From the NCBI RefSeq assembly GCF_013337185.1, contig NZ_SWDE01000004.1, positions 124,001-188,000 on the forward strand: DNA of 64,000 nucleotides, in the 5' to 3' direction. This DNA comes from Serratia proteamaculans (lineage in GTDB: Bacteria; Pseudomonadota; Gammaproteobacteria; Enterobacterales; Enterobacteriaceae). Positions 1 to 64,000 of this stretch are shown piece after piece. Every line of letters begins with the position of its first letter. Positions within the stretch are counted from its first letter, which is position 1. Below the pieces are notes generated by a model, which did not search any database, was not told the origin of the DNA, and was given only the letters and a program-made list of their open reading frames with translations. A program made the translations under genes and the position numbers.

Positions 1-1
1 G

Positions 2-3000
2 AACGAGTCCATACGCCAGCAGGGCACTGAGATTGCCAGCGGCGGCGACACGCGCATTCAGGCCGGACGGGACGCGACCCTCAACGCCACCCAGGCCCAG
101 GCCAGCGGTGACGTGGCGGTGAGCGCCGGGCGTGATATCGCGCTCAATAGCGCCACCGAAAGCGACTACAGCTTCTTCGAAGAGACCAAGGTCAAAAAAG
201 GCCTGATGTCCAAAACCACCACCCATACGGTGGAAGAGGACTACGCCACCCACGAGAAAGGCGGCTTGCTGAGCGGGAACAACGTCTCGCTCAATGCCGG
301 TAACGATCTCAAGGTGCAAGGCTCGACGGTGGTCGGCGACGGCAAGGTAAACCTGCAGGCGGGCAATAACGTCGATATTGTCGCCGCCACCGAGGAGCAA
401 TCACGCTACCGGCTGAACGAGAAAAAAACCAGTGGCGTTTTCAGCGGCGGCGGCATCGGCGTGACCTTCGGCAGCAAATCTTCCCGCCATCAGTTGAACG
501 AAGACGGCACCACTCAAAGCCAGAGCGTCAGCACCATCGGCTCTACCGGCGGCGACGTGAATATCGTGGCCGGCGGCAAGGCGCATATCGGCGGCGCGGA
601 TGTTATTGCGGATAAGAACCTTAACGTGGTGGCGGGTGAGATCAGTGTCGATCCGGGCAATGATCTGCTGCGGCGTAAAGAGCGTTACGAGCAGAAGCAA
701 AGCGGATTGACGCTGTCGGTCTCCAGTCCTATCACCGATACGTTGCTGGCGATTAATGATTCGCTCAAGCGTGCGGACGATACCGGCGATGGCAGATTGA
801 AAGCGTTGTATGCGGTGCAGGCTGCCCGTGCAGGATGGGTTAACTCGGAAGCCAGTGCCGATCAGGCGCAGGGGCTGGCGAAAGGTGAGCTTTCCAACAG
901 TGTGAAGGTGCAACTGAGTGTTGGAGCAAGCAAGAGCACCTCCGAGTCTGAGCAGGCACAAAATCAGGTACGTGGCAGCAACCTGACGGCAGGCGGCGAC
1001 GCAACTCTGGTCGCGACTGGGTCGAAAGGCACCAGCGGCGACCTGCATGTCAGCGGTAGCGGTATCACTGGTAACAAGGTGACGCTGGCGGCGAAAAACG
1101 ATCTGTTGCTGGAGGCGGCTGGCAACAACCGAGAACAGACCAGCAAAAACAACAGCAGCGGCTGGAATGCCGGGGTGCATATTTCACTGGGGCAGGAAAC
1201 AGGGATTGGCGCCTCGGCCAGTGGTTATCAATCGAAAGGTGCGACAGACGGCAAAAGTACCGATTATGTTAACTCTCGGGTGAATGCAAGGGACGAACTG
1301 AGCCTGAGCAGTGGACGTGATACGACGCTTTCCGGTGCGCAGGCGTTGGGTGACAAGATCAAGGTGGATGCCGGACGCGATCTGTCTATCAGCAGCCTGC
1401 AGGATACCGATGATTACCACAGTTGGCAGAAGGACGTGAGCGGTGGCGCGAGCTTTACCTTCGGATCGATGAGCGGCTCTGCTTCGGTAAGCATGAACCA
1501 GACTAAAATCGACAGTGAATACGCCAGCGTGGGTGACCAAAGCGGTTTATTTGCCGGGGATAAAGGCTTTGATATCAACGTCGGCAACCATACGCAACTG
1601 AATGGTGGGGTGATTGCTTCGACGGCGGACAGCATCAAAAACCAGCTCTCTACCGGTACCTTGGGTTGGGATGCCATTGATAACAAAGCGGAGTATAACG
1701 CCAGCAGCAGTGGATTCGGTATTTCGACCAGTGGACCAACTGGCGGCGGGCTTGCCAAAGAGAAAGGCAAGGCTTCCGGCACCACGCAGTCGGCCGTCGC
1801 CGAAGGCAATATTGATATTCGCAATACGGCGGATCAAACTCAGGATATCGCCGGGTTAAGCCGCGATACGGACAATGCCAATGGCCGCATCGATAAAATC
1901 TTCGATGAGGCGAAGGTGAAAGACAATCTGGCGTTTGCGCAGGGTGTGGCTCAGCTCAGTACCCAGTTGGTCAGCGACTACGGTAATCAGCAAATGCTGC
2001 AGGCACAGCGTGCAGCGGCGGAGAAACTGAGTGAAGACCCGGCCTACCTGAGTGCCAGTGCGCAGGAACGCCAGAAAATGCTGGAAGCGTCGCCGGAGTA
2101 TAAGGCAGCGCAGAAAGAGTATGGTGTCGGCAGTGATTTTTGGCTGGCAGGCTCTGCCATCAGTGCGGCCTTGGCGGGGATTAGCGGCGGTGATATTGGC
2201 GCTGCTGCCGGTGGCGCATTAGCCCCGTATCTGGCACGAGAGATCAAGGCGAAAACCCAGGGTAACACGGCAGCCAATGCGGCGGCGCACGCGGTAGCCG
2301 GGGCATTGGTGGCACTGGTCTCTGGTAACAATGTAGCGGCGGGCGCGGTGGGCGCGGCAAGTGGAGAACTGGCTGCTAAAATTATCAGCGAACAGTATTA
2401 TGGCAAGGATCCTTCAGCCCTGACGGAAGCAGAGAAGGAAAACGTCAGCGCACTTAGTCAGTTGGCGGCAGGGCTGGCAGGCGGATTGGTAGCGGACAGC
2501 ACCGCAGGGGCCGTGGGCGGTAGCGTGGCTGGCAAGACGGCGGTTGAGAATAACTATCTGAGCGTGTCTGAAAAGACGGAGTTTGAGATAGCGAAGCAGA
2601 CTATTCAGAAGAGCAAAGACCCGGCAGAGCGCGAGAAAGCCCAGCAGAAATACGATGCGTTACGTGAAAAAGATATCGCTAGCGACCAGAAGGTGATTGA
2701 TGCTTGCGGGAATGGAGCCGCAGCCAGTGCAGCCTGTGGTGCGGCGAGGCTGGAGGTTATTACGGCGAAAGGTGAATACGAGAATACCGGTAACTACAAC
2801 TCGAAAGCCAGCCAGCAGTACTCGGATGCCTACGGTCAGATAGTGAATCTGCTGAATATCACCAGCGTTGATGCACAAAATCAGCAACAGATCCAAGACG
2901 CAATGATCAACTTCTTCATGACAACCAAAGGAGTCGATTATGCAACAGCCAAAGATTATGCCGAGCTGAAGCAGGGTGCTGATATCTTTGTTGCTTCATT

Positions 3001-3469
3001 GACACCTGTATTGGGTGCCGCAGCAGCAAAACAACTGAGTAAGATTGTGGATGCGAATCTGAAAGTTGTCGCGAAAGGAAATGTTGATGGTAGCAAGTTC
3101 ACTGATACAAATCAGGGAGTAAGACCGTCACAATTAGCTGATTTTAACAAACCGACCTTAATCAATGACGTTGTACAGGCCAAAATAGATAAGCGTCCTG
3201 ACAAAAATTATCCTAATGGAAATATGGGTACTGCTCATGCAGAAATAGGTGTGATCCAACAGGCCTTTGATAAGGGGATGACCCAAGGGCGCGAAATGGC
3301 AATGAGTGTAGCAGGGAAAGAGGTCTGCAACTATTGCTTGAGTGATGTAAGGGTCATGGCAGAAAAAGCAGGGCTTAAATCACTAACAATTTATGAAGAA
3401 TCAACAGGTAACGTTCTGTTCTGGCAGCAGGGCATGAAAAAAATAGAAAATAAGGGGCCTGCAAAATGA
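2..3469 (+). CDS. cdiA: CdiA-type filamentous hemagglutinin/contact-dependent inhibition exoprotein, C-terminal part (5' end outside window)
   Basis: The frame is open from base 2, so the gene begins before the window; 1155 codons are visible. The first ~600 residues are FHA/CdiA-like repeats (recurring NAGNDL and AGRDL turns) of an exported beta-helical stalk. A hydrophobic Ala/Gly-rich pretoxin stretch follows, ending in a VENN motif (bases 2543-2554), the usual boundary of the exchangeable toxin in CdiA proteins. The last ~115 residues hold HAE (His codon 3236) and CNYC (Cys codons 3326 and 3335), the zinc-ligand and catalytic-Glu pattern of the cytidine deaminase superfamily, resembling the BURPS668_1122-type toxin deaminases. 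DNA becomes noticeably AT-richer after about 2880, as expected of a swapped toxin tail. The stop codon overlaps the next gene in ATGA. Delivery into neighbouring cells and base deamination are inferred from family knowledge; the exact substrate is unknown. Confidence 0.88.
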   Translation, partial: NESIRQQGTEIASGGDTRIQAGRDATLNATQAQASGDVAVSAGRDIALNSATESDYSFFEETKVKKGLMSKTTTHTVEEDYATHEKGGLLSGNNVSLNAGNDLKVQGSTVVGDGKVNLQAGNNVDIVAATEEQSRYRLNEKKTSGVFSGGGIGVTFGSKSSRHQLNEDGTTQSQSVSTIGSTGGDVNIVAGGKAHIGGADVIADKNLNVVAGEISVDPGNDLLRRKERYEQKQSGLTLSVSSPITDTLLAINDSLKRADDTGDGRLKALYAVQAARAGWVNSEASADQAQGLAKGELSNSVKVQLSVGASKSTSESEQAQNQVRGSNLTAGGDATLVATGSKGTSGDLHVSGSGITGNKVTLAAKNDLLLEAAGNNREQTSKNNSSGWNAGVHISLGQETGIGASASGYQSKGATDGKSTDYVNSRVNARDELSLSSGRDTTLSGAQALGDKIKVDAGRDLSISSLQDTDDYHSWQKDVSGGASFTFGSMSGSASVSMNQTKIDSEYASVGDQSGLFAGDKGFDINVGNHTQLNGGVIASTADSIKNQLSTGTLGWDAIDNKAEYNASSSGFGISTSGPTGGGLAKEKGKASGTTQSAVAEGNIDIRNTADQTQDIAGLSRDTDNANGRIDKIFDEAKVKDNLAFAQGVAQLSTQLVSDYGNQQMLQAQRAAAEKLSEDPAYLSASAQERQKMLEASPEYKAAQKEYGVGSDFWLAGSAISAALAGISGGDIGAAAGGALAPYLAREIKAKTQGNTAANAAAHAVAGALVALVSGNNVAAGAVGAASGELAAKIISEQYYGKDPSALTEAEKENVSALSQLAAGLAGGLVADSTAGAVGGSVAGKTAVENNYLSVSEKTEFEIAKQTIQKSKDPAEREKAQQKYDALREKDIASDQKVIDACGNGAAASAACGAARLEVITAKGEYENTGNYNSKASQQYSDAYGQIVNLLNITSVDAQNQQQIQDAMINFFMTTKGVDYATAKDYAELKQGADIFVASLTPVLGAAAAKQLSKIVDANLKVVAKGNVDGSKFTDTNQGVRPSQLADFNKPTLINDVVQAKIDKRPDKNYPNGNMGTAHAEIGVIQQAFDKGMTQGREMAMSVAGKEVCNYCLSDVRVMAEKAGLKSLTIYEESTGNVLFWQQGMKKIENKGPAK

Positions 3470-3861
3470 TAATAAAATATGAGCTTTCTCGATTATGTTC
3501 AGGTGAGGAATATGTCAGAAATGAATCTCCTCAGTGGGCTGATGTGCTCGATTTTTTAAATATTTTGAAGAATAGCAATGGTAGCGTAAACATCAGGATT
3601 ATTAATGCCCCTGATATCGGGCCAGAAAGACTCAGTGTTGAGGCAGAGAAGGGTTTTTATCTGGTTACTCTATTGGAATATGATGAGTCTGGAGGTGATG
3701 TAAGATCCATATGGAATAATACGTCATCATCAGGAGATAGTATCATTATCCTTGGTAATTACTGGCCTGAGCGTCAGCTTACAAAAGATTTCGATCTTGT
3801 TGTCAGGATCTTTAAGGAGTTCTTCGATACTGGAAATGTATCAACGGATCTCCTTAACTAA
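3466..3861 (+). CDS. Probable cognate immunity protein of the CdiA deaminase toxin
   Basis: A 131-residue soluble, acidic protein with no signal peptide or membrane segment. Its ATG overlaps the cdiA stop codon by four bases (ATGA), the arrangement expected for a toxin and its immunity partner that are translated together. The sequence resembles small uncharacterised proteins found next to polymorphic-toxin genes (possibly the DUF6911/Imm1-like group, from memory and unverified). The immunity role is inferred from position and size; no catalytic motif is visible. Base composition is AT-rich, like the toxin tail, so the two probably moved together. Confidence 0.72.
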   Translation: MIIKYELSRLCSGEEYVRNESPQWADVLDFLNILKNSNGSVNIRIINAPDIGPERLSVEAEKGFYLVTLLEYDESGGDVRSIWNNTSSSGDSIIILGNYWPERQLTKDFDLVVRIFKEFFDTGNVSTDLLN

Positions 3862-3902
3862 GAAAAAAAACGGCTGCTATGAACTGATCCGGTTTTTTGT
3901 TT

Positions 3903-3934
3903 TTAAGTCTTTAAGTCTTTAAGTCTTTAAGTCT
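3903..3934 (+). repeat. Four tandem copies of an 8-bp repeat (TTAAGTCT)
   Basis: Four perfect head-to-tail copies of TTAAGTCT lie directly after the immunity gene and immediately before the displaced cdiA fragment. The array contains no gene and shows no spacer structure, so it is not a CRISPR. It marks the joint between two toxin/immunity modules and could vary in copy number by slippage. Confidence 0.9.
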
Positions 3935-3935
3935 T

Positions 3936-4180
3936 AAACACCAGACAGACATACTCACCGGTTGCACTGTGGTGACCGCCACTGCGGATAAAAACCGCCT
4001 CGATACCACCGGTACCCTGGGCTTCAGCGAGATCCATAAGCAAGGCGATATCTATGGGCTGGAGGCGGCGAAGTATAAGTGCGAAAATGAAATGTTTAAG
4101 TTACGTCGATGCAATGTTCCTTGTAGTATTAAGAAGTGGAATTTTGTGAAAATAATTGGATTTTTATTACCATGGTAGGT
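3936..4180 (+). pseudogene. Displaced cdiA fragment (orphan CDI module remnant)
   Basis: A short open frame (from base 3936, stop at 4176-4178) encodes a stretch containing TATADKNRLDT and GTLGFSEI, the hallmark of the FHA/CdiA pre-toxin stalk. The intact upstream cdiA has an equivalent segment at about 1615-1690 (STADSIKNQLSTGTLGW). The fragment has no start codon of its own in good context, no upstream stalk and no VENN motif. After roughly 45 codons it runs into AT-rich unrelated DNA. This is the usual look of an orphan cdiA-CT left by recombination at the 3' end of a CDI locus. It is most likely not expressed as a protein, but it may act as a recombination site. Confidence 0.75.
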
Positions 4181-4188
4181 AAAAATAA

Positions 4189-5532
4189 ATGGCTTCAGAA
4201 TATTTTTTATATATTAAGTTGGAAAAGTTGTTAGCAGAACAGAAAAATTACTTTTGGTCTAAGAATAATTATAAATTATATAGTACAGGACATCTGAAAG
4301 AGTTGACTAGGCACTATAATGGACATATACGAGAAATAGCTGTTTTATGCCTTGGTTTAATTCGTGATGTTTCTGCCTTGCCTGAGCTTATTAATCGTAC
4401 AAATGATTGGGCAGAGCCAGTGCGAAAATCAGCAAGGCAGAGTATTGAAAGGTTGCTGGTGAGTACTAACTCCGCCGAGTTTGTTAAATGTCTACCGCAT
4501 CTAATTTGGCTATTAGAATGTCAACGCGATGATCATAGTATATTTGTTTTTAAAATCATGGATTTTTTATCTAGTGAAGAAAATAAATATGCTTTACTGA
4601 ATGGTTTATCTTCACCTGATAAAATCGTTGCTGAAAGATCATTGTGTATGTTAGTAGATAAAAGTCTATTTTCGCTTGATGTTATTTTTGAGCAAGCTAT
4701 GTTACATCCCAATCCTATTGTTAGAATGAGAGCAACTGAATATAAATTGGATAGTGGTTGTGATAATAAAGAAAATCATATCAGAGTTATGCTCATTGAC
4801 TCCTTCTCTCCTATAAAACAGTTTGTCTTGCAATACATGATTAATAATATGGTGAGAGTGCCTGAAGATCTCTGTTTTAGATTACTACTTGATAAAAACT
4901 CTCTTGTACGTTCAAGGATACATAAACTAATTGCGAGAAATCAATTTGATATAATCTCTTTCTATCTTGATGTTTTTAATAATTCATCAAATAGTGTAGC
5001 AAAGAGGAAGGTTGCACTTTGTGCACTGAACGAGCATCGATATGAAAAAATCATAGAGATTACAGAAAGTAATTTAGAACCAAATTTTATTGGTATTTAT
5101 ATGACATCATTAAAGATTATAGCTCAACATAAAGGAGATGATGCAAGTGGCTTATTATTTGACTCAATGAGCCATCCGCTTGTTGGGATTGTGAAACTAT
5201 CCTTGAAGTTGATTCTGAAAGAGAAAATAGTCTTTAACCTCATGGATGTACAAAGATTGTTAGATAAATCACCATCACCGTCACACATACCTATTTATTA
5301 TTCTATGGCTCGTAGTTTAAATAAATGGGATAACTTGATTTTAATTCTTGATAATATAAATATAAATAAAAATGATATTGATTTCACTAAAATACAAATA
5401 AATTACTGGGGTGAAAGTTATAATTTTTCTGGTGTTTCACCTTCATATTCACAAAAAATTAAGTTAAAAACTCTTGTCGAGAACATAAATATTCCATTAG
5501 TAACTAATAGAGTCTTGTTTTTTTTGGATTAA
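4189..5532 (+). CDS. HEAT-repeat-like protein, candidate orphan immunity protein
   Basis: A 447-residue soluble protein made of repeated ~30-residue helical pairs, such as the segments around HIREIAVLCLG, PVRKSARQSI, PIVRMRATEY and SLVRSRIHKL. This is the pattern of HEAT/armadillo solenoids. There is no signal peptide, membrane helix or catalytic motif. The DNA is far richer in A+T than the flanking core genes, with many AAA, AAT and TTA codons, which indicates horizontal transfer. It sits at the 3' end of the cdiA locus behind a cdiA remnant, where orphan immunity genes accumulate, and HEAT-like proteins are known among polymorphic-toxin immunity proteins. Its immunity function is therefore inference. 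The ribosome-binding site is weak. It could also be an unrelated cargo gene. Confidence 0.68.
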   Translation: MASEYFLYIKLEKLLAEQKNYFWSKNNYKLYSTGHLKELTRHYNGHIREIAVLCLGLIRDVSALPELINRTNDWAEPVRKSARQSIERLLVSTNSAEFVKCLPHLIWLLECQRDDHSIFVFKIMDFLSSEENKYALLNGLSSPDKIVAERSLCMLVDKSLFSLDVIFEQAMLHPNPIVRMRATEYKLDSGCDNKENHIRVMLIDSFSPIKQFVLQYMINNMVRVPEDLCFRLLLDKNSLVRSRIHKLIARNQFDIISFYLDVFNNSSNSVAKRKVALCALNEHRYEKIIEITESNLEPNFIGIYMTSLKIIAQHKGDDASGLLFDSMSHPLVGIVKLSLKLILKEKIVFNLMDVQRLLDKSPSPSHIPIYYSMARSLNKWDNLILILDNININKNDIDFTKIQINYWGESYNFSGVSPSYSQKIKLKTLVENINIPLVTNRVLFFLD

Positions 5533-5601
5533 TACTAAACCTGATTATAGTATGATTTATTTTAGTATTAAGCTATTTAGTTTCTCCTCCGCGATAAAAC
5601 T

Positions 5602-5633
5602 AGGCCGGGCGGCAATCCAAAAGCACCCGGCCT
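5602..5633 (-). terminator. Terminator of the ribonucleoside hydrolase gene
   Basis: An 8-bp perfect stem (AGGCCGGG/CCCGGCCT) with a 16-base loop lies 36 bases beyond the stop codon of the minus-strand hydrolase gene. Read on the minus strand it is followed by AGTTTTAT, giving a modest intrinsic terminator. Confidence 0.6.
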
Positions 5634-5668
5634 GTCGCCTTACTATTACCTGTCATATAAGCCGCAGC

Positions 5669-6613
5669 TTAAACCTTCACGTCCCCAATCCTCTCCAGTG
5701 CATCTACCACCAAATCCCAAAACTTATCCTGATCCAGTTTTACTGCCACCTGAGTGTGGCAGTCGGGCGGCGGCGCGGCGCGGAAGTCGGCCACCGTCAT
5801 TCCCAGCGTCAGGGTGCCGGTCAGTTCGATATCCACCGGGACTTTACGAACAGTCATCACTTCGGGGTCAATCACATAAGCCACCGCGCAAGGATCGTGT
5901 ACCGGTGGGGCGCTAAAGCCCTGCGCCTGTTGATACATCTTGCCAAAGAACTCAAGCAGTTCGCCGACAAACCTGGCCGGTCCGGTTTGGATAGCGGCAA
6001 TGTGGGCACAGACTTCTGGCGTGGCGAGCGCCTGATGGGTCAGATCCAGCCCGACCATGGTTAGCGGCCACTTTTCATTGAATACGATGTGTGCGGCTTC
6101 CGGATCGATCTTGATATTAAATTCGGCCACCGCGCTCCAGTTGCCCACGTGGTAGCCGCCGCCCATCAGCACCACTTCCTTCACCCGGTCGGCAATGCGT
6201 GGTTCTTTGCGCACGGCCATGGCGATGTTGGTCAGGCCACCGGTCGGTACCAGTGTCACGCTGCCCGGCGGGTGAGCCATGATGGTATTGATGATCAGAT
6301 CAACCGCGTGGCAGGGTTCCAGCGCCAACGTTGGCTCCGGTAATACCGGGCCATCCAGGCCGGATTCGCCATGGATATCGGGTGCGACTTCTATCTGGCG
6401 TACCAGTGGCCGTGGGCAGCCGGCAGCAAAGGGTACACCGGTAATATTGGCGATGCGCGCGACGGCCAGCGCATTGCGGGTGACCTTATCCAGCGTTTGG
6501 TTGCCCACCACGGTGGTCACGGCCAGCAGATCGATCTGCGGGTTACCCCAGGCCAGCAGCATGGCGATCGCATCGTCATGTCCCGGATCGCAGTCCAGTA
6601 TGATTTTTTTCAT
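5669..6613 (-). CDS. Pyrimidine/nonspecific ribonucleoside hydrolase (RihA/RihB type)
   Basis: A 314-residue inosine-uridine-preferring nucleoside hydrolase. The N-terminal DCDPGHDDA motif is the calcium-binding signature of the family, GNQTLDK and HGESGLDGP match RihA/RihB, and the later EFNIKIDPEAA and VHDPCAV segments supply ribose and Ca2+ contacts. The enzyme splits ribonucleosides into base and ribose in the cytosol for salvage or carbon use. The sequence resembles E. coli RihA in the HGESGLDGP-LPEP region but also RihB at the N-terminus, so substrate preference is left open. It is a single-gene unit, transcribed away from the zinc-ribbon gene, with its own hairpin downstream. The ATG start at the family position gives a normal full-length protein. 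Confidence 0.9.
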   Translation of the reverse strand: MKKIILDCDPGHDDAIAMLLAWGNPQIDLLAVTTVVGNQTLDKVTRNALAVARIANITGVPFAAGCPRPLVRQIEVAPDIHGESGLDGPVLPEPTLALEPCHAVDLIINTIMAHPPGSVTLVPTGGLTNIAMAVRKEPRIADRVKEVVLMGGGYHVGNWSAVAEFNIKIDPEAAHIVFNEKWPLTMVGLDLTHQALATPEVCAHIAAIQTGPARFVGELLEFFGKMYQQAQGFSAPPVHDPCAVAYVIDPEVMTVRKVPVDIELTGTLTLGMTVADFRAAPPPDCHTQVAVKLDQDKFWDLVVDALERIGDVKV

Positions 6614-6760
6614 TTTTATTTATTCCTGATGCAGGGAGAGGTCAGCGCAGCATAGCGCACCGCTAGCAGGCGGGGTAATGACCGATAATGCTTTTTGTTA
6701 ACCACATCAAAGCGTTGCTAATCTTACGGTGTAATTAAACGTAAATCTCCCTCGCCGCAC

Positions 6761-6792
6761 TTTACCCTGGAGTTTACTCCAGGGTTTATTCT
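6761..6792 (+). promoter_or_regulatory. MerR/ZntR-type promoter-operator of the zinc-ribbon gene
   Basis: A perfect inverted repeat (ACCCTGGAGT, 2-bp centre TT, ACTCCAGGGT; 6764-6785) is embedded between a -35-like TTTACC (6761-6766) and a -10-like TTATTC/TATTCT (6786-6792). The spacer of 19-20 bp is longer than the usual 17, the hallmark of promoters that MerR-family regulators activate by twisting the DNA. The core CTGGAGT...ACTCCAG is the one I recall for ZntR at the zntA promoter. Zinc, lead or cadmium responsiveness is inference. Confidence 0.75.
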
Positions 6793-6825
6793 GTCACCTA
6801 GCGTAAAGCACAGAGGAGAAGCGCG

Positions 6826-7113
6826 ATGAGCCTGTTGAAAAAACTCTTGGGGCAAGGCGATTTTGGTGGTGGGCATCAACGCTCAGGGCATCGCAGTGGC
6901 CACCATGGCAACCGCTATAACCAGCACGGCGATCAGGGGCCGCAATGCCTGCAATGCCAGGCACCCAACAAGCCAGGTGCCCGTTATTGCCATCGTTGCG
7001 GCCAGCCTTTTGAGACGGCGGCGGCACAATGCAGCGGATGTTCCGCCCCCTTGCCGCCAGGCAGCCGTTTTTGTCAGCAATGCGGCAAGGCCGCTAACGG
7101 GGGGCAACCATGA
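6826..7113 (+). CDS. Small double zinc-ribbon protein with His-rich linker
   Basis: A 95-residue protein. After a short amphipathic start (MSLLKKLLGQG), residues ~15-37 are rich in His and Gly (for example HRSGHHGNRYNQHG). Two zinc ribbons follow: CLQC...CHRC and CSGC...CQQC, each with two CxxC knuckles. It should therefore bind at least two zinc ions and may bind further metal through the His-rich segment. No enzyme domain is present and the function is unknown. It has a good ribosome-binding site (GAGGAGAA) and lies directly downstream of the MerR-type promoter. Its stop overlaps the start of the next gene (ATGA), so the two form an operon. Confidence 0.8.
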   Translation: MSLLKKLLGQGDFGGGHQRSGHRSGHHGNRYNQHGDQGPQCLQCQAPNKPGARYCHRCGQPFETAAAQCSGCSAPLPPGSRFCQQCGKAANGGQP

Positions 7114-7487
7114 CAAAACGTGGATGGAGTGTGGCAGTGCTGTTGGCGGCAATGGCGGTATGGACGCTGCTGGCCTGGGGTGTCTCTGGCGTATTGGGCT
7201 GGTTGCCCGCGCTAACGGGGTTGGCGCAGAGCGGCTCGGCACAGTTGGCACCGCAGCTCACCGGGGTGCTCAGCCTGGTGCCACAGGCGCTATTGGATAC
7301 TTGGCTGCCGCAGTTGCAGCAACTGGGGAACTGGCTGGCGGGGTCTTTCCCACTGCTGCTCACCTGGGTGAAGTACGCCGTCTGGTTAATCTGGGGGCTG
7401 GGCATGCTGGCATTACTGGTGCTTGGCGCCTTGGCGCGTCGTGTGCTACTCAGCGATAGCCCTGATAGACTTCCCCCACGCGTTTAA
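7110..7487 (+). CDS. Small inner-membrane protein co-transcribed with the zinc-ribbon gene
   Basis: A 125-residue hydrophobic protein with probable membrane helices near residues 7-32 and 82-110, and a middle amphipathic section (residues ~35-75). The ATG overlaps the zinc-ribbon stop codon (ATGA), which points to translational coupling and a joint role. No family is recognised from sequence. The last 38 bases overlap the 3' end of the convergent aaeR gene, so the two transcripts collide there. The C-terminus (SDSPDRLPPRV) is cytosolic if both helices insert. Confidence 0.7.
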   Translation: MTKRGWSVAVLLAAMAVWTLLAWGVSGVLGWLPALTGLAQSGSAQLAPQLTGVLSLVPQALLDTWLPQLQQLGNWLAGSFPLLLTWVKYAVWLIWGLGMLALLVLGALARRVLLSDSPDRLPPRV

Positions 7488-8361
7488 AGTACTCGGTCAG
7501 GTAATTGATACACACCTGTACCTTGAGCGGCAGCTTATCTTTCTCGGTGTACACCGCGTACACCGGGCGAGGATCCGAATGGTAGTTTTTGAACAGGATC
7601 TCGATCTCTCCGCGTTTGATCTCCTCGATCACCCACATCAACGGCGCATAGGCGATACCGGCTCCGGCTTTCAACCAGCGGATCATGGTCTGTGAATCGT
7701 TGGTGACGAAGCGCCCCTGCGGCGCGATGCGCGTGCTGATGCCTTCTGGCGCGATCAGCTCGAACTCGCTATCAGGCCGCACGCTGTATTCCAGCCAGGA
7801 AAAATTGACCATATCGCTTGGTTTTAGTGGCGTGCCGTGTTGGCTGAGATAGCTTTTGGCGGCGCACACCACCATCGGCATTGAGCCCAGGCGTTTGGAG
7901 AACAGGCTGGAATCCTGCAGCGCACCGGTGCGGATCACCACATCCAGCCCGTCGGCGATCAGATCCGGTGCCGGGATACCGGTCACCAGGTTCACCGTCA
8001 GGCCGGGGTACTCTTTGAGCATATCTGCGGTCATGGTTGCCAGCATGTTTTGTGCCATGGTGGATGAGCTACCAATGCGCAGCGTACCGGTCGGCGTATT
8101 GTTAAAAGCGTACAGCTGCTCATGCACTTCGCTGACTTCCAGCAGCATGCGGCGACAGCCCTGATAATAGATTTTTCCGGCTTCCGTCAGGCCAATGCTG
8201 CGCGTGCTGCGGTTGAGCAGCTTGACCTGCAGCTCATTCTCCAGTTTGGAGACGGTCTGGCTGATAGATGAAACGCTCATATCCAACTGGCGCGCTGCCG
8301 CAGTAAATGACCCGCATTCAACCACTTTGGCGAATACCGACATCCGTTTTAGTCTTTCCAT
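7450..8361 (-). CDS. aaeR: LysR-family regulator AaeR
   Basis: A 303-residue LysR-type regulator. Residues 1-60 form the winged HTH (SFTAAARQLDMSVSSISQTV), followed by an effector-binding domain. The sequence follows E. coli AaeR nearly residue for residue through LNRSTRSIGLTEAG and VTGIPAPDLIADGLDVVIR. AaeR activates aaeXAB in response to aromatic carboxylic acids such as p-hydroxybenzoate. The gene is divergent from aaeXAB, the arrangement known in E. coli, and the shared intergenic region (8362-8669) should carry its binding site. Its 3' end overlaps the convergent membrane-protein gene. Confidence 0.95.
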   Translation of the reverse strand: MERLKRMSVFAKVVECGSFTAAARQLDMSVSSISQTVSKLENELQVKLLNRSTRSIGLTEAGKIYYQGCRRMLLEVSEVHEQLYAFNNTPTGTLRIGSSSTMAQNMLATMTADMLKEYPGLTVNLVTGIPAPDLIADGLDVVIRTGALQDSSLFSKRLGSMPMVVCAAKSYLSQHGTPLKPSDMVNFSWLEYSVRPDSEFELIAPEGISTRIAPQGRFVTNDSQTMIRWLKAGAGIAYAPLMWVIEEIKRGEIEILFKNYHSDPRPVYAVYTEKDKLPLKVQVCINYLTEYFKRVGEVYQGYR

Positions 8362-8669
8362 TATTCACTCTGGCTTAAAAGTGATTTAGATCACAGATTG
8401 TTGATGACTTGATAGTAAGCACGCTAATATAAACAGGTCGGGTGAAAAGACCTTACTAACGCGCGAGTGCGATCGGCAGCGCCATGGTGGCCGATCCCTC
8501 CGGTATCCTCGCAGTCCCTATCGCGGATGTACGCTCCAGAGTTTACTCTTATTTCAGGTTCCTGACCTGTCTGGGCCTGAATTTGTGGTGCGTGTCCGCT
8601 AAAATGTAAAGAGAATGTGAATGGATATAGGTCTCAAAGCCCGGTGCAGTGAACAATAAGGAAAAATTG
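8362..8669. promoter_or_regulatory. Divergent control region between aaeR and aaeXAB
   Basis: The 308 bases between two divergent transcription units hold the CRP-like site and, at 8532-8551, an AGAGT-TT-ACTCT dyad within CTCCAGAGTTTACTCTTA. This dyad resembles the core of the MerR-type operator at 6764-6785, though it is imperfect. No ORF in it is credible. AaeR presumably binds here, but no specific LysR T-N11-A box stands out clearly. Confidence 0.5.
8380..8395. promoter_or_regulatory. Candidate CRP site in the aaeR-aaeX intergenic region
   Basis: AGTGA-TTTAGA-TCACA matches the CRP consensus TGTGA-N6-TCACA at nine of ten core positions. It lies only 18 bases upstream of the aaeR start codon and about 275 bases from aaeX. 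At that position it would more likely lie over or downstream of the aaeR promoter than activate it. Binding is predicted only from the motif. Confidence 0.5.
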
Positions 8670-8873
8670 ATGAGTTTGCTTCCGGTTATGGTCATTTTCG
8701 GACTGTCGTTTCCCCCGATATTTTTTGAGTTGCTGCTCTCGCTGGCGCTGTTTTTTTTGCTGCGTCGCCTGCTGCAACCCACCGGGATTTACGATTTTGT
8801 CTGGCATCCAGCGCTGTTTAATACCGCGCTGTACTGCTGTTTGTTCTATCTGATTACCTGTCTTTTCGTTTGA
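8670..8873 (+). CDS. aaeX: AaeX, small membrane protein of the aromatic acid efflux operon
   Basis: A 67-residue protein with two membrane helices, matching E. coli AaeX almost throughout ([37 protein letters not shown]). The ATG at 8670 is chosen over an upstream GTG because it gives the family length and is preceded by a usable Shine-Dalgarno (AAGGAAAA). It is the first gene of aaeXAB, seven bases ahead of aaeA. Its biochemical role is unknown even in E. coli. Confidence 0.93.
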
Positions 8874-8880
8874 GGTCGCT

Positions 8881-9816
8881 GTGAAAAATTTTTCAATAAA
8901 AATAGCCCGGATCGCGATCACTCTGATTCTGGTCCTGCTGGGGATCGTCGCCATATTCAAGGCCTGGGTGTTCTACACCGAATCCCCCTGGACGCGTGAC
9001 GCCAAGTTTACCGCCGACGTGGTGGCGATCGCCCCGGACGTCACCGGTCTGTTGACCGATGTCCCTCTGGTAGATAACCAGCTGGTGAAGAAAGGGCAGG
9101 TGCTGCTGGTGATTGATCAGCCGCGCTACCAACAGGCCCTGGCGGAAGCCAATGCCGATGTCGCCTACTACCAAACGCTGGCGGCAGAAAAAAGACGTGA
9201 AGCCGGCCGCCGTGTGCGCCTCGGCGTGCAGGCGATGTCGCAGGAAGAGATCGATCAGGCGAATAACGTTTTGCAAACCGTAGAGCATCAGCTGGCGAAG
9301 GCCGTAGCGACCCGTGAATTGGCAAAATTGGATCTGGAACGCACCACGGTGCGCGCACCGGCCGACGGCTGGATCACCAACCTGAACGTACACGCCGGTG
9401 AATACATCACCCGGGGTTCAGTCGCCGTAGCGCTGGTGAAGAAAAACAGTTTCTACATTCTGGCCTACCTGGAAGAAACCAAGCTCAATGGCCTGAACAA
9501 AGGCGACCGTGCGGAAATCACTCCGCTGGGTAGCAACCGCATTATGCATGGCACCGTCGATAGCGTGGCTGCCGCCGTCAACAACAGCAGCAGCACTGTG
9601 AACAGTAAAGGGCTGGCGTCGATCGACAGCAACCTGGAGTGGGTGCGTCTGGCGCAGCGCGTGCCGGTAAAAATCCTGCTGGATGACAAAGATCAATTGC
9701 ACCCGTACCCGGCTGGCACCACCGCTACCGTGGTGATCACCGGCAAGAATGACCGCGCTACCGACAGCGGCTCACCTTTTGTTCGCTTGATGCATCGGCT
9801 GCGTGAGTTCGGTTAA
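8881..9816 (+). CDS. aaeA: AaeA, membrane-fusion subunit of p-hydroxybenzoic acid efflux
   Basis: A 311-residue HlyD/EmrA-type periplasmic adaptor. One N-terminal membrane anchor (residues ~10-30) is followed by the [10 protein letters not shown] motif, a biotinyl-lipoyl half-motif, a coiled coil around residues 85-140 and the second lipoyl half ([23 protein letters not shown]). It pairs with AaeB to export aromatic carboxylates as a metabolic relief valve. The start codon is GTG. The stop codon (TAA) overlaps the aaeB ATG by one base, so the two are translationally coupled. Confidence 0.95.
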
Positions 9817-11783
9817 TGAATAACCCAACCTTTATCCGGCTGAGATTTGCCTTCAAGCTCAGCTTTGCGGTGGTGTTTGCGCTGTTCGTCGGCTTCCATC
9901 TCAATCTGGAAACCCCACGCTGGTCGGCGATGACCGCCGCCATCGTGGCCGCCGGTACGGCCTTTGCAGCGGGCGGCGAGCCTTTTTCCGGCGCTATTCG
10001 CCATCGCGGTTGGCTGCGTATTATCGGCACATTTATCGGCTGCTTTGTCGGCATAGCGATTATCGTTACTACGGCGCGTGCACCGGTGGTGATGTTGCTG
10101 CTGTGCTGTATCTGGGCCGGTTTTTGTACCTGGCTTTCCTCTCTGGTTAAAGTTGAAAACTCCTATGCCTGGGGCCTGGCGGGTTATACCGCGCTGATCA
10201 TTATTGTCACCGTTGCCAGCAGTGAAGCGCATCTGCTGGAAGCGCCGCAGTTCGCCATTGAGCGCTGCAGCGAGATCGTGCTGGGGATCGTCAGCGCCGT
10301 GCTGGCAGACTTGCTGTTCTCGCCGCGTTCAATCAAGCAGGATATCGACCGGGCGGTGGATAAACTGCTGGTGGATCAGTACCTGTTGATGCAGATGTGC
10401 ATCAGCAATGCCGAAAAAGAAGATATCGACCGCGCCTGGAGTAATTTGGTGAAGAGCACCACTGCGCTGAACGGCATGCGCAGCAACCTGATGATGGAGT
10501 CATCACGCTGGCAAAAGGCGAATCGCCGCATTCTGGCGCTGCATACGCTTTCGCTAACCTTGATTACCCAGGCCTGCGAGACCTATTTAATCCTGTTGAA
10601 CCACCCGGATGCGCTGAAAGAAAACGTTCGCGAGTTGCTGATGGTACCGGCCCAAACGCCGCAGGAAATCCATAAACGCATGAAGTTATTGCGGCAGGTG
10701 CTGACCACCAACCGTACCGACGAGACATTAGTAACCATCACCAGTTGGGTGGGGGCGGCGACTCGCTACCTGCTGCTGGCCAAAGGCGTACACACCAACA
10801 GCAGCATCAGTTCGGTAGAAGAAGGGGTGTTGAGCAGTGAGGTGGTGGTTAAACCGACCTCTGCGGAAAGACACCACGCGTTGATTAACGGTCTGCGCAC
10901 TTTTGTGGCGACGGCCTTTGGCAGCCTGCTGTGGCTGTGGACCGGCTGGACCTCCGGCAGCGGCTTTATGGTGATCATTGCGGTGATCACCTCCCTGGCG
11001 ATGCGCACCCCGGCACCGCGCATGGTGGCGATGGACTTTATTCTGGGCATGCTGGCGGCGATCCCGGTCGGCTCACTTTACTTTATGGTGATCCTGCCGG
11101 CGACTCAGCAAAGTATTTTACTGCTGTGCCTCAGTCTGGGCCTGCTGGCGTTTTTCATCGGTATCGAAGTGCAGAAACGGCGGTTGGGCTCGCTCGGCCT
11201 GCTGGCGGGGACCATCAATATTCTGGTACTGAGCAACCCGATGGAGTTCAACGTCACGCAGTTCCTCGATGGCGCACTCGGCCAGTTCCTCGGCAGCTGT
11301 GTGGGCCTGATGGTGCTGCTGCTGATCCGCGATAACTCGCGTGAACGTACCGGTCGCACCTTGCTGAACCAGTTTGTCGGCAGCGCGGTATCGGCACTGA
11401 CCACCAAGGCTTCACGCCGTCAGCAAAACCACCTGCCTGCGCTGTATCAGCAGTTGAACCAACTGCTGATGATGTTCCCGAACGATATTGCCAAGTACCG
11501 CTTGGCGCTGAACCTGATCATCGCTCACCAGCGTATGCAGCGAGCTGAGATCCCGGTCAGCGAGGAGCTTTCGGCTTTCCATAAGCAGATCCGCAATACC
11601 GCCGACCACATGGTCTCGGCGAAAAACGACGTAAAACGTGCTTATTATTACGACCGGCTGTTGAGCGAAATGAACGATTATCAGCAGAAACTGGTGGATT
11701 ATCAGGCCCCGCTCAGCGTCACCGGGCCGGTAAAACGTCTGGCCGACATGCTGTATCGCTATCGCCACGCCCTGATTGACTGA
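9816..11783 (+). CDS. aaeB: AaeB, inner-membrane efflux subunit
   Basis: A 655-residue member of the FUSC/aromatic acid exporter family. It has two blocks of about five to six membrane helices (residues ~10-170 and ~355-500), each followed by a cytosolic helical region. This two-fold architecture and the length agree with E. coli AaeB. Together with AaeA it exports p-hydroxybenzoate and related aromatic acids. It is the last gene of the operon; a hairpin (GGGGCTAT/ATAGCCCC, 11803-11829) about 20 bases past the stop may end transcription. Confidence 0.95.
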
Positions 11784-11802
11784 TACCTCAAATACCCTTG
11801 CC

Positions 11803-11829
11803 GGGGCTATACTTGCCTGAGATAGCCCC
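11803..11829 (+). terminator. Hairpin after aaeB, weak terminator
   Basis: An 8-bp perfect stem with an 11-base loop lies 19 bases beyond the aaeB stop. It is followed by GTTTCAG rather than a clean run of T, so termination strength is uncertain. Confidence 0.4.
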
Positions 11830-12027
11830 GTTTCAGAGTTGCACTGAGTGCCTGACCGGCTGCAAAATGGCATGATTAGCTTGAACGGGTGATGCAAAGT
11901 TGTTCGGCGCGCTTTCCCTGAAGTGAAAACGTTACATGCCAGTCATCTCTGCTTCATCCTTTTCATCTATAAATCCAACCAGCATGGGTGCTGATGCACC
12001 CCTGTCGGCCATAAATCAGGGACAGCA

Positions 12028-12477
12028 ATGAACAAGCGGATCCTCGTGGCGATCGTTATCGCCGTAGTGATAGCCGGTTTTAATGCACTGCGCAGTAACG
12101 ATCGGGTGATTGCCAACGTACCGGCGGTGGCCGAAGGTCAGAGTATTGACCAACTGACGCAGCAGCAAAGGGTGGTGAGCTATCTGCAGCAGCACCAGCG
12201 GCTGCCGGACTATTACATCACCAAGAAGCAGGCGCGTGAACAGGGATGGGATGCACGTAACGGCAATCTGTGTTCGGTGTTGCCGGGCAAAGCGATTGGC
12301 GGCGATCGTTTCTCAAACCGTGAAGGGCAACTGCCCACGGCCCGCAGTCGGGTCTGGCATGAGGCGGATATCAATTATCAATGCGGGCGGCGCGGCGCCG
12401 ATCGCTTGCTGTATTCCAGCGATGGCCTGATTTTTGTCACGCGTGACCATTATAAAAACTTCATTCGGGTGGAGTGA
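12028..12477 (+). CDS. Barnase-type guanyl-specific ribonuclease, exported or membrane-anchored
   Basis: A 149-residue protein. Residues 1-25 form a hydrophobic signal or anchor (ILVAIVIAVVIAGF). The mature part aligns with microbial guanyl-specific ribonucleases (N1/T1/barnase): LPDYYITKKQAREQGW near the start, GDRFSNREG in the middle, WHEADINY with the catalytic Glu, the Arg in ADRLLYSSDG and the final DHYKNF with the catalytic His. The full catalytic set (Glu, Arg, His) is present, so it should be active. A barstar-like inhibitor gene follows within a few bases, a classic RNase/inhibitor pair. Targets (extracellular RNA, competitors or scavenging) are unknown. Confidence 0.9.
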   Translation: MNKRILVAIVIAVVIAGFNALRSNDRVIANVPAVAEGQSIDQLTQQQRVVSYLQQHQRLPDYYITKKQAREQGWDARNGNLCSVLPGKAIGGDRFSNREGQLPTARSRVWHEADINYQCGRRGADRLLYSSDGLIFVTRDHYKNFIRVE

Positions 12478-12482
12478 GCTTG

Positions 12483-12782
12483 ATGGCAAAAGTAGAGTTC
12501 GATTTTAATCAGATTAACGATTTGCCGACTTTTTACCGCGACTTCGCGCATAAGTTTGCGCTGGATGAGGCCTTTGGTGCCAATCTGGACGCATTGTGGG
12601 ACGTGGTGACTGCGGACATCGGTTTGCCGGTGGAGATAGAATTCACCCATCTCAATGCCCGTAGCAAACGTCGCTTTGGCGCGATTATCCTGTTGTTCGA
12701 AGAGGCGGAGGAAGAGCTGGAAGGCAACCTGCGTTTCAATATCCGTGAAAGCACTGGTGAACCTGCACATCACCGGGGATGA
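12483..12782 (+). CDS. Barstar-like ribonuclease inhibitor
   Basis: A 99-residue barstar-family protein. The N-terminal FDFNQINDLPTFYRDFA and the FGANLDALWDVV segment correspond to the barstar helix that plugs the ribonuclease active site, and FEEAEEELEGNLRF is the usual C-terminal helix. The ATG at 12483 is preferred over an upstream in-frame GTG at 12474 that overlaps the RNase stop codon; GGTGGAG serves as ribosome-binding site. It protects the cytosol from the ribonuclease encoded just upstream. The coding end runs into an imperfect hairpin (12770-12803). Confidence 0.9.
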   Translation: MAKVEFDFNQINDLPTFYRDFAHKFALDEAFGANLDALWDVVTADIGLPVEIEFTHLNARSKRRFGAIILLFEEAEEELEGNLRFNIRESTGEPAHHRG

Positions 12783-12803
12783 ACTGGGTTCATCCCGTGG
12801 TGA
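12770..12803. terminator. Hairpin between convergent barstar and darP genes
   Basis: The arms TCACCGGGGATGAA and TTCATCCCGTGGTGA pair imperfectly around a 5-base loop, at the junction of two convergent genes. It overlaps the last codons of the barstar gene. There is no strong T run on either side, so a bidirectional terminator role is tentative. Confidence 0.45.
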
Positions 12804-12812
12804 CGGCGGCGA

Positions 12813-13361
12813 TCATTCGGCGGTCTCGGCCAGATCGCGCAGGTACTGGAAGATTTGACGGTAGGCTTTCGGCGGCTTGTTAGCGGCTTTCTCTTTCTGG
12901 GCGTTACGCACCAGTGAGCGCAGCTGCTGGCGATCGGCTTCCGGATACAGCGCCAAAATCGGCGGGATCGCGTCATCACCTTCTTCGACCAGGCGGTCAC
13001 GTAATGCTTCCAGCTTGTGGAACAGCGAAACCTGTTGGTTATGGCGGTTCTTCAGCTTGTCGAGCGCGGTTTGAATCGGCTCTACGTCGCGGGCGCGCAA
13101 CATCTTGCCAATCAGCTGCAGCTGACGGCGGCGACCTTCTTTTTTGATCTTCTGCGCCAGGTCAATCGCAGCGCGCAAATCTTCATCCAGCGGGATGCGT
13201 TCCAGCGCGTTCTTGCCCAACTCGACCAGTTCAACACCCAGGTCTTTCAGCGCTTCGGCATCACGTTTAATTTCACTTTTACTGACCCAGATAATCTCGT
13301 CATCTTCCTCGTCAATGTTCTCCGGGACATCGTCGAGCCAGTCTTCAGGCTGTTTGTTCAT
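12813..13361 (-). CDS. darP: DarP (YjgA), 50S ribosome assembly factor
   Basis: A 182-residue highly charged, all-helical protein matching E. coli YjgA/DarP (acidic N-terminus, then [21 protein letters not shown] and the [10 protein letters not shown] segment). It associates with late 50S assembly intermediates. It is divergent from pmbA at 177 bases, the same neighbour pair as in E. coli. The length is normal. Confidence 0.95.
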
Positions 13362-13538
13362 GGTAGGCTCCGTTAAAAAGAGGCTAATCCTAACAGGTTG
13401 CCGGCTTTATGCGAAATTCCACGCGGTTCCTGTTAGACTCAAACGTATAAATCTCATGATTTTTGCGCGTGACTCCGCGCGCAACCACGCCGCCACGGCA
13501 CTTTTCTCAACGATTTTCTGATTAAGTATGGCAGATTG

Positions 13539-14879
13539 ATGAAAGTAGTCACTCAAGTTGCACAGCAGCGCAAGGCGCTGGAACAGGCCGTCTCACAGGC
13601 TTTGGAACTGGCGCGTGCCGGTTCTGATGCGGCAGAAGTTGCCGTGACCAAATCTACCGGTATCAGCGTCAGCACCCGCTTTGGCGAGGTGGAGAACGTT
13701 GAATTCAACAGCGATGGCGCGTTGGGTATTACCGTCTATCACCAGCAACGTAAAGGCAGTGCTTCATCTACCGATCTCAGCCCGGACGCTATTGCTCGCA
13801 CCGTGCAGGCGGCGCTGGATATCGCCCGTTATACCTCGGTGGATCCTCACGCCGGCCCGGCGGAGAAAGACCTGCTGGCATTTGACGCGCCGGATTTGGA
13901 TCTGTTCCACCCGGCAGAGCTGGATGCCGACCGCGGTATCGAGCTGGCTGCCCGCGCCGAACAGGCGTCTCTGGCGGCGGACAAGCGCATCACCAATACC
14001 GAAGGCGGCAGTTTCAACAGCCACTACGGCATCAAAGTGTTCGGCAACAGCCACGGTATGTTGCAAAGCTATTGTTCCAGCCGACATTCGTTGTCGAGCT
14101 GTGTGATCGCCGAGCAAGGAGGTGATATGGAGCGTGATTACGCCTATACCATCGGCCGTGCGATGAGCGATCTGGAAAGCCCTGAATGGGTGGGTCAGGA
14201 ATGTGCCCGTCGCACCTTGTCACGCCTGTCTCCGCGCAAGCTGTCGACCATGACTGCTCCTGTGCTGTTTGCTTCTGAAGTGGCGACCGGCCTGTTCGGT
14301 CACCTGGTTGGTGCTATCAGCGGCAGCAGCGTTTACCGTAAATCGACCTTCCTGCTGGATTCGCTGGGCAAGCAAATCCTGCCGGAGTGGCTGACCATCG
14401 AAGAGCATCCGCATCTGCTGAAAGGGCTGGCTTCCACGCCGTTCGACAGCGAGGGCGTGCGTACTCAACGGCGTGATATTGTCAAAGACGGCGTGCTGCA
14501 AACCTGGCTGATGACCAGCTATGCGGCGCGTAAGCTCGGCATGCACAGCACCGGCCATGCGGGCGGCATCCATAACTGGCGTATTGCCGGGCAGGGTAAT
14601 GACTTTGCCGGCATGTTGAAACAGTTGGGGACCGGCCTGGTGGTCACCGAACTGATGGGCCAGGGCGTCAGCGGTATTACCGGTGACTACTCGCGCGGCG
14701 CGGCTGGTTTCTGGGTGGAAAATGGTGAGATCCAATATCCGGTCAGCGAGGTAACCATCGCCGGTAACCTGAAAGATATGCTGCGCAATATCGTCAGCGT
14801 GGGCAGCGATATCGAAACCCGCAGCAATATCCAGTGTGGTTCCGTGTTGTTGCCGGACATGAAAATCGCCGGTCAGTAA
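13539..14879 (+). CDS. pmbA: PmbA/TldE, metalloprotease complex subunit
   Basis: A 446-residue TldD/PmbA family protein, matching E. coli PmbA closely ([49 protein letters not shown]). PmbA (TldE) is the non-metal-binding partner of TldD; together they degrade unfolded peptides and mature microcins and CcdA-type antitoxins. The ATG at 13539 is preferred to a TTG directly upstream. No tldD lies nearby, as in E. coli. Confidence 0.96.
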
Positions 14880-15009
14880 ATCTGCTTACGGCTGGCCGCT
14901 CCGGTTGCCAGCCGCATCACTCTCCCTTCCCCGTTTTAACCTTGCTTACAAATCTTCGGTTTCGGTTTTCAGCCCTCTTGCCTATGGTTAGGCTGGGTTA
15001 AATAAAACG

Positions 15010-15134
15010 ATACCCGTCATCTTTCAAGCCGCAGCGTTGTTACCTGCACTCGCTCACCCCAGTTACTTACTCGAGTAAGCGCCAGGGGATGAGCGAGCTG
15101 GGCGCCTAGCTGCAACTTGAAAGCTATAGGGTAT
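15010..15134. repeat. Imperfect palindromic intergenic repeat (~125 bp)
   Basis: The element opens with ATACCCGTCATCTTTCAAG and closes with CTTGAAAGCTATAGGGTAT, near inverted copies, and has an internal dyad around TTACTCGAGTAA. The whole forms one long imperfect hairpin. Elements of this type are recurrent non-coding repeats in Serratia and relatives (recalled). It sits between pmbA and cybC, and its right edge lies 21 bases upstream of the cybC start, so it could supply or alter the cybC leader. Confidence 0.75.
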
Positions 15135-15155
15135 ATAACTGGAAGGTGAGCAAGT

Positions 15156-15542
15156 ATGTCGAACAAACTGAAAGCGCTGTTGGCGTTGGCATTATTGGGT
15201 GCCAGTTCACTGGCGGTCGCGGCCGATCTGGCCGACGATATGGATACCATCGCAGGCAATTACAAAAAGGTGCTGAGCACCGACTCTACCGATACCCTCA
15301 AACAAAGCTTGCAGAATATGCGTGCCGCGGCGGTGGATGCCAAGCAAAGCAAGCCGCCAAAAATGGAAGACAAGGCCAACGATAGCCCAGAGATAAAAGA
15401 ATTCCACCACGGGCTGGATACGCTGATCGGCCAGATCGATCAGTCGCTGGCGTTGGCTAATCAGGGCAAGCTGGCCGAAGCCAAACAGGTCGCCCAGGGT
15501 TTCAAGCAAACCCGCGACACCAACCACAAAAAATTCCGCTAA
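15156..15542 (+). CDS. cybC: Cytochrome b562, periplasmic
   Basis: A 128-residue precursor. A Sec signal peptide (residues ~1-23, ending AVAA) precedes a four-helix-bundle haem protein. The axial ligands of the family are present: Met in ADLADDMDT near the mature N-terminus and His in TNHKKFR near the C-terminus. The MRAAAVDA and DSPEIKEFHHGLD motifs match E. coli cytochrome b562. It is a soluble electron carrier whose physiological partner is unknown. It overlaps the convergent AraC-type gene by four bases. Confidence 0.94.
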   Translation: MSNKLKALLALALLGASSLAVAADLADDMDTIAGNYKKVLSTDSTDTLKQSLQNMRAAAVDAKQSKPPKMEDKANDSPEIKEFHHGLDTLIGQIDQSLALANQGKLAEAKQVAQGFKQTRDTNHKKFR

Positions 15543-16324
15543 GCCCTTTCGCGCCGTTCTGAGGCCAGATAACAGGACGGCGCCTGCCCCAGCACGCGGC
15601 GAAACATGGTTGCAAACGCCGCGCTGCTTTCATAGCCCATTTCCAGCGCCACCTGAGTCACACTGTTACCTTCGGCCAACCGGGCCAACGCCAATACCAC
15701 GCAGGCCCGCTGACGCCATTGTGAAAATGACATGCCGGTTTGATCCCGGAAAAAGCGGCTGAAGCTGCGGATACTCATGTACAGGCGTTTCGCCCATGCC
15801 TGCGGTGAGTCGTGTGCGTCAGGTTGCTGCAGAAAGCCCTGGCACAGTTCCTCCAGGCGCCGGTCGGCAGGCAGTGGGATGTGCAGAGGCAGGGACTGCA
15901 GATGGGCAAGCTCATGCAACAACAGACTAACCAATGCGCCGTCACGGCCTTGCTGCTGATACTCCAGTGGCATATCGACCGCCGCCATCAATAGTTGGCG
16001 CAGCAGCGGTGTCACGCTAACCACCTGGCAAACCTGCGGCTGAGAGGCCGGCAGTGCCGTTGGCTCAATGTACAGGCTGCGGGTGGTGACGCCGACCATC
16101 CTCACCTCGTGCGGCATCTGTGGCGGCAACCACACGGCCCGCTGCGGGGGGACAAGCCAGTTCCCCTGGCGGGTAAAGACGTGCATGACACCGGTGGCGC
16201 CATACAACAGCTGAGCGCGTCGGTGGCTGTGCATCGGCAGCAGATAACCTGCGGGGTAGTCATTCCCGATGGCAATCACCGGTCTGGGTACCTGGTCGAG
16301 GTCATCAATACGTAGGTTACGCAT
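15539..16324 (-). CDS. AraC-family regulator with N-terminal cupin (NimR-like)
   Basis: A 261-residue regulator. Residues ~20-100 form a cupin-type sensor (HSHRRAQLLYGATGVMHV, WLPPQMPHEV). The C-terminal ~100 residues carry two HTH motifs (WAKRLYMSIRSFSRFFRDQTG and VTQVALEMGYESSAAFATMFRRVLGQ). The architecture is that of NimR/YeaM-like regulators, which often control an adjacent transporter. It is divergent from the TauE/SafE permease gene at 123 bases and probably controls it; the effector is not known. Confidence 0.88.
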   Translation of the reverse strand: MRNLRIDDLDQVPRPVIAIGNDYPAGYLLPMHSHRRAQLLYGATGVMHVFTRQGNWLVPPQRAVWLPPQMPHEVRMVGVTTRSLYIEPTALPASQPQVCQVVSVTPLLRQLLMAAVDMPLEYQQQGRDGALVSLLLHELAHLQSLPLHIPLPADRRLEELCQGFLQQPDAHDSPQAWAKRLYMSIRSFSRFFRDQTGMSFSQWRQRACVVLALARLAEGNSVTQVALEMGYESSAAFATMFRRVLGQAPSCYLASERRERA

Positions 16325-16447
16325 AAAACCTGTTATTGAGCAGTTTGGCCGAAACGCAATGATAGTTGGCCTGTCATATGAAGCAAGCCAATAGCCATCG
16401 TTTTATTCTGCCTTCCGACATTTTTACTCAGGGGGGCACTTGAGGCT

Positions 16448-17236
16448 ATGGCAGATATCATTCTCGTATTGTTAACCGGGTTTATTACCGGCATCACCAC
16501 CATTTTGTTCGGTTTTGGCGGTGGGTTCGTAGTCGTTCCCTTTGTTTATCATCTGGTTGCGGCTTCGGGAGAACACACTGGTCAGGCGATGCATATCGCG
16601 GTAGCGACCTCGACGGCGGTAATGATCCTGAATTCGGGTTATGCCACCTTCACCCACTGGCGTAGCGGTAACCTGCTGCGTGAAACCATTGTTCCGTTGA
16701 TTTATTTTATCGGCATTGGCGCTGCATTGGGGGCTTTTGCCTCCAGTTTGCTGGAGGACGCGGTAGTTCGGCTGCTGTTCGTTATTTATATGCTGGTGAC
16801 AATCGCAGATTGCCTGTTCAGACAGGGCTTTTTAGTCAAGCCGGCTCGCGCGGTGCTGTCAAAGATGACCCTGTGGGTTGGTGGTCCGGTCATCGGGGTG
16901 ATTGCTACCCTACTCGGCGTAGGGGGGAGCGTGCTGACCGTGCCTTTATTGCGTCGGCATGGCTACGAAATGAAGCATTGCGTCAGCGCGGCCAATCCGT
17001 TGTCGATCCCGGTCGCCGTCATTGGGGCATTGATGTATATCGGATTGGGCTGGAAGGAAATGAGCGGGCCGCAATACCTGGGTTATGTCAATCTCACCCT
17101 GCTGGGTATGTTGGTGGTGGCGGGTATTGTGGGGATAATGTTTGCCAAAAGATGGCTGCCGAAGGTCAACGACAGGTTGCATGCCAGAATTTATGTATTG
17201 CTGCTGATCCTGGTTTTGATCGCCATCAGTTTGTAA
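16448..17236 (+). CDS. TauE/SafE-family membrane permease
   Basis: A 262-residue protein with about eight hydrophobic helices in two repeats. The family's glycine-rich loops are visible (GFGGGFVVVPF near the start, GVGGSVLTVPLLRRHG in the second half). Members export or import sulfonates, sulfite or organic anions. The substrate here is not evident. Divergent pairing with the AraC-type regulator suggests inducible expression. A hairpin at 17246-17266 lies between this gene and convergent rnk. Confidence 0.88.
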   Translation: MADIILVLLTGFITGITTILFGFGGGFVVVPFVYHLVAASGEHTGQAMHIAVATSTAVMILNSGYATFTHWRSGNLLRETIVPLIYFIGIGAALGAFASSLLEDAVVRLLFVIYMLVTIADCLFRQGFLVKPARAVLSKMTLWVGGPVIGVIATLLGVGGSVLTVPLLRRHGYEMKHCVSAANPLSIPVAVIGALMYIGLGWKEMSGPQYLGYVNLTLLGMLVVAGIVGIMFAKRWLPKVNDRLHARIYVLLLILVLIAISL

Positions 17237-17245
17237 GACACAGAA

Positions 17246-17266
17246 AGGGCGGCAGGATACCGCCCT
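17246..17266 (-). terminator. Hairpin between the TauE-like gene and rnk
   Basis: A 7-bp perfect stem (AGGGCGG/CCGCCCT) with a 7-base loop. On the minus strand it is followed by TTTCTG and sits 10 bases beyond the rnk stop, so it most likely ends rnk transcription; it may also act for the opposite gene. Confidence 0.55.
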
Positions 17267-17275
17267 GATAACCGC

Positions 17276-17686
17276 TTAGCGGTGGTATTCACCCGCCGCT
17301 TCCGGCTGGTACAACAGTTCCAGCACTTCGATACGAGCTTCCTCACCGTTCGGCAACTGCCAGGTAATCTGGTTACCTATGTGCATGCCCAGCAGGGCTG
17401 CCCCCAAAGGTGCCATTACCGAAAGCTGTTCGTGGCTGTCCTTCAGCGAAGCCGGATAAACCAGCGTCCGCACGTGTTCTTCTGCAGTATGCAGATCGCG
17501 GAAACGCACGCGGCTGTTCATGGTCACCACGTTGGCTGGGATCTGGGACGGCGGCAGAATTTCGGCGCGATCCAGCTCGATGTTCAGCGCGGTAGCGACA
17601 TCGGTGTTGGCAAAGGCCGGTTGTGCCAATAGCGCATCCAGGCGCTCCGCATCCAGCTCATTAATAGTAATGGTTGGTTTGGTCAT
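17276..17686 (-). CDS. rnk: Rnk, nucleoside diphosphate kinase regulator / GreA-like RNAP-binding protein
   Basis: A 136-residue protein with an N-terminal coiled segment and a C-terminal FKBP-like GreA/GreB C domain ([34 protein letters not shown]). It matches E. coli Rnk in length and sequence. It binds RNA polymerase and competes with Gre factors. The ATG at 17686 is chosen because it gives the family length, although the same frame stays open a further 61 codons upstream, through a strong hairpin (17757-17789). Confidence 0.95.
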
Positions 17687-18111
17687 TCTCCACTCTCCAG
17701 TCAAATCAAAGGGCGTCAGGTTACGCGCCCATAAATTCGGAAAAACAGCACAAAAGCAACACCCCCGCGCCAGAGGAGCGGGGGTGTTGTTGATGTCGAA
17801 TTGTCTTACCGATAGTAGGCGGTTAGGCGGGGAAAAGAAAGAGATCCCGATCACGAAGCTTTTCACCACCGCTGGGCGAACTGGAAACAGTTTGTGGCGT
17901 TATCTTTTTGTAATTTAATTAAATTATCTGGCAAAAGCTTATTTTGCGAAATGGATCCCTGACGGTCACTGAATTTCCACTTCCAACTGGAAAAAAACAG
18001 GCTACACAGAAAATCTTCCCGGGGTTAGGGTAAAGGCATCAGAGAAGGCGGGTTATTCAGGTGATGCCGTGCAATTGACCGAATCATGTTTGGATCTAGG
18101 GGTACTGAAAA
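17687..18111. promoter_or_regulatory. Intergenic region between rnk and the PRD/SFCGS operon
   Basis: This 425-base region separates two divergent units. It holds the GC-rich hairpin 17757-17789 and a perfect 16-bp AT palindrome at 17911-17926 (TAATTTAATTAAATTA). The palindrome is a candidate operator or promoter element for the operon starting at 18112. No convincing sigma-54 -24/-12 pair is visible. The open frame running upstream from rnk on the minus strand is not convincing as a gene. Confidence 0.5.
17757..17789 (-). terminator. Strong hairpin with T-rich tail upstream of rnk (candidate attenuator or sRNA terminator)
   Basis: A 12-bp perfect stem (CAACACCCCCGC/GCGGGGGTGTTG) with a 9-base loop. 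On the minus strand it is followed by CTTTTGTGCTGTTTTTC, a terminator-like tail. It lies 71 bases before the rnk start codon on the coding strand, so it could attenuate rnk or end a short transcript begun near 17870-17930. Confidence 0.55.
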
Positions 18112-18459
18112 GTGAATGATGGATCTGTTGCGATAGAAAATAGTGAGCAACCCGATGTCAGCCTGGCCGGGACAATCACCGAACAGGTGCTGGCAGGTAT
18201 TACCGAGATGCTAAACGCCGAGGGTATTTATACCAACGCGGTACAGCAACAGATGCTGGAGTCGCATATTCGTGCCATGGTGCTACGCTCAATAACCGGC
18301 GAGCCATTACCGGAAGTCGATAAATCACTGTTTGATGAAATTTCGGCGGAATCAATGCAAATGGCCGAGCGGGTAGTGGGGCAATTTGCCACTTTACCGA
18401 TCGAAGAGGCTTATTTGCTTTCCGTCCATTTTGAAGTGGCGAAAGATAATAACCAATAG
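18112..18459 (+). CDS. Stand-alone PRD domain protein (EF_0829/AHA_3910-like)
   Basis: A 115-residue single PTS-regulation domain with no DNA- or RNA-binding part. It is helical and keeps candidate phospho-acceptor histidines (LESHIRAMV and LLSVHFEVA). A GTG start is preceded by AGGGG. PRDs are normally phosphorylated by HPr or EIIB in antiterminators; a free PRD may relay phosphorylation state within this operon. It is the first gene of a tight operon with the SFCGS, DUF4312, DUF4311 and DUF4310 genes, an arrangement I recall from Enterococcus faecalis EF_0829 and Aeromonas AHA_3910 families. The function is unproven. Confidence 0.85.
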   Translation: MNDGSVAIENSEQPDVSLAGTITEQVLAGITEMLNAEGIYTNAVQQQMLESHIRAMVLRSITGEPLPEVDKSLFDEISAESMQMAERVVGQFATLPIEEAYLLSVHFEVAKDNNQ

Positions 18460-18493
18460 CAGTTAACGAATTAATTTAATCAGGAGAAATACC

Positions 18494-18859
18494 ATGGGTC
18501 AGATTACCGTAGTGATTGGCGATCGTTTGGGTAAAGGTCAGAAAGTGGGTCAGGGCATTGAAAATGCAGGCGGAAAAGCCATTGTGATCCCTGGCGTGGC
18601 GGCGGATATGAAGCTGGGCGACGTAATGAAAGCGGAAGGTGCACAGCTGGGTATTTCTTTCTGCGGCAGCGGCGGTGCAGGGGCCATTACCGCTCAGACC
18701 AAATACGGCTACAAAGCCAAATACGGCATGCGCTCGATTGATGAAGGCGTGACGGCAATTAACGAAGGCTGCACCGTATTAGGCTTCGGTTTTATGGATA
18801 AAGAAGAGCTGGGGCAAAGGCTGGTTGAGGCCTACGTTAAAAAACACGGCAATCCGTAA
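18494..18859 (+). CDS. Glycine-rich SFCGS family protein
   Basis: A 121-residue cytosolic protein. The signature SFCGSGGAGA spans residues ~55-64 and carries a single exposed Cys in a Gly-rich loop, much like the phosphorylated Cys loop of PTS EIIB proteins. The first ~50 residues have an alternating strand-helix pattern (ITVVIGDRLGKG, GKAIVIPGVAADM). It is found with DUF4310-4312 proteins in a conserved operon. An EIIB-like role in substrate phosphorylation during uptake is inference. The TAA stop overlaps the next ATG by one base. Confidence 0.85.
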   Translation: MGQITVVIGDRLGKGQKVGQGIENAGGKAIVIPGVAADMKLGDVMKAEGAQLGISFCGSGGAGAITAQTKYGYKAKYGMRSIDEGVTAINEGCTVLGFGFMDKEELGQRLVEAYVKKHGNP

Positions 18860-19155
18860 TGAAAGAACAATATACAACGTCGGTAAAGGTGGAGGGTAAG
18901 GGCGACAGCAAAGCGAAAGCTTTTGCTTCCGCCTTGGCCAACGTGCAGGGCGCGGTATTAAAATCCACCAGTAATATTCTGCTGCGTATTGAACCGCAGG
19001 ATGTCAGCGTATTAAGAGCGGAAGAGAAAATAACAAAAGAAAAGTTTCTATTCTTCTTTCTGCCGCGCGAAAGAAAGAATTATTCCGTATCTCTGGAAAT
19101 AACCGTGAACGTGACAATCATCAATACAGAAAAAGTTGTCTTCGTCACGAAATAA
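18859..19155 (+). CDS. DUF4312 family protein (EF_0831/AHA_3912-like)
   Basis: A 98-residue alpha/beta protein of unknown function. It starts with a conserved-looking YTTSVKVEGKGDSKAKAFA segment, carries a charged helix around VLRAEEKITKEK, and ends in beta strands (VSLEITVNVTIINTEKVVF). No membrane segment is clear. Its one-base overlap with the SFCGS gene implies coupled translation. It may be a soluble subunit of the putative transporter formed with DUF4311 and DUF4310. Confidence 0.82.
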   Translation: MKEQYTTSVKVEGKGDSKAKAFASALANVQGAVLKSTSNILLRIEPQDVSVLRAEEKITKEKFLFFFLPRERKNYSVSLEITVNVTIINTEKVVFVTK

Positions 19156-19185
19156 AAACGTTAGCATAAATCAAAGGGTATACTG

Positions 19186-19962
19186 ATGTTTTTAATCATC
19201 TTATTTAAGTCGCTTATTATCGGCGGACTGGTGGGGGTTGGCGTAGGGGCCGGCGCCGCACGCATGTTCCATGCCCCAACCACTCAGGGCATGGGCGCTT
19301 TCCGTACCTTGGGCGAGCTGAACTCCTGCGAGGGCGATCCGGCTTCCCATTTCTCATTCGGTCTGGGCTTCTTCTTCAACGCCTGGGCGTCTTCCGTGGC
19401 GGCCGGGGCCTTCACGCAGGACGTTGACCACCGCATCATCCCACACTGGGGGGCGGCAGCGTTGATGGTCAAAAACCGCAACCTGGCGCAAACGCTGCAC
19501 GACCCGAAAAAAATGGCTATCGCCTGCGGCATTATCGGCATGCTGGTGGTGGCTTTCCTCAACACCACCGCTTCTGCAGTGCCTGCTGCGCTGCAGGTCA
19601 CGGCGATTAAAGTGTTGGTGCCGGCAGCTAACCTGCTGGTGAACACCGTGATGCCGGTGATCTTCTGGCTGGCGGCTATCGACGCCGGGCGTCGCTCCGG
19701 TTTCTGGGGCACCATCTTCGGCGGCCTGGCGCAGCTGATCATGGGCAACGCCGTACCGGGTCTGGTGCTGGGTATCCTGATCGGTAAAGGCGTGGAAGAG
19801 AGCGGCTGGAACAAAATCACCAAGATCATGATGGCCGTGATCGTGCTGTTGTTCGTGCTGAGCGGTTTCTTCCGCGGCTTCGACATGAAAGTCCTCGAGT
19901 CCTTCAGCCTCGGCGTGCCGGGCTGGCTGGATGCCATTCACAATACCCTGAGCGGTAAATAA
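19186..19962 (+). CDS. DUF4311 integral membrane protein (EF_0832/AHA_3913-like)
   Basis: A 258-residue polytopic membrane protein, with about seven hydrophobic stretches beginning at residue 3 (LIILFKSLIIGGLVGVGVGAG). A conserved-looking loop GMGAFRTLGELNSCEGDPASHFSFGLGFFFNAWASS contains a Cys and several acidic residues between helices. It has no detectable similarity to classical PTS EIIC that I can see, but the operon context with PRD and EIIB-like partners suggests a transport role. Spacing to DUF4310 is eight bases. Confidence 0.84.
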   Translation: MFLIILFKSLIIGGLVGVGVGAGAARMFHAPTTQGMGAFRTLGELNSCEGDPASHFSFGLGFFFNAWASSVAAGAFTQDVDHRIIPHWGAAALMVKNRNLAQTLHDPKKMAIACGIIGMLVVAFLNTTASAVPAALQVTAIKVLVPAANLLVNTVMPVIFWLAAIDAGRRSGFWGTIFGGLAQLIMGNAVPGLVLGILIGKGVEESGWNKITKIMMAVIVLLFVLSGFFRGFDMKVLESFSLGVPGWLDAIHNTLSGK

Positions 19963-19973
19963 GGAGCTGGATG

Positions 19974-20624
19974 ATGGAAGAACAAACCCAAAAAGGCTTC
20001 TGGTATGCCGACTGGTCATTCCCGATTTTTGTTGGCCTGCTCTCGTCCGGCGTGTTCGCCGGGACGCACATGTACTACCTGTACGGCATCGGTGCCTTTA
20101 ACGAAGTGGCCTTCGTTTCCATGCTGCGGGCTGGAATGGATACCGGCGTTTATGGTGCGGTGGCGGCATTTGGTGCCAGCTTCCTGTTTGCGCGCATCAT
20201 CGAAGGCTCGCTGGTGGGGATCCTGGACATCGGTGGTGCAATCCAGACCGGTGTTGGCCTGGGAGTGCCGGCACTGTTGCTTGGGGCTGGCATTATCTTC
20301 CCGGTTGCCAACTTTGCCGCCTCGCTAATCACCGGCCTGGTGATAGGTCTGGCGATTGGCTACCTGATCATTCTGGCGCGTAAATTTACCATCAATCAGA
20401 GCAACTCCACCTACGGGGCGGACGTGATGATGGGCGCAGGTAACTCCTCCGGTCGTTTCCTGGGGCCGTTGATCATCCTGTCGGCGATGACCGCCTCGAT
20501 TCCGATTGGTATTGGTTCACTGCTCGGCGCACTGCTGTTCTATATCTGGAATAAGCCAATCACTGGCGGGGCGATCCTCGGGGCGATGCTGTTAGGGGCT
20601 ATTTTCCCGGTAGCCATCGCTTAA
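19974..20624 (+). CDS. DUF4310 integral membrane protein (EF_0833/AHA_3914-like)
   Basis: A 216-residue membrane protein with about six helices. It begins with WYADWSFPIFVGLLSSGVFAG and has Gly-rich transmembrane stretches (LDIGGAIQTGVGLGVPALLLGAG). Of two adjacent ATGs (19971 and 19974), the second has the better 7-base spacing from AAGGAG. It probably forms a two-component permease with DUF4311. The hairpin 20642-20663 follows before the catabolic genes, which could lower expression of the distal half of the operon. Confidence 0.84.
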   Translation: MEEQTQKGFWYADWSFPIFVGLLSSGVFAGTHMYYLYGIGAFNEVAFVSMLRAGMDTGVYGAVAAFGASFLFARIIEGSLVGILDIGGAIQTGVGLGVPALLLGAGIIFPVANFAASLITGLVIGLAIGYLIILARKFTINQSNSTYGADVMMGAGNSSGRFLGPLIILSAMTASIPIGIGSLLGALLFYIWNKPITGGAILGAMLLGAIFPVAIA

Positions 20625-20641
20625 ATGCCACTGTGATTGTT

Positions 20642-20663
20642 GGGGAGCGGCACGCCGCTCCCC
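20642..20663 (+). terminator. Intercistronic hairpin between transporter and catabolic genes
   Basis: A 9-bp perfect stem (GGGGAGCGG/CCGCTCCCC) with a 4-base loop lies in the 62-base gap between the DUF4310 and amidohydrolase genes. It is followed by TGCTTGAAAAGGAG rather than a T run, so it fits RNA processing/stability or partial attenuation better than full termination. Confidence 0.5.
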
Positions 20664-20686
20664 TGCTTGAAAAGGAGTAATGCAGT

Positions 20687-21826
20687 ATGTATGACTTAGT
20701 AATCAGACGCGCCAGACTGGCGGATGACCGACTGGTCGATTTGGCGGTTCAGGACGGCAAGATTGCCGCGGTCGGGCAACTGGCTGAAGACGTTCGCGCG
20801 CATCGGCTATGGGATCTGGCGGGCAATCACCACCTGAGTGCCGGCTGGATCGACTCCCACGTGCATTGTTACCCCTCTTCGCCGATTTACCATGACGAAC
20901 CGGATTTGGTCGGCACCGCCTGTGGCGTCACCACGGTGGTCGACGCCGGTAGCACCGGCACTGACGATGTAGATACGTTTTATGCACTGACGCGCCGTGC
21001 CAAAACCAACGTTTTTGCCTTCCTGAATATTTCGCGTATCGGTCTGCTGCGACAGAACGAACTGGCAGACCTGGCCGATATCGACAAGCAGAAAGTCGGC
21101 CAGGCAATAAGTGAACACCCGGGCTTTATCATTGGCATCAAGGCGCGCATGAGCAGCAGCGTGGTTGGCCAGAATGGCACCCGGCCGCTGGTGCTTGCCA
21201 AAGAGATCCAACAGGAAAATAACCAATTGCCGTTGATGGTGCATATCGGCAATAACCCACCGGATCTCGATGAGATAGCCGATCTGCTGACCCGTGGCGA
21301 CATTATCACCCACTGCTACAACGGCAAACCAAACCGCATTCTGACCCCGGCGGGCACGCTGCGTGAGTCTATCCAGCGTGCGCTGCAGCGCGGTGTGCTG
21401 CTCGACGTTGGCCACGGCAGTGCCAGCTTCAGCTTTGAGGTCGCCCGGCAGGCGATAGCCTTGGGCATTTTGCCGCATACCATCAGTTCCGATATTTATT
21501 GCCGCAACCGCATGGCCGGGCCGGTACACAGCCTGGCGACGGTGATGTCCAAATTCTTCAGCGTCGGGCTGTCGCTGCCGCAAGTGATCGCCTGCGTGAC
21601 TGAGAATGCCGCGTCGGCGCTACGCCTGGTCAATAAGGGCCGGCTTGAAGTGGGTTGCGACGCCGATTTCACCCTGTTTGATCTCCGCCAGGGGCCGCAG
21701 GTGTTTGCCGATTCAGAAGGGCAATCGGCAGCCGGCCAACAGTTGCTGGTTCCGCTGGCCGCGGTGGTGGCCGGGGAAATCCTATTAACCGATGAAGGGA
21801 AAGCCGCTCATGTCTTCGATTTATGA
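20687..21826 (+). CDS. Amidohydrolase/deacetylase family metallohydrolase (EF_0837/AHA_3915-like)
   Basis: A 379-residue amidohydrolase of the binuclear-metal type. HVH in GWIDSHVHCYP, a Lys likely to be carbamylated in IIGIKARMS, His in LMVHIGNN, His in IITHCYN and Asp in TISSDIY form the expected metal site. The family is annotated as dihydroorotase-like or N-acetyl-sugar deacetylase-like. In this operon, deacylating an amino-sugar acid before the ammonia-lyase step would fit, but the substrate is inferred. It overlaps the next gene by 17 bases. Confidence 0.87.
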   Translation: MYDLVIRRARLADDRLVDLAVQDGKIAAVGQLAEDVRAHRLWDLAGNHHLSAGWIDSHVHCYPSSPIYHDEPDLVGTACGVTTVVDAGSTGTDDVDTFYALTRRAKTNVFAFLNISRIGLLRQNELADLADIDKQKVGQAISEHPGFIIGIKARMSSSVVGQNGTRPLVLAKEIQQENNQLPLMVHIGNNPPDLDEIADLLTRGDIITHCYNGKPNRILTPAGTLRESIQRALQRGVLLDVGHGSASFSFEVARQAIALGILPHTISSDIYCRNRMAGPVHSLATVMSKFFSVGLSLPQVIACVTENAASALRLVNKGRLEVGCDADFTLFDLRQGPQVFADSEGQSAAGQQLLVPLAAVVAGEILLTDEGKAAHVFDL

Positions 21827-22928
21827 AAAATATAATTTAAAACAAGTCATTAATACTTCAGGTCGCATGACCATGCTCGGCGTGTCCACACCGCGTCAGG
21901 ACGTCATTGATGCGGTTGACTATGGCCTGAATCACTATTTTGAAATCAAGGATCTGGTCGACAAGACCGGCGCCTATATCGCCAATCTGTTGAATGTCGA
22001 AGATGCGGTGATCGTTTCCTGTGCCTCGGCAGGCATCGCCCAATCGGTGGCGGCACTGATCGTCAAAGACAACGCCAACCTGCTGGTGAATTTGCACTCT
22101 GCGCCGATTAGCGTACCGCGCGAAATCGTATTGCCGCGTGGCCATAACGTCAACTTCGGCGCGCCGGTCGACACCATGGTGGCGCTGGGTGGCGGCAAAG
22201 TGGTCGAGGCGGGTTATGCCAACGAGTGTTCTGCCGAGCAGCTCGAAGCCTGCATCACGCCGCAGACCGCCGCTATTCTCTATATCAAGTCGCACCACTG
22301 CGTGCAGAAAAGCATTCTTTCCGTTGAACAGGCGGTGGTGGTGGCGCGCAAGCATAGCCTGCCACTGATCGTCGACGCCGCGGCGGAAGAAGATTTGCTG
22401 TGTTACTACCAGATGGGGGCCGACCTGGTGATTTACAGCGGTGCCAAAGCCATCGAAGGCCCAACCAGCGGGTTGGTGATCGGCAAGAAGCAATACGTCG
22501 AGTGGGTGAAGCTGCAATCCGGCGGCATCGGCCGGGCGATGAAAGTGGGCAAAGAGGGCATCCTCGGCCTGACGCAGGCGATCGAAAGCTATCTGACGTT
22601 GGAGAAAACCACCGGTCAGCAAATGGTGGAAAGAATGACGCCGTTTATCGACAGCCTGAACACCCTGACCGGCATCAGCGCCAAAACCGTCTGGGACAGT
22701 GCCGGCCGCGATATTGCGCGGGCAGAGATCACCTTTGACGAAGCGGTGCTCGGACGTTCTACCTACGACATCGTGCAGGCGCTGAAAACCGGCGATATCG
22801 CTATCTACTTCCGCGGCTATAAGGCCAACGAAGGCAAGATTGAAGTGGATGTGCGCAGCGTTGATCAGCAACAGCTGATGACCGTCTTCACCTGTATTAA
22901 AAATCTGTTCACGGAGAAACAAGCATGA
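21810..22928 (+). CDS. DgaE-like PLP-dependent ammonia-lyase (SelA-like fold)
   Basis: A 372-residue PLP enzyme of the SelA/DgaE family. The start VINTSGRMTMLGVS and the segment SGAKAIEGPTSG, with its Schiff-base Lys, are typical. DgaE converts D-glucosaminate 6-phosphate to 2-keto-3-deoxygluconate 6-phosphate and ammonia. The ATG at 21810 is preferred over an in-frame ATG at 21792, because the protein then begins MSSIYEKYNLKQVIN as in relatives. It overlaps the amidohydrolase upstream by 17 bases and the aldolase downstream by four, so the three enzymes are coupled. Confidence 0.88.
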   Translation: MSSIYEKYNLKQVINTSGRMTMLGVSTPRQDVIDAVDYGLNHYFEIKDLVDKTGAYIANLLNVEDAVIVSCASAGIAQSVAALIVKDNANLLVNLHSAPISVPREIVLPRGHNVNFGAPVDTMVALGGGKVVEAGYANECSAEQLEACITPQTAAILYIKSHHCVQKSILSVEQAVVVARKHSLPLIVDAAAEEDLLCYYQMGADLVIYSGAKAIEGPTSGLVIGKKQYVEWVKLQSGGIGRAMKVGKEGILGLTQAIESYLTLEKTTGQQMVERMTPFIDSLNTLTGISAKTVWDSAGRDIARAEITFDEAVLGRSTYDIVQALKTGDIAIYFRGYKANEGKIEVDVRSVDQQQLMTVFTCIKNLFTEKQA

Positions 22929-23665
22929 AGCTGCAACCTAACTACTATCGCGATCGCGTGTGCCTCAACGTCTTGGCCGGCTCGAAAGACAATGCGCAGG
23001 ACATTTATTCGGCGGCGGAAGGGCATGTGCTGGTGGGCGTTCTGTCTAAGAACTACCCGGACGTCGACAGTGCAGTGGCAGACATGCAGCGCTATGCGCG
23101 GCTGATTGAGAATGCGCTGTCGGTGGGATTGGGCGCGGGCGATCCGAAACAGTCGTCGATGGTCAGTCTGATTTCTCAGCAGGTGCAGCCACAGCACGTA
23201 AACCAGGTGTTTACCGGTGTCGGTGCCAGCCGCGCACTGCTGGGCCAAAATGACAGCGTGGTCAATGGCCTGGTGTCACCCACCGGCCGCGTTGGCTGGG
23301 TGAAGATCTCGACCGGCCCGCTGAGTGCTGCGGCACCGGACGGCATTGTGCCGGTGGAAACCGCCATTGCCCTGTTAAAAGATATGGGCGGCAGCTCAAT
23401 CAAATATTTCCCGATGGGCGGGCTGGCGTGCAAAGAAGAATACCAGTATGTGGCCCAAGCCTGCGCAGAACATGACTTTATGCTGGAGCCGACCGGCGGC
23501 ATCGATCTGGAAAATTTCGAGCCGATCGTCGAGATCGCACTGGCTGCGGGTGTGAAACGGGTGATCCCACATATCTACAGCTCCATCATCGATTCTGCCA
23601 CGGGCAACACTCGCCCGCAGGACGTTAAAACCTTGCTGGCAATCACCAAAAAGCTGGTCGGGTAA
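22925..23665 (+). CDS. DgaF-like 2-dehydro-3-deoxy-phosphogluconate aldolase (KDGP aldolase)
   Basis: A 246-residue TIM-barrel aldolase of the KDGP/DUF1341 family (EF_0839/AHA_3917-like). KYFPMGGLACKEE with a candidate Schiff-base Lys and the phosphate-binding loop EPTGGIDLENF are visible. It should split 2-keto-3-deoxygluconate 6-phosphate to pyruvate and glyceraldehyde 3-phosphate, completing the pathway begun by the DgaE-like enzyme. The ATG overlaps the preceding stop (ATGA). It is the last catabolic enzyme in the cluster. Confidence 0.88.
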   Translation: MKLQPNYYRDRVCLNVLAGSKDNAQDIYSAAEGHVLVGVLSKNYPDVDSAVADMQRYARLIENALSVGLGAGDPKQSSMVSLISQQVQPQHVNQVFTGVGASRALLGQNDSVVNGLVSPTGRVGWVKISTGPLSAAAPDGIVPVETAIALLKDMGGSSIKYFPMGGLACKEEYQYVAQACAEHDFMLEPTGGIDLENFEPIVEIALAAGVKRVIPHIYSSIIDSATGNTRPQDVKTLLAITKKLVG

Positions 23666-23757
23666 ACGCATTATCGGATGACGTAAGGCAGGGAGGCGAC
23701 AGGCTTTGTATCCACCGGCGCGGGCATTCCGCGCCGCTATCTATCATAAGGATAACT

Positions 23758-24972
23758 ATGCGAAACTGGCAGTCTCCAACCCTACGCACCGCGTTAACCC
23801 TGGCGCTACTGGCGATGACCAGCCCGGTGCTGCATGCTGAGGATGCTATGAAATCTACGTCATCTCATTTTGCTTATATCGGTACCTACAATCCTAACGG
23901 TGAAGGCGTTTATCGGGTGCAGGTCGACTCGGCCAGCGGTGCGTTGAGCGGTAAAACGCTGGTCAGCAAGCAGGCCAACCCGGCACAGCTCACCGTGGAT
24001 GCCAAAGGCCAGACGCTGTATGTTGCCAGCGAAGTGGCAGATTTTAACGGCACCAAACACGGCGGCATCATCGCTTACCGCATCAATCCATCCGATGGCA
24101 ATCTGACTCAGCTCAATCAGGTCGATTCCCAAGGCGCGGGGCCGGTATATCTTTTTCCGACGCCCAATGGCCGTTATCTGCTGGTAGCGAACTACGTCAG
24201 CGGCACCGTGGCGGCTTTCCCGGTAGAGAGCGACGGTAAACTGGGCAACGCCAGCTCGGTACAGCAACAGCAAGGGCCCGCAGGTGCCGGTAAGCCGGAG
24301 GGCGCGGTAGAAGGCAGTTTTGCCATCAGCGATCACAACGGGCCGCATGCGCATATGATCGCCAGCGATCCGAGCGGCAAGTTTGTGTTTTCTACCGATC
24401 TGGGGCTGGATCGGATCTACCAGTGGCGCTTTGACGATGCCAGTGGCCAACTGACGCCGAACGATCCACCGTGGATCGCTGCATCTTCTGCTGGTGCCGG
24501 CCCGCGTCACTTTGTCTTCCATCCGGACGGCAAAACTGTGCTGCTGGTGAACGAAGAGGCTTCAACGCTGACCAGCTACCGTTTCGACAGCCAAAAAGGG
24601 ACTTTGAAACAGTTACATGTTGTTTCTTCGCTGCCTGCCGATTATAAGGGGACCAACTTTGCTGCCGGGTTGGTTCTGAGCGCAGACGGGAAAAATCTGT
24701 ATGTCGCCAACCGGCTACATAACAGCATTGCGCAGTTCAGCGTCGGCAGCGATGGCGAGTTGCACGCGGTGGCGGAAACCTGGACGCGCGGCGATTATCC
24801 ACGCTCCCTGACGCTAAGCCCGGACGGGCGTTATCTTTATGCCATGAACCAACGCAGCGATAACGTCACCCGTTTTGGCGTGGATAAGGCCAGCGGCAAA
24901 CTCAGCTTTGTTGAAGGCTATACGCCGGTGGGCAGCCCCTCGCAAATGGTGTTCTTGCCGGTGGCGAAGTAA
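23758..24972 (+). CDS. Exported lactonase family protein (6-phosphogluconolactonase-like beta-propeller)
   Basis: A 404-residue protein. A Sec signal peptide (residues ~1-27, TLALLAMTSPVLHA) is followed by a seven-bladed propeller of the Pgl/YbhE lactonase family (FAYIGTYNPNGEGVYRV, SDHNGPHAHMIASDPSG, GAGPRHFVFHPDGK, RSLTLSPDGRYLYAMNQ). The His-rich and Arg-containing loops of lactonases are kept. Unlike cytosolic Pgl it should act in the periplasm. It sits between the aldolase and the regulator, so it may open an aldonolactone before uptake. That role is inferred. Confidence 0.85.
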   Translation: MRNWQSPTLRTALTLALLAMTSPVLHAEDAMKSTSSHFAYIGTYNPNGEGVYRVQVDSASGALSGKTLVSKQANPAQLTVDAKGQTLYVASEVADFNGTKHGGIIAYRINPSDGNLTQLNQVDSQGAGPVYLFPTPNGRYLLVANYVSGTVAAFPVESDGKLGNASSVQQQQGPAGAGKPEGAVEGSFAISDHNGPHAHMIASDPSGKFVFSTDLGLDRIYQWRFDDASGQLTPNDPPWIAASSAGAGPRHFVFHPDGKTVLLVNEEASTLTSYRFDSQKGTLKQLHVVSSLPADYKGTNFAAGLVLSADGKNLYVANRLHNSIAQFSVGSDGELHAVAETWTRGDYPRSLTLSPDGRYLYAMNQRSDNVTRFGVDKASGKLSFVEGYTPVGSPSQMVFLPVAK

Positions 24973-24978
24973 CCCGTT

Positions 24979-25002
24979 GCCCGCCTGATTCCCCAGGCGG
25001 GC
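24979..25002 (+). terminator. Hairpin after the lactonase gene
   Basis: A 9-bp perfect stem (GCCCGCCTG/CAGGCGGGC) with a 6-base loop lies seven bases past the lactonase stop and 21 bases before the regulator start. No long T run follows (ACCTTAATT), so it may only dampen readthrough. Confidence 0.5.
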
Positions 25003-25023
25003 ACCTTAATTGACGGAAAGAGA

Positions 25024-26940
25024 ATGGTGCGATTTCCCTACCCGCGTTTGGCCTATCTGTTTGATGCTTTGCAGTCTGAGACTTTGCCACAGGAAGAACT
25101 GGCGAAGCGCTTCGCCGTGTCCACCCGAACCGTGCGTGCCGACATCACCGCGCTGAACGATATTCTGGAAAACTATGGCGCTCACTTTGTGCATAGCCGT
25201 GGGGCGGGTTATCGCCTGCAGGTCGATGACGCCGCGTTGTTTAGCGCCCTGCAGCATCAGGAACGTAAAAAACACGCCACGCCACGCAGCGCCCAGGAGC
25301 GGGTGCACTATCTGCTGATTCGTTTTTTGACCTCAGCCTTTTCTCTGAAGCTTGAAGATTTAGCCGATGAATGGTTTGTCAGCCGCGGCACGCTGCAAAA
25401 CGACATGGCTGAGGTGAGAGAGCGTCTGGCGCACTACCAGTTGACCATTGAAACCAAACCGCGTTACGGCATGAAGCTGTTTGGTTCAGAGATGGCGATC
25501 CGCGCCTGTCTGACCGATCTGTTATTCCAGTTGCATCTGGCCGATGCCGAAAATCCACTGCTCAACAATGAGATCCTGCGGCAACCGCAGGTGGTGACCT
25601 TTGCCGGTTTGCTGCATCCGTTGCTGTCGCAATATGCCATTCGTCTGACGGACGAAGGTGAGCAGTATCTGATTTTCTACTGTGCAGTGGCGCTGCGACG
25701 CATTACCGATGGTTATCCGCTGCCGGACTTTGACGTTGAGGACGGGGATGACGCGGTGCGCAAGGTGTCGACCTGGCTGGCCGGGGAACTGCGCAAAGCC
25801 AGTGGCAAAGAGATATCGATAGCGGAAGAGGCCTACCTGCGGGTGAACATCGCCGCGCGGCGGGTGCAGGAGGTGCAACCGACCGAGATCAACGCCGACG
25901 ATGAAGAAGCGCTGGTGGATTACATTCTGTCGTATATCAACGCGCACTATAACTACAATCTGCAGGGCGACAAGCAGCTGCGCGCCGATCTGCTGACCCA
26001 TATCAAGACCATGATCACCCGGGTGAAATACCAGATTAATATCCCCAACCCGTTGCTGGCGAACATTAAACAGCACTATCCGATGGCCTATGACGTGACG
26101 CTGGCCGCGGTCTCCAGTTGGGGAAAATACACGCCTTATACCCTGAGTGAAAACGAGATTGGTTATCTGGTACTGCACATTGGCGTTGGGCTGGAGCGGC
26201 ATTACAACATCGGCTATGAGCGACATCCGCAGGTGATGCTGGTGTGCGATACCGGTAACTCGACGGTGCGGATGATCCAGGCGCAGATCGCGCGCAAATA
26301 TCCGCAGTTGGTGATGACGCGTATCGTTTCACTGCGTGATTACGAGGTGCTCAACCATATCGACGAAGACTTCGTTATTTCCAATGCGCGGGTCAGCGAA
26401 AAGAACAAGCCGGTGGTGGTGATGTCGCCGTTCCCGACCGAATACCAGCTCGAACAGCTTGGCAAACTGGTGCTGGTGGATCGCACCAAGCCCTATATGC
26501 TGGAGAAGTTCTTCGACGCCGAGCATTTTATGTTGGTCAACGAGCCGCTGACCCAGGCGGAATTATTCCAGCAGGTGTGCAGCCAGCTTGAGCAAGAAGG
26601 CTATGTTGGCGAAGATTTTTACCCTTCAGTGGTGGAGCGCGAGGCGATTGTTTCTACCCTGCTGGGCGAAGGGATCGCATTGCCGCACTCGCTGGGGTTG
26701 CTGGCGAAGAAAACCGTAGTGGTGACGCTGCTGGCGCCGCGGGGGGTGGTCTGGGGTGAAGGTGAAATTGCTCACGTGATTTTCCTGCTGGCAATCAGCA
26801 AGAGCGATTACGAAGAGGCGATGGCAATCTACGATCTGTTCGTCACCTTTGTGCGCGAACGTTCGATGACTCGTCTGTTGGGCAGTGACAATTTCGACAG
26901 CTTCAAGGCGGTGGCGCTGGACTGTTTAAGCCGGATCTAG
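25024..26940 (+). CDS. PRD-containing PTS-controlled transcriptional regulator (BglG/MtlR/LicR type)
   Basis: A 638-residue multidomain regulator. An N-terminal HTH (QEELAKRFAVSTRTVRADI) and second HTH-like part (DEWFVSRGTLQNDMAEV) are followed by two PRDs (residues ~190-400, including VLHIGVGLERH), an EIIB-like domain (VMLVCDTGNSTVRMI, with the Cys) and a C-terminal EIIA-like domain (GIALPHSLG, with the active-site His). Phosphorylation by HPr and by a specific EII adjusts such activators. It most likely switches the preceding operon according to transporter activity. Here the EIIB and EIIA Cys/His residues are both retained. Confidence 0.9.
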   Translation: MVRFPYPRLAYLFDALQSETLPQEELAKRFAVSTRTVRADITALNDILENYGAHFVHSRGAGYRLQVDDAALFSALQHQERKKHATPRSAQERVHYLLIRFLTSAFSLKLEDLADEWFVSRGTLQNDMAEVRERLAHYQLTIETKPRYGMKLFGSEMAIRACLTDLLFQLHLADAENPLLNNEILRQPQVVTFAGLLHPLLSQYAIRLTDEGEQYLIFYCAVALRRITDGYPLPDFDVEDGDDAVRKVSTWLAGELRKASGKEISIAEEAYLRVNIAARRVQEVQPTEINADDEEALVDYILSYINAHYNYNLQGDKQLRADLLTHIKTMITRVKYQINIPNPLLANIKQHYPMAYDVTLAAVSSWGKYTPYTLSENEIGYLVLHIGVGLERHYNIGYERHPQVMLVCDTGNSTVRMIQAQIARKYPQLVMTRIVSLRDYEVLNHIDEDFVISNARVSEKNKPVVVMSPFPTEYQLEQLGKLVLVDRTKPYMLEKFFDAEHFMLVNEPLTQAELFQQVCSQLEQEGYVGEDFYPSVVEREAIVSTLLGEGIALPHSLGLLAKKTVVVTLLAPRGVVWGEGEIAHVIFLLAISKSDYEEAMAIYDLFVTFVRERSMTRLLGSDNFDSFKAVALDCLSRI

Positions 26941-26993
26941 TGGGGAACTTCAGGGGATAAGTAAGAGGGTGCCGTATGCGACACCCCAAGCTA

Positions 26994-27266
26994 CTAGTCT
27001 TCGTCAAAACCTGAATTGATCAACTCAATGACCGCCGCCAGTGCTTTCGCTTCATCCGGGCCGGTGGCTTCCACTTCGATATGACGACCCTGCGCGGAGT
27101 CCAGCATCAGCAGCGCAATCACGCTGCTGGCTTCGGCCTCGGTGCCGCTGTCGTTGCGTAGCATCACCTCGGCATCAAAGCTCTGCACCAGCTCAAACAG
27201 CTTCATCGCCGGGCGTGCGTGCATGCCCAGCTTGTTTTTGATTTCAACCGTTTGTTTGACCGTCAT
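26994..27266 (-). CDS. npr: NPr, HPr-like phosphocarrier of the nitrogen PTS
   Basis: A 90-residue HPr-family protein with phosphorylatable His in [12 protein letters not shown] and [14 protein letters not shown] around the regulatory Ser-46-like site. NPr passes phosphate from EI-Ntr (PtsP) to EIIA-Ntr (PtsN), whose gene is two positions upstream. The ATG overlaps the rapZ stop by four bases. Normal length and order for an enterobacterial rpoN operon. Confidence 0.96.
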
Positions 27267-28117
27267 TGTTTGCGTTTTTCCAGCGTGCGGTGGCGTGACT
27301 GCACGTTTTTGCCGCGTGAGCGGAAGTAGTCGGCCAACTGTTCTGCCACGTAGACTGAACGGTGCTTACCGCCGGTACAGCCAATGGCGACCGTCAGGTA
27401 GCTGCGGTTGTTGGTTTCCAGCATCGGCAACCACTGTTCGAGATAGCTGCGGGTCTGGTAGATAAAGTTGTGCACTTCAGTGTGGCGATCGAGGAACGAG
27501 GCGACGGGTTTATCCAGGCCGGTCATCGGACGCAGTTTCGGATCCCAGTGCGGGTTAGGCAGGAAGCGTACGTCGAACACGTAGTCGGCGTCGATTGGGA
27601 TACCGTGCTTAAAGCCGAAGGATTCGAACACCATGGTCAGCTCGCGCTCGCGTTTGCCCAACAGGCGGGTACGCAGCATTTCGGCCAGCTCATGCACTGA
27701 CATTTCCGAGGTATCGATGATCAGATCGGCCCTGGAGCGCAGTGGCTCAAGCAGGTCGCTCTCTTCATCGATGGCGCTTTCCAGCGACAGGTTCTTGCTC
27801 GATAGCGGGTGCAGACGGCGAGTATCACTGTAGCGGCGGATCAGCGTATTACGGTCGGCATCGAGGAACAGCAACTGCGGCGAAAAGCTGTCCGGCAGTT
27901 GGGTCATCGCATATTCAAACACTTCCGGCGATTCCGGCATGTTACGTACGTCGATGCTTACCGCAGCGGAGCTATTGCGTTCCGCCAGCGTATTGGCAAG
28001 CTGCGGCAGCAGTACCACGGGCAGGTTATCAACGCAGTAAAAACCCATGTCTTCCAGCGCCCGCAAGGCGACGGATTTCCCTGAACCGGAACGGCCGCTG
28101 ACAATCATCAGCACCAT
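27263..28117 (-). CDS. rapZ: RapZ, RNase adaptor and GlmZ/GlmY-binding protein
   Basis: A 284-residue protein with the N-terminal Walker [20 protein letters not shown], and a C-terminal RNA-binding part ([28 protein letters not shown]). RapZ senses glucosamine 6-phosphate and guides RNase E to cut the sRNA GlmZ, controlling glmS and hence amino-sugar supply for the envelope. It lies between ptsN and npr, as in E. coli. Confidence 0.97.
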
Positions 28118-28248
28118 GTGGCAACTCCCCCTGGCATCTCAGTGGCGTTTATCGCCACCGTTAGAAACTTTAGGATCCCTGTCCGAACCGGGACCCATCG
28201 TGGCTAAACAGTATCGTTATCCGGGCTGGAAGTCACGCCAGCCGGGCG

Positions 28249-28710
28249 TTACTCGGTGATGATTTGGTAAAGCTCTTCGTCACTTTGCGCCGCACGCAGG
28301 CGGCGGCATACGGTTTTGTCGGCCAGGCGCTTGGCGACCAGCGACAGAGTATGCAAATGAGTTTTACATTGGTCGGCCGGTACCAGTAAGGCAAACAGCA
28401 GATCGACCGGCTGGTTATCAATGGCGTCAAAGGCGATAGGTTGGTCGAGACGGATAAACACGCCAACGGCCCGCAGTGTGTCCTCTTCCAGTTTGCCGTG
28501 GGGAATAGCGATACCATTGCCGATACCGGTACTGCCCATGCGCTCGCGGGTGAGAACCGCGTCAAACACCACCTGTGATGACAGGTTGAGCTGTTTTGCG
28601 GCCAGTTCGCTGATAATTTCCAAAGCCCGTTTCTTGCTGGTGCAATGGACGGAGCTTCTGGTGCACTCGATGTTTAACACCGAGCTTAATTGCATTGTTT
28701 CGTTGTTCAT
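28249..28710 (-). CDS. ptsN: PtsN, EIIA-Ntr of the nitrogen PTS
   Basis: A 153-residue EIIA of the fructose/mannitol type. The active-site His lies in GIAIPHGKLEEDTLRAVGVF. It regulates potassium transport and related functions. The ATG at 28710 follows GAAGATGAG and gives the family N-terminus (MNNETMQLSSVLN); a further in-frame extension to 28806 is rejected. It lacks the short C-terminal tail of the E. coli protein (ends YQIITE), which is normal variation. Confidence 0.96.
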   Translation of the reverse strand: MNNETMQLSSVLNIECTRSSVHCTSKKRALEIISELAAKQLNLSSQVVFDAVLTRERMGSTGIGNGIAIPHGKLEEDTLRAVGVFIRLDQPIAFDAIDNQPVDLLFALLVPADQCKTHLHTLSLVAKRLADKTVCRRLRAAQSDEELYQIITE

Positions 28711-28873
28711 CTCATCTTCACTTAAAACCACACCAGCAAGCAGGAGGCTTGTGAGGTGATTTTTCGCCTTGTTTAACCCTTGATGGCTTATCGGCGCGAT
28801 ACCCATACAGGTAACGCGCCGATGGCCGAGGCTACGTTTGAGCCGTACCCGCTGACGGAAACGGCCCAGAATG

Positions 28874-29161
28874 TCAGTGTTGTTTCAGTTTGTCTTTATG
28901 TTTGTTCAATTGACGCGCCAGTTTGTCGATCAGGGAGTCAATTGCGGCATACATGTTCTCGTCTTCCGAGGTGGCGTGCAACTCGCCTCCATTCACGTGC
29001 ACCGTCGCTTCCGCAATCTGCTGCACTTTTTCCACACTAAGTACGACATACACCTGATTTATGCGGTCAAAATACTGTTCGAGTTTGGCGAACTTGGTGT
29101 TCACGAACTCGCGCAAAGGTTCGGTGATTTCGATGTGGTGTCCGGTAATGTTGAGCTGCAT
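28874..29161 (-). CDS. hpf: Hpf (YhbH), ribosome hibernation-promoting factor
   Basis: A 95-residue short HPF. It begins MQLNITGHHIEITEPLREFV and has the basic helix QLNKHKDKLKQH at the end. It binds 30S subunits in the decoding region and helps form 100S dimers in stationary phase. The ATG at 29161 gives the family length; nine upstream in-frame codons overlap the rpoN end and are not used. It lies directly downstream of rpoN, as in E. coli. Confidence 0.96.
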   Translation of the reverse strand: MQLNITGHHIEITEPLREFVNTKFAKLEQYFDRINQVYVVLSVEKVQQIAEATVHVNGGELHATSEDENMYAAIDSLIDKLARQLNKHKDKLKQH

Positions 29162-29184
29162 AATGTCTTCCTTCTCAATAGAGG

Positions 29185-30618
29185 TCAAACCAACTGTTTA
29201 CGTTGGTTGGACGGCGGGATGGACAAAGACTCTCGGTACTTGGCGACGGTGCGCCGCGCCACGATGATCCCCTGATCGGAGAGCAGGGTGGCCAGCTTGC
29301 TGTCGCTGAGCGGTTTGGCGGGGTTTTCCGCCGCGATCATTTTCTTCACCACTGCCCGGATCGCCGTAGAGGAGGCTTCGCCCCCGCTGTCGGTATTCAC
29401 ATGGCTGGAGAAGAAATATTTCAATTCGAAAATGCCGCGCGGACTGTGCAAAAACTTCTGCGTGGTCACACGTGAAATTGTCGATTCATGCATCTCCACA
29501 GCCTGGGCGATATCTGCCAGCACCATGGGCTTCATAAATTCTGCACCCTGTTCAAAAAACGCCTGTTGCTGCTCGACGATGCAGCGCGAAACTTTCAGCA
29601 GAGTGTCGTTTCGGCTTTCCAGACTTTTGATCAGCCATTTCGCTTCCTGCAAATTGCTGCGGATGTACTGGCCGTCACTGTCGTTACGCGCGCTATTGCC
29701 CATCGCCGCGTACTGCTGGTTGATCTTCAAGCGTGGAATGCTGTCGCTGTTGAGTTCGACCGTCCAGACATCCTGCACTTTGCGCACCAGCACGTCCGGG
29801 ATCACATACTCGGATTCGCCGGTGTTGATCGACTGACCCGGACGGGGATCCAGTGACTGGATCAGCAACATCGCTTCTTTCAGTGTATCTTCTTTTGAGC
29901 GCGTTGTTCGCATCAGGCTGCGAAAGTCGTGGTTAGCCAGCAGGTCCAGATGCTCGCTGATGATCAGCCGTGCTTCAGCCAGATAGGGCGTGTCTTTGGC
30001 GTACTGGGAAAGCTGAACTAGCAGACAATCGCGCAGGTCGCGCGCGGCGACGCCAACCGGATCAAAACGCTGTACGCGCTTCAATACCGCTTCGACTTCG
30101 TCCATTGTCACATTCTCGTCACCCAGGCTCTCCAGAATGTCTTCCAGCGGCACGGTGAGATAGCCGGTGTCATCAACGGCGTCGACGATTGAGGTGGCAA
30201 TGGCGGCATCGGTATCGGAAAACGGCGTCAGATCCACCTGCCACATCAGGTAATCCTGCAGGGTCTGGGTGGTCTCGCCCTGATAAACAGGGAGCTCATC
30301 GTCATTGTAATCGGTGCGGGTACCTGACGGCGTGCCGGCGGTGTAGATTTCGTCCCAGGTGGCGTCGAGCGGCAGCTCTTCGGGCATGTCCTTTTGTTCC
30401 AACGCCTCGCGGGTATCCAAACCTTCGGTTTCGACAGTTTCTTTGGCGTCGACTTCTTCGTGCAGGTCGCTCTGTTCAAGCAATGGGTTGCTCTCTAACG
30501 CCAGCTGTATCTCCTGCTGGAGCTCAAGCGTGGACAACTGCAGCAGGCGGATAGCCTGCTGGAGCTGGGGGGTCATGGCCAGTTGTTGGCTAAACCTGAG
30601 TTGCAAACCTTGCTTCAT
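29185..30618 (-). CDS. rpoN: RpoN, RNA polymerase sigma-54 factor
   Basis: A 477-residue sigma-54. The Gln-rich region I ([32 protein letters not shown]), acidic region II, core-binding region and the C-terminal RpoN box ([12 protein letters not shown], 10 residues from the end) are all present. It directs transcription of nitrogen-assimilation and other sigma-54 genes needing AAA+ activators. It sits between lptB and hpf in the conserved order. Confidence 0.98.
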
Positions 30619-30668
30619 ATTCTTCAGTCTACTTCCGTTAACAGTCGTCCATCAGGACGCGCTGGCAC

Positions 30669-31394
30669 TCAGAGGCGGAATTCTTCGCCCAGATAAACGC
30701 GTTTCACCTGCTCATCGGCCAGAATAGCATCCGGCGTGCCGTGGGCAATCAGTTTGCCCTGGCTGACGATATAGGCGCGTTCACACACGTCCAGCGTTTC
30801 GCGCACGTTATGGTCGGTGATCAGCACGCCCAGGCCGCTGTCACGCAAGTGCTCGATAATTTTTTTAATGTCGATAACGGAAATCGGGTCAACCCCTGCG
30901 AACGGCTCATCCAGCAGGATGAATTTCGGGTTGGCTGCCAGCGCACGGGCGATCTCGACGCGGCGGCGTTCACCACCGGACAGCGCCTGGCCCAGGTTGT
31001 CGCGCAGGTGAGTGATATGGAATTCTTCCATCAGTTCTACCGCACGGTCGGCTCGCTGCTCGCTGCTGAGATCTTCACGGATCTCCAGCACGGCCATCAG
31101 GTTGTCATACACGCTGAGGCGGCGGAAGATGGATGCTTCCTGCGGCAAATAGCCGATGCCACGGCGTGCACGGGCGTGCAGCGGCAGCAGACTGATGTCT
31201 TCTTCGTCAATCACGATACGCCCGGCATCACGCTGAACGATACCCACCACCATGTAGAAGGTGGTGGTCTTGCCGGCGCCGTTTGGCCCCAGCAGGCCGA
31301 CGATCTCGCCGGATTTCACTTTCAGGCTGACGTCTTCAACAACTTTGCGGCCCTTGTAGGCTTTCGCCAGGTTTTCTGCGATGAGTGTAGCCAT
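30669..31394 (-). CDS. lptB: LptB, ATPase of the LPS export ABC transporter
   Basis: A 241-residue ABC ATPase with Walker [10 protein letters not shown], signature [15 protein letters not shown] and Walker [14 protein letters not shown]. It powers LptFG extraction of LPS from the inner membrane. Length and sequence match E. coli LptB. It is preceded by lptA with a six-base gap. Confidence 0.98.
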
Positions 31395-31400
31395 AAGTGA

Positions 31401-31940
31401 TTAGTTACTCTTCTTTTGCCCGTTTTTGTCTTGCAACTGCGACGGTACCAGGACCGTAGTCACGCGTTTGCCTTTGTCGCTAAACGCCTGCATTTGCTGC
31501 TGTTGCACCAGATAGGTGATGCGATCGCCTTTTACGTTGCTGTCGAGCTGTTCCAGATAGGCGTTCCCGGTCAGGGTCACCAACTGCGACGCCACATCGT
31601 AACGAACCTTCTGCGCATGGCCTTTCACCGGCTTGCCGTTGTCTTGCATCTGATAGAAGGTCACCGGGTTGCCAAAGGCTTCGATATAAGTTTTGTTCTG
31701 ATCGCCGCCTGGCCTGGTCACCACAACCTTGTCGGCCTTGATATCGATAGTGCCTTGCTTGATCACCACGTTATCGGTAAAGGTGCTGACGTTGCTCTGC
31801 ATATCCAGAGACTGTTTCAGCGAGTCGATGCTTACCGGTTGGCTGGAGTCGGACTTCAGCGCCCAGGCAGGGGCGCTGGCGGCCAAAATCAAGCTGCCGA
31901 TCAATAGATTACGGCTTTGTTTGTTGGTTCTGAATTTCAT
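31401..31940 (-). CDS. lptA: LptA, periplasmic LPS bridge protein
   Basis: A 179-residue precursor whose signal peptide ends at about residue 27 (SAPAWA), followed by an OstA-type beta-jellyroll (QSLDMQSNVSTFTDNV, KADKVVVTRPGGDQ, FYQMQDNGKPVKGHA). It forms the bridge carrying LPS across the periplasm from LptC to LptD. The ATG at 31940 gives the E. coli-type N-terminus MKFRTNKQSR. It overlaps the end of lptC. Confidence 0.96.
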   Translation of the reverse strand: MKFRTNKQSRNLLIGSLILAASAPAWALKSDSSQPVSIDSLKQSLDMQSNVSTFTDNVVIKQGTIDIKADKVVVTRPGGDQNKTYIEAFGNPVTFYQMQDNGKPVKGHAQKVRYDVASQLVTLTGNAYLEQLDSNVKGDRITYLVQQQQMQAFSDKGKRVTTVLVPSQLQDKNGQKKSN

Positions 31941-32487
31941 AGTTGGTCTTAACCTTATCAATCAGCTCAGCGGTTTTGGCCCGCAGGTTCCCACGCATTT
32001 TCATGCCGTTAGAGGTGAAGTTCGTCCCATAGAGTGTCACTTCGTCGTCCGAAGCCACATCCTGGGTCACCAGGTTCACCTGAGCATTGTCTGTTTTAAT
32101 TTTTTCCAGCTGTGAGGTGGTGGTCAGGCTGTTCACCTCGACATGGCCGTAAAGATACAGCATCCGGTCTTTAGTCAGTTTGGCGCGATCGGCGCGAACT
32201 GACCAGGTGGCCACCGCGTTTTCATCAAACAGCGTCATCACTGGCTGGGTAAACCAGCTTAATTCGTCGGCTTCATAGTACTTCACGTCTTCCGCCACCA
32301 GCTTATAGCTCAGCTTGCCGGTCGGATTGTACACTATGGTGACCGTGTGCTGGCTCTGATAAGTCGGGTCCTGGCTGTTAACCGGCCCCGGCGTGGCATC
32401 ATCATTGACATCCGTCATGTTCCAGCCAATCAGCGCCAATGCGATCACCGCCAGCAGGATGGTGATCCAAAGTTTGGTTTTACTCAT
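31909..32487 (-). CDS. lptC: LptC, inner-membrane LPS transport subunit
   Basis: A 192-residue bitopic protein with one N-terminal membrane helix (residues ~6-24) and a periplasmic beta-jellyroll. It receives LPS from LptBFG and passes it to LptA. It overlaps kdsC upstream by four bases and lptA downstream by 32, indicating tight coupling of LPS precursor synthesis and transport genes. Confidence 0.96.
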   Translation of the reverse strand: MSKTKLWITILLAVIALALIGWNMTDVNDDATPGPVNSQDPTYQSQHTVTIVYNPTGKLSYKLVAEDVKYYEADELSWFTQPVMTLFDENAVATWSVRADRAKLTKDRMLYLYGHVEVNSLTTTSQLEKIKTDNAQVNLVTQDVASDDEVTLYGTNFTSNGMKMRGNLRAKTAELIDKVKTNYEIQNQQTKP

Positions 32488-33038
32488 ATCGACAGCCCTT
32501 TGGCGTCCTCCAGCTTGTTCTGAGCCAAAAGAATAATGTCACACAGCTCGCGCACCGCGCCGCGGCCGCCGGCAATGCGGGTAATATAGTGGGCGCGTGG
32601 CAGCAGCAGAGGATGTGCATCTGCCACCGCGACCGACAGGCCAACCTGAGCCATCACCGGCCAGTCGATCAGGTCGTCGCCAATATAGGCTACCTGATCT
32701 GCCGTTAGCGACAGTGTATCCAACAGTTCGCGGAAGGCCAAAAGCTTATCGGATTGCCCCTGGTAAAGGTGGGTAATACCGAGGGTATTCGCGCGGTCTT
32801 CCAGGAGCTTGGCGGAGCGGCCGGTAATAATGGCCACTTCAATACCCGAGGTTTTCAGGCAGCGAATGCCGTAACCGTCGCGTACGTTAAACGCTTTTAA
32901 TTCTTCGCCATTGTTGCCCATGAAAATCAGGCCGTCTGACAGCACGCCATCGACATCACAAATCAGCAGGCGGATTTTACCGGCGCGAGCCATGACCTCT
33001 TGTTCTACTGGCCCGTAGCAGGTTTCAACCAGACTCAT
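32484..33038 (-). CDS. kdsC: KdsC, 3-deoxy-D-manno-octulosonate 8-phosphate phosphatase
   Basis: A HAD-superfamily phosphatase with the nucleophile motif ICDVDGVLSDG, the second Asp two residues on, and the C-terminal GDDLIDWPVM. It removes phosphate from KDO-8-P to give KDO for lipid A-core assembly. Two starts are possible: ATG 33053 (189 residues, no Shine-Dalgarno) and ATG 33038 (184 residues). The second is preceded by GGAAGAG at ideal spacing and is given here. The first starts just three bases beyond the kdsD stop. Confidence 0.95.
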   Translation of the reverse strand: MSLVETCYGPVEQEVMARAGKIRLLICDVDGVLSDGLIFMGNNGEELKAFNVRDGYGIRCLKTSGIEVAIITGRSAKLLEDRANTLGITHLYQGQSDKLLAFRELLDTLSLTADQVAYIGDDLIDWPVMAQVGLSVAVADAHPLLLPRAHYITRIAGGRGAVRELCDIILLAQNKLEDAKGLSI

Positions 33039-33055
33039 TGAGTTCTCTTCCATAA

Positions 33056-34042
33056 TTAAACGACGCCGGCGCGTAGCATGTCATGCATATGTACCACACC
33101 CAGCAACTGGTCGCCATCGGCAACCAGCACCGAGGTGATATGGCGTTGCTGCATCAGGTTCAGCGCGTCGACCGCCAGCAGGTTCGGACGCACCCGCACG
33201 CCACCGAGCGTCATAACATCGACAATTTTGGCCTCGTTGAGATTGATGCCCATATCAAAAATCCGGCGCAGGTCACCATCGGTAAAGATACCGGCGATCT
33301 TCATCAGGTCGTCACAGATGACCGTCATGCCCAGATTTTTGCGGGTGATTTCCAGCAGCGCGTCGCGCAGCGATGCATCGGCGCTGACGTGGGGAATTTC
33401 ATCGCCGCTGTGCATGATGTCGCTCACGCGCAGCAGCAGTCGGCGGCCCAGAGCGCCGCCAGGGTGTGACAACGCAAAGTCTTCCGGCGTGAAACCGCGG
33501 GCTTTCAGCAGGGCAACGGCTAACGCATCGCCCATCACCAGGGTGGCGGTGGTGCTGGTGGTCGGTGCCAGGCCGAGCGGGCAGGCTTCTTGCGGCACCT
33601 TGATGCACAGATGAATATCCGCCGCTTTGCCCATCGAACTTTCCGGGTTGTTGGTCATGCAGATCAACGGGATTTGCTGGCGCTTCAATACCGGGATCAG
33701 CGCCTGGATTTCGTTGGACTCACCGGAGTTGGAGATGGCGAGCACGATATCCTGTGCAGACACCATGCCGAGGTCGCCGTGGCTGGCTTCCGCAGGGTGA
33801 ACAAAGAACGAAGGCGTGCCGGTGCTGGCGAAGGTGGCGGCAATCTTGCAGCCGATATGGCCGGATTTACCCATGCCCATCACCACCACTTTACCGGTGC
33901 ATTCGGCGATCAATTCGCAGGCGCGGGTAAAGTCTGCATTGATGTATTGATCGAGCTGGGCCAGCCCGTCACGCTCAATCTGCAGCACTTCTTTGCCTGC
34001 CTGCTGAAAATCAAAGCCTGGTTGCAACTGAATATTCGACAT
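33056..34042 (-). CDS. kdsD: KdsD, D-arabinose 5-phosphate isomerase
   Basis: A 328-residue SIS-domain isomerase with two C-terminal CBS domains (SDIMHSGDEIPHV and VDVMTLGGVRVRPN). GMGKSGHIGCKIAATF and SNSGESNEI form the sugar-phosphate site. It makes arabinose 5-phosphate, the first KDO precursor. The start at 34042 (MSNIQLQPGFDFQQAGKEV) has GGGA upstream; the frame continues 48 codons further but does not match the family. Confidence 0.97.
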   Translation of the reverse strand: MSNIQLQPGFDFQQAGKEVLQIERDGLAQLDQYINADFTRACELIAECTGKVVVMGMGKSGHIGCKIAATFASTGTPSFFVHPAEASHGDLGMVSAQDIVLAISNSGESNEIQALIPVLKRQQIPLICMTNNPESSMGKAADIHLCIKVPQEACPLGLAPTTSTTATLVMGDALAVALLKARGFTPEDFALSHPGGALGRRLLLRVSDIMHSGDEIPHVSADASLRDALLEITRKNLGMTVICDDLMKIAGIFTDGDLRRIFDMGINLNEAKIVDVMTLGGVRVRPNLLAVDALNLMQQRHITSVLVADGDQLLGVVHMHDMLRAGVV

Positions 34043-34058
34043 GCTCATTCCCGTCGGT

Positions 34059-35036
34059 TTAGCCGAAAGTACTGAAAGGGTTAAAAAACAGCACCGCAAG
34101 ATACGCAATAAAGCCACATAATAACAGAGCCCCTGCCAGATGACCGATACGATGTTTACGCCCAACGCACAGGGCGGTGAGCACAATGCTGACCGCCAGC
34201 ATCACCCAGTAATCGCGGTGGAAGGCGGCGCCATCGACGCTGCCCGGGGACAATAGGGCGGGGACACCCAGTACTATCACCGTATTGAAAATGTTGGAGC
34301 CGATGATATTGCCAATTGCCATATCATCCTCACCCTTTAGTGCTCCGGCGATGGAGGTGGCCAGTTCCGGCAGGCTGGTGCCGACAGCGATAAGGGTCAG
34401 GCCGACCACCAGCTCACTCATACCGAAGAAGTGCGCAATCACCGTGGCGTTATCGACCACCATTTTGGAAGACAGCGGCAGAATGATAAACGCCAGCACC
34501 AGCCACAGCACCGCCACGGTGTTGCTGCTGTCCTGCGGCAGCTCGGCCATTTGTTCCAGGGTCAGGCTGTCGCTGCCTTCTCGCTGCGCCAGCCGGGCAA
34601 TTTTCAGCATTAACAGAATGAAGACGGCGGCGGCGGCCAGCAGCACCACGCCATTCAGCCGGCTCAGCGTGCCGTCCATCAGCACAAAACCGCACAATAC
34701 TGTGACCGCCAACATCAGCGGCAGTTCGCGCCTCAATACTTCAGAACGCGCAGCCAGCGGGTGGATCAGTGCGGCAACACCAAGGATCAATAGAATATTG
34801 GTGATGTTGGAACCTATTACGTTTCCGACCGCCATATCTATTTGCCCGTTCAGCGCGGCGGTGGTCGAAACAAACAGTTCCGGCAGCGAAGTGCCGATAC
34901 CGACGATGGTTATGCCGATAATCAATGGTGGCACACCAAGTGAACGAGAAATCACCGCAGCACCGTAAACTAAGCGGTCTGCGCCATACACCAGTAAAAA
35001 TAAACCAACGATTAATAAAACTATCGCGAGAAACAT
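34059..35036 (-). CDS. yrbG: YrbG, calcium/sodium antiporter family protein
   Basis: A 325-residue CaCA-family antiporter of about ten helices. The two inverted alpha-repeat motifs are visible (GTSLPELFVSTTAALNG...GNVIGSNITNILLILG and GTSLPELATSIAGALKG...GNIIGSNIFNTVIVLG). It is the first gene of the minus-strand lpt/rpoN cluster, divergent from mlaF. The ATG at 35036 gives the membrane-embedded N-terminus MFLAIVLLIVG. Ion specificity is not proven. Confidence 0.95.
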   Translation of the reverse strand: MFLAIVLLIVGLFLLVYGADRLVYGAAVISRSLGVPPLIIGITIVGIGTSLPELFVSTTAALNGQIDMAVGNVIGSNITNILLILGVAALIHPLAARSEVLRRELPLMLAVTVLCGFVLMDGTLSRLNGVVLLAAAAVFILLMLKIARLAQREGSDSLTLEQMAELPQDSSNTVAVLWLVLAFIILPLSSKMVVDNATVIAHFFGMSELVVGLTLIAVGTSLPELATSIAGALKGEDDMAIGNIIGSNIFNTVIVLGVPALLSPGSVDGAAFHRDYWVMLAVSIVLTALCVGRKHRIGHLAGALLLCGFIAYLAVLFFNPFSTFG

Positions 35037-35339
35037 GCAGGGTCCTTTGTTGGGTATTATCCCGGTTCGTTGGTTAAAAGCCGTCATTCGGCTATCTTGC
35101 TTTGCCCTCCGTTGCGCAGGCTAAAGCCGCAGCAACGGGATTTCCCGGCTAATATATGAACACTTTCGTTTTTTTTCGTTATGGTGCCAATTTTGACCGG
35201 GTGGCGCGTAAAAGTAAAACCTATGGCACCATTGGTAACGAAATGCCGGTAAGTTTTTGTAAAGATGAGACGCATTGCGCCCGTTGCTTTAACATCGCGG
35301 GTAGATTTAGCAAAAATAAGCCGCAAAGGATCCATTAAC
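35037..35339. promoter_or_regulatory. Divergent control region yrbG-mlaF
   Basis: These 303 bases separate the lpt/rpoN cluster from the mla operon. Two inverted 9-bp arms, ATGGTGCCA (35181-35189) and TGGCACCAT (35224-35232), could pair across 34 bases. No credible gene lies here. The promoters are not otherwise distinct, apart from AT-rich stretches near 35145-35180. Confidence 0.45.
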
Positions 35340-36155
35340 ATGCACCAGAAGGCAGAGAATCTGGTCGAAGTTCGCGACATGACTTTCTCTCGCGGCGATC
35401 GACTAATATTCGAAGACATCAACCTGACGGTTCCCCGTGGCAAGGTGACGGCGATCATGGGGCCGTCCGGTATTGGTAAAACAACGCTGCTGCGTCTGAT
35501 TGGCGGCCAGTTGACACCGGACAGCGGTGAGATCTGGTTTGATGGCGACGACATCCCCGCCTTGTCCCGCCATCAGCTGTATGAAGCCCGTAAGAAAATG
35601 AGCATGCTGTTCCAGTCTGGCGCGCTGTTCACCGATCTGACGGTGTTTGAAAACGTGGCTTATCCGCTGCGTGAGCACAGCCGCTTACCGGAGCCTATTT
35701 TGCGCAGTACGGTAATGATGAAGCTGGAGGCGGTCGGACTGCGTGGCGCGGCCGAGCTGATGCCCAATGAGTTGTCCGGCGGAATGGCGCGGCGTGCGGC
35801 GCTGGCGCGGGCGATTGCGCTCGACCCGGAGATGATCATGTTCGACGAGCCTTTCGTCGGCCAGGATCCGATCACCATGGGCGTGTTGGTTAAGTTGATC
35901 GATGAGCTCAATCATGCGCTGGGCATCACCTGTATTGTGGTTTCGCACGATGTGCCGGAGGTGCTGAGCATCGCCGACTACGCGTACATTGTTGCCGATC
36001 ATCGGGTGATTGCCGAAGGCACGGCGCAAGAATTACAGAACAATCCTGATGCACGCGTGCGCCAGTTCCTGGATGGTATTGCCGATGGGCCGGTGCCTTT
36101 CCGTTATCCGGCCGGCGATTACCAGGCCGAGTTGTTAGGTTTAGGGAGTAAATAA
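35340..36155 (+). CDS. mlaF: MlaF, ATPase of the phospholipid ABC transporter
   Basis: A 271-residue ABC ATPase with Walker [11 protein letters not shown], signature [15 protein letters not shown] and Walker [14 protein letters not shown]. It powers the MlaFEDB complex that removes mislocalised phospholipids from the outer-membrane outer leaflet. The ATG at 35340 gives the E. coli-like N-terminus; the 25 in-frame codons upstream are not used. It is the first gene of mlaFEDCB. Confidence 0.97.
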
Positions 36156-36159
36156 GCTG

Positions 36160-36942
36160 ATGTTATTACAGGCGTTAGCGTCGTTAGGACGCCGTGGCAT
36201 CAACACCAGCGCCAGCTTTGGGCGCGCCGGATTGATGCTGTGGGGCGCGCTGGTCGGGCGGCCCGAGCCGCGCAAACAGTGGCCATTGCTGCTTAAGCAA
36301 ATGCACAGTGTGGGCGTGCAATCACTGTTGATTATCATGGTTTCCGGGTTGTTTATCGGCATGGTACTGGGGCTACAGGGCTATTTGGTGCTTACCACCT
36401 ACAGTGCCGAAGCCAGCCTGGGCATGATGGTGGCGCTGTCGCTGTTACGTGAACTGGGCCCGGTGGTGACGGCACTGCTGTTTGCCGGTCGTGCCGGTTC
36501 CGCGCTGACGGCCGAAATTGGCCTGATGAAAGCGACCGAACAAATCTCCAGCCTGGAAATGATGGCGGTCGACCCGCTACGGCGTATTGTCGCGCCACGC
36601 TTCTGGGCCGGTTTGATCAGCATGCCGTTGTTGACGCTGATCTTTGTCGCCATTGGTATCTGGGGCGGTTCGATAGTCGGCGTAGATTGGAAGGGCATTG
36701 ACGGTGGCTTCTTCTGGTCGGCGATGCAGGGAGCGGTAGAGTGGAAAAAAGACTTGCTCAACTGCCTGCTCAAGAGCGTGGTATTTGCCATCACCGTGAC
36801 CTGGATTGCCATCTTCAACGGGTATGATGCAGTACCGACCTCTGAAGGGATTAGCCGGGCAACGACCCGTACCGTGGTACATTCGTCACTGGCGGTGTTG
36901 GGATTGGATTTCGTGCTGACAGCACTGATGTTTGGGAATTGA
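36160..36942 (+). CDS. mlaE: MlaE, permease of the phospholipid ABC transporter
   Basis: A 260-residue membrane protein of the MlaE permease family with about six helices, including [36 protein letters not shown]. It spans the inner membrane and contacts MlaD. Length and sequence match E. coli MlaE. It is four bases after mlaF. Confidence 0.97.
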
Positions 36943-36946
36943 TTCG

Positions 36947-37489
36947 ATGCAAACGAAGAAGAGTGAAATCTGGGTTGGGGCATTTATGCTGATTGCGCTG
37001 TGCGCCGTCGTGTTTTTGTGCCTGCAAGTGGCAAACATTAAGTCGATCGGTAACGAACCGACATACCGTATTTACGCGACCTTCGATAATATCGGTGGTC
37101 TGAAAGCACGTTCACCGGTGAAAATCGGCGGCGTGGTGATTGGTCGAGTGGCCAATATCTCGCTCGATCCTAAAACTTATACGCCGCGCGTTGCCCTGGA
37201 TATCCAGGAGAAATTCAATCAGATACCGGATACCAGTTCGCTGGCGATCCGCACCTCCGGCCTGCTGGGGGAGCAATATCTGGCACTGAACGTCGGTTTT
37301 GAAGATCCGGATATGGGGACTACCATCCTGAAAGATGGCGGTACTATTCAGGACACTAAATCAGCCATGGTTCTGGAAGATCTGATCGGCCAGTTCCTGT
37401 ATAAGAGCGGCGGCCAGAATGATACGGACAAGGCAGGCGATGCGCCTGCTGCCGGTGCTGCGCCGCAACCTGCCGCCCCTATTCATTAA
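36947..37489 (+). CDS. mlaD: MlaD, MCE-domain subunit
   Basis: A 180-residue protein with an N-terminal membrane anchor (residues ~8-27) and one MCE domain ([29 protein letters not shown]), forming the hexameric lipid pore. The Pro/Ala-rich C-terminus ([12 protein letters not shown]) is ordinary. The ATG at 36947 gives the family N-terminus [13 protein letters not shown]. Confidence 0.96.
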
Positions 37490-37503
37490 AAGAGGAAACC
37501 TGC

Positions 37504-38133
37504 ATGTTTAAACGTTTACTTATGGTTGCTCTGCTGGTGGTTGCGCCACTGGCAAATGCGGTGGATCAAACCAATCCTTACAGCCTGATGCAAGATGCGG
37601 CTCAGAAGACCTTTAACCGTCTGAAGACCGAGCAGCCAAAAATCAAGCAGGATCCCAACTACCTGCGTACCGTGGTGCACCAGGAATTGATGCCGTTTGT
37701 ACAGGTCAAATATGCCGGTGCGCTGGTGCTGGGCCGTTATTACAAAGAAGCGACCCCGGCGCAGCGTGAAGCTTACTTCACCGCATTCCAGGCTTACCTG
37801 GAACAGGCCTACGGTCAGGCGTTGGCGATGTACCACGGCCAGACTTACCAGATCGAACCTGAAAAGCCGCTGGATAATGCCGATATCGTCGCCATCCGCG
37901 TGACCATCATTGACCAGGGCGGTCGTCCGCCGGTGCGTCTGGACTTCCAGTGGCGCAAAAACAGCAAGACCGGTTACTGGCAGGCGTATGACATGATCGC
38001 CGAAGGCGTCAGCATGATCACCACCAAGCAAAACGAGTGGGCATCTACCCTGCGTACCCAAGGGATTGACGGTCTGACCAAACAACTGCAGGCGGCGGCG
38101 CAGCGTCCAATCACGCTGGATCAGAAAAACTGA
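37504..38133 (+). CDS. mlaC: MlaC, periplasmic phospholipid carrier
   Basis: A 209-residue precursor. Signal peptide to about residue 19 (PLANA), then the Ttg2/MlaC fold ([36 protein letters not shown]). It shuttles phospholipid between MlaA-porin in the outer membrane and MlaFEDB. The stop overlaps the mlaB ATG (TGATG). Confidence 0.96.
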
Positions 38134-38432
38134 TGACCGCACTCAGCTTTGAATCGCAGCAGCAGACTCTGATCCTGCGCGGTGAACTGGATCGGGAAAC
38201 TCTGTTGCCGCTGTGGGAACAGCGGGAAACGTTGTTGGCGGATAAAACCGTGCTCGACGTTACGCAATTGCAGCGTGTGGACTCTTCCGGGCTGGCATTG
38301 CTGGTACATCTGCGTGAACAGCAGCGTCAGCACGGCGTGGAATTAAAAATTTCTGGTGCCAGCGATCGCCTGAAAACCTTGATCACGCTGTACAACCTGC
38401 AAGCAATAATGCCTGTCGATACCGCTGGTTAG
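38133..38432 (+). CDS. mlaB: MlaB, STAS-domain subunit
   Basis: A 99-residue STAS-domain protein (LDVTQLQRVDSSGLALLVHLREQQ, with the conserved Asp-Ser pair). It binds MlaF and is needed for assembly of the ABC complex. It is the last gene of mlaFEDCB; a clear terminator follows at 38472-38496. Confidence 0.95.
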   Translation: MTALSFESQQQTLILRGELDRETLLPLWEQRETLLADKTVLDVTQLQRVDSSGLALLVHLREQQRQHGVELKISGASDRLKTLITLYNLQAIMPVDTAG

Positions 38433-38471
38433 CCCGACTTTCGACTGGCTAAAGACGGTTTCTCCTCAGAA

Positions 38472-38496
38472 AGCCCCTGTTACACAGGGGCTTTTT
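38472..38496 (+). terminator. Terminator of the mla operon
   Basis: A 9-bp perfect stem (AGCCCCTGT/ACAGGGGCT), 3-base loop, followed by TTTTTCTTT. It is a standard intrinsic terminator 40 bases past mlaB, separating mla from ibaG-murA. Confidence 0.88.
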
Positions 38497-38572
38497 CTTT
38501 AGTTTAAGAAAACGTCTGATTCCACTAAGATGTCAGGCTGATTATGATCCTTTTGATGCAGAACTGGATACT

Positions 38573-38827
38573 ATGGAAAATAACGAGATTAAAGACGTGC
38601 TGATGCGAGCATTGGCACTGGATGAAGCACATGTTACCGGAGATGGTAGCCACTTTCAGGTGATCGTGGTCGGCGAACTGTTTGCCGCCATGAGCCGCGT
38701 CAAGAAACAACAGACGGTGTATGCACCGCTGATGGAATACATTGCGGACAACCGAATTCATGCCTTGTCGATCAAGGCGTACACCCCAGAAGAGTGGCAG
38801 CGAGACCGCAAACTCAACGGATTTTAA
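38573..38827 (+). CDS. ibaG: IbaG (YrbA), BolA-family protein
   Basis: An 84-residue BolA-like protein with conserved [12 protein letters not shown] near the end. IbaG is linked to acid tolerance and monothiol glutaredoxin Fe-S handling. Upstream of murA as in E. coli, 55 bases apart, so the two are likely co-transcribed. Confidence 0.95.
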
Positions 38828-38864
38828 GGCTGTTTGCCCAGCGGGGCGGGCAGCGTCAGTTTAG

Positions 38865-40142
<1,278 letters not shown>

Positions 40143-40185
40143 TCTGTTGGATGCTGGGGGCTAACCCGGCGCAATGCAGTATTGG

Positions 40186-40212
40186 AGGGCTCGGCGTTGC
40201 CGGGCCCTTTTT
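40186..40212 (+). terminator. Terminator of ibaG-murA
   Basis: A 10-bp stem with one mismatch (AGGGCTCGGC/GCCGGGCCCT) followed by TTTTT. It lies 44 bases past murA and its T run reaches the degS stop codon, so it is probably used by murA transcripts. Confidence 0.8.
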
Positions 40213-41269
40213 AATTGCTGTCTTCCGGGAATTCACCCACGGTCATCTTCAAGGTTATGCGTTTGCCTTCGCGCAACACAATCACCGGAATTTCAGTACC
40301 AGGGCGGATCTCCGCCACCTGGTCCATGGTTTCCAGCACCGATACCGCCGGTTTGTTGTCGACATTGATGATTACGTCGTTGATATGGAAGCCGGCGTTA
40401 CCTGCCGGCCCATTCGGCGTAATTTCGGTCACGATAATGCCTTGCAGGCGATCGATGCCGGAGTTGGATGAGCGCAGGGGAATAATCTCTTTACCCTGAA
40501 TACCGAAATAACCGCGGATGACGCGGCCGTCACGGATCAGTTTGTCCATAATCTTGGTGGCCAACTCGATGGGAATGGCGAAGCCCAAGCCTTCCGGCGT
40601 TTCCCCGTCGGTGATTTTATCGTAGGTCAGGGTATTGATGCCGATTAACTCGCCCAGCGAGTTGACCAGCGCACCGCCCGAGTTGCCGCGGTTAATCGAG
40701 GCATCGGTCTGCAGGAAAGTCTGGCGACCTGTGGTGCTCATACTGATGCGACCGGTGGCACTGAGGATCCCCTGAGTGACGGTCTGACCGAGATTATAGG
40801 GGTTGCCGATCGCCAGCACTATGTCACCCACGTGCGCGGTGCGGGCGTCGTTGTAGGGGATCACCGGCAGGTTGCCCGGATCTATTTTCAGCACTGCCAG
40901 ATCGGTCAGGCTGTCAGAGCCGACCAGCAACGCTTCATAGCGGCGGCCATCCTGCAATACGACAGTGATTTGCTGTGCATCTTTGATTACGTGCCGATTG
41001 GTCAGGATATAACCGCGCTCGTTCATGATCACGCCAGACCCCAGAGACAGTACGTTGGCGGCGCCATTCATATTGCGGTTGTAGATATTCACCACGGCAG
41101 GCGCGGCGCGGCGCACCGCCTTGTTGTAACTGACCGGCGTTTCATCACGGGTACTTTCATGTTTTTCTGCGAACAGGGTATTGGAAGAACGTAGCACGGG
41201 CAGGGCTGCCAGCAGCAGGCCGGCAACGATTAAACCAATAACGACGGAACGCAAGAGCTTAGCAAACAT
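40211..41269 (-). CDS. degS: DegS, periplasmic site-1 protease of the sigma-E response
   Basis: A 352-residue membrane-anchored HtrA protease. N-terminal anchor (residues ~8-28), catalytic His in TNRHVI, Asp in LTDLAVLKID, Ser in NRGNSGGALVN, and one PDZ domain that reads unfolded OMP C-termini. It cleaves RseA to start sigma-E release. Downstream of degQ, as in E. coli, with a 96-base gap. Confidence 0.97.
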   Translation of the reverse strand: MFAKLLRSVVIGLIVAGLLLAALPVLRSSNTLFAEKHESTRDETPVSYNKAVRRAAPAVVNIYNRNMNGAANVLSLGSGVIMNERGYILTNRHVIKDAQQITVVLQDGRRYEALLVGSDSLTDLAVLKIDPGNLPVIPYNDARTAHVGDIVLAIGNPYNLGQTVTQGILSATGRISMSTTGRQTFLQTDASINRGNSGGALVNSLGELIGINTLTYDKITDGETPEGLGFAIPIELATKIMDKLIRDGRVIRGYFGIQGKEIIPLRSSNSGIDRLQGIIVTEITPNGPAGNAGFHINDVIINVDNKPAVSVLETMDQVAEIRPGTEIPVIVLREGKRITLKMTVGEFPEDSN

Positions 41270-41318
41270 GGAGTTTTAGTACGTGAGATGAAAGATACAC
41301 GGAGGATAGCATGAGAAT

Positions 41319-41353
41319 ACCGGGCGCAGTATGTCACCGGGCCCGGTTTTTAA
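41319..41353. terminator. Hairpin between degQ and degS
   Basis: The arms ACCGGGC and GCCCGGT, followed by TTTTTAAAC on the plus strand, make a terminator-like hairpin pointing opposite to the degQ/degS genes. On the minus strand the tail is only ATTCTC. It might partly separate degQ from degS transcription; its direction is puzzling. Confidence 0.4.
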
Positions 41354-41365
41354 ACAAATTACCGA

Positions 41366-42736
41366 TTAACGCAACAGCAGATAAATGGTTTCGCCGCCGC
41401 GCACGATGTTCAGTGCCATCACCGGTGGCTTGGCTTCCAGCACCTTGCGTAAGGTCGTGATGTTTTCAACGCGCTGACGGTTGACGCCAATGATCACATC
41501 GTCTTTCTGCAACCCGATCTGCGCGGCTACAGAGCCTTTATCGACTCTGTCGATCTTCACGCCCTTGTCGCCACTTGGAATGGCACCGTTGCTCAGTGAA
41601 ACGCCCTGCAGAGCCGGCGAAAGCGTTTCGGCATTGGTGGAGGCACCTTCACTGTTATCCAGGGTGACGGAAACTTCCTGCGGCTTACCGTCGCGCAGCA
41701 AACCAACCTTGATGGTTTTGCCAGGAGCCGTGGTTCCGACCTTGGCACGCAGTTCGGCGAAGCTGCTGACCGACTTGCCATCGACAGAAACCAGAATGTC
41801 ACCGGCTTTGATACCGGCCTTGGCAGCGGCAGATTTCGGCAGGACTTCACTGACGAAGGCGCCACGCTGGGCATCTGTATTAAAGGCTTTGGCCATATCG
41901 GCAGTCATTTCACTGCCTTTAATGCCCAGCAGGCCGCGTTTCACTTCGCCAAATTCAATCAATTGCTGGCTGAGGTTCTGCGCCATGTTGCTCGGAATGG
42001 CAAAGCCGATACCCACGTTGCCGCCGCTTGGCGCCAAAATGGCGGTGTTGATGCCGATCAACTCACCCTTGAGGTTAACCAGTGCGCCACCGGAGTTGCC
42101 GCGGTTGATGGAAGCATCGGTCTGAATGAAGTTTTCCAACCCTTCCAGGTTCAGACCGCTACGACCCAGTGCAGAGATAATACCGGAGGTCGCTGTCTGG
42201 CCGAGGCCGAATGGGTTGCCGACGGCCACGGCGAAATCGCCGACCCGCAGTTGATCGGAGTCCGCCATTTTTATCGCGGTCAGGTTTTTCACATCGCTGA
42301 GCTGCAGCAGGGCGATGTCGGACTGTTCGTCACGTCCCAACAACTTGGCATCCACTTCGCGCCCGTCATTCAACTGCACGCTGATTTTGTCGGCGTTGTT
42401 GATCACGTGGTTGTTGGTCAGCACATAGCCTTTGGCGGCGTCGATGATCACGCCAGAGCCCAACCCTTCAAACGGGCGTGAGCTTTGTTGCTGCCCAGGA
42501 CCACCGGGGCCGAAGAAGCGTTTGAGCTCTTCCGGTACCTGCTGGCGCTGTACCTGGGTGCCTTCCACATGCACGCTGACGACAGCGGGCAAGACTTTTT
42601 CCAACATCGGCGCCAGGCTTGGCAGCGGCTGCCCCTGCACGGCGACGGGCATCGCCGCGCTGGCTGCCGGTACGGAGGTCAGTGTGAGGCCAATACTCAT
42701 TGCCAATGCACTAAGAATTAACGACTTTTTGTTCAT
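41366..42736 (-). CDS. degQ: DegQ, periplasmic HtrA-type serine protease/chaperone
   Basis: A 456-residue precursor: signal peptide (SVPAASA, cleavage near residue 27), protease domain with His in LTNNHVI, Asp in QSDIALLQL and Ser in NRGNSGGALVN, then two PDZ domains (SGKSVSSFAELRAKV region and C-terminal VDKGSVAAQIGLQKDDVII). It removes misfolded periplasmic proteins. DegP is the nearest alternative; the tandem with degS and length favour DegQ. Confidence 0.95.
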   Translation of the reverse strand: MNKKSLILSALAMSIGLTLTSVPAASAAMPVAVQGQPLPSLAPMLEKVLPAVVSVHVEGTQVQRQQVPEELKRFFGPGGPGQQQSSRPFEGLGSGVIIDAAKGYVLTNNHVINNADKISVQLNDGREVDAKLLGRDEQSDIALLQLSDVKNLTAIKMADSDQLRVGDFAVAVGNPFGLGQTATSGIISALGRSGLNLEGLENFIQTDASINRGNSGGALVNLKGELIGINTAILAPSGGNVGIGFAIPSNMAQNLSQQLIEFGEVKRGLLGIKGSEMTADMAKAFNTDAQRGAFVSEVLPKSAAAKAGIKAGDILVSVDGKSVSSFAELRAKVGTTAPGKTIKVGLLRDGKPQEVSVTLDNSEGASTNAETLSPALQGVSLSNGAIPSGDKGVKIDRVDKGSVAAQIGLQKDDVIIGVNRQRVENITTLRKVLEAKPPVMALNIVRGGETIYLLLR

Positions 42737-42895
42737 TGATTATAACTCTCTCAATACCTGCCGGTGAAAGGGTGATGATAATGCAGCAGCAATACCATAG
42801 TGAAGGGTAAGACCGTGAATTTGCGTGAAAAGTTCACTCAGGCGCCAGCTTTAAGGATAGCTCGGCATGGGGAAGAAAAAGCATGGGGGAGCAAA

Positions 42896-42920
42896 AGCCC
42901 GTGGAACTGGCCCACGGGCT
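42896..42920 (-). terminator. Terminator of zapG
   Basis: A 9-bp perfect stem (AGCCCGTGG/CCACGGGCT) with a 7-base loop. On the minus strand it is followed by TTTTGC and lies 11 bases past the zapG stop codon, so it ends the zapG transcript before degQ. Confidence 0.8.
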
Positions 42921-42931
42921 AAGAGCGGCGT

Positions 42932-43333
42932 TTAGTCGCGGCGTGGACGTTCGCCACGCAGCAGGCCTGATGCGCCTTCTGAGTAATCGCGCGGCATCTC
43001 TACCGGCGTCTGATCGTTATCCGCTTCGGCTTCGGTCAGGCGATAGCGGAACGGGTTTTCCTGCATTGGCAGGTCCGGCAACAGGTTGTTGGAGCTTTTC
43101 GCCATGTGTTGATACAGCTGGCGATAGTCGCGTGCCATATTGTCCAGCAGCTCGGCGCTGCGGGCAAAGTGGCCGACCAGCTCCTGACGATACTCTTCCA
43201 GATCGGTTTTGCTCTTGTCCAACTCGTTCTGCAAAACTTGTTGTTGACGTAATTTACGGTTACCAAAACGCATCGCTACCGCACCAATGACGATACCGAC
43301 CACCAAACCAATCAGCGCATACTCCCAGGTCAT
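42932..43333 (-). CDS. zapG: ZapG (YhcB), cell-division and envelope-growth protein
   Basis: A 133-residue protein with one N-terminal membrane helix (YALIGLVVGIVIGAVAMRF), a coiled coil (residues ~25-85) and a low-complexity C-terminus ending RGERPRRD. It matches E. coli YhcB/ZapG, which links divisome and envelope synthesis. Divergent from zapE, as in E. coli. Confidence 0.95.
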   Translation of the reverse strand: MTWEYALIGLVVGIVIGAVAMRFGNRKLRQQQVLQNELDKSKTDLEEYRQELVGHFARSAELLDNMARDYRQLYQHMAKSSNNLLPDLPMQENPFRYRLTEAEADNDQTPVEMPRDYSEGASGLLRGERPRRD

Positions 43334-43564
43334 GATGACTCCTATTTTGACTTCGTTGTTCCGCAGGGATTTTTCACTTAATAATATCCACTATAACCGT
43401 TAACCTTGTCCGAGTGGAATCCTGATGAGCCATGACCTGATTTCTTCAGGGTTTTCAGCGCCGCCCTGAGCGGGTATTTGTAGCGATAAGGGCGCGAAGC
43501 CACCCAAAGTTGCCGCGAAAATGGGCTAAATAATTTCTAAGCGTTGTGAAGGAACATCGAACAG

Positions 43565-44692
43565 ATGCAGGCACAATCACCGTTATCACGCTACCAGCGG
43601 CTGCTTGCTGCGGGAGAATACCAGGCCGATGAAGTCCAAATGAAGGCCGTGACTCAACTGGATCATATCTATCAGGCATTGCAGCAGACGCCTGTGGTCA
43701 GTGCGCCGGCCGTGGGCCTGCGCGGCAAGCTGAACCGTTGGCTGGGCAAGAGCAATGAAACGACTCAGCAGCGTCCGGCCCAGGGCTTATATATGTGGGG
43801 CGGCGTTGGACGCGGCAAGACCTGGCTGATGGACATGTTCTTCCAGAGCCTGCCGGGGGATCGCAAGCTGCGGCTGCATTTCCACCGTTTTATGCTGCGG
43901 GTGCACGAAGAACTGACCGAACTGCAGGGGCAGGAAAACCCACTTGAAATCATCGCTGATGGTTTCAAGGCGCAGACCGACGTGCTGTGTTTCGACGAGT
44001 TCTTTGTTTCCGATATCACCGACGCCATGCTGTTGGCAACGCTGTTGCAGGCGCTGTTTGCCCGTGGCATCACGCTGGTGGCAACCTCCAATATTCCGCC
44101 GAACGATCTGTACCGCAACGGCCTGCAGCGGGCGCGCTTCCTGCCGGCGATCGATCTGATTAACGAATTCTGTGACGTGATGAATGTCGACGCCGGTATT
44201 GATTATCGCCTGCGCACTTTGACTCAGGCACATTTGTATTTGACGCCGCTTGATGAACAGACCCGGCTGACCATGGACCGGATGTTTGTGAAGCTGGCCG
44301 GCAAGCAAGGAGAGGCGGCGCCGATATTGCAGATCAATCATCGGCCGTTGCAGGCGATCAACGCGGTAGACGGCGTGCTGGCAGTCGATTTTCACACGTT
44401 GTGCGAAGAGGCGCGTAGCCAGTTGGACTATATTGCCCTGTCGCGCCTGTACCACAGCGTGATCCTGTATAATGTGCGGGTGATGGGGCCGCTGAAGGAA
44501 AATACTGCGCGTCGCTTCCTGGCATTGGTCGATGAATTTTACGAACGTCACGTCAAACTGGTGATCGCTGCCGAAGCGTCGATGTTCGATATCTACCAGG
44601 GCGAGCGGCTGAAGTTCGAGTACCAGCGCTGCCTGTCGCGGCTGCAAGAAATGCAGAGCGAGGAGTATCTGAAGTTGCCGCATCTGCCGTGA
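43565..44692 (+). CDS. zapE: ZapE (YhcM), AFG1-like ATPase of cell division
   Basis: A 375-residue AFG1-type P-loop ATPase. Walker A is GGVGRGKTWLMDMFF, Walker B VLCFDEFFVSDI, and sensor residues appear in TSNIPPNDLYRNGLQR. It is recruited late to the Z-ring under anaerobic or thermal stress. Upstream of rplM as in E. coli. Confidence 0.96.
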   Translation: MQAQSPLSRYQRLLAAGEYQADEVQMKAVTQLDHIYQALQQTPVVSAPAVGLRGKLNRWLGKSNETTQQRPAQGLYMWGGVGRGKTWLMDMFFQSLPGDRKLRLHFHRFMLRVHEELTELQGQENPLEIIADGFKAQTDVLCFDEFFVSDITDAMLLATLLQALFARGITLVATSNIPPNDLYRNGLQRARFLPAIDLINEFCDVMNVDAGIDYRLRTLTQAHLYLTPLDEQTRLTMDRMFVKLAGKQGEAAPILQINHRPLQAINAVDGVLAVDFHTLCEEARSQLDYIALSRLYHSVILYNVRVMGPLKENTARRFLALVDEFYERHVKLVIAAEASMFDIYQGERLKFEYQRCLSRLQEMQSEEYLKLPHLP

Positions 44693-44768
44693 CGTCCAGG
44701 GGACCCAGACCGCTGGCGTCCCCGGTTTTCCGCCATTGGCGTTTAATTGCGTTTCTATTCAAAAAGCG

Positions 44769-44800
44769 TTCGATCTTTGTGAGCGACTTCTCTATAATCT
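44769..44800 (+). promoter_or_regulatory. Promoter of rplM-rpsI with long leader
   Basis: A perfect -10 TATAAT at 44793-44798 with a TTCGAT-like -35 about 18 bases upstream. It would leave a leader of roughly 160 bases before rplM, rich in structure around AAAGTTTTTTTCCCAAAAACTTTTT (pairing AAGTTTTT/AAAAACTTT). A long leader suits autogenous control by ribosomal protein L13, which is inference here. Confidence 0.65.
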
Positions 44801-44901
44801 TGCGACCCCACGTTACAACAAAGTTTTTTTCCCAAAAACTTTTTAGTGCCGGCAATGGCTATTCGAAGGGGTAGGTTTGCTGGACTTGTATGGTCGTGTG
44901 A

Positions 44902-45396
<495 letters not shown>

Positions 45397-45408
45397 TCGG
45401 GATTATAG

Positions 45409-45804
<396 letters not shown>

Positions 45805-46140
45805 TTTTTTACTGCCTCGGCAGTGGAATTTACGCCAAAAACCCGGTGCTTCACCGGGTTTTTTTATGCCTGAAAATCAACTTGTCGCTACTAAAATCTT
45901 TGGTATATCAGACAATTCAATACGAAATCACCGCACAGCCCCCACAAAACAAGCAAAATCTGGTAAACTATCATCCACTTTTGCGCCTGTTCGCCATGCA
46001 GCAGTTATCAGTCTACCTCCGAGGCCGTTTTTCTGACCTAAGGTTTCGCTGCAAGTTGCTGGCCTGCGGTCAAGATCATTCAGGATAGCAGCCTGTCAGT
46101 TGGCTATTCGCAGTATTTTCTAGATAACTTGGAGGTTTTC
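45805..46140 (+). promoter_or_regulatory. rpsI-sspA intergenic region with candidate sspA promoter
   Basis: These 336 bases hold the rpsI terminator and then sspA control DNA. A TAAACT -10-like hexamer (45964-45969) in CTGGTAAACTATCATCC resembles the E. coli sspA promoter region as I recall it. The start codon lies about 170 bases downstream, so the leader is long. No gene is seen. Confidence 0.5.
45836..45866 (+). terminator. Terminator of rplM-rpsI
   Basis: A 7-bp stem (ACCCGGT/ACCGGGT) with a 5-base loop, flanked by an A run and followed by seven T. Textbook intrinsic terminator. Confidence 0.92.
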
Positions 46141-46782
46141 ATGGCTGTCGCTGCCAACAAACGTTCGGTAATGACGCTGTTCTCTGGCCCGACCGACATT
46201 TTTAGCCATCAAGTACGTATCGTACTGGCGGAGAAAGGTGTCAGCGTTGAGATTGAGCAGGTTGAGTTGGATAACCTGCCGCAGGATCTGATTGACCTCA
46301 ATCCGTACCAGACGGTGCCTACCCTGGTCGATCGCGAACTGACCCTGTATGAATCCCGTATCATCATGGAATACCTCGATGAGCGTTTCCCGCACCCACC
46401 ATTGATGCCGGTCTACCCGGTTGCTCGTGGTGAGAGCCGCCTGATGATGCTGCGTATCGAGAAAAACTGGTATTCGCTGATGTACAAAATCGAGCAGAGC
46501 AACGGTCAGGAAGCTGAATCAGCTCGCCGTCAACTGCGCGAAGAACTGCTGGCGATTGCCCCTATCTTTGGTCAGACCCCGTACTTCATGAGCGAAGAGT
46601 TCAGCCTGGTGGATTGCTACCTGGCGCCGCTGCTGTGGCGTTTGCCGCAGTTGGGCATTGAACTGAGCGGTGCCGGTTCCAAAGAGCTGAAAGGCTACAT
46701 GACTCGCGTGTTCGAGCGTGACGCCTTCCTGGCCTCCCTGACCGAAGCCGAGCGCGAAATGCGCCTGCAGACTCGGGGCTAA
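46141..46782 (+). CDS. sspA: SspA, stringent starvation protein A
   Basis: A 213-residue GST-fold protein without GST activity (MTLFSGPTDIFSHQVRIVLAEKG, YQTVPTLVDRELTLYESRIIMEYLDERFPHPPLMPV). It binds RNA polymerase during starvation and acid stress. The ATG at 46141 follows TTGGAGG and gives the E. coli start; a GTG-like extension of four codons is not needed. It is followed by sspB after five bases. Confidence 0.97.
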   Translation: MAVAANKRSVMTLFSGPTDIFSHQVRIVLAEKGVSVEIEQVELDNLPQDLIDLNPYQTVPTLVDRELTLYESRIIMEYLDERFPHPPLMPVYPVARGESRLMMLRIEKNWYSLMYKIEQSNGQEAESARRQLREELLAIAPIFGQTPYFMSEEFSLVDCYLAPLLWRLPQLGIELSGAGSKELKGYMTRVFERDAFLASLTEAEREMRLQTRG

Positions 46783-46787
46783 GCGTT

Positions 46788-47285
46788 ATGGATATGTCTC
46801 AGATGACTCCGCGCCGTCCGTATCTGCTGCGAGCTTTCTATGACTGGCTGTTGGACAATCAGTTGACACCGCACCTGGTGGTGGATGTGACGCGTCCTGA
46901 CGTTCTGGTGCCTATGGAATTCGCCCGTGATGGTCAGATCGTTCTGAACATCGCGCCGCGTGCAGTGGGCAACCTGGAGTTAGGCAACGACGAAGTGCAT
47001 TTCAACGCACGTTTCGGTGGTGTACCGCGTGAAGTCTCGGTGCCAATGGCAGCGGTGCTGGCGATATATGCCCGTGAAAACGGCGCAGGCACCATGTTCG
47101 AACCGGAAGCTGCCTATGAAGTGGAAGGCACGTTTGAAGGTTTGGACAATGAGACGATCCCTTCGGAAAGCCTGATGTCGGTGATTGATGGCGATCGCCC
47201 CGATCTGGATGAAGGTAACGATCCAGACGACGAGCCGCCACCGCCACCACGTGGTGGCCGCCCGGCACTGCGCGTGGTGAAATAA
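46788..47285 (+). CDS. sspB: SspB, ClpXP adaptor for SsrA-tagged proteins
   Basis: A 165-residue adaptor with an N-terminal SsrA-tag-binding domain (RRPYLLRAFYDWLLDNQLTPH), an acidic Pro-rich linker and the C-terminal ClpX-docking peptide GGRPALRVVK. It delivers stalled-ribosome products to ClpXP. The terminator at 47307-47329 follows. Confidence 0.97.
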   Translation: MDMSQMTPRRPYLLRAFYDWLLDNQLTPHLVVDVTRPDVLVPMEFARDGQIVLNIAPRAVGNLELGNDEVHFNARFGGVPREVSVPMAAVLAIYARENGAGTMFEPEAAYEVEGTFEGLDNETIPSESLMSVIDGDRPDLDEGNDPDDEPPPPPRGGRPALRVVK

Positions 47286-47306
47286 TCCCGCAGCGGTGAA
47301 CAGTAA

Positions 47307-47329
47307 AGGTCGCTTCGGCGACCTTTTTT
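47307..47329 (+). terminator. Terminator of sspAB
   Basis: A 7-bp perfect stem (AGGTCGC/GCGACCT) with a TTCG tetraloop, followed by six T. Strong intrinsic terminator 21 bases past sspB. Confidence 0.93.
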
Positions 47330-47352
47330 ATGGCTTGCGATCCGGGAAACCG

Positions 47353-47832
47353 TCAGCTTTTCAGTGACGCAATGCAGGCATCTCGCGGGGCGCTGAGGTC
47401 TCCGATACGCACGGTGGTGAGTGCGTGGGTCGCGCGCTGTTTAAACGAGGTAATGGCTGTGTCGCCTTGCACTTCAGGGGGCGCGGTACAGATGTCGTTG
47501 ATGGGCAGGTTATTGCCCTTGTCGAGGGCATGCAGCACCGCGGCCGGGTTGTAGGCCAATGCAAAGGACAGGGCGGATTTGATGTCGGTGGTGAAGGCTG
47601 CGTTACCGCCATCGGCCAGTTTGGGGGCCAGCGCGATCCAGCTGTCGTCACCCAGTTTGATGCTGTTTTCTACCGCCGCAAGCTGGCCTGCCTTGGCCAG
47701 TTGAGCGACTACCGGTGCCGCACCGCGTGCTTCAATATTGTAACCCACTTCTTGCGGATCCAGCGACGAAGCCAGTGAGTTGAAGCTGACAACCAGCAGA
47801 GCGCCGGTTAACAAGGGAATAGGCAATTTCAT
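47353..47832 (-). CDS. Unknown exported (periplasmic) protein
   Basis: A 159-residue precursor: signal peptide (residues ~1-22, ending SLAS), then a helical protein with two Cys (ICTAPPEVQ and RDACIASLKS) about 35 residues apart that probably form a disulfide. No family is recognised. It is a single gene with no operon partner, placed between sspB and gltD. The sequence looks like a normal, compositionally native gene, so it is likely expressed; its role cannot be read from sequence. Confidence 0.78.
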   Translation of the reverse strand: MKLPIPLLTGALLVVSFNSLASSLDPQEVGYNIEARGAAPVVAQLAKAGQLAAVENSIKLGDDSWIALAPKLADGGNAAFTTDIKSALSFALAYNPAAVLHALDKGNNLPINDICTAPPEVQGDTAITSFKQRATHALTTVRIGDLSAPRDACIASLKS

Positions 47833-47954
47833 GGTGAACTATCCTTATCAAGATATCAGGCACGACCGCGCCAGTCAGTGATGCTAACTGAATACTATAG
47901 CGCTTCAGGCGTTGTGCTGTGGGGGAGGTTGTTACAAAGCGTGTGGTTGACGAG

Positions 47955-47994
47955 GAAAAAACGAAGGGCCCGGCAGATCAACTGCGGGCCCTTT
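47955..47994 (-). terminator. Terminator of gltBD
   Basis: The stem (AAGGGCCCG/CGGGCCCTT, 9 bp, extended by GCAG/CTGC) is followed on the minus strand by CGTTTTTTCC. It lies about 20 bases past the gltD stop. Confidence 0.9.
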
Positions 47995-48014
47995 GGGGAA
48001 AAGCGAGCGGAAGA

Positions 48015-53904
<5,890 letters not shown>

Positions 53905-54597
53905 ATCAGTGAACCTCCCCAGGCTCTGCGTGACTCTCACAACCCACTGCGAGCGGCTTCTTAATTTCAGGCAGAAGTCCAATCAGCAAGGTTAATAGCG
54001 CCGATCTGCTTTTCCGCCCTCCGTTAATGGCCTCTCGTGACGGTTCTCACAAGTGGTAAATGACTTGTTTTAAGAGGGAGTCTTAAATTACTGCATAAAT
54101 ATGACGAGACGTTTGCCCGTCCAGAAAGCTTCCAGCGGACTTCCAACTTAGCGAGAAAGAATACGCAGGTCAACTATAGGCCTAAGGGGGTTTCTTATGG
54201 GATTTATTGCACTCAATTTATTGATATTTAATATGTTATATCAGTTTTTGAGCTTACGCAGAAGAGCTGTAACCCCCGGAGAAATGTGAGCTGTCTCACT
54301 ATAGTGCAACGCCTGAATCTCTGCACCATGCTAGTGCGGGTGGGAATGTCGGAGTTTTATTCTAATAAGTCATTCTTTTTCGTTGTTTATAACTATTTTT
54401 CATCGCTTTGTCATATTGACGTGAACGGTTGCGTGAGGATAAGAAAAATTCATCTCGGGCAGAGTGATTTTATTTGCATTTATAATGAATAGTTATGCTT
54501 GGTGAAGCCTTGCGGGGAAAGCGTTGATCTCTGTCATCGCGGGAAAAGCCGTTTCTTATTAGCATCACGGGCTTTGAGCACAGAGACCTCCAAGATT
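53905..54597. promoter_or_regulatory. gltB-yhcC divergent regulatory region
   Basis: This long region between two divergent genes carries several AT-rich tracts (about 54060-54110 and 54190-54500). A TGCATAAATATGAC segment near 54091-54104 weakly resembles an ArgR half-site pair; this is low confidence. Known gltBD control in E. coli involves Lrp and IHF, consistent with a long AT-rich region. No gene or RNA is convincing within it. Confidence 0.45.
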
Positions 54598-55536
54598 ATG
54601 CAGTTGCCGCAATTAGTCAATATGTTTGGCGCCGATCTTCAGCGCCGCTACGGTGAAAAGATCCATAAACTCACGCTGCATGGCGGTTTCAGTTGCCCGA
54701 ACCGCGATGGCACGCTGGGGCGCGGCGGCTGTACCTTCTGCAATGTGGCCTCTTTCGCCGATGAACAGATGCAGCAGCAAAGTATCGCCGAGCAGTTGGC
54801 ACTGCAGGCGCTCAGAGTCAATCGCGCCAAGCGCTATCTGGCCTATTTCCAGGCCTATACCAGTACTTATGCCGAAGTGAGCCTGCTGGCACAGATGTAT
54901 CGGCAGGCGCTGGCGCAGGCGGATATGGTCGGTATCTGCGTCGGCACGCGTCCGGACTGTGTGCCGCCCGCCGCGCTGGATCTGTTGGCGGGTTACCTTG
55001 AACAGGGCTATGAGGTGTGGCTGGAGCTGGGGCTACAGACCGCGCACGATAAAACACTGAAACGCATCAATCGCGGCCATGATTTCTCCTGTTATCAGCA
55101 CACCGCCCGGCTGGCACGTGAACGCGGGTTGAAGGTCTGCAGCCACCTGATTGTTGGGCTGCCGGGGGAAACGGCCGCAGACCATCTGGCGACCCTGCAG
55201 CGGGTGGTGGACAGCGGCGTGGACGGCATCAAGCTGCATCCGCTGCATATCGTGACCGGCAGCACCCTGGCGCGGGCCTGGCAGGCTGGGCGTTTGCCTG
55301 AATTGGCGCTCGAGGAGTATGCCCGCAGCGCCGGTGAGATGATCCGCCATACGCCGAAAGAGGTGGTGTATCACCGTATCTCCGCCAGCGCACGCCGGCC
55401 GACGCTGTTGGCACCATTATGGTGCGAAAACCGGTGGAACGGCATGCAGGCGGTGGGGGGCTATCTGCAACACCATGGCGGCCAGGGCAGCGCATTGGCA
55501 GAAAAGCAGCAATATCGCCCTTGCGCACTGTTTTGA
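54598..55536 (+). CDS. yhcC: YhcC, radical SAM protein
   Basis: A 312-residue radical SAM protein. The cluster motif appears as CPNRDGTLGRGGCTFC (Elp3/YhcC-type spacing CX10CX2C), and the barrel includes CVGTRPDCVPP and LELGLQTAHDKTLKRINRGHD. Function unsettled; relatives act on tRNA. The ATG at 54598 matches the E. coli N-terminus. Upstream of arcB, as in E. coli. Confidence 0.95.
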   Translation: MQLPQLVNMFGADLQRRYGEKIHKLTLHGGFSCPNRDGTLGRGGCTFCNVASFADEQMQQQSIAEQLALQALRVNRAKRYLAYFQAYTSTYAEVSLLAQMYRQALAQADMVGICVGTRPDCVPPAALDLLAGYLEQGYEVWLELGLQTAHDKTLKRINRGHDFSCYQHTARLARERGLKVCSHLIVGLPGETAADHLATLQRVVDSGVDGIKLHPLHIVTGSTLARAWQAGRLPELALEEYARSAGEMIRHTPKEVVYHRISASARRPTLLAPLWCENRWNGMQAVGGYLQHHGGQGSALAEKQQYRPCALF

Positions 55537-55628
55537 TTTGCAATCTTTCCCACACTTCGGCGTTTGCTTTCTTATCTCCTCGGGGTTTTACGGTATGATT
55601 TACAAGATTCTGTCTGATGGGAGCGGCT

Positions 55629-57968
55629 ATGAAGCAAATCCGGGTGTTAGCCCAGTACTACGTTGATTTAATGGTAAAACTGGGGCTGGTGCGCTTTTCG
55701 CTGCTGCTGGCATCGGCGCTGGTGGTGCTGGCGATGGTGGTACAGATGGCGGTCACCATGCTGCTGCGCGGGGAAGTAGAAAGCATCGACGTGGTGCGTT
55801 CCATCTTCTTCGGCCTGCTGATTACGCCGTGGGCGGTCTACTTTCTTTCGGTGGTGGTCGAACAGCTTGAGGAGTCACGCCAGCGCCTGACGCGGCTGGT
55901 GGATAAGCTTGAAGAGATGCGCCACCGCGACCTGGAGCTGAACCAACAGCTCAAGGACAACATCAGCCAACTGAATCAGGAAATTGCCGACCGTATCAAG
56001 GCGGAAGAAGAACGTCAGCAGGTGATGGACAAACTGACGGGAGAGATGGAGCAGCGCGAACTGGCGCAGATCGAACTGGGCCAGCAGTCGGCGTTATTGC
56101 GTTCCTTCCTCGATGCCTCACCGGATCTGGTCTATTACCGCAATGAAGACAAAGAGTTCTCCGGCTGTAACCGGGCGATGGAACTGCTGACCGGCAAAAG
56201 CGAAAAGCAGTTGATCGGTCTGACCCCCTTTGACGTCTATGGTCAGGAAATTGCCGAGAAGGTGATCGAAACCGACGAGAAAGTGTTCCGTCACAACGTC
56301 TCACTGACCTACGAACAGTGGCTGGTTTACCCGGATGGTCGCAAGGCCTGTTTTGAGCTGCGCAAGGTGCCGTTTTACGACCGCGTGGGCAAACGCCACG
56401 GCCTTATGGGCTTTGGCCGCGATATAACCGAGCGTAAGCGCTATCAGGACGCGCTGGAGAACGCCAGCCGGGACAAGACCACCTTTATCTCAACGATCAG
56501 CCACGAGCTTCGTACGCCGCTTAACGGCATCGTCGGCCTGAGTCGCATTCTGCTCGACACCGAGTTAAACGATGAACAGCTGAAATACCTCAAAACCATC
56601 CATGTCAGCGCCATCACGCTGGGTAATATCTTTAATGACATTATCGAGATGGACAAACTCGAGCGTCGAAAAGTGCAGCTCGACAATCAACCGGTGGACT
56701 TTACCGGCTTCCTGGCCGATCTGGAAAACCTCTCCGGCCTGCTGGTACAGCCGAAAGGACTGCAGTTTGTGATGGAGCCGCAACAACCGCTGCCGCAACA
56801 AATTATTGCCGATGGCACCCGCCTGCGGCAGATCCTGTGGAACCTGATCGGCAACGCGGTGAAGTTTACCCCGCAGGGGCAAATCGTGGTGCGCGTGCGG
56901 CGTGAAGAGCAGGATCGGCTGGTGTTTGAAGTGGAAGACTCCGGCATGGGTATTCCGCAGGATGAACAGGACAAGATCTTCGCCATGTATTATCAGGTGA
57001 AGGATCAGCACGGCGGCCGTCCGGCGACGGGAACCGGCATTGGGCTGGCGGTTTCCAAGCGTCTGGCGCAGAGCATGGGCGGTGATATCACCGTCAGCAG
57101 CGTGCAGGGGCAGGGTTCTTGCTTCACCTTATCCATCAAGGCACCGGCGGTGCAGGAAGCGGAAAGTGAAACCGCAGTCGAAGAGGAACTGCCATTGCCG
57201 GCGCTGCATATCCTGCTGGTGGAAGATATTGAGCTGAACGTGATTGTGGCGCGTTCGGTGCTGGAGAAGCTGGGCAACAGCGTTGAAGTGGCGATGAACG
57301 GCCAGGATGCGCTGGCCATGTTTGATCCGGACGAGTTCGATCTGGTGCTGCTGGACATCCAGTTGCCGGATATGACCGGGCTGGATATTGCCCGGATACT
57401 GCGTGAGCGCTATGCCGGGCAGGCCCTGCCGCCGCTGGTTGCGCTGACTGCCAACGTGCTGAAAGACAAAAAAGAGTACCTGGACGCGGGAATGGACGAT
57501 GTGCTGAGCAAGCCGCTGTCGGTACCGGCGCTGACCAAAGTGATTAAACAGTACTGGGATCATCAACCCTCTCACACCACAAAGAAAACGGAGCAAAAGA
57601 CGATGAAGATTAATGAGTCTTTACTGGATACCACCATGCTGGAACAGTATATGGACCTGGTGGGGCCGCAGTTGATTCATCAGAGCCTGGAGATGTTTGA
57701 GCAGATGATGCCGGGTTATCTGGCGGTGCTGGATTCCAACATGACGGCGCGCGACCAGAAAGGCATCACGGAAGAGGGGCATAAAATCAAAGGGGCCGCC
57801 GGCTCGGTTGGCCTGCGTCATCTGCAACAGATTGCACAGCAAATTCAAACCCCGACGCTGCCGGCGTGGTGGGATAACGTGCAAGATTGGGTTGATGAGT
57901 TGAAGCAGGAATGGCGCAATGATGTGCAGGTACTGCGTGAGTGGGTAGCGGAAGCTGAAAAAAAATGA
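55629..57968 (+). CDS. arcB: ArcB, anoxic redox sensor kinase
   Basis: A 779-residue hybrid kinase: two membrane helices (residues ~22-75), leucine-zipper linker (residues ~78-140), PAS domain (FLDASPDLVYYRNEDKEFSG), HisKA with the phospho-His in TISHELRTPLNG, ATPase, receiver with Asp in VLLDIQLPDMTG, and C-terminal Hpt with His in GHKIKGAAGSVG. It senses quinone redox state and phosphorylates ArcA. ATG 55629 chosen; an upstream in-frame ATG at 55617 adds four residues. The 3' end overlaps the tail of arcZ on the other strand. Confidence 0.98.
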   Translation: MKQIRVLAQYYVDLMVKLGLVRFSLLLASALVVLAMVVQMAVTMLLRGEVESIDVVRSIFFGLLITPWAVYFLSVVVEQLEESRQRLTRLVDKLEEMRHRDLELNQQLKDNISQLNQEIADRIKAEEERQQVMDKLTGEMEQRELAQIELGQQSALLRSFLDASPDLVYYRNEDKEFSGCNRAMELLTGKSEKQLIGLTPFDVYGQEIAEKVIETDEKVFRHNVSLTYEQWLVYPDGRKACFELRKVPFYDRVGKRHGLMGFGRDITERKRYQDALENASRDKTTFISTISHELRTPLNGIVGLSRILLDTELNDEQLKYLKTIHVSAITLGNIFNDIIEMDKLERRKVQLDNQPVDFTGFLADLENLSGLLVQPKGLQFVMEPQQPLPQQIIADGTRLRQILWNLIGNAVKFTPQGQIVVRVRREEQDRLVFEVEDSGMGIPQDEQDKIFAMYYQVKDQHGGRPATGTGIGLAVSKRLAQSMGGDITVSSVQGQGSCFTLSIKAPAVQEAESETAVEEELPLPALHILLVEDIELNVIVARSVLEKLGNSVEVAMNGQDALAMFDPDEFDLVLLDIQLPDMTGLDIARILRERYAGQALPPLVALTANVLKDKKEYLDAGMDDVLSKPLSVPALTKVIKQYWDHQPSHTTKKTEQKTMKINESLLDTTMLEQYMDLVGPQLIHQSLEMFEQMMPGYLAVLDSNMTARDQKGITEEGHKIKGAAGSVGLRHLQQIAQQIQTPTLPAWWDNVQDWVDELKQEWRNDVQVLREWVAEAEKK

Positions 57969-58071
57969 CCCCGACCTAGGCCGGGGTGCGCGAATATTGC
58001 GCCAACACCAGGGAAATTGTGAACCTGCGTATTGGTTTTAATGTTCTGGTCGAGCAGGTTGTAGATAATTC
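57959..58071 (-). ncRNA. arcZ: ArcZ (RyhA/SraH), Hfq-dependent small RNA
   Basis: On the minus strand between elbB and arcB the sequence TTTCCCTGGTGTTGGCGCA, then TATTCGCGCACCCCGG, matches the processed 3' part of E. coli ArcZ as I recall it. A terminator stem (ACCCCG...CGGGGT) and TCATTTTTTT tail end inside the arcB 3' codons. A TATGAT -10 (58078-58083) and TTACAT -35 about 18 bases upstream set the 5' end at about 58071. ArcZ activates rpoS translation and represses many mRNAs; in E. coli its gene is repressed by ArcA-P and it destabilises arcB mRNA. Location and core sequence are strong evidence; the 5' end is approximate. Confidence 0.92.
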
Positions 58072-58205
58072 CTAAACATCATACAGCCAACAACATAGCA
58101 AATGTAAGCGCTCTTGTTAGAAGATTCATTAAAATGTGTGATGTAGATTAGTGTTTGTCAACTCAGAGCACTTACCAGTTGACAGTAGCGACAGGAGGAA
58201 GGGTG

Positions 58206-58859
58206 ATGAAAAACGTTGGCGTAGTGCTGAGTGGCTGTGGGGTTTATGACGGTACGGAGATCCATGAAGCCGTCCTGACGCTGCTGGCGTTGGACCGGGC
58301 GGGGGCGCAGGCGGTGTGCTTTGCCCCTGATAAACCTCAACTTCATGTTATTAATCATTTATCTGGCGATGAAATGCCGGAGAGTCGCAATGTTTTAGTG
58401 GAGTCCGCACGCATTGCCAGAGGCAACGTCCAGCCGCTTTCGCAGGCCGACGCCAGCCAACTCGATGCCCTGATCGTCCCCGGTGGCTTTGGTGCGGCAA
58501 AGAACCTCAGCAGTTTTGCCAGTGAAGGGGCGGAATGCTGGATTGATAAGGATTTGGCCAAGTTAACGCAGCAAATGCATAAGGCAAATAAACCAATCGG
58601 TTTTATGTGTATTGCGCCTGCCTTGCTGCCGAAGTTATTGGATCAACAAGTGCGGCTGACCATTGGCAACGATCCCGATCTTGGTGAAGTGATTGATGCC
58701 ATGGGCGGTGAGCCGGTGATTTGTCCGGTTGATGACATCGTAGTGGATGCTGAGAACAAAGTGGTGACTACGCCGGCCTATATGCTGGCGAAATCGATCG
58801 CTGAGGCGGCCAGCGGAATTGATAAGCTGGTTTCACGGGTGCTGGATTTGACTGAATGA
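58206..58859 (+). CDS. elbB: ElbB, DJ-1/PfpI-family glyoxalase-like protein
   Basis: A 217-residue class I glutamine amidotransferase-like protein ([48 protein letters not shown] with the nucleophilic Cys). Called ElbB/GlxL; reported glyoxalase III-type activity is modest. ATG 58206 follows AGGAGGAAGG. The stop overlaps mtgA by four bases. Confidence 0.95.
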
Positions 58860-59587
58860 GAAAATCTGCGGGCAAATCGATCTTTTCCCGGCCCTGGTTT
58901 TGGCTGAAACGCGGATTAATTACGGTGGTTGGCGCGTGGCTACTGGGGATCGTCGTCTTCGCCTTTCTGCCAGTGCCTTTTTCTGCGGTAATGGTTGAAC
59001 GGCAGGTCGGTGCCTGGCTGAGTGGCGATTTTGGCTATGTGGCGCATTCCGACTGGGTGTCGATGGACGATATTTCCCCGCAGATGGCATTGGCGGTGAT
59101 GGCGGCGGAAGATCAGAAATTCCCGGATCACTGGGGGTTTGACGTGACGGCGATAGAAAAGGCGCTTAGCCACAACGAACGCCGGCCAACACGCATCCGT
59201 GGTGCCTCTACGCTGTCCCAGCAAACGGCGAAGAACCTGTTCCTGTGGGATGGCCGCAGCTGGCTGCGTAAAGGGTTGGAGGCCGGGCTGACATCGGGGA
59301 TTGAGCTGGTGTGGACCAAGCGACGGATCCTGACGGTTTATCTGAACATCGTGGAGTTCGGCGACGGTGTCTTCGGTGTTGAGGAAGCGTCACAGCGCTT
59401 TTTCAATAAACCGGCCAAACGTCTGACGGCCTCAGAGGCGGCCTTGTTGGCGGCAGTATTGCCCAACCCGCATCGCTTCAAAGCCAATGCGCCTTCCGGC
59501 TACGTGGTACAGCGGCAGCAGTGGATCATGCGCCAGATGCGTCAGTTGGGTGGCGAAGGGTTTCTGAAAGAAAATAATCTGGATTGA
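58856..59587 (+). CDS. mtgA: MtgA, monofunctional peptidoglycan glycosyltransferase
   Basis: A 243-residue GT51 transglycosylase with one N-terminal membrane helix (residues ~20-40), [12 protein letters not shown] with the catalytic Glu, and [28 protein letters not shown]. It polymerises lipid II without transpeptidase activity. The start overlaps the elbB stop (ATGA); it faces dolP across a bidirectional hairpin. Confidence 0.97.
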
Positions 59588-59592
59588 GTGAG

Positions 59593-59624
59593 CTGATGCC
59601 CTCTCCCGTGGTAGAGGGCATCAG
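59593..59624. terminator. Bidirectional terminator between mtgA and dolP
   Basis: A perfect 12-bp stem (CTGATGCCCTCT/AGAGGGCATCAG) with an 8-base loop lies between two convergent genes, five bases past mtgA and just past dolP. T runs are weak on both sides, so it relies on stem strength. Confidence 0.75.
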
Positions 59625-59630
59625 ACCATT

Positions 59631-60206
59631 TTACTTCACATAGGTAAAGGCGGTGGTGACGTGTTTCACGCCGCCGACCTGGCTGGCAGTCTGCGCTGCA
59701 GACTGCGCTTCCTGTTGTGTGACCAGACCCAACAGGAACACTTCACCATTTTCGGTGGTGACTTTCACATTGGATGACTTCACCGCATCGCTGGCGAGCA
59801 ATTGTGAACGTACCTTGGTGGTGATCCAGGTGTCGGAAGACGCGGTGCTCAAACTGACCGGCGTACCCTGGCGGACCTCGTTATACACTTCGGTAGTGCC
59901 TTCAACACCCATCGCGATTTGCTTGGCGCGGGCGGCCAGATCGGTATTCGGCGCCTGGCCGGTCAGCAGCACCTTACCCTGATAGGCGGTCGCAACCACC
60001 CGGGCATCTTTCTTCAACTGCTGATCTTTACTCAGGGCGTTTTCAACCCGGGCTTCCAGCGTGCCGTCGTCTACCTGAGTCCCGACGCTACGTGGGTCGG
60101 TGGCAGTTTTGGTGGCAACGGCGGCGCTGCCAACGACAACGCCTGCAATACAGCCTTGTAACAGCAGGGCGCTGGACAGCACTGCAAATGTGGCTTTCAG
60201 CTTCAT
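59631..60206 (-). CDS. dolP: DolP (YraP), outer-membrane lipoprotein with two BON domains
   Basis: A 191-residue lipoprotein with lipobox LLQGC and two BON domains (VDDGTLEARVENALSKD and SDTWITTKVRSQLLASDAVKSSN). It supports envelope integrity and BAM activity. Downstream of diaA, 13 bases apart. Confidence 0.96.
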   Translation of the reverse strand: MKLKATFAVLSSALLLQGCIAGVVVGSAAVATKTATDPRSVGTQVDDGTLEARVENALSKDQQLKKDARVVATAYQGKVLLTGQAPNTDLAARAKQIAMGVEGTTEVYNEVRQGTPVSLSTASSDTWITTKVRSQLLASDAVKSSNVKVTTENGEVFLLGLVTQQEAQSAAQTASQVGGVKHVTTAFTYVK

Positions 60207-60219
60207 TTCAGTTCCTTAT

Positions 60220-60810
60220 TCATTCGTCCTGGTGGGGAAACAACGTACTATCTATCAGGTCGCATAGGCAATTTACGGTAAGCATATGCATTTCCTGAAT
60301 ACGTGCACTGCGGTGTGATGGAATGCGGATCTCGACATCCTGCTGGCCGAGCAAGCCGGCCAGTTCACCACCGTCATAACCGGTCAGTGCGACAATGGTC
60401 ATGTCGCGTGTCACCGCGGCTTCGACCGCTTTCACAATATCACGGCTGTTGCCGCGGGTGGAAATAGCCAGCAATACGTCGCCGGCATGGCCGAGTGCGC
60501 GCACCTGTTTGGCATACACTTCGTCGTGCAGCCGATCGTTGGTGATCGCCGTCAGCACCACGTTATCGGCATTCAGCGCAATGGCCGGCAGGCTTGGGCG
60601 CTCGGTTTCAAAGCGATTGATCATGCTGGCGGCGAAATGCTGCGCGTTGGCTGCCGAAGTGCCGTTGCCGCAGCACAGAATTTTATTACCGTTAAGTAAG
60701 GATTGAACCAGCGTCATCGCGGCACGCGAGATGGCGTCGGGCAAAGCCTCCGCCGCCGCAATCTGGGTTTGGATGCTTTCGGTAAAACAGGCTTTAATTC
60801 TATCCAGCAC
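60220..60810 (-). CDS. diaA: DiaA, DnaA initiator-associating protein
   Basis: A 196-residue SIS-domain protein ([38 protein letters not shown]). It binds DnaA and promotes orderly assembly at oriC. The start codon is GTG. Sequence matches E. coli DiaA nearly throughout. Lies between yraN and dolP. Confidence 0.96.
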
Positions 60811-60861
60811 GTTGTATTAATCCACTAAGTCAAAGGGCCGGTCTGCACCGGTAAACCACGA

Positions 60862-61254
60862 TTAATCCGCATTGAAGGCGTTGGGTATCCATTCTAACTG
60901 GCTACCGGTGATGGCCAAAACATCAAAACGGCAAGACGATGTGTCAAAACTGGCTCCGCGTCCCGCCAGCCAAACGGCGGCGGCATGCAGCAACCGCTGC
61001 TGCTTGCGATAAGTGACGCTGGCAGCCGCACCGCCAAAAGCATCACTGCGACGGTAGCGGACTTCAACGAACACCCAGGTTTGACCATCGCGCATGATGA
61101 GATCGAGCTCACCGCCGCGCAGCGCCACATTGGCGGCGCAGAAGGTGAGCCCGGCGCGTTCCAGATAGTGGCGGGCCTGTAACTCATAGCCCGCCCCTAT
61201 GGCGCGTTGACTCAAGAGACCGGAACGACCGTGCCCTGACGGTATTGCAGCCAA
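60862..61254 (-). CDS. yraN: YraN, UPF0102 endonuclease-like protein
   Basis: A 130-residue protein of the UPF0102 family, with a restriction-endonuclease-like core ([21 protein letters not shown]). Function unproven. The start appears to be TTG at 61254, overlapping the lpoA end by 43 bases; no ATG gives the family length. In lpoA-yraN-diaA-dolP order as in E. coli. Confidence 0.92.
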
Positions 61255-63236
61255 GGCAGCTTTCTGTTGATCACACAGCCTGGCGCGGCGGTGAGTACGC
61301 CAGTGGTGCCGGAGACCTGGAAGCCAGGCAACTGGCGCATTTCAGCAAAGTGGTTGGACAATGTCCAGGCATCCATCCCCATTGCGTACAGACGCACCAG
61401 CGAATAATCGTTGCGGAACTGGCTGCTTGCCTGCTGCAACAACTGCGGGTTAGCGCCGGCCAACAATGGAATATCACTGAACTGCAGTCCTTCCATTTCC
61501 AGGCGGAAGTCCGGGCCGGCTCCGGCCTGGTAGCTGCGGGAGCTGGCGTACATTGCCGGCTTGCTGCGCGAATTGGTAGCCATGTCGATCATCGGTTTGA
61601 TCAGCGTCAACTGGGACTGAGTGGCGACGATATACACCGAGTCTACGCTGCCACCGCTGGTTGCTGGCGTATCGCTTGGTGGTGCCGGAATAGTCAGCCC
61701 GGCAATGGTCACCGCCTGCGGCGCTGGTGCAGCGGAGATTGGCGTACCGGACATGCGAATGCCGCCGCTGTTGACCATCTGGCGCAGTTCACTGGCGGAA
61801 CCGATACCTTGCTGCAGCACGGTTTGGCCACCCAGCTTCTGCCACTCCTGGTTAAAGGCTTTGGCAACGCGATCGCCGAAGGCACCGCGTGGGATCAGCA
61901 ACAGCGGCTGCCGCTTCTGCTGTTCCCAAATGTGACGGGCTGCATCACGCGCTTCGTCTTCCGGTGAAAGCGCGAAGTAACAGATGTTCGGGTTATCTTT
62001 CGGCGTTTCCGGTTGATTGAGCGCCAGCACGTTCAGCGTAGTGGTGCTGCTAGCCAGTTGATCAACGTTTTCTTTCAGCAACGGGCCGACCACCAGGGTC
62101 GCACCATCCTGCTGTGCCTGCGTCAGCAACGCGGCCAGCGGCTGGCTGGAGGTATCATACACCTTAATCTGTGCGTTAGCGGCCTGTGGCGGTGTAATTG
62201 GCGCAGTGGAAGGTGCAGAAGGCTGGGCGGTGGTCACCGGGGCTGCATCTGGTGCCGAGGTGCTTACCGCGCCATTGGCATTTTGATCGGTTGATGCGGG
62301 CTGCGCTGCCTGCTCAGATACGCTGGCAGGTTGCTGTTGCTGAACCGGCGTAGAAGGCGTCACGCCATTTTTAGCCGCTTCAAAGCCTTTTTGGATCGCG
62401 TCGGCGAACACTTTGGCCTGGCCGTTCAACGGCAGCAGCAGGGCGATTTTCGACGTGGAAGCCTGGGTAAAGTTCAGCACCTGGTTCAACTGGGTCGGTA
62501 GCGTTTTTGCCGCCGGGTTCTGCGGATAGCGGTTCTGCCAGTCTTTAATCCCGGCCTTCAGCAGGTCAGGATCCTGTTTGTTGTCCTGATATACCCGCAA
62601 CAGATCCAGCCAGCCTTGCAGCACATTTTCATTGGCGTTGATCACCAGGCTGTTCATGTCCTGTGGCGTCAGTTGCAACAGCGACTGCCAGGTTTGATCC
62701 AGGTTGCTTTGATGTGCCTTGCCGGTCAGCAATGGCTCTTGTGCAATGTAAGCGCGGATCAGCGGCAGGGAAGGTTTGCCCTGATTGGCCGCGATCTGCG
62801 CCTGGTAGAAGCGCACCAGCTGGTTGGCCGATAGCGAGCCGCTATCGATATGGCCCAGCGTACTGCGAGCGCTGACATAGCTTTTGTTCGCTACCTGCAG
62901 TTCTGCGGTCAGCAACTGGCTTTCCGCCTGCTGCACGCTGCTGAGGTTTTTCGGCAGTTGGTTCAGTTGTTCACTGGCCTGCGGCAGTTTCCCTTCACGT
63001 AACAACGCGCGAATAGCAAGTAATTGCCAGTCAGCCTTGTTATCATTGCTGCTTTGCTGCAACTGCTGCAGATAGTAATCGGAACTGGCGCTCGCTTCGT
63101 CCTGTATATTGGCAGGCGGCGTCTGCGGGGCCTGACTCGGACAGCCTGCAAGGAAAAGGGCTGCTGCGATAACTGCGGTCAGTCGGACAGGCTTTGAACG
63201 CCCTGCTTTGGTACGAACGAATGTTGAGGAAAGCAT
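61212..63236 (-). CDS. lpoA: LpoA, outer-membrane activator of PBP1A
   Basis: A 674-residue lipoprotein with lipobox LFLAGC. The N-terminal TPR-like helical domain (residues ~30-260) is followed by a long Gln/Pro/Ala/Ser-rich insertion (residues ~290-390, e.g. [20 protein letters not shown]) and a periplasmic-binding-protein-like C-terminal domain that touches PBP1A. It activates peptidoglycan synthesis from the outer membrane. The ATG at 63236 gives the lipoprotein signal; divergent from rsmI. Confidence 0.97.
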
Positions 63237-63298
63237 ACTGTATCCAGTGATGTTTTTTTCAAGATGCTCAATATTAAATCGGCAACCCGGATGAAACA

Positions 63299-64000
63299 AT
63301 GAATCAACACCAACAATCAGTCATTTCTGCATCAACGCTGTATGTGGTGCCCACCCCAATCGGCAATTTAGGGGATATTACCCACCGTGCGTTAGAGGTA
63401 CTGAAAAGCGTTGATCTGATTGCGGCGGAAGACACGCGCCATACCGGGTTGCTGCTGCAACACTTTGCGATTAGCGCGCGGTTGTTTGCGCTGCATGACC
63501 ATAACGAACAACAAAAGGCCGATCAACTGTTGGCGAAACTGCAGGAAGGCCAGAGCATTGCGCTGGTATCCGACGCGGGTACGCCTTTGATCAACGATCC
63601 TGGTTATCACCTGGTGCGCCGTTGCCGTGAAGCCGGCATTCGCGTGGTGCCGTTGCCCGGAGCCTGTGCGGCAACTACCGCACTCTGTGCCGCCGGTTTG
63701 GCTTCAGACCGCTTCTGCTACGAAGGGTTCCTGCCGGCGAAAACCAAGGGGCGTAAGGATACGCTGATGGCGCTGGCAGAGGAACCGCGCACGTTGATTT
63801 TCTACGAATCCACCCACCGCTTGCTGGAAAGTTTGCAGGACATGGTCACCGTCTGGGGGCCGCAACGTTATGTGGTGCTGGCGCGCGAGCTGACCAAAAC
63901 CTGGGAGTCCATCACCGGTGCGCCGGTGGGTGAACTGCTGGCCTGGGTGCAGGAAGACGAAGTCCGACGCCGGGGTGAAATGGTATTAATCGTTGAAGGC
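63299..64000 (+). CDS. rsmI: RsmI, 16S rRNA C1402 2'-O-methyltransferase (3' end outside window)
   Basis: The first 234 codons of RsmI are visible and the frame is open at the window edge. [20 protein letters not shown] and [15 protein letters not shown], then [17 protein letters not shown] and [16 protein letters not shown], are the SAM-binding signatures of the tetrapyrrole-methylase fold family. It methylates the ribose of C1402 in the P-site of 16S rRNA. Divergent from lpoA. Confidence 0.97.

Follow-up and report, generated by a model that had tools for sequence, protein, structure and literature searches.

A five-gene module proposed as a phosphorylating transporter in a putative amino-sugar acid operon of Serratia proteamaculans

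The window analysed here, a stretch of 64,000 nucleotides from Serratia proteamaculans, carries on its forward strand, as are all features described below, an operon in which five closely spaced genes form a compact module. A stand-alone PRD protein of the EF_0829 family (18112..18459, GTG start; TIGR03582, 128 bits against a cut-off of 69) is followed by the SFCGS protein (18494..18859; PF14272 and TIGR03577, 220 bits against 141), by DUF4312, a small protein containing neither His nor Cys (18859..19155; TIGR03578, 128 bits against 90), and by two proteins with several hydrophobic stretches each, candidate permease subunits, DUF4311 (19186..19962; TIGR03580, 501 bits against 301) and DUF4310 (19971..20624; TIGR03579, 395 bits against 215). 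Four of the five proteins also pass Pfam cut-offs (PF14272, PF14189, PF14188 and PF14187). The gaps along the module, from the PRD to the DUF4310 gene, are 34, -1, 30 and 8 nt: the SFCGS and DUF4312 genes share one base, the start codon of the latter overlapping the stop codon of the former. The first-pass annotation had described these five reading frames at 18112-20624, their tight spacing, the numbering of Cys57 in the SFCGS protein and a likeness to the EF_0829- and AHA_3910- families; all of this is borne out, the window proteins exceeding the cut-offs of the NCBIfam models for those families. The operon, however, reaches 26940, past the end at 20624 given there. Rfam returned no match, and promoter-like sites occur at chance frequency.

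Downstream of the module lie four genes for enzymes. The first encodes an amidohydrolase/deacetylase of the EF_0837 family (20687..21826; TIGR03583) and the second a DgaE-type PLP ammonia lyase (21792..22928), whose first ATG overlaps the amidohydrolase gene, the ATG at 21810 being the likelier start. The lyase belongs to the TIGR01437 subfamily (591 bits, cut-off 385), but falls below the cut-off of the D-glucosaminate-6-phosphate lyase equivalog (369.4 against 600 bits). Numbered from the first ATG, its His169, which corresponds by motif to the published His-163, and Lys219 of the PLP motif are conserved in all 137 sequences. The third product, a DgaF-type KDGP aldolase (22925..23665; NF047796 and TIGR03581), scores 389.7 bits against the equivalog cut-off of 300 of NF047796, a match which fits a phosphorylated substrate. 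The fourth, a lactonase (23758..24972; PF10282) with an apparent signal peptide recognized by eye, is optional among relatives. No kinase was found by Pfam search among the ten proteins of the operon.

The last gene (25024..26940) encodes a regulator of MtlR layout, as outlined in PMC8560693, comprising HTH_11, Mga and PRD domains, an EIIB-like stretch identified by eye (C408) and a PTS_EIIA_2 domain (65.6 bits; H555); no NCBIfam regulator model scored above its cut-off. H326, H385 and C408 are conserved in 81 of 81 distinct sequences and H555 in 80 of 81, two short rows (L019 and L070) being left out of the alignment. The statement that no classical EIIA or EIIB is present holds for the five module genes, but the regulator has this EIIA domain and, by eye, the EIIB-like stretch. 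The domain make-up in the window fits a regulator that reads a phosphorylation state; the E. faecalis regulator is without the EIIA domain. In the stand-alone PRD protein, which bears no recognized DNA- or RNA-binding domain in Pfam or NCBIfam, H52, R59, E99 and H106 are invariant over 122 distinct sequences. The window protein scores 13.9 bits against PF00874, below the cut-off of 23, while its Bartonella and E. faecalis counterparts exceed it (24.5 and 34.9 bits). The candidate EIIA-type His carriers are two, the PRD protein (H52 and H106) and the EIIA domain of the regulator (H555).

The full set of five genes was detected in 78 of 80 loci of other genomes, which indicates that their grouping is not due to chance; of the two incomplete loci, one (L046) is cut by a contig end and in the other (L047) no DUF4312 was detected. 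The plasmid copy of E. faecalis shows the same order of the five module genes. Within the family of the window host, SFCGS occurs in 141 of 295 sampled genomes, practically all of which (140) also contain a KDGP aldolase, the single exception being a deletion remnant. A phylum-wide search of 398 genomes gave 12 positives, all in the same family, and a class-wide search by DUF4311 in 229 genomes recovered only the genome of the window. The five-gene set occurs across many gut and plant bacteria.

All five families are still labelled as DUF, as hypothetical or by domain in Pfam and NCBIfam. Our literature search found no work on the function of these genes and no paper naming DUF4310, DUF4311, DUF4312 or, in this sense, SFCGS; among reports on stand-alone PRD proteins, none was recognized as dealing with the TIGR03582 family. 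The STM44xx genes presumably belong to this operon. Isolated reports mention ef0834 among the NagY target genes (PMC12502629), an ef_0839 or ef_2975 promoter induced in urine (PMC2912369), the up-regulation of STM4441-2 in a permissive community, with crp as regulator (PMC11000858), a sensor insertion in STM4442 (PMC3420936), STM4445 as a metal-dependent hydrolase (PMC7432712) and a KDGP aldolase gene listed in Pantoea (PMC10882544).

Comparison of 60 hand-picked enterobacterial DgaE-DgaF loci revealed an exchange of transport genes: the module is found in 47 of them, and a mannose-family EIIABCD fills the same slot in the other 13. The two were never found together ahead of DgaF, and the 13 EIIABCD loci are devoid of any module gene, SFCGS included. 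No PfkB kinase gene lies ahead of DgaF at any of the 60 loci, nor, as no gap from the first transport gene to DgaF is larger than 250 nt, is there room for one. SFCGS is nevertheless present in each of the 13 genomes that have a mannose-type locus; the two systems thus occur side by side and may act on different substrates.

Two Bartonella plasmids carry the same operon together with an HPr-EI fusion, 99.7% identical between them, and therefore count as a single event. As in the Bartonella module, ptsP follows the glucitol PTS operon in all three alphaproteobacterial plasmid loci examined. Had Bartonella lacked a sugar PTS, as expected, the plasmid HPr-EI might have served as a rescue, but 58 of 71 genomes of the presumed genus match it at E 1e-104 or better, most of the matching open frames being some 837-863 aa long; the one inspected by eye (L165) proved to be an EIIA-HPr-EI fusion adjoining a PfkB-type kinase ORF. 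A chromosomal EI fusion being so common, the plasmid gene replaces no missing PTS. SFCGS was found in none of the 71 genomes.

The presence of EIIABCD in the corresponding slot of sister operons, the absence of a PfkB kinase from the 60 loci and the Bartonella HPr-EI indirectly support an uptake of the PTS type. The ptsP behind the alphaproteobacterial glucitol operons, the fit of the aldolase to a phosphorylated substrate, the linkage of SFCGS with KDGP aldolase across genomes and the invariance of the candidate phosphate acceptors (H52 and H106 of the PRD protein, C57 of SFCGS) speak for it as well. We consider it somewhat more probable than even that the five genes serve an amino-sugar acid pathway as its phosphorylating transporter and form a PTS permease built in a new way; the amino-sugar acid would be the substrate. 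The divergent phosphotransferase-type system proposed by the first-pass annotation is thus supported indirectly, although not on the grounds of the EIIB likeness of the SFCGS protein, discussed below.

The two membrane proteins resemble no known EIIC among those compared. In profile comparisons DUF4311 and DUF4310 reached at most 6.2% with ManY, ManZ, GutA and GutE, a result to be read against a control in which ManY and GutA scored 0.2%, separate EIIC classes thus going unrecognized as kin by this test; other EIIC classes gave no Pfam match at E 1. Kinship of DUF4311 and DUF4310 with each other was considered and rejected, nothing exceeding 6.2%. Profile searches of solved structures yielded no useful match, and AlphaFold models, built from 62 and 68 aligned close sequences, were unusable (pLDDT 47.9 for DUF4311 and 47.5 for DUF4310). 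Such lack of EIIC likeness would suit an ion-driven secondary transporter made of DUF4311, DUF4310 and DUF4312, in which case the kinase would be encoded elsewhere, KdgK acting on KDG, and the PRD protein and the regulator would only tie expression to the state of the PTS. KdgK is common in enterobacteria and could supply the phosphate; moreover, on a Priestia plasmid the same enzymes are paired with a gluconate:H+ symporter and a sugar kinase, which shows that they can operate behind a secondary transporter. In Priestia, however, the kinase adjoins the aldolase, while the 60 enterobacterial loci neither encode a PfkB kinase before DgaF nor leave space for one, and the Bartonella HPr-EI would be left unexplained except as an input to the regulator. 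We regard this explanation as unlikely. The argument for a PTS from a missing kinase has its limits: in three MupG-type operons a PTS EIIC is accompanied by a kinase, once in the presence of the module (E. faecalis) and twice in its absence (C. difficile and Niallia), which shows that 'PTS means no kinase' is no rule. An L. paracasei plasmid, on the other side, has EIIABCD and no kinase, which, like the pairing of symporter and kinase in Priestia, speaks for the PTS reading.

The SFCGS protein, whose Cys loop had been likened to that of EIIB, appears instead to be a distant relative of sugar-phosphate isomerases. Its profile scores 85.3% and 78.7% with RpiB/LacAB, as compared to 0.1-2.3% with three EIIB-bearing profiles; a relation to glucitol EIIB (GutE), suggested by the pattern of Cys and Gly, was discarded at 0.1%, as were those to PTS_IIB (1.6-2.3%) and to ManX EIIB (0.5-1.0%), and the remaining EIIB classes, searched only through Pfam at E 1, gave no match. 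The aligned part spans residues 40-117, where C57, the same residue in all 107 distinct sequences, falls on the catalytic Cys of RpiB within a CG[ST]G loop (CGSG against CGTG). The relation emerges by profile comparison only, no PF02502 match being obtained in Pfam at E 1. As PF02502 found a match in only one of 56 genomes, E. coli and plasmids served as the source of RpiB sequences. RpiB proteins account for two of the rows below the cut-off of PF14272, and the ribose-5-phosphate isomerase model TIGR02133 is matched at E 0.0059; among solved structures, four rows at E 0.5-1.2 include two RpiB, one nitrogenase and one fusion glycoprotein.

These similarities favour the view that SFCGS is an isomerase of the RpiB/LacAB kind, or another Cys enzyme of the pathway, and no phosphocarrier, whether or not the transporter is a PTS. 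Yet Asn90 occupies the place of the ring-opening His of RpiB (H99 in E. coli), and the protein ends before the C-terminal Arg/His stretch that binds phosphate, going by the residue roles given in PMC4783025 and PMC3755991. Furthermore, the conversion of an aldonic acid to KDG-6-phosphate would require no aldose-ketose isomerase, and the SFCGS gene both overlaps that of DUF4312 and is missing from all 13 mannose-PTS loci. An enzymatic role is, in our judgement, improbable. The co-occurrence of a PRD protein and a PRD/EIIA regulator in one operon could also point to a sensor complex, whose membrane part would sense a signal while PRD and SFCGS would set the state of the regulator, but this is very hard to credit, as it leaves without a transporter an operon whose sisters have EIIABCD in that slot.

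If the module is a PTS permease, phosphate would pass from PEP through EI and HPr to a His carrier, which could be the stand-alone PRD protein or else the regulator's EIIA domain, and from there to Cys57 of SFCGS, on an RpiB-type domain. The substrate would be moved through the inner membrane by DUF4311 and DUF4310 and phosphorylated there, with DUF4312 as a putative peripheral part of the transporter. Where present, the periplasmic lactonase may first open a lactone form. After uptake, the amidohydrolase would strip the N-acyl group, the DgaE-type lyase would form KDG-6-phosphate by eliminating ammonia, and this product would be cleaved by the DgaF-type aldolase to pyruvate and glyceraldehyde-3-phosphate. 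A more specific assignment, with the PRD protein as EIIA-type carrier, the RpiB/LacAB-type fold as EIIB-type Cys carrier and DUF4311/DUF4310 as a new membrane pair, all parts being unrelated to known EII classes, is tentative and rather unlikely. As to membership of the PTS EII permeases, judged from sequence, no EIIB, EIIC or EIID of known class is matched in the module among the classes compared.

A PTS permease of this kind would add an EII class without relation to those compared, give PRD a transport role and explain the uptake of amino-sugar acids by such bacteria; the Bartonella operon, which unites the module and the enzymes with EI and HPr, would offer a nearly self-contained set for reconstitution. 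Should the more specific reading of the two carriers be true, PRDs would carry phosphate for transport besides regulation, and the Cys loop of an isomerase could evolve into a phosphocarrier.

Among the closest known systems is the EF_0829-EF_0839/AHA_3910-3917 cluster of hypothetical equivalogs (TIGR03577-TIGR03583), the same families being all above cut-off in the window; the E. faecalis cluster differs in adding a PTS_EIIC, MupG and a PfkB kinase, in having the regulator, lacking EIIA, in first position, and in containing no lactonase. The D-glucosaminate PTS operon dgaABCDEF of Salmonella, as presented in PMC9529869, similarly features a DgaE-type lyase and a DgaF-type KDGP aldolase behind a transporter, which is, however, a mannose-family EIIABCD; the window DgaE, moreover, misses the equivalog cut-off for the lyase of that system. 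The 13 enterobacterial loci of dga layout, unlike the window, have no amidohydrolase, and they are without a PfkB kinase. The glucitol PTS (GutA, GutE and GutB) is similarly made of several small subunits, but none of the five module proteins is related to it by profile (at most 0.8%). SFCGS departs from RpiB and LacAB in its missing ring-opening His and C-terminal Arg stretch, and in being encoded within a block of transporter genes. Finally, the regulator shares with PRD regulators of the MtlR type the order of HTH, PRD, EIIB-like and EIIA parts and the conserved His and Cys residues, while the operon described here encodes, in addition, an extra stand-alone PRD protein.

The five genes that the first-pass annotation had placed at 18112-20624 lie at these positions and are tightly spaced, the stop codon of SFCGS overlapping the start codon of DUF4312. 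Its statement that no classical EIIA, EIIB or EIIC is present among them also holds, none of the five proteins matching a Pfam PTS EIIA, EIIB or EIIC family at E 1. Each scores above cut-off in an NCBIfam family that takes its name from E. faecalis and Aeromonas genes. Several strongly hydrophobic stretches are found in DUF4311 and DUF4310, and none in DUF4312; AlphaFold models of DUF4311 and DUF4310 are of low confidence, probably for want of diverse relatives. Identical copies (100%) of the window DUF4311 protein, whose genome measures 5.28 Mb and matches Serratia most closely, occur in S. grimesii, S. proteamaculans and two further loci. Below-cut-off rows were returned in control genomes, by the SFCGS profile in Lactococcus lactis and by the DUF4311 profile in Escherichia coli; the latter could be a lead to the DUF4311 fold.

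3' of the module come genes for an amidohydrolase, a DgaE-type lyase and a DgaF-type KDGP aldolase, then those for a lactonase and an MtlR-layout regulator (25024-26940), with gaps of at most 92 nt. The lactonase (23758-24972, + strand), which carries an apparent signal peptide and reaches 144 of 370 bits with PRK11028 (6-phosphogluconolactonase), far under the cut-off, may act on the substrate in the periplasm, opening its lactone form. Back to back with the regulator, on the minus strand at 26994-28806, lie PTS-Ntr genes which, by sequence likeness, we take to be npr, rapZ and ptsN.

From their family matches and conserved residues, the enzymes suggest that the putative substrate is a 2-amino sugar acid, which would be converted to KDG-6-phosphate. 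DgaF scores over the cut-off of the KDG-6-phosphate aldolase equivalog, while DgaE passes the DgaE subfamily cut-off and misses the D-glucosaminate-6-phosphate lyase equivalog. His169 and Lys219 are kept in 137/137 distinct DgaE sequences and His168 in 135/137, one partial row (L019) being dropped; by motif, His169 corresponds to His-163 of the Salmonella enzyme, the roles of the residues being those described in PMC9529869. The amidohydrolase suggests that an N-acyl form of the sugar acid may be used; the substrate identity is a guess made from the enzymes. No kinase was found among the ten operon proteins by Pfam scan, and the phosphate for the pathway must have some source.

The KDGP aldolase was found in 14 plasmid-collection records, the surroundings of which were inspected in 9. 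The enzymes are accompanied by EIIABCD, without a kinase, in L. paracasei; by a gluconate:H+ symporter and a kinase in Priestia; by EIIA/B/C, MupG and a kinase in C. difficile; by EIIC, MupG and a kinase in Niallia; and by the module alone in Klebsiella and two Bartonella plasmids. In Alicyclobacillus, a distant aldolase adjoins an ABC transporter, without DgaE. The E. faecalis plasmid operon (locus L084, 6013-17335) features a regulator without EIIA domain, the module, PTS_EIIC, a 99-residue protein without Pfam match, MupG, amidohydrolase, DgaE, DgaF (matched in two ORFs) and a PfkB kinase. Thus a kinase accompanies the symporter, EIIABCD or the module is found in the two classes that lack a kinase, and PTS and kinase occur together in the MupG class, an arrangement that we take to serve a second sugar unit. 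Given this pattern, the module is most simply read as doing the job of EIIABCD, import and phosphorylation.

A similar exchange was observed within the family of the window. Among 295 sampled genomes, KDGP_aldolase (PF07071) was detected in 141, once as a sub-cut-off row, and SFCGS (PF14272) likewise in 141; 140 contain both; in G880 the sub-cut-off aldolase row stands alone, and in G768 SFCGS occurs without aldolase. The search in G768 (L235, 6529-7886) recovered just PRD, SFCGS, DUF4312 and part of the regulator, with no match for DUF4311 to DgaF: this copy looks like a deletion remnant. Sixty aldolase loci, hand-picked and non-random among the matches listed, were fetched. All 13 lower-scoring second copies read EIIA-EIIB-EIIC-EIID-DgaE-DgaF, with no trace of module or amidohydrolase detected, while the 47 higher-scoring loci all contain the five module genes with DgaE-DgaF, and 46 a detected amidohydrolase. 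Mannose-type EII genes are missing before DgaF in all 47; in L202 such genes are present, but beyond the regulator. Gaps from the first transport gene to DgaF, measured on longest ORFs, are at most 250 nt throughout, and no kinase of PfkB type, the one kinase family sought, was found in the 60 loci. Weak HPr-like rows lie near the module, on the opposite strand, in five of the 60 (L212, L216, L218, L225, L227). Since SFCGS is also found in all 13 genomes with a mannose-type locus, the two systems coexist, probably serving different substrates.

On balance, we lean slightly towards the module being a PTS permease of new make-up for an amino-sugar acid. Two findings, the Niallia operon and the side-by-side occurrence of the two systems, make us hold this reading slightly less firmly than before, and make a sensor complex, not a transporter, slightly less improbable, though still very improbable.

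SFCGS is, on profile comparison, related to RpiB/LacAB: its residues 40-116, the first 39 being outside the alignment, scored 85.3% (E 5.9e-6) against eight RpiB/LacAB proteins and 78.7% against a larger set, with at most 1.7% for 60 column-shuffled versions and 0.1% for a reversed one. Two proteins of 147 residues with the RpiB sequence pattern, from enterobacterial genomes, match PF14272 below cut-off (E 4.1e-4 and 9.4e-4), and the match of SFCGS to an NCBIfam ribose-5-phosphate isomerase model (E 0.0059) lies far below that model's cut-off. C57 falls on the catalytic Cys and S59 on the Thr of CGTG; in contrast, Asn90 replaces the ring-opening His and there is no C-terminal Arg stretch (residue roles from PMC4783025 and PMC3755991). 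A Cys held by the backbone amides of a loop, once the isomerase His is lost, would presumably satisfy the requirements of a Cys phosphocarrier. The EIIB-like look of the loop may arise because RpiB itself scores 42.9% against PTS_IIB.

The complete five-gene set was detected in 78 of the best 80 of 495 encoded DUF4311 relatives in species-level genomes, a set biased to close relatives. In sufficiently long loci the recurrent order is PRD-SFCGS-4312-4311-4310-amidohydrolase-DgaE-DgaF-regulator, with exceptions including L019 and L070; the lactonase is optional, being absent in many. In L019 (Serratia rubidaea NCTC12971, 9823-15898) DUF4310, DgaE, DgaF, lactonase and regulator are each matched in pieces, in split frames, which looks like sequencing error in the record or decay. 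Residues were counted on distinct sequences pooled from these 80 loci, 47 further enterobacterial loci and four plasmid loci, leaving out the window's own loci (L001, L002) and partial rows (L218 for DUF4311, L004 and L019 for DUF4310). PRD H52, R59, E99 and H106 (122/122) and SFCGS C57 (107/107) are invariant, the rows counted including E. faecalis (L084) and Bartonella (L083).

PRD His residues of this kind are phosphorylated by EI/HPr or EIIB, according to PMC8560693. Gram-negative operons have two candidate His carriers, the PRD protein and the regulator EIIA domain, whose H555 is kept in 80/81. In E. faecalis the regulator lacks an EIIA domain, and the stand-alone PRD is clear (34.9 bits, both His present). 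Being the sole candidate, within module and regulator, common to both groups, PRD appears more likely than the regulator EIIA to donate phosphate to SFCGS; the EIIA of another system could also do so.

Downstream of the operon, both Bartonella plasmids encode a 671-residue protein composed of HPr and then the three EI domains, as scanned in one copy; the copies are 99.7% identical, so that the linkage counts as one event. A host devoid of PTS had been expected, wrongly for the presumed Bartonella genus (G300), where 58/71 genomes have strong, near full-length matches to the HPr-EI protein; the one chromosomal match read is an EIIA-HPr-EI adjoining a PfkB-type kinase ORF. SFCGS was found in 0/71 of these genomes. 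Taken together, these counts make the plasmid HPr-EI gene an addition travelling with the module. Likewise, ptsP follows the glucitol PTS of alphaproteobacterial plasmids in all three such loci fetched (L124, L125, L126), among 10 glucitol loci, and starts, by eye, with an HPr-like stretch, the fetched stretches ending inside ptsP.
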